A stretch of 44,142 nucleotides of DNA from an uncultured Elusimicrobiales bacterium. GTDB lineage: Bacteria > Elusimicrobiota > Elusimicrobia > Elusimicrobiales > Elusimicrobiaceae. Where the stretch lies: positions 1 to 44,142 of the forward strand of contig CALUZQ010000012.1 in NCBI GenBank assembly GCA_944325225.1, read 5' to 3'. Made by a program: the position numbers and the translations under genes. The notes under the pieces were generated by a model. The model worked only from the letters and a program-made list of their open reading frames with translations. It was not told the DNA's origin and searched no databases. Numbering within the stretch: the stretch's first letter is position 1; the number at the start of each line of letters is the position of its first letter. Shown piece by piece: positions 1-44,142 of the stretch.

Positions 1-18
1 ACGACGCTCTTCCGATCT
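1..18 (+). other. Illumina adapter remnant (artefact)
   Basis: The first 18 bases, ACGACGCTCTTCCGATCT, are identical to the 3' end of the Illumina TruSeq universal/read 1 adapter. They are untrimmed sequencing adapter joined to the contig end, so they are not genomic. Genome sequence starts at base 19, inside a pilin gene. Confidence 0.96.
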
Positions 19-47
19 GGGAATGTTTTTTGATAGATTTTGTTCAT
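19..47 (-). CDS. type IV pilin-like protein, 5' fragment cut by contig end
   Basis: Reading leftward from the ATG at 47, the first nine codons give MNKIYQKTF and the contig then ends. This matches the start of the two complete pilin genes in the window (MNKNYQKTF and MSKNYQKTF), and the upstream DNA is nearly identical too. It is therefore the leader-peptide end of a third pilin-like gene whose body lies outside the contig. There is no Shine-Dalgarno before the ATG. An in-frame TTG lies two codons upstream at 53, but the ATG sits in the same place in all copies. Confidence 0.8.
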
Positions 48-53
48 ACGCAA

Positions 54-97
54 AATTTATAAAAAAAAAAAAACAAGTCAAGCCCAGGGGCTGGGCT
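54..97 (-). promoter_or_regulatory. pilin promoter module, copy A (poly-T spacer)
   Basis: On the minus strand a TTGACT -35 box (76-81) is followed by a 16-nt spacer containing T13 (61-73), then TAAATT (54-59) as the -10 box, 6 nt before the pilin ATG at 47. A perfect palindrome, AGCCCAG-GGG-CTGGGCT (81-97), abuts the -35 box. The same arrangement occurs at 22585-22628 and, in part, at 8393-8420 and 1588-1630. The promoter role is inferred from box match and spacing. Confidence 0.55.
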
Positions 98-109
98 CCC
101 AACTTGTTA

Positions 110-139
110 CCCGTTCATGCGACTGGGTTAAGCCACACT
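110..139 (-). repeat. 30-bp dispersed repeat R, copy A
   Basis: On the plus strand this reads CCCGTT, a variable 3-4 nt, CGACT, GGGTTAA, GCCACACT. The same 30-bp pattern occurs at 1643-1672, 1732-1761, 1863-1892 and 22641-22670, always upstream of a surface-protein gene read on the minus strand. The rest of this intergenic stretch (140-356) shows only a CTTCCAG motif near 189 and a 10-bp direct repeat ACAGAACACT at 279-288 and 313-322. I see no gene in it. Confidence 0.65.
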
Positions 140-356
140 ATTCCCGCAAGGTTGTACTCTTTTTATACTTTTCTTCTTAGGAAAAACACATCTTCCAGGG
201 CCAAAACTTGATTGCCCAATACTAGATCCATTCATCTGATTGCTTAAAGCTACATAATTTCTGTTGGGTCGTATTCTTACAGAACACTCGCGGCCCGCCC
301 AGCCCAACTTATACAGAACACTTTAGGAAATTTCTCTATTAAATAATAAAAATTAA

Positions 357-1490
357 TCAGCATTGAGACCACTCACTTCCAGATACCTCATTACAAGGTC
401 TTCGATCTTCTTCTTCACAATACTGGTAATGCCAATAAACAGTGAGAGAATGATCACAAGAAGTTTCATATCCACAATCATAATCATACCCATCATAACA
501 GTTACTGCCCAGATTATCATTACAGTTGAAACTTGTTCCTTGTGTCTTATTGTAATCAAAACAGGATTCATTCTCCATAAGAGAATCATGCGTACGGTAA
601 ACGGACTCAAGACCATACTCAGTAGATACCTCCGTAAAACTACTCAAACGATAGCGACAGCAATAATTGGGAGTACAAGTATCCTGCCACTCATTCCAGC
701 GGCAGGTATCATAATTCCATGTGCGCGTTTTTTCTCCACGGTAGCCCGATGGACAGGACTGCGTCGTCGGTTCCCCAGCCGGCGGATAACAGATGCATTC
801 CCCCTCCCAATCATTCCAGCGGCAAGTACTATAGTTCCAGGTACGCGTCTGCGTGCCTGTATAGCCAGACGGACACGATTGACTCGTCAGTTCTCCACTC
901 AGTGGATAACATTTTTCTGATTTCAATAAATAAGAAGTATAGCTGTTCCCCGTGGCACTCCCGTCAGCAGTATAATCCCGCGAATAAACATTACTCCATT
1001 CCATTTCATCGTTGCTACCTGTGTTGTTCGTCTGCACCTTAGAAGGAATCGTCAACGAACCCGTCTTCGCACCTTTTACGCCCATACTGCTTACATATAA
1101 GGTGCTGTTTACCTGGCTATTTATACTGCTAGCACCCGATAAACTCATCGTGTTTGCCATAATCCGTTTCGCTTTTAAGGTCCCTCCATTATTCACATTT
1201 AGTGCACTGCTCAAGCGATACTCCCCTACTGTTCCCTCTAAACTCGTTCCGTTTTTTAAAGTTAAACTCTGCAAATAAGCATTTGCCCCTCTCAATTCTA
1301 TTCGCCCGGTACTCGTGCGCGTATTGCAAAAATTTACGACCGGTGATACGGCCGCTGTTTCCGGGTCGGCCGTTTCCAACTGGGAGAAAGTTCCTACCGG
1401 AGAAGACAAGGTAGTTACAAATTGCAAATCTTCTGCCATTAAACCCAGTGGAAAACAGAAAAACAACATATAAAATAACAGTCGCTTCAT
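357..1490 (-). CDS. secreted Cys-rich surface protein with tandem TSP1-like repeats
   Basis: The product has 377 residues. A signal peptide (1-19, cut before EDL) is followed by a Ser/Thr/Asn-rich region (about 55-190) of the low-complexity, beta-rich kind. Two tandem 40-residue repeats follow (194-233 and 234-273). Each runs C-Y-P, G-E, QSCPSGY, TRTWNY, TCRWN, W and C, loosely like a thrombospondin type 1 module. The tail (274-377) is rich in Cys, Tyr and acidic residues. AAGGAG lies 8 nt before the ATG, so the start is firm. It sits behind a variant of the pilin promoter module (1588-1630). I know no assigned function. Export and extensive disulfide bonding are inferred, and a role in adhesion is only possible. 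Confidence 0.8.
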   Translation of the reverse strand: MKRLLFYMLFFCFPLGLMAEDLQFVTTLSSPVGTFSQLETADPETAAVSPVVNFCNTRTSTGRIELRGANAYLQSLTLKNGTSLEGTVGEYRLSSALNVNNGGTLKAKRIMANTMSLSGASSINSQVNSTLYVSSMGVKGAKTGSLTIPSKVQTNNTGSNDEMEWSNVYSRDYTADGSATGNSYTSYLLKSEKCYPLSGELTSQSCPSGYTGTQTRTWNYSTCRWNDWEGECICYPPAGEPTTQSCPSGYRGEKTRTWNYDTCRWNEWQDTCTPNYCCRYRLSSFTEVSTEYGLESVYRTHDSLMENESCFDYNKTQGTSFNCNDNLGSNCYDGYDYDCGYETSCDHSLTVYWHYQYCEEEDRRPCNEVSGSEWSQC

Positions 1491-1562
1491 GACGCACTCC
1501 TTAAAACAAAAATGAATAGGGCTAACTTCTGATTAGAAGTGTTTTTATAACGGCTACACGAC

Positions 1563-1587
1563 GGGGATCAGCCCTGGCTCAATCCCC
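1563..1587 (-). repeat. imperfect inverted repeat in the 5' leader of the surface-protein gene
   Basis: GGGGAT and AGCC pair with GGCT and ATCCCC around a 2-nt turn, giving a near-perfect stem. It lies immediately downstream of the proposed -10 box (1588-1593) and at the expected transcription start, so it could be an operator or a 5' mRNA hairpin. A smaller hairpin, ACTTCT-GATT-AGAAGT, lies at about 1529-1544 in the same leader. Confidence 0.5.
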
Positions 1588-1630
1588 ACTGTATCAAAAA
1601 AAAAAACGAGTCAAGCCCAGGGGCTGGGCT
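1588..1630 (-). promoter_or_regulatory. surface-protein promoter module, copy B (T11 spacer)
   Basis: On the minus strand TTGACT (1609-1614) is followed by a 15-nt spacer holding T11 (1596-1606), then TACAGT (1588-1593). The AGCCCAG-GGG-CTGGGCT palindrome (1614-1630) abuts the -35 box. Compared with the pilin copies, the T tract and the spacer are shorter by one base or more and the -10 region has a different sequence. The start codon here is about 100 nt downstream and has a proper Shine-Dalgarno, so this copy would give a leadered mRNA. Confidence 0.5.
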
Positions 1631-1642
1631 CCCAACTTGTTA

Positions 1643-1892
1643 CCCGTTAACACGACTGGGTTAAGCCACACTGCGGGTGCAAGGTTGCACTCTTGCAAAA
1701 CAACCAACGAGCCGCACCTGCCCACGCTAGGCCCGTTAATACGACTCGTTTAGGCCACACTGTTTTCATACTGGCGCGCTCTATCAAAACTTCTTTATAA
1801 AAACACTTTGTTTATGTCCTTTTTTGGCCACAAAACCCCTTCCAGGGGGCGGATATCCGTTGCCCGTTAATACGATTTCTTTAAGCCACACA
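1643..1892 (-). repeat. three copies of 30-bp repeat R
   Basis: Copies lie at 1643-1672, 1732-1761 and 1863-1892. All share CCCGTTAA, a CGACT- or CGATT-like core, TTARG and GCCACAC in the same orientation. The flank after the second copy also resembles the flank after the copy at 22641-22670 (a GCGCTNTATCA-like string). No open reading frame with coding character covers the region 1491-2725, so it is an intergenic repeat cluster of about 1.2 kb. Confidence 0.65.
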
Positions 1893-1922
1893 GTTGCCAC
1901 ACAACCGCGCTTACCCGGTTAT

Positions 1923-2484
1923 GTACTTTTTTGGCCACAAAAAAGTACCAAAAAATGGGGGCCCAGCAACCCATAAAATACACCTTTCGGACGGGTATTT
2001 TATAACTCGCGCCCCAGGCGCTCAAACCATAAAATACCTGTTCGTCCGAAAGCGTATTTTATAGACGAAGGGCCCATGAACAACCATAAAAGGAAAAGCC
2101 GTTTTCCGCTTTGTTGTTGTAGTTGTAAAGCCAGGATACATAGGAAAGTTGTTTCCGCTTGGCTGTTGTTGTAGCCGTGGCTGTAAAGCGGTAAACCATA
2201 GGATAGCCGGGTCCACTTGGTTGTGTTTGATTTGTCTGTTGTTGTAGCTGTAAGCAGTGATGAAACCAGGGGGGTCGTTTCCATTTTGCTGTGGCTGTGG
2301 CCGTGGCCGTAGCTGTTGAAACCGCCCCTTTGGTCCTGCTTATAAAAAGCGGTTTTGGCGGAACAGAAATTTTATTGTTTGAGCGCGGGAACCGCGCGAG
2401 TTATAAAATTTCCCGCCACAACCTGCTTTTTATAGGACGCTGAGGGCGGACGCTTTTTGGTACTTTTCCCGTCGGAAAAAGTAC
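1923..2484. repeat. nested palindromic element of about 560 bp
   Basis: The ends are inverted. GTACCAAAAA (1945-1954) is mirrored by TTTTTGGTAC (2454-2463), and each end carries a GTACTTTT/AAAAGTAC hairpin (1923-1948 with perfect 11-bp arms, and 2460-2484). Inside, ATTTTATAACTCGCG plus GCGCTCAAAC (1997-2011, 2018-2027) is mirrored by GTTTGAGCGC plus CGCGAGTTATAAAAT (2377-2386, 2395-2409). Two TAAAATAC/GTATTTTA hairpins lie at 1974-2002 and 2030-2061. No transposase is encoded. It resembles a non-autonomous, MITE-like or REP-like composite. The remaining stretch 2485-2714 holds nothing I can name beyond CTTCCAG motifs. Confidence 0.6.
2110..2330 (+). repeat. degenerate GTTGTTGTAGC-type tandem repeat
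   Basis: This core of the palindromic element is rich in runs such as TGTTGTTGTAGTTGTAA, CTGTTGTTGTAGCCGTGG, CTGTTGTTGTAGCTGTAA and CTGTGGCTGTGGCCGTGG. They are irregular copies of a G-T-N-G triplet/hexamer pattern. Open frames across it on the minus strand only reflect the triplet periodicity and have no start signals or recognisable protein. Confidence 0.5.
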
Positions 2485-2714
2485 ACCCCTAGCCAGGGGC
2501 CTTCCAGGCCGGGGAGCTCTGCCTCAAACAGGGTTTTGCAAATTACGGTGCTTACGCATTAAGGGAAACGACTTGTTAAGGATATTCCTGCCAGAGGCAA
2601 GCGGCGCTCTTTTTCGCCCTTGTTCTGGCGTCAGAAAAAGGGATGTTCAAGACCTTCCAGCCCGCGAGGCATGCTTTTAGGGGTTGTACACTTTTCCTGT
2701 TTTTACGAAAAACT

Positions 2715-2720
2715 TATAAT
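2715..2720 (+). promoter_or_regulatory. -10 box of xerD, 5 nt before ATG
   Basis: A perfect TATAAT ends 5 nt before the xerD ATG, which would place the transcription start at or next to the start codon. I find no convincing -35 box at 16-18 bp. AAGG between the box and the ATG is too close to act as a normal Shine-Dalgarno. Confidence 0.5.
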
Positions 2721-2725
2721 AAGGT

Positions 2726-3616
2726 ATGGAAAACTTTTTACTGGAAGATTTTAAAAACCACTTAACCTTTGAGCGCCAACTCTCTCCCAACACCGTGGCG
2801 TCCTATGGATCCGACCTGGAAAGCTTTCTGGAGTATTGTGCCGCTAACGAAAAAGATCCCCTTTATATAGAGCCCGACTTTTTGGACCAATACAACTACC
2901 AGCTGCGGGAAGTGGAAAAATTGGCACCGACCAGCGTTTTCCGTAAAACGGAAGCCATCAAATGCTTTTATAAATTTTTGCTGATTGAAGAAAAAATTAC
3001 CGAAGATCCCACCCGTTTTTTAAAATCACCCAAACTGGCGCAAAAAGTGCCTACCCAGCTTTCCCGCGAAGAAATGGAACGGCTCCTTTCCTACCCGGCC
3101 GAAACACTGGCGGAAATCCGCACGGTAACGATTATTGAACTGCTCTACGCCACCGGACTGCGCGTGAGCGAACTGATTAATTTGCGCTTGGAGAATGTCA
3201 ACACGCAGGAAGGTTGGGTATTGGCTTTCGGCAAAGGGGGCAAACAGCGCTTTGTACCCATACACCCCCAGGCCTGCGAACGCTTAAAGCAATACCTGTC
3301 CGTGCGAGAAGCGCACTTTGCCGCTAAAAATGTGGGTTCGGAAGTATTTTTAAATAAAAACGGCAAAAAAATCAGCCGTGTGAGCGTCTGGAAAGACCTG
3401 GCGGATTTGGGACGAAAAGCCAATATCTCTCAGCCGCTTCATCCGCACTTGTTCCGCCACACTTTTGCCAGCCATCTCTTGCAGGGCGGCGCGGACCTAA
3501 GAAGTTTGCAGGAAATGCTCGGCCACGCCAATTTAACAACTACCCAAATCTATACGCATTTAGATGTAAGCGATTTAAAAAACAAACACAAAAAATTCCA
3601 CCCGCGCGGATCATAA
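2726..3616 (+). CDS. xerD: tyrosine recombinase XerD
   Basis: The 296-residue length is normal for XerC/XerD, the site-specific recombinases that resolve chromosome dimers at dif. An N-terminal SAM-like DNA-binding domain (about 1-100) is followed by the catalytic domain. Visible active-site residues are Arg146 in YATGLRVSEL, the Lys-containing GKGGKQR loop (169-175), His241 and Arg244 in HLFRHTFASH, His267 in LGHANL and the nucleophile Tyr276 in TQIYTHL. The closing HPRGS and the SPK-Q-P linker resemble E. coli XerD more than XerC. It stands alone after the repeat zone and before leuS. A phage or element integrase is unlikely, given the length and the HPR end. Its DNA target is not visible here. 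Confidence 0.9.
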   Translation: MENFLLEDFKNHLTFERQLSPNTVASYGSDLESFLEYCAANEKDPLYIEPDFLDQYNYQLREVEKLAPTSVFRKTEAIKCFYKFLLIEEKITEDPTRFLKSPKLAQKVPTQLSREEMERLLSYPAETLAEIRTVTIIELLYATGLRVSELINLRLENVNTQEGWVLAFGKGGKQRFVPIHPQACERLKQYLSVREAHFAAKNVGSEVFLNKNGKKISRVSVWKDLADLGRKANISQPLHPHLFRHTFASHLLQGGADLRSLQEMLGHANLTTTQIYTHLDVSDLKNKHKKFHPRGS

Positions 3617-3692
3617 CGGCTATTTCCGCAGGCCGTTTCCTCAATACACCGGGGCTGATTTTCCAGCTAAAAATTGTTAAAATAGAGGTATT

Positions 3693-6206
3693 ATGAGTAT
3701 TGATAATTTTCCGCAAATAGACAAGAAACAACAAGAACGCTGGGAAAAAGCCAACCTTTTCGCCAGCCCCAAAATGCCTAACAACAAAAAGTTTTACTGC
3801 CTGGATATGTTCCCGTATCCGTCGGGGGCGGGGTTGCATGTAGGCCACCCGGAAGGATACACCGCTTCGGACATTTTGGTTCGCTATAAACTCATGAACG
3901 GCTACGATGTGCTTCACCCCATGGGGTGGGACGCGTTCGGCCTACCTGCGGAAAATTATGCCATCGCCACGGGGGTTCACCCGCGGATTACTACTCATAA
4001 AAATATCGCCAATTTCAAACGCCAAATCAAATCCATCGGGCTCGCTTACGACTGGAACCGGGAAATTGATACCACCGATCCCAATTATTACAAATGGACC
4101 CAATGGATTTTTCTGCAGCTCTTTAAAAAAGGATTGGCCTACGAATCCACCGTACCGATTAACTGGTGTCCCTCCTGCAAAACGGGGCTGGCCAACGAAG
4201 AAGTTTTCAACGGCAAGTGCGAACGCTGCGGCCACGAAATTGAACGCAAGGCGCTTCGCCAATGGATTTTACGCATTACCGATTATGCCGAAGAACTGCT
4301 TAAAGGGCTGGAAAAGCTGGACTGGCCGGAAAGCACCCTGGCCATGCAGCGCAACTGGATTGGCAAATCCAACGGGGCGGAAGTTAAATTTAAGCTGGAC
4401 GGACACGACGATATTTTGACCGTTTTTACCACCCGCCCGGACACCCTTTTCGGCGCGACTTATATGGTCGTTTCCCCGGAACACCCGATTTTAAAGAAAA
4501 TCGTAACCCCCGCACAACAACAAGCCGTAGCCGCCTATCAAGCCCAGGCCGCTAAAAAGAGCGATTTGGAACGCGGCGACTTAAATAAAGATAAAACCGG
4601 CGTATTTACCGGCGCTTATGCGATAAATCCGGTCAACGGTAAAAAAATACCGGTCTGGACATCCGACTATGTACTGATGGGTTATGGTACGGGGGCGATT
4701 ATGGCCGTGCCTGCACACGACGAACGCGACTATGCCTTCGCCAAAAAATTCGGGCTGAATATTATTGAAGTTATTAAAAGCGAACAAGGCGTGGAAAAAG
4801 AAGCTTTTACCGGCGACGGGGAACTGGTCAATTCCGGCTTTTTAAACGGGCTTCGCGTCAAAGAATCCAAAGCCGCTATGATTAAATGGCTGGAAGAACG
4901 CGGGCTGGGCAACGCCAAAACCACTTATAAACTGCGCGACTGGGTGTTCGCCCGCCAACGCTATTGGGGCGAGCCGATTCCCATTGTGCACTGCCCCAAA
5001 TGCGGTGTGGTACCGCTGCCGGAAGAGCAGCTGCCGCTGACATTACCCGAAGTAGAAAAATTTGAACCGTCCGGCACCGGCGAATCGCCGCTGTCCACCG
5101 TAGAAAGCTGGGTCAATACCACCTGCCCGCACTGCGGCGGCCCGGCTAAACGCGAAACGAACACCATGCCCCAATGGGCGGGTTCGTGCTGGTATTACCT
5201 GCGGTATATGGACCCGCACAACGATAAAGCCCTGGTGGACCCAGCCATTGAAAAGGCCTACGGCCCGGTGGACTGCTATATCGGCGGTGCGGAACACGCT
5301 GTATTGCACTTGCTGTATGCACGCTTCTGGCACCATGTGCTGTTTGATTTGGGCGTAGTCAGCCACCCGGAACCGTTCCAAAAACTGCGCCACCAAGGTA
5401 TGATTTTGGCTTTCTCCTACCGCGATAAAATGGGCGCTTACCACGGTTACGAAGATATTGATTTCAAAGACGGAAAGGCCTTCTTAAAAGCCACGGGCGA
5501 AGAACTCTCCCCCATGGTGGAAAAGATGTCTAAATCCAAAAAGAATGTCATTAATCCGGACGATATCCTCTCCCAATACGGTGCCGATGCGTTCCGCATG
5601 TACGAAATGTTCATGGGCCCGTTTGAAGCCAGCAAACCCTGGGATATGAAAGGCATTGAAGGCATTTCCCGCTTTTTAAAACGCGTGGCCGCGTGGAGCG
5701 AAAGCGTGAAACTTACCCCCGAAGCCGACCCGAAAAAAAGCGAAATTTTAAAAAACAAAACCATCGCCAAAGTAAGCGACGATATTGAAAATTTCCGCTT
5801 CAATACGGCCATTTCCGCCTTAATGGTGCTGTTCAACGATTTAAGCAAATTGCCGCAAGTCAGCCAGGATACCTTCCAAACTTTCTTAAAGCTGCTGCAC
5901 CCGTTCGCCCCGCATTTGACCGAAGAAATCTGGCAGCAAAAAGGGTATGAAGGATTTGTGGTAAAATCCTCCTGGCCGCAAGCCAACCCGGCGCTGATGC
6001 AGGACGATTCGGTAGAAATTGGCGTACAGGTAAACGGCAAAGTGCGCGACCGGGTAGCCGTGCCGGTTAATGCCGCGCGGGAAGAAATTGAAAAAGCCGC
6101 TCTGGCCAGCGCCAAAGTACAGCGCAGCTTGGAAGGGCTGGAAATTAAAAAGATTATCGTCGTACCCGGCCGCATGGTCAGCATTGTGGCCGCACCCCAA
6201 AAATAA
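3693..6206 (+). CDS. leuS: leucyl-tRNA synthetase
   Basis: This class Ia synthetase of 837 residues charges tRNA-Leu. The HIGH-type motif is GLHVGHP (47-53) and the KMSKS loop is at 611-615. Between them lie a CxxC...CxxC zinc-ribbon-like segment (WCPSCK and CERCGHE, about 156-180), the CP1 editing domain, and a second Cys pair set (HCPKCG and CPHCGG). The tail is the anticodon-binding and C-terminal domain. AGAGG lies 4 nt before the ATG. A TGTTAAAAT extended -10 sequence (3675-3683) directly precedes it. It starts the leuS-lptE-holA block, the same order as in E. coli. Confidence 0.96.
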
Positions 6207-6245
6207 CCGCCGGCCGTAAGGCGGCTTGGCAGCAACGGAGTGAGT

Positions 6246-6827
6246 ATGAAAAAACTATTGTTTGTTATCGGTGCCGCAGCCGCGCTGGCCGCGTGTGCCA
6301 GCGAAGGGGCTGTTTATAAACCCCAAGCCCAGATTATGCCGCAGCATATCAAAAAAATAGCGGTGCGGCAAATCCTCAACAAAACCGAAGTGTTCGCCCT
6401 GGAGGATAAATTTTACAACCAACTCTACGACGAATTCCTGCGCGACGGCACTTACCAAATCGTTTCGGAAAACAACGGCGCCGAAGGCGTAGTGGTTACT
6501 ACTATTTCCCGCTACCTCAATGTACCGATTCAATACGACAGCCAGCTTATTCCCACCGTATATCGTATGGACATTTGGCTGGATGTGGTATTGATGGACA
6601 AAACCACCAACGCCCCCGTCTGGCGCGAACCGGCTTTTTTGGGCACGCAAATTTATGCGGCTTCCACGCTGCCCGGCGGTATGACCGAAGTACAGGCGCG
6701 GGAAGTAGTGTTTGAAAAACTTTCCAAAGACATTGTAAAACGCACGGTGGACGGGTTTGGCTCGGTTATGAGCGAAAACAAAAAGAAAGTGATGAACAAC
6801 CCCGAATATACCACGATTACGCAATAA
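6246..6827 (+). CDS. lptE: LptE-like LPS-assembly lipoprotein
   Basis: The 193-residue lipoprotein has a signal peptide ending in the lipobox LAAC, with the lipidated Cys at residue 17 of the ATG start. The body is alpha/beta and reads like the LptE/RlpB family, which plugs the LptD barrel and delivers LPS to the outer leaflet. Sequence alone is weak, but the position between leuS and holA is exactly that of lptE in E. coli, which makes the call much stronger. A GTG lies 6 nt upstream at 6240, but GGAG at 6237-6240 overlaps it and is well placed for the ATG at 6246. The stop is 1 nt before holA. Confidence 0.75.
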   Translation: MKKLLFVIGAAAALAACASEGAVYKPQAQIMPQHIKKIAVRQILNKTEVFALEDKFYNQLYDEFLRDGTYQIVSENNGAEGVVVTTISRYLNVPIQYDSQLIPTVYRMDIWLDVVLMDKTTNAPVWREPAFLGTQIYAASTLPGGMTEVQAREVVFEKLSKDIVKRTVDGFGSVMSENKKKVMNNPEYTTITQ

Positions 6828-6828
6828 A

Positions 6829-7839
6829 ATGGCTAAAATCACCGCGGATAAATTAAACGCCGAACTGGCTAAAAATATTATTTCCCCCGTCTATTTGCTG
6901 ACGGGGGAAGATGTCTATCGTAAAAATTTAATCATTCAAAAAATCCGCGAAGTGCTCCGTCCGGACGATTTTAATTCCTACCAAAACGAAGCCGACAAAG
7001 CCGACTTGGGCGAGGTGTTAGCCCTGGCCAATACGGCGCCGGTATTTTCGGAAAACCGCTTAATCGTGCTGACCGGCATAGAAAAACTGCGCAAAGAACC
7101 CAAAGAAGCATTAATCCGCTATTTGGATAATCCGCTCCCCACCACCACGCTAATACTGACCCATAACGATTCCAAAAAGATGAAAACGGAAAAAGTACTG
7201 GCGGAAGTTTGTTCGGACGCGGGGCGCGTGGCCAATTTTGACGAACTGAAAAAGGACGAATTAAACGCCTGGGTGCGCCAAAAAATGCAGGAAAAAGGGC
7301 TCAACCCCAATTTTGACGCCGTAGATCTGTTATGCGAAAGCATCGGCGGGGAATTAAACGCGCTGGAAAACGAAATTGAAAAACTGTCGCTCTATACGGC
7401 AGACCGGGAAAATAAAGCAATTGCCAAAGAGGAAGTACTGGCCTGCATTGGATTTAGCAAAGAAGAAAACCCCTTTGAACTTTCCAACGCCATTACCAGC
7501 TGCCAGAAAAATAAAGCAATCCAATTGGTGGATAAACTGTTAGACGACGGCGAAGAACCTATAGCCATTTTAAGCAAGATGACCTATCCTATTTTAAAAA
7601 TGGCACGCATTAAACGGCTAAGCGAGGCAGGGTTGGCTCCGGCGGAAATACTGCGGGCGGCGGGGTTGATGCCCTGGGAAAACCGGTTGATTAACCAGCA
7701 GCGGTCTTTTCCGTCCCAAAAGCACTTTTTATTGGCATTGAACCGGCTGATTGAAGCCGATGCGGCTTTTAAATCTTCTACAGCGTCCGACCCGAAAATT
7801 CTGCTAAAGGGCATTCTGCTCACGCTGTTTAATAAATAA
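6829..7839 (+). CDS. holA: DNA polymerase III delta subunit
   Basis: The 336-residue product matches HolA, the clamp-loader subunit that opens the beta clamp. The N-terminal AAA+-like part contains LLTGEDVYRKN (23-33) in place of a working Walker A, then the VLTGIEKL segment and the DELKKDEL linker. The C-terminal helical domain holds SLYTADR and EENPFELSNAI. It starts 1 nt after lptE, so the two are co-translated. No own Shine-Dalgarno is evident beyond the end of lptE. Confidence 0.9.
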   Translation: MAKITADKLNAELAKNIISPVYLLTGEDVYRKNLIIQKIREVLRPDDFNSYQNEADKADLGEVLALANTAPVFSENRLIVLTGIEKLRKEPKEALIRYLDNPLPTTTLILTHNDSKKMKTEKVLAEVCSDAGRVANFDELKKDELNAWVRQKMQEKGLNPNFDAVDLLCESIGGELNALENEIEKLSLYTADRENKAIAKEEVLACIGFSKEENPFELSNAITSCQKNKAIQLVDKLLDDGEEPIAILSKMTYPILKMARIKRLSEAGLAPAEILRAAGLMPWENRLINQQRSFPSQKHFLLALNRLIEADAAFKSSTASDPKILLKGILLTLFNK

Positions 7840-7876
7840 GCTACCGCAATTTCCCGCCATTATCTAGATATTTCTT

Positions 7877-8386
7877 TTATGGCAAGAGAAAACCACCAGA
7901 AGACTGTTTTACACCGCCCAACGAGCGACAAAGCCGAATGGCTCTATCAGTAGTACCAAAACACTGACGCCGATTGGGCGTTTCAGAAAAAGATAACCAA
8001 GCAGTATATGAGGTCGTGGAATCCAATAAACTGCTACTAGCGTGCACATTGTATTGGGGCCCCGTATATAAGTCAATCATAAAATTATCACATCGGTAAT
8101 GTCCTGTAGAACCCGCAATTAATTGGCAATTAGCCGGCATATCTATATCTAAACTGTCCCATCCAGGAGCTTGTCCATTTGCCAAATAAGCTAATTCCAC
8201 CGCTCTGCGAACAGATTCTGTTATTGAAACCAAATTACTCCAGCGGGCTTTATCTACCGCCAACTGATACTGCGGCAAAGCCACCGCCGCCAAAATACCA
8301 ATAATTAAAACGACCACTAATAACTCTATTAGCGTAAATCCGGCGTTTTTCCCGCCGGGGAATGTTTTTTGATAATTTTTGTTCAT
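7877..8386 (-). CDS. type IV pilin-like protein (copy C)
   Basis: Starting at the ATG the product has 169 residues. A 16-residue leader ending in Gly is followed by the prepilin-peptidase site G/FTLIELLVVVLIIGILAAVALPQY, with Glu5 of the mature protein and a single hydrophobic assembly helix. The globular part contains CQL, RCDNF, QCFG and RLC cysteines that could form the usual disulfide loops. The first 40 codons and the upstream DNA are almost identical to the pilin at 22024-22578, while the rest differs. A TTG two codons upstream could be read as a start, but the ATG is the codon conserved at the contig-end copy. There is no Shine-Dalgarno. Surface pilus subunit or minor pilin is the likely role. 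Confidence 0.88.
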   Translation of the reverse strand: MNKNYQKTFPGGKNAGFTLIELLVVVLIIGILAAVALPQYQLAVDKARWSNLVSITESVRRAVELAYLANGQAPGWDSLDIDMPANCQLIAGSTGHYRCDNFMIDLYTGPQYNVHASSSLLDSTTSYTAWLSFSETPNRRQCFGTTDRAIRLCRSLGGVKQSSGGFLLP

Positions 8387-8392
8387 ACGCAA

Positions 8393-8420
8393 AATTTATC
8401 AAAAAAAAAAAACGAGTCAA
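8393..8420 (-). promoter_or_regulatory. pilin promoter module, copy C (no palindrome)
   Basis: TTGACT (8415-8420), a 16-nt spacer with T12 (8401-8412), and TAAATT (8393-8398) lie 6 nt before the pilin ATG. Similarity to the other copies stops right after the -35 box: the 17-bp palindrome and repeat R are missing here. This suggests that the box-spacer-box segment is the conserved functional unit. Confidence 0.55.
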
Positions 8421-8625
8421 CCCCTTTCCAACCACCTTTCGCCGAGAATTCCGACTAACCACCTTGTTTTCGCGAGAAAAGGGTACGGGTTTGAAAAGAA
8501 GCAAATAATAAATTTTCTCAATACAACTTGCCGCACTGAGTAAGGGCCAGTCATTGATAAAAACCATCTGAATTTAATAATCTTTTTACCAACAGGAATT
8601 CTTTGCGATTTTGTACAATAAATAT

Positions 8626-9273
8626 ATGGAATTTTTATCTCAAATATTAGACATTTTTTTGCACCTGGATATGCATTTAAACGCCTGGGCGGCCTGGATG
8701 GGCGTCTGGTTGTATGTAGTAATTTTTATCGTCGTTTTTTGCGAAACGGGGCTGGTGGTTACGCCGTTTCTGCCGGGGGATTCCCTGCTGTTTGCCTGTG
8801 GGGCACTGGCGGCGGCTGAAGGGAGCAGTATCAACCTATATTGGCTGATTCCCGTTATTTTTGCGGCGGCTGTGTTGGGGGATTTTTGCAATTATGAAAT
8901 AGGCAAATGGCTGGGCCCCAAAGTATTTACGAAAGAGGACAGCATCTTCTTAAATAAAGACCACTTAAACAAAGCACATGCTTTCTATGAAAAATACGGT
9001 GGGAAAACCATTATCCTGGCGCGTTTTATTCCCATTATCCGTACCTTTGCCCCGTTTGTAGCGGGCATTGGCAAAATGACTTATTTCCATTTTGCTTCTT
9101 ATAACCTAATAGGGGCTGCTGTCTGGGTGCTGGCTTTTACATTAGGCGGCTATTTCTTTGCGGATTTGCCGGTGGTGCAAAACCACTTTCATTATGTAGT
9201 GGTGGCTATTATTGTGATTTCCGTACTGCCTGCGGTGTATGAGTTTTGGAATGCGCACCGCCAAAAAAAGTGA
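8626..9273 (+). CDS. DedA family membrane protein
   Basis: The 215-residue product has 4-6 hydrophobic segments and the DedA hallmarks: ETGLVVTPFLPGDSLLF near the N terminus, GDFCNYEIGKWLG, and the FYEKYGGK and ARFIPIIRTFAPFVAG motifs with the conserved Arg residues. DedA proteins act in the inner membrane. Some members (UptA type) return undecaprenyl phosphate to the cytoplasmic side, others affect proton-dependent lipid homeostasis. I choose the ATG at 8626. A TTG at 8611 is possible, but TACAAT at 8614-8619 lies 6 nt before the ATG and would be inside that longer gene. No Shine-Dalgarno is seen. The last 65 bp overlap the convergent GH3 gene. Confidence 0.88.
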   Translation: MEFLSQILDIFLHLDMHLNAWAAWMGVWLYVVIFIVVFCETGLVVTPFLPGDSLLFACGALAAAEGSSINLYWLIPVIFAAAVLGDFCNYEIGKWLGPKVFTKEDSIFLNKDHLNKAHAFYEKYGGKTIILARFIPIIRTFAPFVAGIGKMTYFHFASYNLIGAAVWVLAFTLGGYFFADLPVVQNHFHYVVVAIIVISVLPAVYEFWNAHRQKK

Positions 9274-10909
9274 TCTCAGACGGAAGCTGTAAATTAACCG
9301 GCAGCACCCCGTGCGGTTTTAAATTCCCTAAAATAATGTTGGCGGCCGTTTGAAGCGCGTATTTATTTAACCCGTAGGTAGCCAACACCACATCGGCCTC
9401 GGGATAATTTTTGATATCGTAGGGACTCATTGTAGAAATAAAAACAGTGTTTTTATTCTCTTGAATGAGGCCGTGAATGGCATTTTTTTGATTGATATTG
9501 GTTTTATCGGCCCACTGCAAACTGGTAACAATCAGCAAATCGGCTCCTTGGGCACATTCGGCGGCGCGGCGGCTGTCTTTTTTGCGCGGCGTAAGCGCCG
9601 CGTTGTAACTGCGTATTTTCCAACCTTTTTCCAAAAACGGTTTAGAAAAACTCATTAGTTGGTCCGCAAAACGCGAGGGGGCAAAAAACACGGCGCAGAC
9701 GGTGGGCTTTTGTTTGCCGTCCATTTGGGCAACGAAGGGCAATAATCCGTTACGGTCTCGCACCAAGGTAACGGACGCATCGCTTATTTTTTCCAGTTCC
9801 GTTTTATAGGCCTGTTCTATAGGAGCCGGCACCTCGGCCGATCCGTCCAACAACCCCAGCTCCTCTTTTAACGAAAAAATCCGCCGGGCGGCTTCTTCCA
9901 CGCGCGGCTGCAGTTCTTTCTGCCGGGTTTCTTGGGCAATTTCCTGAAAAACCGACAACGGTTTAATATACCGCCCCAGCAAAATCATATCCGCCCCGCT
10001 GGCCAGCGAATGCACCGCACAGCCGGAAATAGTGCAAAAAGAAGTCGCGCTTTTCATGTCCAAACTGTCGGTAACCACAAACCCTTTAAATCCCATTTTT
10101 TCGCGCAGCAAGTCGTGCAAAATAGGCCGGGAGAAAGTGGCGATATTTTTACTGTCTAACGCCGGATACATTACATGCCCGGTCATTACGCCGGGCACAC
10201 CTTGGCGTACGGCCTCGGCAAACGGAACCAAATGGATTTTTTGCAGTTCATCGGCACTGGCTTTTACAACCGGCACTTTATAATGCGAATCGGCCGAAGT
10301 ATCTCCATGCCCCGGGAAATGCTTCACTACGCTGATGACTCCCGCGGCTTTAAACCCGTTCATCAGCGCCAGCCCCATTTTAGTTACATTCTGCGGGTCC
10401 GACCCAAACGAACGAACGCCGATAATGGGATTATTGGGATTGCTGTTTACATCTAATACCGGCGAAAAATTGATGTGAATCCCGGCGCGGCGCAGTTCCA
10501 AGCCGGCCAGATAGGCAATGGTAGCGGCGGATTCTTCGTCCTGCGCGGCGGAAAGCATCATATTGGTAGGCAGGTAGTCAAACCCCAGCGTAATGGGCGT
10601 ATAGACGGTTCCTCCCTCGTAGTCAATGGCAATTAAAAGCGGAATCTGATGGGGACTTTTGGCGGCCCATTTTTGTAATTTTTCTATCAGTTCCTGGGTT
10701 TGTTTCAGGGAGTAATTTCCCCACTGGATAAGCACCCCGCCCACTTTGCCCTGTTCTATGGCGGGCCGAACGAGGGAAGCGCTGTCTATATCTACAAAAA
10801 CCACCAGCGTTTGCCCGAGTTTTTCTTCGTAAGAAAGGTCCTCAAACCGGGTAGCGGCCGCCAGCGGCAACGCCAATACCAATAATACCGCAGTCAGCCA
10901 GCGCTTCAT
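9209..10909 (-). CDS. glycoside hydrolase family 3, beta-N-acetylhexosaminidase (NagZ-like)
   Basis: The 566-residue product has a signal peptide (about 1-19), so it is exported. The GH3 barrel shows IDYEGG (95-100), KHFPGHGDTSADSH (196-209) with the His/Asp pair typical of the N-acetylglucosaminidase branch, and VVTDSLDM with nucleophile Asp281. A C-terminal GH3_C-type domain (about 370-555) makes it longer than cytoplasmic NagZ. The likely substrate is peptidoglycan-derived GlcNAc-MurNAc or another GlcNAc glycoside in the periplasm. Its ATG overlaps the stop of the upstream metallophosphoesterase (ATGA) and its Shine-Dalgarno (GAGG) lies in that gene. The two form an operon. The 3' end overlaps dedA by 65 bp. 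Confidence 0.9.
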   Translation of the reverse strand: MKRWLTAVLLVLALPLAAATRFEDLSYEEKLGQTLVVFVDIDSASLVRPAIEQGKVGGVLIQWGNYSLKQTQELIEKLQKWAAKSPHQIPLLIAIDYEGGTVYTPITLGFDYLPTNMMLSAAQDEESAATIAYLAGLELRRAGIHINFSPVLDVNSNPNNPIIGVRSFGSDPQNVTKMGLALMNGFKAAGVISVVKHFPGHGDTSADSHYKVPVVKASADELQKIHLVPFAEAVRQGVPGVMTGHVMYPALDSKNIATFSRPILHDLLREKMGFKGFVVTDSLDMKSATSFCTISGCAVHSLASGADMILLGRYIKPLSVFQEIAQETRQKELQPRVEEAARRIFSLKEELGLLDGSAEVPAPIEQAYKTELEKISDASVTLVRDRNGLLPFVAQMDGKQKPTVCAVFFAPSRFADQLMSFSKPFLEKGWKIRSYNAALTPRKKDSRRAAECAQGADLLIVTSLQWADKTNINQKNAIHGLIQENKNTVFISTMSPYDIKNYPEADVVLATYGLNKYALQTAANIILGNLKPHGVLPVNLQLPSEITFFGGAHSKTHTPQAVRKSQ

Positions 10910-11985
10910 GGATTTACCTCAACAACGGCAATCTCCGCCGGCGCCAAAAACCGCAGCGGGATTCCCCAATAAAATACGCCGGAAGTAATGTAAAACTTCA
11001 TATCGGCTACTTCAAAAAGCCCATAAACCCGCGGAAACTGCAAACGCACTAAATAATTGAACGGGAAAATCTGACCGTTGTGGGTATGACCGCTGAACAT
11101 TAGGTCGGCTCCGCTCTCGGCGGCTTCTTCGGCATAAAGCGGCGTATGGCTTAAATAAATAAGCGGTTGCCCGGGCGCGGCTTTTTGAAGCAACTGCCGA
11201 ACGGCTTCGGCGGTTACCCTTGCCGTGCGCACATCTTTTACGCCCGCCACCTGCACCCCATTGGCCAACGGTACGACTTGATTTTCCAACAAAGTAACAC
11301 CGGCCTCTTTAAAGAATTGTTTGGAATTTTCGTATCCGACATAATACTCGTGATTTCCAAATACGCCGTAAGAACCGAGCGGCGTTTTTACCTGCGCCAG
11401 CCGGCGGGCATAAGCCGAACGGTTGGGGCCATACTCAAAAATATCCCCCAGCACGAAAAGAGCATCGGGCTGTTCGGCTTCCAACCGTTTTAATGCTTTA
11501 TCAAACCGGCTTAAAGACACACCGATTCCCAAGTGCGTGTCCGACAGCAGCGCCAACTTCATAGCAGGCGCCCCCGGTACCGTAACCGCGATATGCTTTA
11601 CCCGCGGCAGCGAAATTCCCCCGTAAATGGAAAGCACCGCCGCCAGCAGCATCAGCCCCACGCTGATCGGCCCCAGCCAACAACGGGCATTGATCTGAAA
11701 AAAGAATAAAATCCACTGCACCACCGCGCATACCGCACAAATACAAAACGCCAAAAAGGCCAGTCCCGCCCAGGTATAAGCAAAATAATAACCCCAACTT
11801 TCCCAGGTTCCCCAATGAGAACGGGTGTATTCCATCAAAAAACGAAAAAGGAATGTCATCACAACCGGAAGCACTAAAGCCGGGATTTTCCATCCGATTT
11901 TTGGGAACGCAAAATAAAGCCAGGCGCCCACCGTTACCTGCATCAGACACAACACTACCGAAGCCACTATAAAAAACATACTCAC
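10906..11985 (-). CDS. membrane-anchored calcineurin-like metallophosphoesterase
   Basis: The 359-residue product has four hydrophobic segments in the first 125 residues, then a YkuE/YaeI-type phosphoesterase domain. Metal-binding motifs in order are SDTHLG (148-153), LGDIFEYG, GNHEYYVG, SHTP and SGHTHNGQ. Such enzymes hydrolyse phosphomono- or diesters at a dinuclear metal site. Some members act on UDP-diacylglucosamine in lipid A synthesis, but nothing here proves that substrate. The start is GTG with AGGAG 6 nt upstream. It is divergent from gltX and translationally coupled to the GH3 hexosaminidase downstream. Confidence 0.85.
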   Translation of the reverse strand: MSMFFIVASVVLCLMQVTVGAWLYFAFPKIGWKIPALVLPVVMTFLFRFLMEYTRSHWGTWESWGYYFAYTWAGLAFLAFCICAVCAVVQWILFFFQINARCWLGPISVGLMLLAAVLSIYGGISLPRVKHIAVTVPGAPAMKLALLSDTHLGIGVSLSRFDKALKRLEAEQPDALFVLGDIFEYGPNRSAYARRLAQVKTPLGSYGVFGNHEYYVGYENSKQFFKEAGVTLLENQVVPLANGVQVAGVKDVRTARVTAEAVRQLLQKAAPGQPLIYLSHTPLYAEEAAESGADLMFSGHTHNGQIFPFNYLVRLQFPRVYGLFEVADMKFYITSGVFYWGIPLRFLAPAEIAVVEVNP

Positions 11986-12046
11986 GCAAAACTCCTAAAA
12001 GTTATAAAACCTCACTTTTATATTTTAAAAAATTTACCATAATAAG

Positions 12047-12052
12047 TATAAT
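12047..12052 (+). promoter_or_regulatory. probable -10 box of gltX
   Basis: TATAAT lies in a very AT-rich stretch (12000-12080) between the divergent metallophosphoesterase and gltX. A second box, TATAAA at 12073-12078, is also possible. An AGAGGA Shine-Dalgarno follows about 12 nt before the gltX ATG. No clear -35 box is seen. Confidence 0.4.
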
Positions 12053-12096
12053 ATATTTATATTCGTACACTATATAAACAGAGGACTTGACATTGT

Positions 12097-13560
12097 ATGA
12101 CCGTAAGAGTTAGATTTGCCCCCTCTCCAACTGGATTTCTGCACATCGGAGGGGTTCGCACGGCGCTTTTCAACTACCTTTTCGCTAAAAAAAATAAAGG
12201 CACTTTTTTACTCCGCATTGAAGATACCGACGAGGAACGATCCACCCAAGCATCCACCGATGCCATTTTTGAAGGAATGCAGTGGATGAATTTAACCTGG
12301 GACGAAGGCCCCATGCCAGACGGCACTAACAAAGGGCCCGACGCTCCTTACTACCAGGCAATCCGCGCCGACCAAGGCATTTATAAAAAATACATTGACC
12401 AACTGCTGGCTGAAGGCAAAGCATACAAATGCTACTGCACGGAAGAAGAACTAGAAGAAAACCGCCAGAAATGCCTGGCCGAGCACCGGCCGCCTAAATA
12501 CAGCGGCAAATGCAGCCATTTAACCGAAGCCCAGCAAAAAGAACTGGAAGCCCAGGGGCGCAAATATGTCATTCGCTTCCGCATGCCGCAGGAAGGCGAT
12601 GTGGAATGGGACGATATGATCCGCGGTCATGTAAAATTTGCCAGCAAAGATTTGTATGACCTGGTCATTCAGAAAACCAGCGGTTACCCCACCTACAACT
12701 TCGCCGTCGTGGTGGACGACCATCTGATGCGTATGACGCATGTAATCCGCGGGGACGACCATATCTCCAACACGCCGGCCCAAATTCAAATCTACCGCGC
12801 GCTGGGTTGGAAAGAACCGGTATTTGCCCACTTATCTATGATTCACGGACCGGACGGCAAAAAACTCTCCAAACGCCACGGCGCCACCAATGTCGTGGAA
12901 TTTCGCAATATGGGCTATCTGCCCGAAGCGCTGAAAAACTATCTGGCGCTTTTGGGTTGGGCTACGCCCGATTCCCAGCAACTATTCGCCCCCGGCGAAC
13001 TGGAAGAAAAATTTGACATCTCCGGCTGCCAGCCCAGCCCGGCCGTAATGGACCCTGAAAAACTAAACTGGATGAACGGGGAGTATATCCGCGCTACGCC
13101 GCTTAGCCGTTTGACGGATTTGGCGCTTCCGTTTATTGAAAAAGCCGGTATTAACATCGCCGGTGTGGACCGCGCCCGCCTGGAAGGAATCATCGGCCTG
13201 GAGCAGGAAAAATACAAACTGTTAACCGAAATCCCGGATTTGATTCGCTTCTTCTTTGAAGAACCGGTGTTTGAGCAGGAAGCGCTGGAGAAAGTTTTTT
13301 CCAAACCCGAGGCCAAACAAGTATTGGAAGGCATGGCACAAGTGTACGGCAACCTGGCGGAATTTACCGAAGCCAATCTGGAAGCGGCCGCCCGCGCTTA
13401 TGCGAAAGAAAATGCCATGAAAGCGGGTCAAATTTTCCACCCTGTGCGCGTAGCCGTTTCGGGCCGCACCCATGGGCCGACCTTGTTTAAAATGTTGGAA
13501 TATATGGGGAAGGATACCGTAATCGCGCGGCTGAAAAATGCCCTAAAGTACTGCAAATAA
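12097..13560 (+). CDS. gltX: glutamyl-tRNA synthetase
   Basis: The 487-residue class I synthetase opens with RFAPSPTGFLHIGGVRTALF, which holds the HIGH-type motif (residues 15-18). The KMSKS-type loop is KKLSKRH at about 255-261. The YKCYCTEEELEENR segment with Cys residues and the C-terminal helical anticodon domain (from about 330) are normal for GluRS. It may charge both tRNA-Glu and tRNA-Gln, but the window does not show which. An AGAGGA sequence about 12 nt upstream serves as ribosome-binding site. It is the first gene of a run gltX, GYF protein, pilT. Confidence 0.95.
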   Translation: MTVRVRFAPSPTGFLHIGGVRTALFNYLFAKKNKGTFLLRIEDTDEERSTQASTDAIFEGMQWMNLTWDEGPMPDGTNKGPDAPYYQAIRADQGIYKKYIDQLLAEGKAYKCYCTEEELEENRQKCLAEHRPPKYSGKCSHLTEAQQKELEAQGRKYVIRFRMPQEGDVEWDDMIRGHVKFASKDLYDLVIQKTSGYPTYNFAVVVDDHLMRMTHVIRGDDHISNTPAQIQIYRALGWKEPVFAHLSMIHGPDGKKLSKRHGATNVVEFRNMGYLPEALKNYLALLGWATPDSQQLFAPGELEEKFDISGCQPSPAVMDPEKLNWMNGEYIRATPLSRLTDLALPFIEKAGINIAGVDRARLEGIIGLEQEKYKLLTEIPDLIRFFFEEPVFEQEALEKVFSKPEAKQVLEGMAQVYGNLAEFTEANLEAAARAYAKENAMKAGQIFHPVRVAVSGRTHGPTLFKMLEYMGKDTVIARLKNALKYCK

Positions 13561-13587
13561 TACATTGCCCGCGGGCAAGGGGGGACC

Positions 13588-15522
13588 ATGAAATACTGGT
13601 TTTTTGACGGGAATGATGTGGTCGGGCCGTTTGAGCCGAAAGAGCTTTTGGCCCGGCCGGGTTTTGCCGCCACCAGTTTGGTCTGTCCGGAGAATTACAG
13701 CGAGGATCAAGACAGCTGGAAAATGGCCGGCACCTTTGAAGAATTTCATTTCAATTCGTCCGAACTTCCGTCCATTCCTCCGCCCGCGGCCGATCTTGCC
13801 CCCGGTTCCTTTGACGAAGAAATGGACACTTTGCTCAAAGCGCGTTCCCCACTGGGAGATTTGAGTGAGAGCCCCTCGGAAACGCCGTCGCTGGAACTCC
13901 CTAAAAAACCCGCTAAACCCGGACCAATAGAAGACTATTTTAACAACATCAAAGGCGAGGACTTGGGAGATATTTTAGGCATACCCGATCCCAATGAAAA
14001 TTCGGATATGAATTTGGCCCGCGCGTTGCAAAAACAATTCAGTAAAACCACGCCGCCGCCAGATAAAGAATTTCAGCCCTTAGAAAACGACCCTTTTGAC
14101 GAATTTACCTCGGACGCCGCCGCTGAAGAAGATTGGGAACAGCAGGCAACTGCAGACGAACCGAACACAAAGCCGGCAGAAAAATCAGCTCAGCAGGAAT
14201 CAGCCCCTGAGAAAGCCGCCGCCCCTTCGGTTCCGATGCAACCCGCCAAATCCGCCCAAACGGAAACAGCTACAACAACGCCGAAAGAAGAGCTCGCCCC
14301 TCAATCAGTAAAAATTTCGCAACCCGGGGAAGAAGAAATGGTGCTGACCATTCACGGAAAGCCCCCGCTCCCGGCGCAAAGTAACCCGCAACATTCGCTC
14401 CCCCAAAAAGAAGATGAAGAGGCGGCTGCCCCGTCCACTGTTCAGCTTCCGGTTTTAGGCCAGCCGGAAACGGAACTGCCGCCGTTGCCCGATCAGCCCT
14501 CTTCTTTTGAATCTCAGCCGCCGGCCGCCGAATCGGATCCGGCCCCCATAACCGCCGGAAAGGAAGAACCTGTTCCTCAAGTACCGCCGGCCACTTCGGC
14601 CGTTTCCGCCGAAACAAGCCCCGCACAAGACCAGCCAATAAATGAGGTCCAAGCGGCGGTTCCTAGTGCCGAAGAACCGGTACAAGACCAGCCGGGAAAT
14701 AATCCTCCCTCTCTTGCTGCCGCGCCAACTCCTGCACCGGAGCAAAAGTTGCAGCCCGAAGAATTGGTACCGGCAGCACCGAAAAACGAAACGGCTGAAA
14801 ATACCGTCCAGCATATTCTGGAAGGGAAATTAGCCGTGGAACCAGCCCCCGAAATTCAAGAGCCGATTAAAAATGTACCGGTAGAACCGCAAATCAGCCA
14901 ATTTCGGCCGCGGCTCAAACAAACACCGGAGATAAAAGAATTTTTAAACCAAACCCGCAGTGAACGAATAGAACGGGAACAATCGCATAAAAAAGCGATG
15001 GCGGCGCTTTCTGTAGCGGTAGCGTTGCTGGCGGTGGGGGCGGTCGTCTATATCAACCAAACGATATTAGCCCCGCAACGGCAATACCAGCAGCCCAATG
15101 CTGCCGAAGCCGAAGCTACAGCCGCTAATTCTGTTGCCGTGCAAGAAGCCGTTCCGGCTGCACCGCCGGCGGAAGAATACGAGCCGGAAGAATTGCTGCC
15201 AGATATTCCTGTTCCGCCGCCGCCCATACAGCCGCCGTTGGAAGAAAAAGCCCTTGAAATCGTGCAAAACTATCTTCTGCCCAATAACCGCGGTACGGTC
15301 AAAGATTATTTGGAACGGCTTTACCAGCCCCAAAAAGCGCAGGGTTATACCGACGGCTGGTCCGCAGAACCTTTGCATAAAAGCACATATATTGTAAAAT
15401 ACAGACTAACAAAGACGCGTATGGAACCTATCGTGTATATTTTTCAGGCAGACACCGAAACAGGAAAACTGACCGGTGCGCTGAATAATATCACGCTGGA
15501 CTTAGTTGGTAAAATTCAATAA
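13588..15522 (+). CDS. GYF-domain single-pass membrane protein with long Pro/Glu-rich linker
   Basis: The 644-residue product starts with a GYF_2-like domain (1-50; WFFDGNDVVGPF and the Trp residue at about 47). A disordered Pro-, Ala-, Glu- and Gln-rich region covers about 60-440. A basic, charged stretch leads into one membrane helix (about 471-489, MAALSVAVALLAVGAVV), and a second Pro/Glu-rich linker leads to a small folded C-terminal domain (about 545-644). The N terminus would be cytoplasmic and the C terminus periplasmic. GGGGGG lies just before the ATG, and a perfect TTGCCCGCGGGCAA palindrome sits between gltX and this gene. It is 15 nt upstream of pilT, which suggests a link to the pilus machine. 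The function is unknown. Confidence 0.8.
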   Translation: MKYWFFDGNDVVGPFEPKELLARPGFAATSLVCPENYSEDQDSWKMAGTFEEFHFNSSELPSIPPPAADLAPGSFDEEMDTLLKARSPLGDLSESPSETPSLELPKKPAKPGPIEDYFNNIKGEDLGDILGIPDPNENSDMNLARALQKQFSKTTPPPDKEFQPLENDPFDEFTSDAAAEEDWEQQATADEPNTKPAEKSAQQESAPEKAAAPSVPMQPAKSAQTETATTTPKEELAPQSVKISQPGEEEMVLTIHGKPPLPAQSNPQHSLPQKEDEEAAAPSTVQLPVLGQPETELPPLPDQPSSFESQPPAAESDPAPITAGKEEPVPQVPPATSAVSAETSPAQDQPINEVQAAVPSAEEPVQDQPGNNPPSLAAAPTPAPEQKLQPEELVPAAPKNETAENTVQHILEGKLAVEPAPEIQEPIKNVPVEPQISQFRPRLKQTPEIKEFLNQTRSERIEREQSHKKAMAALSVAVALLAVGAVVYINQTILAPQRQYQQPNAAEAEATAANSVAVQEAVPAAPPAEEYEPEELLPDIPVPPPPIQPPLEEKALEIVQNYLLPNNRGTVKDYLERLYQPQKAQGYTDGWSAEPLHKSTYIVKYRLTKTRMEPIVYIFQADTETGKLTGALNNITLDLVGKIQ

Positions 15523-15537
15523 CAAAGAGGGTTGCTT

Positions 15538-16617
15538 ATGATATTGATGGACGATTTATTCAAACTGATGAAAGCCAAAAATGCCTCCGATATTCACTTG
15601 ACGGTCGGCGTGCCGCCGGTACTGCGTATCCAAGGCCGTTTATACGCCACGCAATTTGAACCGCTTACCAAAGAAAGCGCGCAAACGCTCATTTATTCCA
15701 TTATGACGGACGAACAACGCCAGCAATTTGAAGAAAATTTGGAACTGGATTTTTCGTTTGGTATTAAATCTCTCGGCCGTCTGCGCGTAAACATTTACAA
15801 ACAAAAAGGGTGTGTGGCCGCCGCGCTGCGTTCCATTCCGAATGATTTTAAATCGTTTGAAGAACTCAATCTGCCGCCGGTGGTGTATAACATTATGAAG
15901 CTCAATAAAGGGCTTGTTCTGGTAACCGGTTGTACGGGGTCCGGTAAATCCACCTCTCTGGCCAGTATGATCAACTACCTCAATATGAACGAAAGCAACC
16001 ACATTATGACGGTAGAAGACCCGATTGAATTCGTCCACCCGCATAAACGCAGCATCGTCAACCAGCGCGAAGTAGGGGCGGACACCCATTCGTTTGCGGC
16101 GGCCTTAAAACACTTCCTGCGCCAGGACCCGGACATTATTCTGGTCGGCGAATTGCGCGACCGGGAAACCATGGAGGCCTGCTTAACGCTGGCCGAAACG
16201 GGCCACTTGGTTTTTGCCACCCTGCACACCAACGATGCCGTACAGTCCATCAACCGTATTATTGATGTGTTCCCGGCCAACCAACAGCCGCAGATTCGCA
16301 CGCAGCTTTCCTTCGTGCTGGAAGCCATTTTATCCCAACAGCTCATTCCCACCCTAACCGGCGGGCGCGCCATGGCGTGCGAAGTGCTGTTGGCCAACTC
16401 GGCCGTACGCAGTTTAATCCGCGACGGAAAAGCCGAACAAATCATTTCCACCATGCAAACCAGCGTGGGTATGGGTATGATTACGATGAACCAGGCCCTG
16501 GGCGATTTGTATATCCAAAAGAAAATCAGCTACCAGGAAGCCCTGTCGCATACGAGCGACCCCTCGGGCTTAAAGACCTATCTCCAGCAAAAATTGGGAA
16601 CGGCCAGTTTTAAATAA
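15538..16617 (+). CDS. pilT: twitching motility ATPase PilT
   Basis: The 359-residue hexameric ATPase drives pilus retraction. An N-terminal PAS-like domain (SDIHLTVGVPP) is followed by the RecA-like core with Walker A GCTGSGKST (about 131-139), the Asp box (VEDPIEFVH), Walker B (DIILVGELRDRETM) and the His box (GHLVFATLHTNDA). No PilB-type zinc or N1 domain is present, so it is a retraction, not an extension, ATPase. PilT/PilU paralogy cannot be excluded. The ATG at 15538 has AGAGGG 6 nt upstream. An in-frame TTG at 15532 is too close to that site. The gene ends at a strong terminator. Confidence 0.94.
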   Translation: MILMDDLFKLMKAKNASDIHLTVGVPPVLRIQGRLYATQFEPLTKESAQTLIYSIMTDEQRQQFEENLELDFSFGIKSLGRLRVNIYKQKGCVAAALRSIPNDFKSFEELNLPPVVYNIMKLNKGLVLVTGCTGSGKSTSLASMINYLNMNESNHIMTVEDPIEFVHPHKRSIVNQREVGADTHSFAAALKHFLRQDPDIILVGELRDRETMEACLTLAETGHLVFATLHTNDAVQSINRIIDVFPANQQPQIRTQLSFVLEAILSQQLIPTLTGGRAMACEVLLANSAVRSLIRDGKAEQIISTMQTSVGMGMITMNQALGDLYIQKKISYQEALSHTSDPSGLKTYLQQKLGTASFK

Positions 16618-16631
16618 TCGGCCCTTTAGTC

Positions 16632-16666
16632 AAAAAACCGCCTTGGAACCCTAAGGCGGTTTTTTG
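16632..16666. terminator. bidirectional terminator after pilT
   Basis: ACCGCCTT pairs with AAGGCGGT (16637-16644 and 16653-16660) with A6 before and T6 after, so it can work in both directions between pilT and the convergent uvrC. Confidence 0.85.
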
Positions 16667-16744
16667 TAAGTGTGGCGATTATCCCAGTTAAAAACAGGCA
16701 GGCCCGGGTGCGCCAAACGGCCCGCTCAAAACCGTACCGCCCGA

Positions 16745-18115
16745 TTATAAATCCCGTCCGGCGGGATCTTTCCCGTCAATCAGTCCTTCCTGGTTTTGAT
16801 GCCCTTCCAGTTCGGCCTTGTTTCGCAGCTTGCGGTGGTAAGTAATGGCAAAGCGGTGCACTTCATCGCGGATTTCCATCAGCAAATTAAGCGCCGGGTC
16901 GCCCATGGGCAGCTTGATGCTTTCCGCGGCGCCGGGCAGATAAATGCCTTCGTGGGTTTCCGCCAGCGAAATAAACGGAATATAGAGTCCGGCCCGGTCA
17001 AACGCGTTCATCGCGGCGGAAATTTGACTTTTGCCGCCGTCGAGCAAAATTAAATCCGGCGTTTGGGACGGATCGCGCTTAATCTGGCGCAGCCGGCGAT
17101 ATACGCTTTCTTCCATCATCGTAAAATCGCTGCCGCCCCGTTCCGGCAGTTTGGAGCGGATTTTAAAACGGCGGTAATGTTCGTGGTTTTTTTCCCCGTT
17201 GATGTAACACACCATACAGCCCACGGCTTCCCGCCCGAATAAATGAGAATTGTCAAACGCTTCAATATGCGCCGGCAGTTTGTGCATACCAATCACTTGC
17301 GCCAAGCGTTTTAATTTATCGGTATTTTCCATAGCGGTTGTGATTTGGTCGTCTTTAAAACGGCCCACAATTACCCGTTCCCGCATATGCGAAAGTGCCT
17401 GCAAAAAATTACGATACACCGCAGCTTGCTCGTATTCCATTTTTTCCGAATGTCGGTGCATCAGCAAGGAGATATTTTCCGTGATATTGCCAAAGTTGCC
17501 GTCTAAAAAATCAGCCATTCGTTGGGCAATTTGGCGGTAGTTTTCGTAAGAAATTTTACCGGCACAAGGCGCCGGGCACTGCCCGGTGTGGTAGTAAATA
17601 CAGGTATTAATTTTTCGCGCGTCCAAGGCCTTGTCGCGCGAAAAATTCCACTTGCACGGCCGAAGTGGCGCATATTTGCTTTTCCATAAGAAACGCATCA
17701 AGCTTTTGACCATGGAGGATTTGGGATACGGCCCGAAATATAAGTCTTTCCCGCGTACGACGCGGCGCGTCAGCTGCAGGCGGGGGTAGTCCTCCCCCAT
17801 GGTTAATTTGAGGTATGGATAACTTTTGCCGTCCTTGCCCAAGGAATTAAAAAACGGCTGATACTGCTTGATTAGTTTTTCCTCCAACACCAGAGCGTCG
17901 CGTTCGCTGGCGGTGGTAACATAATCAATTTTGGCAATCAACGGCAGCAAGCTGGGCAGTTTCCAGCCGCGGGAATAGAGGTTGGATTCCTGAAAATACT
18001 GTTTCACCCGGTCGGACAGGTTTTTCGCTTTTCCCACATACAAAATAACGCCCTCGCGGGAACGCATAATGTAAACACCGGGTTTATTTGGTAAAATATT
18101 AATTCGGGGATCCAT
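16745..18115 (-). CDS. uvrC: excinuclease subunit UvrC lacking the helix-hairpin-helix domain
   Basis: This 456-residue UvrC is short; the usual length is about 600. It has the GIY-YIG nuclease domain (about 11-90, YVGKAK), a Cys cluster (C154, C172, C180, C184), the UVR domain (about 214-248) that binds UvrB, and the RNase H-like nuclease with Asp288 (AFDNSH), Asp359 (LLDGGKSQ) and DEVHRFAITYHR (417-428). It stops there, so the C-terminal (HhH)2 DNA-binding domain is absent. The bases downstream (16744 to 16667) encode no HhH in any frame, so this is not a simple frameshift. TAGAAT (18122-18127) with an upstream TGT lies 6 nt before the ATG and there is no Shine-Dalgarno. Confidence 0.9.
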   Translation of the reverse strand: MDPRINILPNKPGVYIMRSREGVILYVGKAKNLSDRVKQYFQESNLYSRGWKLPSLLPLIAKIDYVTTASERDALVLEEKLIKQYQPFFNSLGKDGKSYPYLKLTMGEDYPRLQLTRRVVRGKDLYFGPYPKSSMVKSLMRFLWKSKYAPLRPCKWNFSRDKALDARKINTCIYYHTGQCPAPCAGKISYENYRQIAQRMADFLDGNFGNITENISLLMHRHSEKMEYEQAAVYRNFLQALSHMRERVIVGRFKDDQITTAMENTDKLKRLAQVIGMHKLPAHIEAFDNSHLFGREAVGCMVCYINGEKNHEHYRRFKIRSKLPERGGSDFTMMEESVYRRLRQIKRDPSQTPDLILLDGGKSQISAAMNAFDRAGLYIPFISLAETHEGIYLPGAAESIKLPMGDPALNLLMEIRDEVHRFAITYHRKLRNKAELEGHQNQEGLIDGKDPAGRDL

Positions 18116-18231
18116 TCTTTTATTCTAACATTTCCCGCACGGGTGCGCCGAATTGTTAAAAAAGAAGTTGACCCGGCCCCAATAAAAGGATAAAATATAA
18201 ATAACCGATTTTTCTATAGAGGAATTAGTAA

Positions 18232-18513
18232 ATGGCAAAATTAAAAACTGGTAGACACACGAGCGCCATCAAAGCGCAGCGCCAAGCCGAAAAGAGAACC
18301 TCCGCTAACAAAGGTCTCACGAAAAAAGTCCGCTTGGCCACCAAAGCCGTAGCCGCCTCCATTAAAACGAAAGCCGCTACGCTTAAAGAAGACTTGAAAA
18401 AAGCTGAATCTTGCATTGACAAGGCCGCCAAAAAGAGCGTTATGCACTGGAAAACGGCCGCCCGCAAGAAATCCCGCTTGGCCAAAGCCGCCAATAAAGC
18501 GGCCGCCAAATAA
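18232..18513 (+). CDS. rpsT: 30S ribosomal protein S20
   Basis: The 93-residue, very Lys/Ala-rich protein matches bS20: KTGRHTSAIKAQRQAEKRT at the start, then the helical middle and the K-S-RLAKAANKAA tail. It binds 16S rRNA. The AGAGGA Shine-Dalgarno lies 7 nt before the ATG. It is monocistronic with its own terminator, as is common for rpsT. TAAAAT-like -10 sequences occur at about 18190-18200. Confidence 0.95.
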   Translation: MAKLKTGRHTSAIKAQRQAEKRTSANKGLTKKVRLATKAVAASIKTKAATLKEDLKKAESCIDKAAKKSVMHWKTAARKKSRLAKAANKAAAK

Positions 18514-18527
18514 GCAGGCACCCATTT

Positions 18528-18558
18528 AAAAACCGCCCCTTATAGGGGCGGTTTTTTT
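18528..18558 (+). terminator. rpsT terminator
   Basis: ACCGCCCCT pairs with AGGGGCGGT around a short turn (stem 18532-18552), followed by T7. It is a typical Rho-independent terminator 20 nt after the rpsT stop. Confidence 0.9.
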
Positions 18559-18687
18559 ATTGCCCGTAATGGAACTCTATTTTTACACACATACGCCTTC
18601 CCTCGGAAACATTTCCCCCGGCCGGGCCGGCCCTTTTCTGTCTTTAGCCAGCAACTTATTGCCCTGCACGGTGCATTTCTGTCAAAT

Positions 18688-18721
18688 AAAAAGGCGTTCC
18701 CCCAACGGAGAACGCCTTTTT
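18688..18721. terminator. bidirectional terminator after the nucleoside transporter gene
   Basis: AAAAAGGCGTTC (18688-18699) pairs with GAACGCCTTTTT (18710-18721) around a 10-nt loop. It lies 16 nt beyond the stop of the minus-strand transporter and can act in both directions. Confidence 0.85.
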
Positions 18722-18737
18722 GCAAATTTGGCTTTGG

Positions 18738-20054
18738 TTATGCTTCCGGTACATGTTTGTACTGAAAGATGAAAGCGAACAAAATCGCTACCACCAGCGA
18801 GAATCCCGCAAACACAAACCACGATTCACTCCAGCCGGACATAATGGCTTTGGATACATCCGCCGGATAGACCGCCCCCGCCGGCAAAAAGCCGTGCGCG
18901 GCGGTATAAGCGTTGATATGGACATTTACCAGCTTGTTAATTACCCACTGGGCGCCCAGGGTACCAATCATCGCGCCGAAACCGTTGGTCATCAGCATAA
19001 ATACGCCCTGCGCGCTGGAGCGGATTTCCGGGTCGGTTTCTTTATCTACATACAGCGAACCGGACACATTGAAGAAATCAAACGCCACGCCATACACAAT
19101 CATAGAAAGCACCAACAGCACAATGCCCGACGCGGTGGACGGGTTCCCAATGCCAAAAAAACCGAAGCGGAGCACCCAGGCAAACATACTGATCAGCATC
19201 ACTTTCTTAATACCAAAGCGTTTTAAGAAGAACGGAATGAGCAAAATACAAAGCGTTTCAGACATTTGGGAAAGCGAAATCAGCGCATTGGCGTTATTGG
19301 CTCCCCAGGAACCGGCGAAACCGTCCAGCGAGTTGAAGCCGTTGATAAAGGGGTTCGCATAAGCGTTGGTAATCTGCAAAGACATTCCCAACAGCATAGA
19401 GAAAATAAAGAAAATCGCCATTTTCTTTTCTTTAAACAGCGTAAACGCTTTAAGCCCCAACGCTTCGGACAGGGATTTGGCTTTCGTTTCACAGGTAGGG
19501 CAGTGGGGCAGGGTAAAGCAATAAATCCCCAGCAAAATGCCCAACGCGCCGGAAAAATACCACTGCATATAAGTATTTTGGAACCCGGTAAAGTTGGAGG
19601 TCAGCATCGCGCAGATAAAACCGACCGTCCCAAACACGCGGATAGGCGGAAACACGGAAACAGTATTAAAATTATGTTGGCGCAAAACGGTGTAAGCGAC
19701 GGAATTGGAAAGCGCGATGGTAGGCATATAAAAGGCCACGCTGAACAAATACATACCAAACACCGCGGCAAAGCTGACCTGCGGCAAAGAACCGAAATAC
19801 GCCGCCGCACCCATACCGACCGCCGCCAGCAAATGACAAATGCCCAGCAGCTTCTGCGCAGGCACCCAGCGGTCCGCCACAATGCCGATGATTGCCGGCA
19901 TAAAAAGCGACACAAAACCTTGTGCCGCATAAAACCAACCAATTTTCTCCGCCAAGCCGGCTCCGGCCAGGAAAGTACCCATAGAAGTAAGGTACGCCCC
20001 CCAGACGGCAAACTGGAGAAAGTTCATCACGGTCAAACGAATTTTAATTTTCAT
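18738..20054 (-). CDS. NupG-like nucleoside:H+ symporter (MFS)
   Basis: The 438-residue, 12-helix inner-membrane transporter is clearly similar to E. coli NupG/XapB. Shared strings include FLQFAVWGAYLTS near the start, MPAIIGIVADRWV, PPIRVFGTVGFI, KMAIFFIFSMLLGM-LQITN, the SQMSETLCILLIPFFLKRFGIK segment, LVLSMIVYGVAFDFFNVSG and SSAQGVFMLMTNGFG. It would import nucleosides with protons, feeding salvage or fermentation of pentoses. No clear Shine-Dalgarno precedes the ATG. It is a single gene facing yajQ divergently. Confidence 0.9.
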   Translation of the reverse strand: MKIKIRLTVMNFLQFAVWGAYLTSMGTFLAGAGLAEKIGWFYAAQGFVSLFMPAIIGIVADRWVPAQKLLGICHLLAAVGMGAAAYFGSLPQVSFAAVFGMYLFSVAFYMPTIALSNSVAYTVLRQHNFNTVSVFPPIRVFGTVGFICAMLTSNFTGFQNTYMQWYFSGALGILLGIYCFTLPHCPTCETKAKSLSEALGLKAFTLFKEKKMAIFFIFSMLLGMSLQITNAYANPFINGFNSLDGFAGSWGANNANALISLSQMSETLCILLIPFFLKRFGIKKVMLISMFAWVLRFGFFGIGNPSTASGIVLLVLSMIVYGVAFDFFNVSGSLYVDKETDPEIRSSAQGVFMLMTNGFGAMIGTLGAQWVINKLVNVHINAYTAAHGFLPAGAVYPADVSKAIMSGWSESWFVFAGFSLVVAILFAFIFQYKHVPEA

Positions 20055-20164
20055 AAGCGAAATACCGCCGGAAACCCGGCGCCGACGAACGAGTCAACCT
20101 CCGTAAGATGGACGGAATTTCTTGCTGCTTCCGCCCGCTGATAAAATCATTGTACAAAAAAAGA

Positions 20165-20170
20165 TATAAT
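20165..20170 (+). promoter_or_regulatory. probable -10 box of yajQ
   Basis: A perfect TATAAT lies 43 nt before the yajQ ATG, which leaves a normal leader with GGAGG. No good -35 box is found at 16-18 bp (a TTGTACA at 20150-20156 is only 9 nt away). Confidence 0.45.
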
Positions 20171-20213
20171 ATAGAAAATAAATCGGCTCCGCCGGCTGTG
20201 GAGGTTTTTATAT

Positions 20214-20708
20214 ATGGCAGATTACAGCTTTGATATCGTTTCCAAAGTGGACTTAAATGTAATTTCCGAGGCCGTTACCGCCGCCAACAAAGAAATTACC
20301 AACCGCTACGATTTTAAAGGCAGCAATTCCAGCATAGAGTTAAATCAAAAAGACAATGAACTCAAACTGGCTTCCAGCGATGAATACAAAGTAAACACCC
20401 TGCGGGATATTATTTTCACCCGTATTGCCAAGCGGGGTATTCCGCTTAAAAATATGCTCCCGCAAAAGATTGAAGCCGCCTTGGGCGGAAACGCCAAACA
20501 GACGGTTAAAATTCAGCAGGGCATTCCGTCCGACAAAGCCAAAGAAATTTCCAAGGCCATCAAGGACGCTAAGCTGAAAGTTTCCGCTTCTATCCAGGGG
20601 GATCAGCTGCGGGTATCGTCCAAATCCAAAGACGAACTGCAAAACACCATGGCCCTGTTAAGAGCCAAAGACTTCGGCGTAGAACTTCAATTCACCAATT
20701 ACAGATAA
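20214..20708 (+). CDS. yajQ: YajQ family nucleotide-binding protein
   Basis: The 164-residue product matches the YajQ/UPF0234 family across its whole length: SFDIVSKVDLNVISEAV at the start, the EITNRYDFKGS segment, the IAKRGIPLKN stretch and the ALLRAKDFGVELQFTNYR end. Family members have two RNP-like folds, bind nucleic acid or nucleotides, and in Xanthomonas bind cyclic di-GMP. The role here is unknown. GGAGG lies 10 nt before the ATG. It is followed after 1 nt by the TPR protein gene. Confidence 0.93.
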   Translation: MADYSFDIVSKVDLNVISEAVTAANKEITNRYDFKGSNSSIELNQKDNELKLASSDEYKVNTLRDIIFTRIAKRGIPLKNMLPQKIEAALGGNAKQTVKIQQGIPSDKAKEISKAIKDAKLKVSASIQGDQLRVSSKSKDELQNTMALLRAKDFGVELQFTNYR

Positions 20709-20709
20709 T

Positions 20710-21969
20710 ATGAATAAATTTCTATACACTTTCTTGGCGGTTTTTATCGCCGCACCCTGCGTCTGCGCGGCGGACGCGGCCGCTTCGTTGGATTTTTACA
20801 AGAAGCAAGCCCTCACTCTTTCGGCCCAGCCCAGCCGCGAAGAACGCGCGTTCGCCAAAACCTTGGCGGACGGGCTCGGCACCTGGACCAAGCAAAACGC
20901 TAAACAGCCCGCCGCGGCCGATGCCCTTTTGCTGCAGGCGCGTTTGTATGTGCGCGCTCAAGATAACGACCGCGCCTTGATTACACTTTTTAAACTGCGC
21001 AAAATGTATCCCCAGGTGGATATGGCGTTACTCAACCCGCTCATGGCCGACGCTATTATGGCCGTCAACGCCAAAAACCGGGACCTGGCCACGAAGCTGT
21101 TTGCCATGGCCCCCGGGACAGACGCAAAAACCCCCGCCCAGCGCCAAGCGCAGGCCCTGTATGCCCTTTCCAAACTGCCCGGGCGCACCTTATACGAACC
21201 GGCCGCTCAGGCATTTGAAGAATTTTTCCTGGCCTATCCCAACTATGAATCCGCCGACATTGTAGAACTGTGGTACGGTGATTTGCACCGCATTCACGAA
21301 AATTATCTGGCGGCTATTTCGCAGTATAAAAAAGCTGGGGAACTGTATCCCAAAACGCCGTACCGCGCAGCCAGCTTGCGTTTAATCGGCGATATTTATG
21401 CCGACAACCTAAAAGATACCGCCAATGCGATGGGCACCTATACGCAGGTGTTGCGGGAATTTCCGGCTTCATCGGAAACGGGCGTCGTCTATAAACACAT
21501 GGCTATCCTGGACGAAAATAACAAACAATACGACAGCGCGCTTATTAATTACGGCAAAGCCATTGAACTCTTGGGCACCACACCGACCGCTTACGAAGCA
21601 TACCAGGGAAAAGCCGATGTATATGCAAAAACGAAAAACTATACCGACGCTTACAATACCCTGCTCCAAACAGCCGTTGTATTTAACAGCGACGAACAAA
21701 AATCCACCGAGTCCCTGCTGAAAGCGGCGGATATCGCCCGCAAAAAAATGCGCGATCAAACCCGCTATATCCAAGCGCTGGAAAAAGCGCTCCTGGCGCA
21801 CCCCAAAGGCCCCAAAGCCCCGCAGCTTATGTATGATTTGGGCCGCGCTTACGAACAGCAAAACCGCAACGCGCAAGCCATTGAAATCTATAAAAAGCTG
21901 ATTATCAACCACCCGACGGACCGCCTGGCCGACAGCGCCCAGAGCCGCCTGTCGCGCTTGGAAAAATAA
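20710..21969 (+). CDS. secreted TPR-repeat protein
   Basis: The 419-residue product has a signal peptide (about 1-20, ending CVCA/ADA), so it is periplasmic. The Cys is not in a proper lipobox. The rest is helical, with several TPR-like units of 34-40 residues: AISQYKKAGELYPKTPYRAASL, the AMGTYTQVLREFP unit, the ALINYGKAIELLG unit and a C-terminal AIEIYKKLIINHPTDRLADSA unit. Such proteins are scaffolds for envelope complexes (YbgF/CpoB- or BamD-like), but no particular partner is shown. The ATG follows the yajQ stop by 1 nt, which implies coupling. A strong terminator follows. Confidence 0.85.
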   Translation: MNKFLYTFLAVFIAAPCVCAADAAASLDFYKKQALTLSAQPSREERAFAKTLADGLGTWTKQNAKQPAAADALLLQARLYVRAQDNDRALITLFKLRKMYPQVDMALLNPLMADAIMAVNAKNRDLATKLFAMAPGTDAKTPAQRQAQALYALSKLPGRTLYEPAAQAFEEFFLAYPNYESADIVELWYGDLHRIHENYLAAISQYKKAGELYPKTPYRAASLRLIGDIYADNLKDTANAMGTYTQVLREFPASSETGVVYKHMAILDENNKQYDSALINYGKAIELLGTTPTAYEAYQGKADVYAKTKNYTDAYNTLLQTAVVFNSDEQKSTESLLKAADIARKKMRDQTRYIQALEKALLAHPKGPKAPQLMYDLGRAYEQQNRNAQAIEIYKKLIINHPTDRLADSAQSRLSRLEK

Positions 21970-21986
21970 GTTTTTGCTAGTGAAAC

Positions 21987-22021
21987 TAAAAAACCCCAGC
22001 TTATTAAAGCCGGGGTTTTTT
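21987..22021. terminator. bidirectional terminator between the TPR gene and pilin D
   Basis: AAAAAACCCC-A-GCTT pairs with AAGC-C-GGGGTTTTTT around a short AT loop. It serves the TPR gene on the plus strand and probably the convergent pilin gene on the minus strand. Confidence 0.85.
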
Positions 22022-22023
22022 AA

Positions 22024-22578
22024 TTATTCCACCGTAACCCAAGGAATTTTATAAACAGCCGACCCTTTATGGGTTTGAACCGGCTCACTGGATAGATAGC
22101 GGCATTCTTTTTCTCGCCCCATACAAAAAAGATTTCCAGGTTCAGCGCCCAGTCCACTGGCTGTGGACGGATTTAACGGCATAAATAATTGCGGAAAATC
22201 CGTACTCGCCGGAAAATAAATTCCGCCGCCGCCAGAATTTAATTTTAAATCCGAAGAGAGTGTTACCTGGCTGTCGCAATATATTCCAAATTCATACCTC
22301 ACATAATCAGAATATTCAATTCCCGCTAAATCGGCAAAAGCTCCTAAATCCAAACAGATTGCTGTTCCCCCATTTAAAATAAATAAATCCCGTCCTTTTT
22401 TAAAGGCCTTTAGCATAGGAAGCCGCTTCATTAGTTTACTCTTCATAACGGCCTTCTCATACTGTGGAAGAGCCACCGCCGCCAAAATACCAATAATTAA
22501 AACGGCCACTAACAGCTCTATTAGCGTAAATCCGGCGTTTTTAACGCCGGGGAATGTTTTTTGATAATTTTTGCTCAT
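22024..22578 (-). CDS. type IV pilin-like protein (copy D)
   Basis: The product has 184 residues from the ATG. A 16-residue leader ends in Gly before FTLIELL, followed by the same hydrophobic helix as copy C (VLIIGILAAVALPQY). The globular part differs (CLDLGAF, IYCDSQ, LFCMGREKECRYLS), with four Cys that could pair. DNA identity with the 7877-8386 gene is high, including silent sites, over the promoter and about the first 40 codons, then drops sharply. An in-frame TTG at 22584 precedes the ATG. No Shine-Dalgarno is seen. It is likely a pilus subunit or minor pilin processed by a PilD-type peptidase that is not in this window. Confidence 0.88.
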   Translation of the reverse strand: MSKNYQKTFPGVKNAGFTLIELLVAVLIIGILAAVALPQYEKAVMKSKLMKRLPMLKAFKKGRDLFILNGGTAICLDLGAFADLAGIEYSDYVRYEFGIYCDSQVTLSSDLKLNSGGGGIYFPASTDFPQLFMPLNPSTASGLGAEPGNLFCMGREKECRYLSSEPVQTHKGSAVYKIPWVTVE

Positions 22579-22584
22579 ACGCAA

Positions 22585-22628
22585 AATTTATCAAAAAAAA
22601 AAAACGAGTCAAGCCCAGGGGCTGGGCT
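22585..22628 (-). promoter_or_regulatory. pilin promoter module, copy D (poly-T spacer and palindrome)
   Basis: TTGACT (22607-22612), a 16-nt spacer holding T12 (22593-22604) and TAAATT (22585-22590) lie 6 nt before the pilin ATG. The palindrome AGCCCAG-GGG-CTGGGCT (22612-22628) shares one base with the -35 box. It could be an operator. The distance to the T run (7 nt past the stem) makes it a poor terminator. Confidence 0.6.
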
Positions 22629-22640
22629 CCCCACTCCAGG

Positions 22641-22670
22641 CCCGTTCGTGCAACTCGCTTGGGCCACACT
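22641..22670 (-). repeat. 30-bp dispersed repeat R, copy D
   Basis: This is CCCGTT, a variable stretch, CAACTCG, CTTGG and GCCACACT, the same pattern as the copies at 110-139 and 1643-1892. It lies about 30 nt upstream of the -35 box of the pilin promoter, as at copy A. A CCTTCCAG motif follows at about 22702, as also seen beyond the other copies. Confidence 0.6.
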
Positions 22671-22771
22671 GTTTCGCACTGTCGCGCTTTATCACAACGA
22701 TCCCTTCCAGCCAGCGGGTTCAAAGCTTGCAATATCCCCTTTAATCCGTTGTTTCGCAAACAGATCAACAG

Positions 22772-22806
22772 AAAACGGGCGGACCCGTTAACGAGTCCGC
22801 CCGTTT
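22772..22806 (-). terminator. terminator of the long minus-strand gene run
   Basis: ACGGGCGGAC-C/T-CGTTAACG-G/A-GTCCGCCCGT forms a long near-perfect stem, followed on the minus strand by TTTTC. It lies 20 nt beyond the SEC-C protein stop and so ends the run that begins at lpd. Confidence 0.75.
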
Positions 22807-22826
22807 AAATTCCGCTTATAAACGCT

Positions 22827-23225
22827 CTATTTCCCGGCGCCGCAGCATTTTTTATACTTCTTGCCGCTGCCGCACGGGCACGGGTCGTTGCGCCCAATTT
22901 TAGGGCCTTCGTGCACCACGGTTTCCACCTTGGCGGCCGTACCGCCGCCAGCTTCGGCCCGCAGTTCCGCTTCGTGGGCTTTCATCCACTTTTTCATTTG
23001 GCGGATACTTTTAAAGTCCACCCCGTCTTTTTCCATGCGTTTGGCAATATCAATAAAGCGTTTCTTAATGGCCGGATCTTTGAGTTTGCCTTTAATCATC
23101 TCCGGCAGAGAATCAATCTCCCGCTCCAAGCGTTCTTCTATAGATTCTTTTTTACCGGAAGCAGCCGGCGCGCCTTGAGCGGCAGATTCCGCTGCTTCTT
23201 CTTTTTTCTTAAACGGATTCCACAT
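22827..23225 (-). CDS. SEC-C zinc-motif protein
   Basis: The 132-residue product begins [10 protein letters not shown], has a charged, probably helical middle (about 25-95) and ends in a SEC-C motif, [18 protein letters not shown], in which C-x-C and C-C bind zinc. This motif is known from the SecA C terminus, where it contacts SecB and the ribosome, but it also ends many unrelated small proteins, and no SecA motor is present here. AAGGAG lies 9 nt before the ATG. It is the last gene of the minus-strand run, 15 nt after a P-loop ATPase. The function is unknown. Confidence 0.85.
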
Positions 23226-23240
23226 ACAAATACAACTCCT

Positions 23241-23807
23241 TTATTCTTCGGAAATAAGTTTTTCTACAAAATTTTTGATGATTTCCGCCTTCTCAAAGTA
23301 ATGTTTCTCCCGCGGAACCACCAAACGGTTGGGGTGCTTTTCCCAAATTTTTAAAATTTTATCATCAATTTCAAAGGCCTGCTGTAAGTTTTCGGTGCGA
23401 ACATTCGTGGCCTGATAAAAATCCTTCTCGGGCGGAGGAGAAAGATGAATGACCGCATCGTAACGGGCCAATTCCGCCTCCAGCGAGCTGTGCATAGACG
23501 CAAAGAAATTCTCCGGTCCGTACGGCCAATACACAGCCCCGTCAATGGAACCGCGGTCGCACACCATTACTTTGGCGTTAGAAGTAACTTCCGCCAAATG
23601 TTCCAGTTGGTGCACCGTATAGAAAATGATATTTTGGGCGTGTTCAATATGAACGGGGCTGTTGTCCTTACGCGGAAAACCGCCGCTGTAAATCAGCGTA
23701 GCGGCTTCCTGCACGAGGGCAATTTTATTGCCGAAGGTTTCTTTCAAAATAGAAAGAGCCGTGGTTTTGCCGCCGCTGGGGCCGCCGGTTAAAACGATTT
23801 TTTTCAT
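23241..23807 (-). CDS. AAA_28-type P-loop NTPase (tandem paralogue 1)
   Basis: The 188-residue product is one P-loop domain: Walker A GGPSGGKTT (8-16), QEAATLIYSGGFPR, an acidic Walker B-like CDRGSIDGAVYWP, and a C-terminal KILKIWEKHPNRLVV segment. This layout fits the AAA_28 family, which includes the NadR kinase-like and TTD14-like NTPases. A small-molecule kinase or a GTP/ATP switch is possible. It is about two-thirds identical by eye to the gene just upstream. AAAGGA lies before the ATG inside the end of that gene, with its TAG 4 nt earlier, so translation is coupled. No substrate can be named. Confidence 0.82.
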   Translation of the reverse strand: MKKIVLTGGPSGGKTTALSILKETFGNKIALVQEAATLIYSGGFPRKDNSPVHIEHAQNIIFYTVHQLEHLAEVTSNAKVMVCDRGSIDGAVYWPYGPENFFASMHSSLEAELARYDAVIHLSPPPEKDFYQATNVRTENLQQAFEIDDKILKIWEKHPNRLVVPREKHYFEKAEIIKNFVEKLISEE

Positions 23808-23810
23808 AAG

Positions 23811-24380
23811 CTATCCTTTAATGATTTTTTCTACAAAATTCTTAATCACTTCCGCTTTTTCAAAGAAGTGTTCCGTGCCGCCCACCACCAGGCGATTGGG
23901 GTGTTTTTCCCAAATTTTCAAGATTTTGCGGTCAATTTCAAACGCTTGCTGCAAACTCTCGGTGCGGACATGGGTGGACTGGTAAAACGCCGGATTGGAC
24001 GGCGGCGAAAGATGCAGCACCGCATCGTAACGCGCCAATTCCGCTTCCAGCGAAGTACCCATTTTAGCAAAGAAATCTTCCACTCCGCCCGGCCAATATA
24101 CCGCCGCATCTACGGTGCCGCGGTCACACACGATAAGCGGCGCGTCGGAAGATTCTTCCGCCAGTGCTTCCATTTCGCGCGTGGCGTAAAAAATAATCTG
24201 CTGGGCGGCTTCAATATGGGGGCGGCTGTTATCCTGCCGCGGAAACCCGCCGCTGAAAATCATTGTCGCGGCTTCCCGCACCAGCTCCACTTTCGGCCCG
24301 AAAGTTTCTTTCAAGATGGAAAGAGCGGTGGTTTTGCCGCTGTTGGGCCCTCCGGTAAGCGCTATTTTCTTATGCTTCAT
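23811..24380 (-). CDS. AAA_28-type P-loop NTPase (tandem paralogue 2)
   Basis: The 189-residue product has Walker A GGPNSGKTT, REAATMIFSGGFPR, CDRGTVDAAVYWP and the same KILKIWEKHPNRLVV end as its neighbour. The start is the ATG at 24380, with GGAGG 6 nt upstream. A longer reading from 24410 adds only ten residues and has no ribosome-binding site. It overlaps the end of the M23 peptidase gene by 11 bp. The two paralogues clearly arose by local duplication and both keep the nucleotide-binding residues, so both should be active. Confidence 0.82.
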   Translation of the reverse strand: MKHKKIALTGGPNSGKTTALSILKETFGPKVELVREAATMIFSGGFPRQDNSRPHIEAAQQIIFYATREMEALAEESSDAPLIVCDRGTVDAAVYWPGGVEDFFAKMGTSLEAELARYDAVLHLSPPSNPAFYQSTHVRTESLQQAFEIDRKILKIWEKHPNRLVVGGTEHFFEKAEVIKNFVEKIIKG

Positions 24381-25656
24381 GCTTTTCCTCCGGCACGGCC
24401 GGCTTCTCAAAAGCCGCTTGCTTAGCCGCGTCCAATTCCTTTAAGTATAACACTTTTAGCTCATCAAATTCTTTTCGTTGTTCCTTAGGCACATCGCGCA
24501 CCGCGGAATTGCGGTTTTTCATCTTCAGAAAATCCACAAATTTATTTCTTTCTTTAATGCGAAAATCCAAATGCGGCCCCGTGGAAAGCCCCGTACTGCC
24601 CACATAACCCACAGTTTGCCCTTGCTTAACTTTGGCACCGGCTTTAATGCCTTTGGCAAAACCTTTTAAGTGGCCGTACATCGTGGTATAACTGTTGGCG
24701 TGGCGGATTTCTATAAAGTTCCCGAACCCGCCTTTTTTGCCGGCAAAGCGCACGGTTCCGTCGGCCACGGCCTGCACGGGCGTGCCGGAAGGAGCCGCAT
24801 AGTCTATACCCAGATGCGGCCGGCGGATTTTTAAAATCGGGTGCATTCTGCCGTAAGAGAAGCGCGAAGAAATGCGGTAATTACGGAAACTAATCGGCGA
24901 TTTTAAGAACATTTTTTTGCTCATCTTGCCGGTTTCATCGTAAAAATCGCCCTCAAAGTAAAACGCGTTAGTGGTAATACCACTTTCGGCCCCTTTGTAC
25001 GAAGCCGCCAGCAAGTCCTGCCCGGTAATTTCGCCCGAGGCGGTATAATGTTCTTCCCACAAAGCGGCGTACTCGTCGCCGTTGCGGGTATCGGTATTAA
25101 AGTCAATCGTCCAGGAGAAGGCGTCCGTAAAATCTAAAATCAGCGGCACTTGCAATCCTTTGGCAAGCATAGAATTAAACAAAGCGCCTTCTACTTTGCC
25201 CGCAGCGGTTTTGATGCGGGTTTTGATTTCTACATCACTCACTCCCGCCACCAAGGCCCCGTCCACATTGGCCACATAATAGCGTTTGAAACCCTGCGTC
25301 AGTAAAAGCAGAATGAAATTCCCTTCGGAATCTACCGAAACGGAATAAGTATCGCGCTTTTGCAGTTTGCGTGTATCCACGACCGAACCCAATTTGCTTA
25401 CAATTTGCGCAACCGCCTGGTTTTCCAGCCCGGATTCCTGCAACGCCACATAAACCGGTTTGTCCTTAACGGTATATTCAACCGCGGGGATTTCGCGCTC
25501 CTGAAGGTTCTCGCGTTCCTGCTCATTTTTAACGCGGGAAACTTCAATAGCCGCATAGGTGGAAATAATAATTACCCCCAGCGTAAGCACATAAAAAAGG
25601 ATATCGTGATAACGCCGGTAGTGACGCTGAAACAAAGCCAAAATCTTTTTTCTCAT
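24370..25656 (-). CDS. M23 (LytM-type) metallopeptidase, membrane anchored
   Basis: The 428-residue product has one N-terminal membrane helix (about 18-40), a periplasmic region with an OapA/LysM-like part (about 60-240), then the peptidase domain. The first zinc motif is HLGIDYAAP (HxxxD) and MYGHLKGF carries the catalytic His. The final motif reads GPHLDFRI, so the usual third zinc ligand (HxH) is Asp. Such enzymes cut peptidoglycan cross-links and allow cell growth, like MepM. The C terminus is long and charged. A GTG lies two codons upstream, and neither start has a good Shine-Dalgarno. It sits between ptb and the two P-loop ATPases, overlapping the first by 11 bp. Confidence 0.88.
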   Translation of the reverse strand: MRKKILALFQRHYRRYHDILFYVLTLGVIIISTYAAIEVSRVKNEQERENLQEREIPAVEYTVKDKPVYVALQESGLENQAVAQIVSKLGSVVDTRKLQKRDTYSVSVDSEGNFILLLLTQGFKRYYVANVDGALVAGVSDVEIKTRIKTAAGKVEGALFNSMLAKGLQVPLILDFTDAFSWTIDFNTDTRNGDEYAALWEEHYTASGEITGQDLLAASYKGAESGITTNAFYFEGDFYDETGKMSKKMFLKSPISFRNYRISSRFSYGRMHPILKIRRPHLGIDYAAPSGTPVQAVADGTVRFAGKKGGFGNFIEIRHANSYTTMYGHLKGFAKGIKAGAKVKQGQTVGYVGSTGLSTGPHLDFRIKERNKFVDFLKMKNRNSAVRDVPKEQRKEFDELKVLYLKELDAAKQAAFEKPAVPEEKHEA

Positions 25657-25666
25657 AGACACAGTT

Positions 25667-25688
25667 AGGGGCGGCCGGAAAGCCGCCC
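25667..25688 (-). repeat. GC-rich hairpin between ptb and the M23 gene
   Basis: GGGGCGGC and GCCGCCCC flank a CGGAAA-type turn. There is no T run after it on the minus strand, so it is more likely an mRNA-stabilising or partial-termination structure than a full terminator. It lies 11 nt before the M23 ATG. Confidence 0.55.
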
Positions 25689-25701
25689 CCGATACAGCCC
25701 T

Positions 25702-26619
25702 TTATTTTTGATCTTTCAAATACGAGCAAAGCGCAATCGCATTGAGTTTAACCTTCGGATCATCCGCGCGGGAAGGCAGAATAACCGGAATTTTCGGCCC
25801 CACCAATACGGCGGCGGCTTCCATCTGATCGCCAAAGAAAGTAAGCGCTTTATACAGCGGATTGGCCGCATCCAAATCCGGCAGCATCAAAATATCGGCA
25901 TCTCCGGCAACGGTTTTGCCCGTAATGCCTTTTTCGGCCGCTTTTTCCGCCGAGAGCGAAATATAAAGGTCATACGGTCCTTCCACGCTGCAGCCGGTAA
26001 TTTTACCTTCCGCATTCATCTGCGCCAGGGCCGCCGCTTCTACGGTAGAAGGAATTTTTTCGTTTACTTTCTCCACCGGGCACACGCACGCCACTTTGGG
26101 GTGTTCTAAGCCCAATTTGTGCATGGTGTTAACGGCATTTTGAATAATTTTGACTTTTTGTTCCAAAGTCGGCGCGATGACGACGGCCGAATCGGTTACG
26201 GCAAACGGTTTTTTGTATTTCGGCGTGCTGAATAATACAAAGTGCGATAACAGCGCCCCTTCCGGCACCAAGTGGGCTTCTTTATTCAAGATGGCTTTCA
26301 TATAATACTTGGTATCCACCAGCCCCTTGATTAAAAAATCGCCCTTGCCGGCCAAAATCTGATCCACCGCCAATTTGCACATGGTGGGGACATCTTCGCA
26401 ATCAATCAATTCAAACTTGCTTTCATCAAGCCCGACCGCGGCCACCGTTTCTTTGACCGCCGCCAGCGGGCCGATTAAAATCCCATGGGAAATAAGACCG
26501 TTCTCATCGGCCATTTTAATGGCTTGCAGGGCTTCTTTATTATTTGCCCCCGGAACGACAACTCTGTTTGATTTGCCTTTTACTTGGTTAATCAAATCAG
26601 CAAAACTTTTGAATTTCAT
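25702..26619 (-). CDS. ptb: phosphate butyryltransferase
   Basis: The 305-residue PTA/PTB-family enzyme converts butyryl-CoA (or branched acyl-CoA) plus phosphate to the acyl phosphate and CoA. Length and order of motifs fit Ptb, not the longer Pta: RVVVPGANNKEAL near the start, KGLVDTKYYMKAILNKEAHL, HFVLFSTPKYKKPFAVTDSAV and the ILMLPDLDAANPLYKALTFFG segment. AGGAG lies 10 nt before the ATG. It follows buk by 32 nt on the same strand, so the two steps that make ATP from an acyl-CoA are encoded together. Confidence 0.93.
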   Translation of the reverse strand: MKFKSFADLINQVKGKSNRVVVPGANNKEALQAIKMADENGLISHGILIGPLAAVKETVAAVGLDESKFELIDCEDVPTMCKLAVDQILAGKGDFLIKGLVDTKYYMKAILNKEAHLVPEGALLSHFVLFSTPKYKKPFAVTDSAVVIAPTLEQKVKIIQNAVNTMHKLGLEHPKVACVCPVEKVNEKIPSTVEAAALAQMNAEGKITGCSVEGPYDLYISLSAEKAAEKGITGKTVAGDADILMLPDLDAANPLYKALTFFGDQMEAAAVLVGPKIPVILPSRADDPKVKLNAIALCSYLKDQK

Positions 26620-26651
26620 AAGTTTGTTTCTCCTGTAAGTGATAATACAAA

Positions 26652-27764
26652 TCAGTGGTACTGCTTGATTATTTTAGGATTATTCAGCGCGCGGCTGGCG
26701 GCTTCGCGCAGGGCGTCTTTTTCCTCGCTGCCCGGGAATACATATACCGGTGCAATCCAGCCCGCGTAGCGGCTAAGTTCCTGCGGAATATATTTGCTGT
26801 GCATTAGTCCGCCCGTCAATGCAATAAAATCCACCTTTCCCTCCAGCACCACGGCCATGGAGCCAATATACTTGGCAATCTGATAGATCATCGCGTCCTC
26901 AGCCAGTTTGGCTTCTTCGCGGGTGCAGTGAATCAGCGAACCGGGCCGTTTTTCCCCGGTGCGGATAAATTCTTCCAAATCTTTTACATCGGAAGTCCCC
27001 GTATAGGCAACTAAACCGCCTTTGCCGCGCAGTTTAAGCCGCATATCGCGCAGGGTATATTTCCCGGAAAAGCACATTTGTACCAGCCCGGCATTGGGGG
27101 TGCCTCCGCTTCGCTGGGGGGTCATGGGGCCGTCGCCCTCGTAGCCGTTATTTACATCTACCACTTTTCCGTGGCGGTGAGCCCCAACGGTAATTCCGCC
27201 CCCGCCGTGGCACACGATACAATTTACTTTTTCATACGGTTTGCCCAGTTTTTCGGCAATCATACGGGCTACGCGCTTTTGGCTCAGCGCGTGAAAAATG
27301 GAAATGCGCGGATTTTCGGGCATTCCGGAATAGCGGGCTACGGGCTGGAGTTCGTCAATCACCACCGGGTTGGCAATAAAACTGGGGCAACCAGCATATT
27401 GGGCAATTTCTTTGGCTAAAATACCGCCCAAATTGCTGGGGTGAATTCCGCCATAACGGCCGGTTTCCAGATCGCTGATCATCTGATCGTTCACGGCATA
27501 CACCCCGCCTTCCAGCGCGCGGATAAACCCCCCGCGCCCGATAACGGCGTCAATCTCTTTAAGCGGTACTTTATGGTCCAGCAGATAATCCAGAATAAGC
27601 TTACGCCGCAGCGGCAGCTGCTCGGTTACATTTTTACCCTCGTAGGGTTCCAAATCGGTCAGGGAATAGCGCACGGTAACTTCAAAAACGGGTTTATCTC
27701 CCCGGTAGTAGCCGATATCGTCGGAAGTGGAACCTGGATTGATTACCAGGATATTATAAGCCAT
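26652..27764 (-). CDS. buk: butyrate kinase
   Basis: The 370-residue acetokinase-family enzyme transfers phosphate from butyryl phosphate to ADP. It begins AYNILVINPGSTS, then shows GRGGFIRALEGG, RYGGIHPSNLGG, the VCHGGGGITVGAHRHG phosphate loop, DGPMTPQRSGG and the FIALTGGLMHS adenosine segment. The family usually has NPGSTSTK, whereas here the last two residues are DD. The start is the ATG at 27764 with AGGGGG 7 nt upstream. A longer reading from 27803 has no support. It is 64 nt downstream of trmJ and upstream of ptb. It may act on butyrate or on branched-chain acids. Confidence 0.92.
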   Translation of the reverse strand: MAYNILVINPGSTSDDIGYYRGDKPVFEVTVRYSLTDLEPYEGKNVTEQLPLRRKLILDYLLDHKVPLKEIDAVIGRGGFIRALEGGVYAVNDQMISDLETGRYGGIHPSNLGGILAKEIAQYAGCPSFIANPVVIDELQPVARYSGMPENPRISIFHALSQKRVARMIAEKLGKPYEKVNCIVCHGGGGITVGAHRHGKVVDVNNGYEGDGPMTPQRSGGTPNAGLVQMCFSGKYTLRDMRLKLRGKGGLVAYTGTSDVKDLEEFIRTGEKRPGSLIHCTREEAKLAEDAMIYQIAKYIGSMAVVLEGKVDFIALTGGLMHSKYIPQELSRYAGWIAPVYVFPGSEEKDALREAASRALNNPKIIKQYH

Positions 27765-27828
27765 TATGTCCCCCTTTTTAGGCGCTTTCTTATATTTTAA
27801 CAAAATATACGGGCTTTAGCCGGCTGAA

Positions 27829-28539
27829 TTACGGCAGTTTTTCAGCCAGTTTTTCAGCCCATTTTTTAAGGAAAAACAACTGCTCGCGCGATAATCCCTG
27901 CCGGGCCAGCATATGACGCAGAAGATTTTTGCGCTGGGCAGGGGAAAAATCGGTCTTAAAGCCGGATTTTTCAAACAGTCCGTCGGCCGCGGCAATAAAA
28001 ATTTCTTTTTGCGCATCGGTAGGCGCCTGCGGGGCTTTCCCGGGAGAGCGCAGGGCGGCAAAATCCGGCCGGCGGGACAGTTCATAACAGGTTAAAATAA
28101 CGGCCTGTGCCAAATTGATAGAGGGCTGTTTGGCCGCGGTCGGTATATTGAGTACGGCCGCACACCGTTCAATATCGGCATTGGAAAGCCCGCTTTTTTC
28201 GTTGCCAAACACCAAAGCCGTCCGGCCGGCCGGATTTTGAGCAAGCCGTTCGTTCAAACGAGGAAGCGGAATAATTTCTTGTTTAATTTCGCGGTTTTTA
28301 AGTGCGGTAGCCGCCAGGGAAAAGTGCACATCGGCCAGGGCTTGGTCCAGCGTATCGTACTTTTGGGCCTGGCTCAAAATATCCGATACGCCCACCGCGC
28401 TGACGGCCTCGCGCCAAACGGGTGGATACGGATCCACTACCCGCAGGTCAGCCAGCCCAAAGTTGCCCATGGCCCGGGCACACGCCCCGATATTATTCGG
28501 GTCCCGCGGGCGGACCAGCACCACGCAAAAAGCGCTCAT
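27829..28539 (-). CDS. trmJ: TrmJ-type tRNA 2'-O-methyltransferase
   Basis: The 236-residue SPOUT-class enzyme shows RPRDPNNIGACARAM (motif 1, with the catalytic Arg/Asn), ALVFGNEKSGLSNADIERC (motif 2) and PSINLAQAVILTCYEL (motif 3, trefoil knot). This fits TrmJ, which methylates the ribose at position 32 of the tRNA anticodon loop. The SAM-binding knot is at the end of the core, and the last 75 residues form a helical tail as in TrmJ. Other SpoU-family substrates are possible. The start overlaps the lpd stop by 4 bp (ATGA), so it is co-translated with lpd, an unrelated enzyme. Confidence 0.85.
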   Translation of the reverse strand: MSAFCVVLVRPRDPNNIGACARAMGNFGLADLRVVDPYPPVWREAVSAVGVSDILSQAQKYDTLDQALADVHFSLAATALKNREIKQEIIPLPRLNERLAQNPAGRTALVFGNEKSGLSNADIERCAAVLNIPTAAKQPSINLAQAVILTCYELSRRPDFAALRSPGKAPQAPTDAQKEIFIAAADGLFEKSGFKTDFSPAQRKNLLRHMLARQGLSREQLFFLKKWAEKLAEKLP

Positions 28540-29906
28540 TTTGCGGCGGCCTCCCCCAACGATTCGGCAAAAGTCGGGTGGGCAAAAATCACTTCTTTAA
28601 ACTGCTCCACGGTCATTTGGGCCGCCAGCGCCACGCTGACGGTATGAATCAGCTCCGTGGCGGACGCACCCGCCAACACCGCTCCCAGCAATTTGCCGGT
28701 TTGCGCGTCGCTCAACAATTCATCATATCCTTCGGTTTGATCCTGGGCGACGGCGCGGCCGTTGGCCAGCAAAAACGCCTTATGGCTTTTGACGCTTAAA
28801 CTTTTTGCTTCGGCTTGCGCGCGGGTCAGCCCCACGGAAGCAATTTCCGGCGTGGTATAGATAGCCCGCGGCACCGCGCTGTTATGGTAGATTGCTTTCA
28901 CGCCGCACAAATTGCTGGCTGCTACTTCGCCCTGGCGGCTGGCGGCGTGGGCTAATTGGAAAAGTCCGTTTACATCGCCTACCGCATAGATATTCCCTTT
29001 TAATTGCAAGGTTTCGGGGTTCACCTGTACGCCTTTGCGCGTCCATTCCACCCCGATATTTTCCAGATGCAGGGCGCGCAAATCCACCGTACGGCCGATG
29101 GCGGCCAGCACCGCTTCGGCCCGGAGAATTTGCCCGTCGGAAAGCGTCAGCGTAAAAAGTCCGTTTTCTTGTTGAACTGCCGCGGCGCTTAATCCGGTAT
29201 AAAAGGTAACGCCTCGTTTGGAAAGGGACTGTGCCAGCACGCGTGCGGCGTTTTCGTCCTCCAGCGGCAAAATGCGCGGCTGCATTTCCACTACGCTGAC
29301 GGACACCCCCAAATCATTCATTAAATCAGCCAATTCACAGCCAATCACGCCGCCGCCAATAATAACCAGCGTCTTGGGCAGATTCTCTATGTCAAAAATG
29401 GTGGAATTATCGTAAATTTTATCTTTCATTTTATCAAACGGAGGCGGAAAAAACGCTTCGGATCCTGCGGCCAAAATAATTCCGTCACACGATAAGGTCC
29501 GCTCGGTGCCGTCCGTCCGTTTTACCAAAACAGTTTGCTCGTTGATAAAAGAGGCCTCCCCCTGCAACACCTCTACCCCCGCTTTTTTAAGCAAAAAAGC
29601 GATGCCTTGGGTCAGTTTGCGCGTGGCGGCTTGCTGGCGGGCTTGAATTTTTTTCCAATCGCGTGCGGCAAAAAGGGCCTCCGCCGCGGCTTGGCCGTCC
29701 GCCGTACAGAGCCCGGCGGCGGTCCGGGCCGAATGAAAACGGTGCGCCGCGTCCAGCAACGATTTGGAAGGAATACACCCGCAGTTTAAACACACGCCCC
29801 CCAGTTTGTTTTTTTCCACCAGGGTTACTTGGGCCCCTAAGGAAGCGGCTTTGAGCGCGGCCGGATATCCGCCCGGACCGCCGCCAATGACGACAATATG
29901 TTTCAT
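28536..29906 (-). CDS. lpdA: dihydrolipoyl dehydrogenase (E3)
   Basis: The 456-residue flavoprotein reoxidises dihydrolipoyl groups of 2-oxoacid dehydrogenases or the glycine cleavage system. It shows the FAD motif GGGPGGYPAALKA (8-20), the redox disulfide GGVCLNCGCIPSKS (36-49), the NAD motif IIGGGVIGCELADL, the second FAD motif IYAVGDVNG, and the C-terminal active-site HPTFAES. AGGGGG lies 4 nt before the ATG. It is the first gene of the minus-strand run (lpd-trmJ-buk-ptb). No E1 or E2 gene is in the window. The lpd-buk-ptb grouping recalls bkd operons of Firmicutes, where E3 works with Ptb and Buk on branched-chain oxoacids. Confidence 0.92.
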   Translation of the reverse strand: MKHIVVIGGGPGGYPAALKAASLGAQVTLVEKNKLGGVCLNCGCIPSKSLLDAAHRFHSARTAAGLCTADGQAAAEALFAARDWKKIQARQQAATRKLTQGIAFLLKKAGVEVLQGEASFINEQTVLVKRTDGTERTLSCDGIILAAGSEAFFPPPFDKMKDKIYDNSTIFDIENLPKTLVIIGGGVIGCELADLMNDLGVSVSVVEMQPRILPLEDENAARVLAQSLSKRGVTFYTGLSAAAVQQENGLFTLTLSDGQILRAEAVLAAIGRTVDLRALHLENIGVEWTRKGVQVNPETLQLKGNIYAVGDVNGLFQLAHAASRQGEVAASNLCGVKAIYHNSAVPRAIYTTPEIASVGLTRAQAEAKSLSVKSHKAFLLANGRAVAQDQTEGYDELLSDAQTGKLLGAVLAGASATELIHTVSVALAAQMTVEQFKEVIFAHPTFAESLGEAAAK

Positions 29907-29983
29907 TTTTCCCCCTTATTTACGGCGTTTTGGTTATACCTATTGTAGCATTAAAAACGGTATAATAAAAAACAGGAAACATT

Positions 29984-30670
29984 ATGCCAACAAACAGTAA
30001 GCCGTCTTATATCGGACACCGTAAGCGCATCCGTGAAAAGTTCGCTTCGGCAGGGCTGGAATCGTTCCTGGATCACGAAACGCTGGAACTGCTGCTAAGC
30101 TATGCCGTCGCGCGCAAAGACACCAAACCGATTGCCTGGGCTTTACTCAAGAAATTCGGGTCCCTTTCGGCCGTGCTGGACGCAGACCCCGCCCAGCTGA
30201 CAAGCATACCGGGCGTGGGGCCGGGTACGGCACAGTTTTTAAAACTCATTCGTGCCGTGTTTAAAAAATACTCTTTTGAAGAAGTGAAAGAACGCGTTAC
30301 CATCCGTACGCCCCAACAGGTGCTGGAATACTGCAAGGCCTCGCTGTCCGGTAAAAAAGAAGAATGTTTGGAAGCAATCTTTTTGTCCGTCCGGAATACC
30401 GTGATGAGTACCCAAGTGGTGGCCTCGGGGCTGATAGACCGGGTAGCCGTATCGCCGCGCAAAATTGTGGAATGCGCGCTGGCGGCCAAAGCATCGGCCT
30501 TGATTTTGGTGCACAATCACCCGTCGGGCGATGCGACACCGTCGCAGGAAGATATTGAACTCACACAAGAAGTAATCCGCGCCGCAGCGCTGTTTGGCAT
30601 TTCCGTACACGACCACATCATTGTAGGCAAGGGCTCCCACTACAGCTTAAAAGCAAACGGAAAAATTTAG
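29984..30670 (+). CDS. radC: RadC-family JAMM protein
   Basis: The 228-residue length is normal for RadC. A helix-hairpin-helix (LTSIPGVGPGTAQF, about 66-79) is followed by a JAMM/MPN+ domain with the metal motif HNHPSGDATPSQED, in which two His and one Asp bind zinc. The exact cellular role of RadC is unsettled; early reports of DNA repair are in doubt. TATAAT (29961-29966) and an AGGAA ribosome-binding site precede the ATG. It is divergent from lpd and converges on comF. Confidence 0.92.
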   Translation: MPTNSKPSYIGHRKRIREKFASAGLESFLDHETLELLLSYAVARKDTKPIAWALLKKFGSLSAVLDADPAQLTSIPGVGPGTAQFLKLIRAVFKKYSFEEVKERVTIRTPQQVLEYCKASLSGKKEECLEAIFLSVRNTVMSTQVVASGLIDRVAVSPRKIVECALAAKASALILVHNHPSGDATPSQEDIELTQEVIRAAALFGISVHDHIIVGKGSHYSLKANGKI

Positions 30671-30680
30671 CGTGCCCGTT

Positions 30681-31412
30681 TTACTCACGGGCAAATGTGT
30701 AAGCCAGCACCTTTTTGGCGCCCGCTTCTTTCAAACTGACGGCGCACCCTTCCAGCGTGGCGCCGGTCGTGGCCACATCGTCTATCAGCAAAACGGTTTT
30801 CCCTTTTACTAACAACGGATTTATGCAGCGAAAAGCACCCGTCATATTCTCCATCCGGGCTTGCCGGCCCAGTTTGGTTTGGCTGACGGTATCCCGCACA
30901 CGCACCAAGGCCGCGGCCGTGTAAGCCAATCCAACCGCCGGCGCAAAAACCTGCGCCAACAACGCACTTTGGTTATAACCGCGGCGGCGGTTCTTTTTGG
31001 GAAAAAGCGGCACCGGCACCACAACTTCCGCTTCCGCCAGTTCGGGATAACGGGCATACGACCGGGCCATCCAATTCCCCATATACAAAGCCAAATAATC
31101 GGCTTGTGCATATTTAAGCGCATGAACCAATGCCCGCGAAGCCGCATTAAACTGACAGGCCGAACGAATGACCCGGCACTTATACTTTTGCGCCTTGCTG
31201 CCGCGGCAGCGGTAACAATGGCCGCCGCCGGATTTAAGCACCGCGCCGCAGCGCTTGCACACCAGCGGCCCCGGCGGCTGCAAACCGGCTTCACACTCCG
31301 CGCAAAGCGGTGCTTCGCTTTGCCACGGCAAGTCCCGCCCGCAGCCAAAACAAGTGCGCGGAAACCAAAAATGCAAAAACAGTTTGGAAAGATTGTTCCA
31401 GTTCAGACGCAT
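30681..31412 (-). CDS. comF: ComF family phosphoribosyltransferase-like protein
   Basis: The 243-residue product has an N-terminal double zinc ribbon (CFGCG, CAEC, CKRCG, CYRCRG), then a phosphoribosyltransferase domain with the NRRRGYNQSALLA segment and the PRPP loop VLLIDDVATTGAT. ComF (GntX/YhgH) is needed for DNA uptake in several species that use type IV pili, and may act in the cytosol. No other com gene is in the window. The ATG is 5 nt after the stop of the SprA-like gene and has no Shine-Dalgarno, so it is probably translated from the upstream mRNA. Confidence 0.88.
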   Translation of the reverse strand: MRLNWNNLSKLFLHFWFPRTCFGCGRDLPWQSEAPLCAECEAGLQPPGPLVCKRCGAVLKSGGGHCYRCRGSKAQKYKCRVIRSACQFNAASRALVHALKYAQADYLALYMGNWMARSYARYPELAEAEVVVPVPLFPKKNRRRGYNQSALLAQVFAPAVGLAYTAAALVRVRDTVSQTKLGRQARMENMTGAFRCINPLLVKGKTVLLIDDVATTGATLEGCAVSLKEAGAKKVLAYTFARE

Positions 31413-31417
31413 ATATT

Positions 31418-34400
31418 TTAGAATTGTACCGTTACATTAGCCGCGATATTATACGCGGTGTAATCTTCGGTTTTTACATAAGCGTGATTGAGCAGGGTCA
31501 GCCCGCCGCCGACGGTAAACCGCAAATTCTGGGAAAGTTCGTAATCCAGCGAAGTGCTGAAATCAAACTTTCGGTAGTTTTCTTTTACTTCCACGGGAGA
31601 GCGTTTATCCGTATAAGCGAGGGTGGTGCTCCAAATCACGCGGTTGGTAGCGTTGTACATTTTGTTGATAAACGGCAGTTTAAAACCGCGGGGCAAATTG
31701 AAGTCCCAACGCAGGTTTAAACTGGGGGTGGTTTCGGTACTGCTCTCGCTGATTTGGCCGCCCACCAGCCATTTGTCGTGCGAATTGTAAAGCAGTTTGG
31801 GCGTTACGCGCATGGAACCGATATAGAAAGAGGTCTGGGCGGAAATATCATTGTCTTCCACGCGTTCCAAACTGGTTCCGGCACGCAGGTCGGTTTTATC
31901 CGATTCCTGCCGGGTATAGTTAAGCACCGTGTCAAAATAATTAAACAGCATAAACCGGAAGTCGCCGCCGTATTGAGTGGTAAATTGCTCGTCGGTCGCC
32001 TCAGTGGTTTGTTCCACCCAGCTATAACGCAGTTTTAAGTTGGTGGAGCTGAACCAACTGCCGCCGTAAAAGAATTTTTCTATATCGGAAATAGAAAAAG
32101 TCATATCCGGCAAGGTTAAGCTGGTGGAATCGTATAAGGTGCCGGTTTCGTCGTTGGTTTGGAAAGTTTTGGTAAAGTTGTTAATAAGCGAAATCGTTTT
32201 AAGCGGAGAAGCCGCCCCGCCCAACTCGTACTGCGAGAACGGGCTCCAGCGTTGGGTGGAAGTAAAAGTATCGCGCAAAATTAAGCTTTTTCGGTACCCG
32301 TATTCGCCCACATCTTTAAGCGAACTTCTAATCCATAACTCTTTGCGGGAATCAAATCCGCTGTCCACATCGTACCAGGAATCGGCGTCCTGGATACGGT
32401 AGCTGGAAGAAATTACAAAAGTATTAAAGAGTTTGCTGTTGGGCAAAAGTTCATTCCCGTTGAGCGTAAGCGAGATGCCGCCGTCGGCATTACGGTTGAC
32501 GGTTTTCACTTCCCCCACGCCCACCGTTACTTTCTGGCCGGAGGCGGTAACCGTTTTGGCATTGAGGTTATTGCTTTCCACCGTGCTGATGTTGTAGCTG
32601 ACGGAGGGAGCCAGCCAGTTGGTAATTTTCCAGGTGCTGTTGAAACCCGTATTTTGGCTCATGGCTTTGGGATAACTAATATCCTGCGCCGAAGTTTCGT
32701 CGTAAGTGGTGCGGTCCTCTTTGCTTTTGGTTAAGCTATAGCTGGGCGTAAAATTAAAGTTATTCGTGGGCTGATAGGTTACCTTCATATTCATTTTTTG
32801 GGTATTTTCGTCGGTATTATAGTAACTGTCGGACTCCAGGTGCCGGCTCCGGTCGTAATCTATGGATGAATCGGTAATGTGATAGCCGGCCGTGATATTT
32901 TTAAAGGAACCGGTTGAATGCGTCAGCGTGGCGCCGTAGGTGCGGGCGTCGTCTTTGCGTTTCATCGCGTCATACTCTACCGTATCTTCGGTATATTCCA
33001 AACCGATTTGCGGCAAATTGTCTTTCTTAAAATCTCCGCGGATAACGGCACGCTGCCGGTCCACTTGCCCTTTATCCAGCAAGCTGATGGTGTTGTAGTC
33101 GGTAGTATCGGTAACCATGGGGGTAACGGTAGAGGAGCGGGTTAAATTGGCTTCCATGGGAAACTCTTTAATTTTATCCACTTTCAAAAAATACTCTTCT
33201 TCCGTAATTTCCTGTTTTTTAGAAACGGCCAACGGGGTTTCAAAATTACTGTCCTGATACTTGTATTTCGCCCCGGCGCTTCCCCAGTCTTCCAGCTTTA
33301 CCACCACATCCCCTTTATAGGCCGTTCCTTCCAGCGTAATGGCGTCCGCCAGGTGAATAACATTCAGCCACACTTCGCCCTGGCTTCCCAGCGCTGTAAT
33401 GGGGCCCAGCGTGGCCGTATAGGCGGCGCCGTCGGCCAAAACAACCTGGTAAGAACCGTCCGGCAGGGAGGCCACGGTCTGCACGGTACCGGCGGAGATG
33501 GCAAAATTAGCGTCTTTATAAACTGCCAGACCGGGCTGTAAAATGCCGCGGGCATACAGTGTTTGGGAAGTTTGGTCCTGCACGAAGGTATATTCATAGC
33601 GGCTTTCGGCCTGCACCCCAGTAAACATCAAGCTGACTTCCCGGAAGTTCATCACGCCGCCCGGCGCGCGGCGGCGAACTACGCGCACATTGTAGTCGGG
33701 GTTGGAGGCATTTTCAAAGGAATCGGGCACGCCGTCGCCGTCCGTATCCACCATTTTTAACGAAATCAGACGCCAGCCGCGGAAGTCCGTCGGCACAATC
33801 ACTTTATCAAAATTGGTTTCCGTACCTACTTTTAAGAAAAACTCCGTGCCGGGCTGATTGAGCGGCGCGCTGCCGCCTTGCTGCATAGCGCCGTGCAGCA
33901 AAAAGCGGAACTCGCGGTGCTGGGTAAAATCCATACTCGCAAAATTGCGGTTGGCGTAGCGTTCGCCGGCGGGTTCTTCTTCTTCGGAATTATCCGGCAC
34001 GGCCGGCAGGCCGATGGTATTAAATTTCACATTCAAGGCCTGGTCCAGCGCGTTGGCCGAACCGGTGGCCTGCTTGTAATTGGAGATAGAACCGTACAAA
34101 TAATTGAAAACGGTCAGTCCGTCGCCGGTGGTATCGGCGAAAATCGGTTCGTAGTTGGTATTATCCACATTGTTAATACCGGAAACGGAAAAGATATCCG
34201 GGTCGGTTTCATTTTGGGCGTTCCACGCTGTGCCGGACAGCGACACATTGGCAATTTTAATTTGTCCTTTGAGTTTGCCGGCCCGTTTCATTTCGTCGGT
34301 CAGTTTAATTGTAATACGCAGGTGGCGGATAGCCGTCCATTGTTCTTTCTCGTCGGTGGAAAGCAGCAGCGGCATGGTGTAGGTGGTCCAGGAAGTATTG

Positions 34401-37072
34401 GAAGCGGTATTGTTTACCAATCCGTCTATGGCCGCCCCCGCAAAACCAAAGTTCCCCTGCAAAGGGATACTTTCAGCGTCATATGCGCCGTTATTATTCA
34501 AATCCTGCGTATCAATGCGGCCGTTGGGCTGGGATTCGGGATTATAGATATTATTTACAAACGGATTATAGCGCTCTTGCGTACCGTCCGGGTTGGTAAA
34601 CAGCCAGCCGATATCCTCATTCGGGGCCAGGGTATTGCGGCAATAGATGTTTTCCGTTTTGGGCACATTGGTACCGCATTGGGTATCCATACCGTTGGAA
34701 GAATCGGAATATTCGGAGATATTCCCGAAAGCAAAGTTTACCTGCGGGCCGTTTTCTTCGCCCAGCATGGTCAGTTCAAAAGAGGTCTTGCTGGATAAAT
34801 CCATACCGCTTTGGCTCAGCGGATAGACGATAGACACTTCGTCGCGGCCTTCTTCGTTTAAAAACGGCTGTCCCGTCGTTTGGTCAATGGTCGTAGCCGG
34901 GAGGGTGAAATCGTAATTTAAAATCAGCACTTGCTGTTTATCGTTGTAATTGGCGATGGAGTGCGGATTGATTTCCAGTGCGGGCAGATCCTGCGTATCC
35001 CAATGAATAGAATTTAAGAAAGCGGGTTTGCCGCTGGGGTTGGAAGCAAAAATCCAGTCCCTGAAAATGCGGGACCCGGCCACTTGTTCGTTCGTTTCGT
35101 TCATACTGTCCACCATGGCGTAACCAAACAAGTTCTGCTCGTTGCGGCTTTTGGCCACTTCCGCGCTGAAATCCACCGACAGCGGATCAGCCAGCTTGAT
35201 ATCTTTCCCGTTGATATCGGCCCCATAGACCAATAGCTTTTTGGAATAATTGCCCACCTGGGGGACGGTGGTCGGCTTCTCGCCGGATTCCTGGAGCATG
35301 GTGGCCCCCATGACGATTTTATCAAACAATTTATAATCCAGCCGTCCGCCCAAAACCGAGTTGTTGGAACTGGAACCGGTGGTGGTATCGTAGGTAATGT
35401 CTATGACGGAATTTTCGGTAATTTCGTCGCCCTTGTAAAAAGTGATAAAGCCGGAAGTATAATCAATATAATAATCGTTATTGCGGGTGAGCGTACGGCC
35501 GTTCAATTTAACCGTTTCCGATTCAATAACGATGCCCGATTCTATAAAATAAGTTTTTACGGTGGACTCGTATTGAATTTTAAACGACAAGTTTTTAGAA
35601 GAAGTGGGCGTAGCGCCGTACAGTCCGGTATCGTTTAAACGGTAGGACAAATTAAAAATACCCGTATTGAAATCCACTTCAATATACGAAGGATAGGTAT
35701 AATAACTGCTGGAAACGGGCTGACCGTTAGCGTCCTGCAACTGCAAAATAAAATTGCCTTTGCCGTTATCCTGCGTGATTTTTTGCGCCCCGATATTGTA
35801 ATAAGTTTTTAATTCCAGCTTATTGGCGGTTTCGGTAACCATGGCGGAGCCGGTCTCTATGGATTTATCGTTTTCGGTTTTAATCAGTTTAATGGCACCG
35901 GGTTTGCCCATGGTATTGCTGAGCTGATTGCCGCGCGTATCGCGGTAATCCACGGCAATTACGCTTTCGGCCGTAACCGTGCGTTTAAATGTGATGATAC
36001 CGCTGGCATAATCCACCGTATAATCCACCCCGCGGGTAAGCAGCTGCCACTTGGCCGGATACTCCGTATCGCCCAACACATCGGTAGCGATGCGGTCCAC
36101 CGGCACATAATCGGAGGAGGTGGAAGAATCGTTGCTGTAATAATAGATTTCTTCGGTACCCGGGGAAATGCTGCCCATCAGCGAGCGCCACTCGTCATAA
36201 GCCGTGCGGTCCAGCGGATAGCGGATATTGCCGCTGTTATCAATATACGGCCGTACATTTCCGCCGAAAGTCAAATCGTAATAAGTGCGGCGCAGGTATG
36301 AGGTATCCGCCAGCGAAATAATTTCCGATACACTGCTGCCGATAAATTGCTTTTGCTTGCTGGAACCTTTCGTCTGCGAGCCGATTAAATAGAGGTTGGC
36401 GTTTCCTTGCTGCAAGTGCATTTTGGCCCCAAACAGCTGTTTTTGATACGCAATAAATTCCGTTTCCGGCAGGGACAAATTAATATCGCCAAATTCCGCC
36501 AACTGCACCACTTCGCCAGGTTTGCCGCGATATGCTACCGAGATGGTCTTTTCTTCTTCGCGCTGGTCGTCGTAGTCAATATCCACAAATACCCGCTCCA
36601 AAATTTTACCCTGCATTTTTAACTGCATTTCCTGCTGCATTTCAAAGGAGTGAGTATTGCGCTGTTCAATATCGTTATTGGAATCCTGTTTGTATTTTTG
36701 GGCCGCCATAGAAAACCCCAGCACATACCGGCCGGTCAACGCAATACTGGTACCGTAAAGCGGCAGCGATAGCGTAGGATTCAAAAGGGTTAAATCCGGA
36801 ATGGGCTCCGGTTCGTTATCCAGTTTATAAGCGCCGTCCACCGCGGTAACGGCCTGGCGCCAAAACTCATTGGTAAATTTAAGCAGCTGGGCATCGTCCG
36901 GCGGATCTTCCAGCACCAGGGCAGCTTCTTCTTTGGCTTGCTGGTCCTCGGAAAAGAGGGAATATTGATCCCGGTCCACTAAGCTGTACGGCAACGATTC
37001 GGCGCCGGCCGGAGGGGCGGCGACGAATTGCAAAATCAGCAGCAGGGCGACAGGAAGCCGCAGTATTTTCAT
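31418..37072 (-). CDS. giant SprA-like outer-membrane protein
   Basis: The 1,884-residue product has a signal peptide (1-24). Segments resemble the repeated SprA/Sov domain of Bacteroidota: KMQGKILERVFVDIDYD, VQLAEFGDINLSLPETEFI, LFGAKMHLQQGNANLYLIGS, then long stretches of alternating hydrophobic residues as in a large beta-barrel. DFTQHREFRFLLHG and the EFFLKVG and GWRLISLKM segments also recall SprA. DTDGDGVPDS is a TSP3-like calcium motif. The last residues, NVTVQF, end in Phe, as in Bam-targeted barrels. SprA is the type 9 secretion translocon and is about 2,400 residues, so this is shorter. No other T9SS gene is visible. GAGG is far (13 nt) from the ATG. It is followed by comF. Confidence 0.62.
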   Translation of the reverse strand: MKILRLPVALLLILQFVAAPPAGAESLPYSLVDRDQYSLFSEDQQAKEEAALVLEDPPDDAQLLKFTNEFWRQAVTAVDGAYKLDNEPEPIPDLTLLNPTLSLPLYGTSIALTGRYVLGFSMAAQKYKQDSNNDIEQRNTHSFEMQQEMQLKMQGKILERVFVDIDYDDQREEEKTISVAYRGKPGEVVQLAEFGDINLSLPETEFIAYQKQLFGAKMHLQQGNANLYLIGSQTKGSSKQKQFIGSSVSEIISLADTSYLRRTYYDLTFGGNVRPYIDNSGNIRYPLDRTAYDEWRSLMGSISPGTEEIYYYSNDSSTSSDYVPVDRIATDVLGDTEYPAKWQLLTRGVDYTVDYASGIITFKRTVTAESVIAVDYRDTRGNQLSNTMGKPGAIKLIKTENDKSIETGSAMVTETANKLELKTYYNIGAQKITQDNGKGNFILQLQDANGQPVSSSYYTYPSYIEVDFNTGIFNLSYRLNDTGLYGATPTSSKNLSFKIQYESTVKTYFIESGIVIESETVKLNGRTLTRNNDYYIDYTSGFITFYKGDEITENSVIDITYDTTTGSSSNNSVLGGRLDYKLFDKIVMGATMLQESGEKPTTVPQVGNYSKKLLVYGADINGKDIKLADPLSVDFSAEVAKSRNEQNLFGYAMVDSMNETNEQVAGSRIFRDWIFASNPSGKPAFLNSIHWDTQDLPALEINPHSIANYNDKQQVLILNYDFTLPATTIDQTTGQPFLNEEGRDEVSIVYPLSQSGMDLSSKTSFELTMLGEENGPQVNFAFGNISEYSDSSNGMDTQCGTNVPKTENIYCRNTLAPNEDIGWLFTNPDGTQERYNPFVNNIYNPESQPNGRIDTQDLNNNGAYDAESIPLQGNFGFAGAAIDGLVNNTASNTSWTTYTMPLLLSTDEKEQWTAIRHLRITIKLTDEMKRAGKLKGQIKIANVSLSGTAWNAQNETDPDIFSVSGINNVDNTNYEPIFADTTGDGLTVFNYLYGSISNYKQATGSANALDQALNVKFNTIGLPAVPDNSEEEEPAGERYANRNFASMDFTQHREFRFLLHGAMQQGGSAPLNQPGTEFFLKVGTETNFDKVIVPTDFRGWRLISLKMVDTDGDGVPDSFENASNPDYNVRVVRRRAPGGVMNFREVSLMFTGVQAESRYEYTFVQDQTSQTLYARGILQPGLAVYKDANFAISAGTVQTVASLPDGSYQVVLADGAAYTATLGPITALGSQGEVWLNVIHLADAITLEGTAYKGDVVVKLEDWGSAGAKYKYQDSNFETPLAVSKKQEITEEEYFLKVDKIKEFPMEANLTRSSTVTPMVTDTTDYNTISLLDKGQVDRQRAVIRGDFKKDNLPQIGLEYTEDTVEYDAMKRKDDARTYGATLTHSTGSFKNITAGYHITDSSIDYDRSRHLESDSYYNTDENTQKMNMKVTYQPTNNFNFTPSYSLTKSKEDRTTYDETSAQDISYPKAMSQNTGFNSTWKITNWLAPSVSYNISTVESNNLNAKTVTASGQKVTVGVGEVKTVNRNADGGISLTLNGNELLPNSKLFNTFVISSSYRIQDADSWYDVDSGFDSRKELWIRSSLKDVGEYGYRKSLILRDTFTSTQRWSPFSQYELGGAASPLKTISLINNFTKTFQTNDETGTLYDSTSLTLPDMTFSISDIEKFFYGGSWFSSTNLKLRYSWVEQTTEATDEQFTTQYGGDFRFMLFNYFDTVLNYTRQESDKTDLRAGTSLERVEDNDISAQTSFYIGSMRVTPKLLYNSHDKWLVGGQISESSTETTPSLNLRWDFNLPRGFKLPFINKMYNATNRVIWSTTLAYTDKRSPVEVKENYRKFDFSTSLDYELSQNLRFTVGGGLTLLNHAYVKTEDYTAYNIAANVTVQF

Positions 37073-37198
37073 AAGACGAAAAAATACCTCATTATTTCAT
37101 TCTATAATATTTGTTCTTTTTATACCGCCGCATTCCCCCAACCCCGCAGGAGAGAATTTCCCCCCTTATCCCCCGTCCCATCCGATTGGCTATACACT

Positions 37199-37228
37199 AA
37201 AAAAGCCCCCTTTGCTTGGGGGCTTTAT
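37199..37228 (-). terminator. terminator of the protease gene
   Basis: AAAGCCCCC and GGGGGCTTT pair around a 7-nt loop, and the minus strand continues with T6. It lies 17 nt past the protease stop, before the start of the SprA-like gene. Confidence 0.85.
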
Positions 37229-37244
37229 GGAAACGATTGTCCAA

Positions 37245-38396
37245 TTAAGAAATTTCAACTGATATGGTTTTTTGAATCTGCCGGTGTTTTACAAGTTCAA
37301 ATTCCAAAAAATCACCGTGCCGCACATCGGGGAACAGCTGTTCGGCGTGTTCCGGGTCAAACGCGCCCGGATATTTGGGCAGATAAACTTTATGCAGCAA
37401 GGTGCCGTTCGGATCAAAGTGATACACCCAACCGACCGTTTCCTCGGCCTGTACTTGCAAAACCTGCCGCCCATAAATTTTAAAAACCGTGTAAGGGACC
37501 ATTCCTTTTTCGTAATTGCCAATCAGCCACTCCAAGACCTGGCGGGCGTTCACGGCAAAAACGAATCCTTGCTCCGGGGCGTGGCCGCTGTAAATGCCGG
37601 CCACTTTTCCCTGGGCGTCCAGCACCGGGCTGCCGCACAGCCCGTTAAATTCTTCAGACACATCGGGGCTGTCCATCACAATTTTGATATTTTGCGCCCG
37701 CTTAACTGTTAATTCATCTACTCGGGCAAAACCATTCGCCGCATACGGGCTTCCCCACACCACCAATTCACTCCCTTCCTGCGGCAAGGAATGGGCCACC
37801 TGCAGCGGCCGCACATGCAACGCCGCCGAAGCAGGCAGTTCTATAATCGCCGCATCCGGCGCATTGATGCCAAAAGAACCCGCCGCGCTGACCACCGCTC
37901 CGCCATAAAGGACCGGCTTGCCGGCTGCATCGTACATACGAAGCGCCACCGTATTGCCCGCCCGGCCCACTACATGATAAGACACCACCGCGTATAATCT
38001 GCCGGAGCCGGACTTAACCACAAAACCGCTTCCCATCAACTCCCCGCTGGCCCGGCCCACTACTTCCACCAGCGACTGCCGAATATATTTTTCCGTATGT
38101 TCCAACGACGGCTGAACCGGCGGTTGCGGTTTGTGAACCGACAGCACCTGCTGCATCACGGTCCCTTCCAGCCGATTGGCAAGCTGTTGTTTGGTTAACT
38201 CCGCCGCCGGCCGATAACCCGCCGCCGGCCGTACCGGAGAAACTGTCGCGGCAGGTACATATTTCAAGGGGGGAACCGCTTGAAAAGCTTGTTTAGGCCG
38301 CAACAACCCCCGCCACGCGTTTTTGGACGGTAATTTCTGCGCGAAAGAGCCCGAAGCGCTCAACAAGAAACAAAGCAGTAAAGTAAAAATTCTCAT
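37245..38396 (-). CDS. exported trypsin-like serine protease (S1/HtrA-like fold)
   Basis: The product has 383 residues from the ATG at 38396: signal peptide (about 1-19, ending SFA/QKL), a Pro-rich linker, then a trypsin-like domain from about residue 110. The catalytic triad can be placed at SYHVVG (His), DAAIIEL (Asp) and GLCGSPVL (Ser in CGSP). No PDZ domain follows; the last 90 residues (ETVGWVYHFDPNGTL, PDVRHGDFLEFEL) form an unknown domain. A longer reading from 38645 crosses the promoter and has no signal peptide at its start. TATAAT (38403-38408) lies 6 nt before the ATG and there is no Shine-Dalgarno. Periplasmic protein quality control or processing is possible. Confidence 0.8.
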   Translation of the reverse strand: MRIFTLLLCFLLSASGSFAQKLPSKNAWRGLLRPKQAFQAVPPLKYVPAATVSPVRPAAGYRPAAELTKQQLANRLEGTVMQQVLSVHKPQPPVQPSLEHTEKYIRQSLVEVVGRASGELMGSGFVVKSGSGRLYAVVSYHVVGRAGNTVALRMYDAAGKPVLYGGAVVSAAGSFGINAPDAAIIELPASAALHVRPLQVAHSLPQEGSELVVWGSPYAANGFARVDELTVKRAQNIKIVMDSPDVSEEFNGLCGSPVLDAQGKVAGIYSGHAPEQGFVFAVNARQVLEWLIGNYEKGMVPYTVFKIYGRQVLQVQAEETVGWVYHFDPNGTLLHKVYLPKYPGAFDPEHAEQLFPDVRHGDFLEFELVKHRQIQKTISVEIS

Positions 38397-38520
38397 ATTT
38401 TTATTATAACGGCTTTGCGCCGCCGGTTTCCAGGGCCAAAAGGCCCACCGCCCGCTGGGCCCGGACCTATACGGCGATTTCTCCTGTCGGAAAAGGTTAT
38501 ATTTTGTTAGAATAACATAT

Positions 38521-39615
38521 ATGCGCATTGGCATTTTTACCAGATATATCGCAAAAAGTCTGCTGACTTTCTTTTTGGGCGTACTCGGCGTGCTGACTTT
38601 TGTGATTTTTATGAACCAGTTTATCCGCATTCTGGATATGGCCATGACCTATGGCACCAGTTTCGGGTGGATTGTGTCCTCTTTGCTGAATGTGCTGCCC
38701 AATGTATTTTGCCTAAGCGCCCCGATGGCGTTTCAGATTGCTATTTTGCTGACGCTGACCAATATGAGCGAACACGGCGAACTAATTGCCCTGCGCGCGG
38801 CCGGTTTTTCGTTTAAAGAAATCATTAAACCCCTCTTTTTCTGTGCGCTGGGATTAACCGTCATTCTGTTTGTCATGCAAAACTGGCTGACCCCGCGCAG
38901 CTACAAGCGGCTGCTGGACCGCCGCAGCGAAGCCCGCAGCAAAATTACCAAAGTGAATCTGGAACCCAAAACCTTTTTAAATTTGGGCGAATGGGACTTG
39001 TATTTGGAAAACTTGGACAAAGAAACCGACACCGCCCGCCAAATCCACCTAATTAAAAAAGACGACGACGGTGCCCTAAGCACCAAAGTAAACGCTGCCA
39101 GCGGCAAAGTAATTTTAAGCAACACCGCCATCGGCCTGCGGCTGGAGAACGGCCAGATGCAGCGGCTGGACGCAAAAGATTCTTCCTCCTTTATTGCCGC
39201 TAATTTTAACGAGTATATTATGAGCATTTCGCTCTTAAAAGCCCAATATCGCCGGCTGCGCGTAGGGGAAATGTCCACCACCAAGTTGCTAAGGCGTATG
39301 CGCCAAATGCCTCTGGATCAGGAAACAGTCAACGAATACCGCTCCGAAATCAGCATGCGCAATGTGTTGGCGTTTTCGCCAATTGTACTGCTGTTTGTCA
39401 GCTGTCCGATTGGGTTTTCGTTCGGCAAGCGGACCAACAAGGGCTGGGGAATGCTGTTTAGCGTGGTGATTATTTTTGCGTTTTATCTGCTGATGACCCT
39501 AGGGCTTTCGTTAGGCAAAAAATACGGCTGGATTTCCTACCCGGGCCCGTGGCTGCCGATTGTAACCGGTATTTTCGCCGCGCGGTATCTCTGGAAAAAG
39601 AGGTTGAACATTTAA
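38521..39615 (+). CDS. lptF: LPS export permease LptF
   Basis: The 364-residue YjgP/YjgQ-family protein has three membrane helices near the start (IAKSLLTFFLGVLGVLTFVIF first), a periplasmic beta-jellyroll (about 130-265) and three at the end. With LptG and the ATPase LptB it forms the inner-membrane pump that lifts LPS to the LptC/A/D/E bridge. TAGAAT (38508-38513), with an upstream TGT that makes it an extended -10 box, lies 7 nt before the ATG. No Shine-Dalgarno is seen. It overlaps lptG by 1 nt (TAATG). lptB is not in the window. Confidence 0.9.
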   Translation: MRIGIFTRYIAKSLLTFFLGVLGVLTFVIFMNQFIRILDMAMTYGTSFGWIVSSLLNVLPNVFCLSAPMAFQIAILLTLTNMSEHGELIALRAAGFSFKEIIKPLFFCALGLTVILFVMQNWLTPRSYKRLLDRRSEARSKITKVNLEPKTFLNLGEWDLYLENLDKETDTARQIHLIKKDDDGALSTKVNAASGKVILSNTAIGLRLENGQMQRLDAKDSSSFIAANFNEYIMSISLLKAQYRRLRVGEMSTTKLLRRMRQMPLDQETVNEYRSEISMRNVLAFSPIVLLFVSCPIGFSFGKRTNKGWGMLFSVVIIFAFYLLMTLGLSLGKKYGWISYPGPWLPIVTGIFAARYLWKKRLNI

Positions 39616-40700
39616 TGCGGATTTACTTTTATATTGCCCGTAAATTCTGGGGCCCGTTTTTCTTTGCGCTGGGCGTATTTACCGCCCTAGTAGTGCTGGG
39701 CGATACTTTTGAGAAAATGAAAAACCTCGGCAACGGAACTACCACCATGCTGGATTTGCTGGCCTATTCGCTGACGACTTTCCCCAACTGGCTGGCAACC
39801 ATTATGCCGGTAGCGTGCCTGCTGGGGGCTATTTCCGTCATTTCGGAAATGGTGTCTAACGGGGAATGGACGGCCTGCGTGGCCAGCGGGTTTGCGCCGC
39901 GGCAGTTGTTTAAGCCCATTATTTGCTGCATTCTGCTGGTCGTGTTGCTGACCATGGCCCTGCAGGAATTTATCATTCCGCCCCTTAACGCCAAATCCAG
40001 CCAGATCTACAACACCCGCATCAACCCCGCCGCCGAGCCATTTAATCCCGACGAAGAAAAAGATGTCATCTTAAAAATTTCCCCCAATCAAATGCTTTTT
40101 GCCAAAGAAGTCAACTTAAAAAAAGGCACGATGAGACGCGTGTCGCTGGATACTTATGACTCCAGCTGGAATATCGCCAATCAGATTGTAGCCGACCAAA
40201 TGGTATGGAACCCGGAAACCAAGAGCTGGCTTTTTTCCAAAGGCATACAACGCACCTTTGTAGATCCTATGGATACGACAGAAGAATCTTTTGAAACGGC
40301 CCAATCGCCGGTGGATTTAAAACCGTCGGATATGGCCATAGACCGAACGGAAAACAAATTGCTTAGCATACGGGAATTGTATAAACGGATTGAATTTTTT
40401 AAACGCAGCGGACTGGCCTCCTATTCCGCCCAAACGATGCTGCAGTCCAAGCTGGCTACGCCGTTTGTTACGCTGATTATGTGCCTGCTGGGAATGCCGT
40501 TTGCTATTAGTATGCGCCGAAAAAGCAAAATTTTAAACATTATTGCTTCGCTGGTGATTGCGTTTACTTTCTGGTGGCTGATTACCATGTTCACTTCCAT
40601 CGGGGAAAACGGCTATATTAACCCCTATTTGGCCGGGTGGGGCCCGGTGCTGTTCTTTTCGGCGGTGCTGTTTGCAGAATTTAAATGGTTGAAATTGTAA
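39615..40700 (+). CDS. lptG: LPS export permease LptG
   Basis: The 361-residue product has the same plan as its upstream partner: RIYFYIARKFWGPFFFALGV as first helix, a periplasmic jellyroll (KDVILKISPNQMLFAKEVNL region) and closing helices with LATPFVTLIMCLLGMPFA. The start is the ATG that overlaps the lptF stop, with AGAGG 10 nt before. An upstream reading from 39549 lies inside lptF and lacks support. LptF/LptG names are assigned by order, since both proteins belong to one family. Confidence 0.9.
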   Translation: MRIYFYIARKFWGPFFFALGVFTALVVLGDTFEKMKNLGNGTTTMLDLLAYSLTTFPNWLATIMPVACLLGAISVISEMVSNGEWTACVASGFAPRQLFKPIICCILLVVLLTMALQEFIIPPLNAKSSQIYNTRINPAAEPFNPDEEKDVILKISPNQMLFAKEVNLKKGTMRRVSLDTYDSSWNIANQIVADQMVWNPETKSWLFSKGIQRTFVDPMDTTEESFETAQSPVDLKPSDMAIDRTENKLLSIRELYKRIEFFKRSGLASYSAQTMLQSKLATPFVTLIMCLLGMPFAISMRRKSKILNIIASLVIAFTFWWLITMFTSIGENGYINPYLAGWGPVLFFSAVLFAEFKWLKL

Positions 40701-40742
40701 GAAAACCGATTTCAGCCCCGGCCCCGCCGGGGTTATATATAC

Positions 40743-40779
40743 AAAAAACCGCCCGGCCGAACAGCCGGGCGGTTTTTTT
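40743..40779. terminator. bidirectional terminator between lptG and the response regulator
   Basis: ACCGCCCGGC (40748-40757) pairs with GCCGGGCGGT (40764-40773) around a 6-nt loop, with A6 on one side and T7 on the other. It ends both convergent transcripts. Confidence 0.9.
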
Positions 40780-40787
40780 AATAGAAC

Positions 40788-41147
40788 TTAGCGTGCTAAA
40801 CGGTGAATGGCGGAAAGAAGTTCATCGGTATCAAAGGGTTTATAGAGAACACCGTCGGCGCCCAGCCGTTGGGCCTCTTCCAGAATCGTATCCTGGCGCA
40901 GCCCGGTTACAATCAGCACCTTTACCTGCGGCATATGTTTTTTCAGTTTGGCCAGAATATCCAGCCCGTTCTCGGTAGGGAAAAAGATATCCAGCAGAAT
41001 CAGCCCCACGCCGCTGCCGTCCAATTTGGCAAACAACTCGGCCGAGCCACCCGCTTCAAACCCTACTTCAAACCCCGACGATTCCAATACATTCTTAATA
41101 GCCGAACGCAAAATAACCGAATCGTCCACTAATGCAATTTTTAACAT
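40788..41147 (-). CDS. single-domain response regulator (receiver only)
   Basis: The 119-residue product is only a CheY-type receiver domain. The acidic pair is in LVDDSVILR (D8, D9), the phospho-acceptor Asp in LLDIFFP (about 52), the switch Thr in VTG and the Lys in YKPF (about 103). There is no output domain, so it must act by protein contact, as CheY does in motility or PilG/PilH do in twitching. GAGG lies 6 nt before the ATG. It is 9 nt downstream of the phosphohexomutase gene. No histidine kinase is nearby. Confidence 0.9.
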   Translation of the reverse strand: MLKIALVDDSVILRSAIKNVLESSGFEVGFEAGGSAELFAKLDGSGVGLILLDIFFPTENGLDILAKLKKHMPQVKVLIVTGLRQDTILEEAQRLGADGVLYKPFDTDELLSAIHRLAR

Positions 41148-41156
41148 GTCATCCTC

Positions 41157-42566
41157 TTATTTTTGATACGGGGCCATTAATTTTTCCCCAAAATCCAACA
41201 GTGCCTGCGTGTCTTTCTTGGTTGCTGTTTCCGCATAAATACGCAAGAGCGGTTCTGTACCCGAAGGGCGCAATAACAGCCATTCATCATTTTCAAAGAT
41301 AATTTTAAGTCCGTCAAAGGTCAAAGTTTCGGCAATTTTACGCCCATTAATTTTTTTAGGCAGTTTTTTACGCACTTTTTCCGCCATCACGGCTTTATCC
41401 ACCGGTTTGGAAATAGGCAAATCGCGGCGCATATAGACCGAAGCCCCGTATTCCTGCGCAATCACAGCGCACAGCTCGCTGGCTTTTTTACCGGTGGCGG
41501 CCATAATATCCAAGAAAGCAAGTGCTACGGTAAGCCCGTCGCGGTCCGGCAGGTTGCCTTTCCAGGCAAATCCGCCCGATTCTTCTACACCAAAGGCCAC
41601 ATCGTCCAAGCTCATTCGTTCGGCTACATTTTTAAAACCTACGCCCACTTCTTCAAACAACATTTCATATTTACGGGCGATACGCTTGAGCAAATACCCC
41701 ATGGAAACCGTCTGCACGATATTTCCTTTGAGTTTTTTATACTTCACTAAATAATGACACAGCACCCCGGCAATCACGCACGGAGTAAGGTAATTGCCTT
41801 TTTCATCAATCAAGGCCACGCGGTCACCGTCGCCGTCAAAGGCCACTCCCAATGCGGCCTTTTTCTCCAGCACGGTTTTTTTAAGCACTGCTAAGTTCTT
41901 TTCCACCGGTTCGGGCTGTTCCCCGCAAAAAGTAGGTTCCCTCTCGGCGCGCAGCGCAATCACTTGTTTTTCCGGCAGGAATTTTTCCATATAGCCGGCC
42001 GACGCGCCGTGCATATAATCCACCACTACTCTGGACTTAAAAGTTTTTAACTTTTTGCTGTTTACATGCGCCGCCACATACTTAAAATAAATATCCGAAC
42101 AATCCTTTTGCTCGGCTTTCTGCCCATAAAGGAACAAAACAGAATTTTGGTCAATCAATTCTTCCACTTCTTTGGTAACGCGCGAAGAAGCCGACCCGCC
42201 CGCCAATTTAATTTTAATGCCGTTGTAATGGGCCGGATTATGGCTGGCCGTTACCATAACGCTCATCCAGAATTTGCTCAAGCTCAGGCAAGCCGCTACC
42301 GGCGTGGAAATAGGCGCGGAAGAGAGGGTAACATCAATTTTATTGGAACGAAAAATACTGGCAATATCGGCGGCAAACAAATCCGACATAAATCGGCGGT
42401 CGTATCCGACAAACACTTTAGGCATTTTGCCGTCCTCGCCGCCCGGAGCGTTTTCGTTGATATAATCGGCCAGCGCCTGTGCCACGCGGCGCACATTTTC
42501 AAAAGTAAAATCCCACGCGATCACGCCTCTCCAACCGTCGGTACCGAACTTAATCTCAGCTGCCAT
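41157..42566 (-). CDS. phosphoglucomutase/phosphomannomutase family protein
   Basis: The 469-residue alpha-D-phosphohexomutase has its four domains in order: FGTDGWRG near the start, the phosphoserine loop TASHNPAHYNG, the Mg loop FDGDGDRVAL, the sugar-binding loop EESGGF, and the phosphate-binding RPSGTEPLLRIY at the end. It moves phosphate between C1 and C6 of glucose or mannose. GlmM is less likely because of the FGTDGWRG start, but the substrate cannot be fixed from sequence. GGGAGAG lies just before the ATG. It forms a two-gene unit with the response regulator. Confidence 0.9.
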   Translation of the reverse strand: MAAEIKFGTDGWRGVIAWDFTFENVRRVAQALADYINENAPGGEDGKMPKVFVGYDRRFMSDLFAADIASIFRSNKIDVTLSSAPISTPVAACLSLSKFWMSVMVTASHNPAHYNGIKIKLAGGSASSRVTKEVEELIDQNSVLFLYGQKAEQKDCSDIYFKYVAAHVNSKKLKTFKSRVVVDYMHGASAGYMEKFLPEKQVIALRAEREPTFCGEQPEPVEKNLAVLKKTVLEKKAALGVAFDGDGDRVALIDEKGNYLTPCVIAGVLCHYLVKYKKLKGNIVQTVSMGYLLKRIARKYEMLFEEVGVGFKNVAERMSLDDVAFGVEESGGFAWKGNLPDRDGLTVALAFLDIMAATGKKASELCAVIAQEYGASVYMRRDLPISKPVDKAVMAEKVRKKLPKKINGRKIAETLTFDGLKIIFENDEWLLLRPSGTEPLLRIYAETATKKDTQALLDFGEKLMAPYQK

Positions 42567-42680
42567 ACACTCTCCCGTTTATCAGGTAAATCCACAATTT
42601 GCAATTTCCGTACACTTCTATAACACACCGGCCCAGCTGTTTATTTCAGCCCCGCTATCATACAGCCGGCCCAAATCCAG

Positions 42681-43024
42681 TGGAGGTGGGGGGATTCGCA
42701 CCCCCGTCCGAACATCTTTTCCAGCCGGGCGCTACAAGTTTAGCTTCGCTTAAGTAACCGCAAGCTAAGCGCGAAGCAGCACGCTTACGGTTTGGTTCGT
42801 GGGTCTTAGGCAAAGCCGGACGAACCGCGCCCGCTTTGCCGCATTCCATATAATAACCGCAATCCTTAAGCGTATGGAAGACACCCAAGGTGCGGTGGGA
42901 CTAAGCGTTAGCCCAAGCGACTTGATTGTCGTTAGTTATTTTTTTGGCCCTATTTTAGCCGGCCTGGCCAACCGGCACTTGCTCCCGGGCGGCAACAGAT
43001 ACCCGTCGAATCTATTACACCCCC
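42681..43024 (-). ncRNA. ssrA: transfer-messenger RNA (tmRNA)
   Basis: The minus strand begins GGGGGTGTAATAGATTCGAC, the standard tmRNA start, and ends GGTGCGAATCCCCCCACC-TCCA. The tRNA-like acceptor stem pairs GGGGGTG with CACCTCC and includes a G3:U wobble, the alanine identity signal. The tag frame is at about 42944 to 42900. Aligned with E. coli (AAUA then three bases), it would resume at AAC and encode NDNQVAWANA, then TAG. The resume point is inferred by alignment. The 3' CCA is not encoded; the genome has CTG there. The size, about 344 nt, is normal. It rescues stalled ribosomes with SmpB. Confidence 0.93.
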
Positions 43025-43067
43025 GTTACATACGGAAATTGTCAAAGAACGCTTCCTGTAAATAAGT

Positions 43068-43094
43068 ATTATATTGTATCATTTCTTATAACAA
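43068..43094 (-). promoter_or_regulatory. probable ssrA promoter
   Basis: On the minus strand TTGTTA (43089-43094), a 15-nt spacer and TATAAT (43068-43073) lie about 44 nt before the mature tmRNA 5' end, which leaves a short leader for RNase P. TTGACA at 43040-43045 is too close to the RNA to serve as its -35 box. Confidence 0.45.
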
Positions 43095-43121
43095 TTTTGC
43101 GAAGCAAAGGCAATATCCTAT

Positions 43122-43532
43122 ATGTATGTAACCACCAAACCGACCATTTATTTAATAGACGGGCTGAATCTGGTACGGAGTTTTTTATACGAGTTCTCCC
43201 GAACGGAAGAGGAAGTAACAGCCGATTTCCTTGATTTTTTAAGCGAAATTTCTCAGGACGAACACTACGCCATGCACCAATACGAGGTTATTTTTGACGG
43301 TGCATTCCGGCCGGTCGGCCCTTTGTACCGCGGCGGCGTGCATATTTCGTTTTCCGAGGAGGACTCGGCTGACCAGATTATTTACGAACGAGCCGGTTTT
43401 TTAAGCCAAAGCGGCCAGCGGGTAATTGCCGTAACCGACGACCGTCAGTTGCAGCAATCCCTAAAAAACCTGGGCGTCAAAACGCTTTTTTGCCGAAAAT
43501 TTTATAACAGTTTAAAAACCTTTGAAAAATAA
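43122..43532 (+). CDS. YacP-like NYN-domain protein (putative RNase)
   Basis: The 136-residue product fits the NYN/PIN fold of the YacP (Rae1) family: YLIDGLNLVR with the first acidic residue, the VIFDGAF strand, EEDSADQIIYERA with the second acidic pair and VTDDRQLQ with the third. These acidic residues bind metal in ribosome-associated or mRNA-cleaving nucleases. It is shorter than B. subtilis YacP (about 170). AAAGG lies 11 nt before the ATG. It sits between ssrA (divergent) and a tRNA gene, a position in keeping with a translation-linked role. Confidence 0.8.
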   Translation: MYVTTKPTIYLIDGLNLVRSFLYEFSRTEEEVTADFLDFLSEISQDEHYAMHQYEVIFDGAFRPVGPLYRGGVHISFSEEDSADQIIYERAGFLSQSGQRVIAVTDDRQLQQSLKNLGVKTLFCRKFYNSLKTFEK

Positions 43533-43575
43533 TTTAAAAATCCGCCATAAAAAAAGTGCAAAGGACGCGTTTTTT

Positions 43576-43584
43576 TGTTAAAAT
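43576..43584 (+). promoter_or_regulatory. probable tRNA-Leu promoter (extended -10)
   Basis: TGTTAAAAT lies 12 nt before the tRNA 5' end, with the TG-n element of an extended -10 box. No clear -35 box is seen; the preceding bases hold T7. Confidence 0.45.
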
Positions 43585-43596
43585 AAATCTATAAGA

Positions 43597-43679
43597 GGGC
43601 TGGTGGCGGAATGGCAGACGCGACAGACTTAAAATCTGTTGACCGCAAGGTCGTGGGGGTTCAAGTCCCCCCCTGCCCA
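43597..43679 (+). tRNA. tRNA-Leu (anticodon UAA)
   Basis: The 83-nt cloverleaf has anticodon stem ACAGA/TCTGT with loop CTTAAAA (anticodon TAA), long variable arm GACC-GCAA-GGTC, and T arm GGGGG-TTCAAGT-CCCCC. The D arm is GCG-GAATGGCAGA-CGC. The acceptor stem GGGCTGG/CCTGCCC has a U:U mismatch at pair 5:68. The 3' CCA is not encoded (A73 is followed by CTT). The long variable arm and the anticodon fix the identity. Confidence 0.93.
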
Positions 43680-43725
43680 CTTAACACTTCCTGCCATTCA
43701 ATCAAACCCACCGGTACAAAAATCT

Positions 43726-44142
43726 ATGTTAGAAGATATCAACCGTACACTTGCTAAGTGTCTTAATTGGGTTGGCACCGTGTTGCCGTTGGGAATCAAA
43801 TTTTTTGCTGTTGCCGTAGCGGCGGCGGCTATATTCTTATTTTTTGATTTGCGCACCTTGGGCGTATTGTGCTTGCTGGCCGGTTGTTTTTGTGCGTTTT
43901 TCTTCCGCGATCCGAAACGCGAAACCGTTTTTGCCGACGACGAAATCGCCTGCCCGGCGGACGGAACCGTCCTTTCCATTAAAACGGAAGACGATCCGAA
44001 CTCCGTGGTAATCCGCATTTTTCTGTCTATTTTTGATGTGCATATCCAACGCGCTACGGTAAACGGCAGAACGGGTGAAATTTTCTACAACAAAGGAACC
44101 TTTCTGTCTGCCAACAACCCCGCGGCCGCCAACAACGAACGC
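43726..44142 (+). CDS. psd: phosphatidylserine decarboxylase, cut by contig end
   Basis: 139 codons are read without a stop before the window ends. The start MLEDINRTLAKCLNWVG is followed by two hydrophobic stretches (about 22-60), FFRDPKRE, the PADGTV motif and IFLSIFDVHIQRATVNG, all typical of the short Psd family that makes phosphatidylethanolamine. The self-cleaving LGST/GSS-type serine motif should lie in the missing part. No Shine-Dalgarno is seen. TACAAA (43715-43720) is 5 nt before the ATG. It could instead be read through from the tRNA transcript 46 nt upstream. Confidence 0.88.
   Translation, partial: MLEDINRTLAKCLNWVGTVLPLGIKFFAVAVAAAAIFLFFDLRTLGVLCLLAGCFCAFFFRDPKRETVFADDEIACPADGTVLSIKTEDDPNSVVIRIFLSIFDVHIQRATVNGRTGEIFYNKGTFLSANNPAAANNER

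Follow-up and report, generated by a model that had tools for sequence, protein, structure and literature searches.

The window, by which we mean the whole stretch of 44,142 nucleotides analysed here, is contig C12 of a 1.63-Mb, 55-contig genome of an uncultured gut bacterium of the Elusimicrobiaceae. Its minus strand carries four copies, A to D, of an element in which a run of T occupies nearly all of the space between TTGACT and a -10-like hexamer. Read directly and recovered by pattern searches, copy A (54..81) consists of TTGACT (76-81), TG, T13 (61-73), a single A and TAAATT (54-59). Copy B (1588..1614) has TTGACT (1609-1614), CG, T11 (1596-1606), GA and TACAGT (1588-1593), copy C (8393..8420) has TTGACT (8415-8420), CG, T12 (8401-8412), GA and TAAATT (8393-8398), and copy D (22585..22612) has TTGACT (22607-22612), CG, T12 (22593-22604), GA and TAAATT (22585-22590). 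The sequence-only reading that drew attention to these sites was exact about the layout: the spacers measure 16, 15, 16 and 16 nt around runs of 13, 11, 12 and 12 T, copy B is one base shorter than C and D in both run and spacer (T11/15 against T12/16), and the T13 of copy A goes back to a G-to-T change within the GA preceding the -10, which leaves the spacer at 16. The ranges it gave fit the boxes as well, although for A, B and D they also took in a GC-rich palindrome upstream of the -35. With up to two mismatches, TTGACTNGT10 is matched four times in the window against 0.07 expected from shuffles, and every T10 match falls inside copies A-D. A chance origin of the layout was rejected, as controls give 0-3 matches.

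The same reading had placed pilin and surface-protein genes behind these sites. This holds for A, C and D, which precede prepilins, whereas copy B precedes a secreted protein that is not a pilin. The prepilin gene of copy C (7877..8386, minus strand, ATG at 8384-8386) encodes 169 aa, MNKNYQKTFPGGKNAGFTLIELLVVVLIIG, and matches the Pfam N_methyl domain (PF07963) with an E-value of 3.2e-8; that of copy D (22024..22578, minus strand, ATG at 22576-22578) encodes 184 aa and matches the same domain with an E-value of 3e-8. Both have the class III signal peptide of type IV prepilins (G/FTLIE) together with this domain. Behind copy A only about ten codons of a prepilin gene remain (MNKIYQKTFP; 19..47, minus strand, ATG at 45-47), with an N-terminus identical to that of intact pilins. 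The gene is cut by an Illumina adapter, ACGACGCTCTTCCGATCT, at positions 1-18 of the window (the contig start), which is assembly contamination. Copy B is followed by a 97-nt leader (1491..1587, minus strand) in which a stem-loop (GGGGATTGAGCC..GGCTGATCCCC) comes early and AAGGAG serves as Shine-Dalgarno (SD) sequence, and then by a gene for a 377-aa protein with a signal peptide (357..1490, minus strand), for which no Pfam match was found. The RNA fold of the stem-loop (z -1.8) is merely suggestive. An Rfam search of the window found no known RNA in this leader, its only hits being a tmRNA gene (RF00023; 42678-43024, minus strand) and one tRNA (43597-43679, plus strand). An ORF of 1884 aa at 31418-37072 (minus strand) is likewise without a Pfam match.

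The four copies belong to a family dispersed over the genome, with the consensus TTGA(C/T)T-YG-T12-GA-TA(A/C)A(T/G)T. Genome-wide counts, which rest on pattern searches and fetched stretches, are 35 strict copies and 48 looser ones (TTGACTNGT7), against 0 with reversed-pattern controls. All 69 runs of at least ten T in the genome were located and read: 64 belong to the poly-T promoter family, a divergent copy (L239) makes a 65th member, and of the remaining four, which lie outside the family, three are near contig ends. Conversely, about 50 of the 64 FTLIEL pilin starts in the genome are preceded by the T-run promoter, while in the promoters of about 13 other pilins that were read, T-runs do not exceed eight or are absent. 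The downstream genes fall into three classes. Class 1 comprises the leaderless pilins (GATAAATTTTGNNTATG), class 2 eight copies before secreted or similarly led genes with a leader (GATACAGTGGGGATT...), a count in which some downstream genes were unreadable, and class 3 two SD-led pilins on contig C22. What lies behind the family is thus a set of surface structures, namely prepilins with the N_methyl domain and proteins bearing signal peptides. The class-2 leaders (window 1491-1593 and loci L046, L049, L057, L218, L223 and L235) begin with GGGGATT..AATCCCC, so the stem seen behind copy B is kept in other class-2 copies of the genome. Where they could be read, the class-2 proteins mostly have a common N-terminal half, which the copy B protein shares, and differing C-terminal halves with no Pfam match; they are possibly a modular surface protein family.

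Comparison of these classes strongly supports the reading of the poly-T core as a promoter. The same -35, T-run and -10 stand before leaderless pilins, SD-led pilins and secreted proteins, and the spacing within the core is constant even though the copies differ in leader, in type of gene and in how far they lie from the start codon. The element has the form of a sigma-70 promoter, TTGACT-N16-TAAATT with a spacer mode of 16, and the TG preceding the -10 box makes it an extended -10. The -10 box and the ATG are 6 nt apart in most pilin copies, TAAATT beginning 12 nt before the start codon, and there is no SD sequence. From this position the mRNA of the pilin copies is probably leaderless, with a start site that we infer at or close to the ATG. 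A TANNNT placed some 10-12 nt ahead of the start codon, with no SD sequence, as found throughout the leaderless pilin class, is the TA-led layout typical of leaderless bacterial genes (PMC3160421, PMC12340547). However, those genes have no tie to a homopolymer and are reported chiefly from Actinobacteria and Deinococcus-Thermus, unlike the pilin promoters described here. Translational slippage on the T-run was also considered and rejected, since the sequence after the run, ahead of the ATG and in its frame, contains a TAA stop (within TGATAA).

A GC-rich palindrome, GCCCAGCCCCTGGGC, abuts the -35 of copy D upstream (22613..22627, minus strand), and others lie upstream of the -35 at A (82-96) and B (1615-1629), with none at C. 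Many copies in the genome have such a palindrome directly upstream of TTGACT with the T-run after it, an arrangement reminiscent of intrinsic termination; the element would then end transcription of the gene upstream and be no promoter at all. However, in a terminator the hairpin would pass directly into the T-run, and here a conserved stretch of 8 nt, TTGACTCG, separates the two; moreover, copy C and the copies at L055 and L057 have no palindrome. The 8-nt gap and the missing hairpins led us to reject this reading, and with the two boxes and the gene starts at fixed distances we consider it extremely improbable. The palindromes are of several unrelated sequences and adjoin the -35 box exactly, and in several orthologous pairs similarity stops at the boundary between palindrome and -35. 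A 29-nt dispersed repeat, GTGTGGCTTAAACGAGTCGTGTTAACGGG, occurs upstream of many poly-T promoters and elsewhere, and in the window five times on the minus strand (110-138, 1643-1671, 1732-1760, 1863-1891 and 22641-22669) against 0 in shuffles. At other promoter copies a different repeat family, GCACCGTAATT..GGCCTGGAAGGCC, is found upstream.

The pilin copies have a further feature on the other side of the T-run, an inverted repeat that joins the 3' part of the run and the -10 box to the first pilin codons. In copy C (8365..8406, minus strand) arms of 17 nt (8390-8406 and 8365-8381), 94% complementary, surround the start codon; in copy D (22557..22598, minus strand) the arms measure 18 nt (22581-22598 and 22557-22574), again 94% complementary, with a DNA fold z of -4.9. 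The reverse-strand matches of a search with T6 followed by GNTANANT revealed the symmetry: the first codons (MNKIYQK) contain AAAATTTATCAAAAAA as the counterpart of TTTTTTGATAAATTTT. Among 140 copies, which are related and hence not independent trials, most arms match at 15-16 of 16 positions and the 10-nt centre is kept in 139. Codons 3, 5, 6 and 7 are nearly always AAA, TAT, CAA and AAA, while the pilin gene bodies use CAG at 41-42%, AAG at 21-29% and TAC at 12-17%. In species G001 of the same genus the dyad lies wholly in an untranslated leader, upstream of the SD sequence. Near-fixed codons in one setting and a non-coding dyad in the other point to a constraint at the level of DNA, and the dyad may be an operator that covers the -10 and the start.

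This opens the possibility that a dimeric repressor or other regulator binds TTTTTGATAAATTTT-N10-AAAATTTATCAAAAA, across the -10 and the start codon, and that the T-run serves mainly to complete the left half-site. The conservation of arms, centre and codons, the non-coding counterpart in G001 and the fold of copy D all favour it. However, the half-site holds merely 5-6 of the 12 Ts, the secreted-protein class (and class 3 likewise) and several other species carry the T-run without the dyad, a search for compensatory changes in the dyad found none, and the regulator is only putative. We regard such an operator as a plausible proposal that falls somewhat short of an even chance, and one that does not compete with slippage in the run, since the two may coexist. 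The dyad could also be folded as RNA, and if the T-run were transcribed, an mRNA hairpin would hold the AUG in its loop. Control at the RNA level is nevertheless very improbable: the position of the dyad is fixed with respect to the -10 and not the ATG, the G001 dyad precedes the SD sequence, and the T-runs of classes 2 and 3 lie outside any such hairpin.

The T tracts within the -35/-10 spacer span T8-T17, beyond chance length. Among 137 copies, the spacers measure 10 bp (1 copy), 12 (4), 13 (5), 14 (6), 15 (19), 16 (91), 17 (7) and 18 (4), so that 66% are at the mode of 16 bp and 34% off it, with 117 of the 137 at 15-17 bp. The sequence-only reading had taken the run for a candidate slippage switch and proposed that tract lengths be compared among related genomes. 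The clearest case is a pilin block of about 1 kb that is about 99% identical between MAGs of two species (loci L113 and L154), where the surroundings agree at 82-85%; the block, with promoters near 4573 of L113, is a recent exchange of a pilin gene together with its promoter. Over 840 aligned bp there are three substitutions, T10 against T8 in the tract and one G6/G5 change that frameshifts the pilin of the T8 copy. This pair has gene bodies 99.5% identical, and a second pair, at 98.7%, differs by T12 against T11, while pairs at 100% and 99.5% identity retain T12. The tract is thus hypermutable relative to its flanks, as judged from few pairs between species; the timing of the length changes rests on four or five close pairs, all between short-read MAG assemblies. 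A search of viral contigs for strain variants found none. Over 28 related pairs, which are partly non-independent, spacer length is equal in 18, little above the 46% of random copies, from which tract length appears to be largely redrawn since divergence, within narrow bounds. The mutability of the tract counts in favour of the proposal, and the grouping of spacers around 16 bp speaks against a switch that varies freely.

Relatives show the same centring. The strict element is present in 20 of 66 genomes of the genus and in 0 of 24 genomes of other genera, and the pattern T10-G-N-TA-N2-T in 51 of 90 genomes of the family. Species G001-G005 and the sister genus g5 have T10-T15 at the same position before SD-led pilins, with differing -10 boxes (a perfect TATAAT in G003). 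The spacers in other species are mostly 16 bp although the remaining promoter has diverged, as in TTGACA-TCG-T11-GC-TACATT, TTGATT-TG-T13-C-TACAAT and TTGAAT-CA-T14-TATAAT; in effect these species hold 16 bp at T10-T15 through altered flanks (T15+ATAAT, T13+C). Next to the -10, the spacer has nothing but T in all copies examined, many of these loci having been found by patterns that require T-runs, whereas FTLIELLVVV is variable at its synonymous sites (pi about 0.5); a search pattern without that requirement gave only three non-T spacers among the matches listed. The run is otherwise pure apart from some interruptions, such as TTTTC-T9 in L198, whose spacer is 18 bp long like that of the orthologue. 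Mismatch repair usually suppresses mononucleotide slippage. Its loss as the cause of slippage here is unsupported, as genes for both MutS1 and MutL are present.

Five observations, namely the anatomy of the element, its copy number, its near-exclusive location, its hypermutability between close relatives and the pull towards 16 bp, are established by the analysis. We somewhat favour the prediction that slippage in the poly-T promoters has a biologically relevant effect on expression. In this model a dispersed common promoter would govern the accessory pilin repertoire. RNA polymerase would read TTGACT and the extended -10 (TG-n-TAAATT) over a nearly all-T spacer of 16 bp, and in the pilin copies transcription would start at or beside the ATG and yield a leaderless mRNA. 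Replication slippage in T12 would alter the spacer by at least 1 bp and move the promoter off its working spacing, so that T12-T13 (16-17 bp) would be on, T11 (15 bp) weaker, and T10-T8 (14-12 bp) weak or off. About 50 pilin genes would drift independently, the population would come to hold cells with different pilin mixtures on their surface, and selection would repeatedly restore the tracts to T12. Supportive of a switch are the near-confinement of long T-runs to pilin and secreted-protein promoters, with about 13 other pilins doing without, the hypermutable length, and the precedents of Neisseria nspA and Mycoplasma hyorhinis vlp described below. Against it count the scarcity of long T-runs in some pilin-rich species, the 16-bp centring with compensating flanks, the presence of MutS1 and MutL, and a general liking for T before the -10.

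The last three of these points belong to the chief rival, in which the family is co-regulated at a fixed strength, the T-run serving the architecture of the promoter, as a stiff or bent tract ahead of the extended -10, and having been copied along with the multiplying pilin genes, and slippage being selected away with no switching. In addition to the spacer mode across diverged species and the repair genes, some other pilins have T6-T8 with TGnTAnAnT, and T6 followed by GNTANANT gives 99 matches against 3 for the reversed pattern, many of which are the family itself or the inverted arm. Shorter T-runs also precede an extended -10 at some ordinary-looking promoters, and T-richness may be mere promoter chemistry. 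However, pilins with different promoters have no runs of ten or more, changes in T length outpace those in the flanking bases, and 15 of the 137 copies still have spacers of 12-14 bp. Moreover, some species with 33-43 pilins have merely 5-7 long T-runs, which argues that the T-run is not needed for pilin expression. On balance we hold the fixed-strength account to be unlikely, if still the most serious competitor of the slippage prediction. The two could coexist, with 16 bp as the working state and neighbouring lengths weaker.

The type of mechanism is already known, and what is new is the scale, the host group, the leaderless start and the attached dyad. In Neisseria, a poly-G tract in the promoter of porA, a single surface gene, has a demonstrated effect on expression. 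The promoters of Neisseria opc (poly-C) and nspA (poly-A) resemble the element described here in that they serve surface proteins and have the homopolymer within the -35/-10 spacer or next to it (PMC3960869, PMC6389960), and in nspA one base in the A-tract upstream of the -10 sets transcription (PMC6389960). Unlike here, opc and nspA are single genes, their expression change has been demonstrated, and opc has a tract of the C/G type (PMC3960869, PMC6389960). The sabA gene of Helicobacter pylori has a promoter poly-T, but it is one gene and also has a coding CT repeat (PMC2715451). The fimbrial subunit (fim) promoters of Bordetella pertussis, like the pilin promoters, carry a homopolymer; however, the tract is of C, it separates the -10 from an activator site, and copies are few (PMC1891110). 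In Bordetella 74% of 69 homopolymers are polymorphic between species (PMC1891110). A parallel at the level of a whole gene family is found in the vlp genes of Mycoplasma hyorhinis, which, according to PMC10502178 (citing Citti and Wise 1995), have an A-tract in every promoter and so form, as here, a surface multigene family with an A/T homopolymer promoter for each gene. In that account switching of vlp is proven; here it is a prediction. The family described here also differs in its about 64 copies, dispersed over one genome, in serving pilins and not lipoproteins, and in having an inverted repeat and probably leaderless starts. A full-text literature search combining Elusimicrobi with phase variation returned nothing, by title or abstract, on phase variation in the phylum.

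If length controls output, this would be among the largest sets of slippage promoters of one design in a single genome, and the resulting combinatorial surface variation would provide a mechanism for the unexplained expansion of pilins in these gut bacteria. One could go further and imagine some 50-64 poly-T promoters across the genome, each slipping on its own, under a shared start-codon operator, an arrangement that would give each cell its own pilin mixture and yet allow all copies to be silenced or released together, combining stochastic and coordinated control on one leaderless promoter; we offer this as speculation that will probably prove wrong in part. If length is irrelevant, the family would still be a natural series on the all-T spacer, its length and promoter strength. 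Between species of one genus the number of runs of at least ten T per genome goes from 0 to 204, a range over which it might be traced how such a candidate switch was acquired and lost. The upper end is species G004, where many of the 204 runs are followed by GCTACAT, and where further T11 runs, found ahead of pilins and on the opposite strand, end in GATTTGTCAA or GATCTGTCAA.
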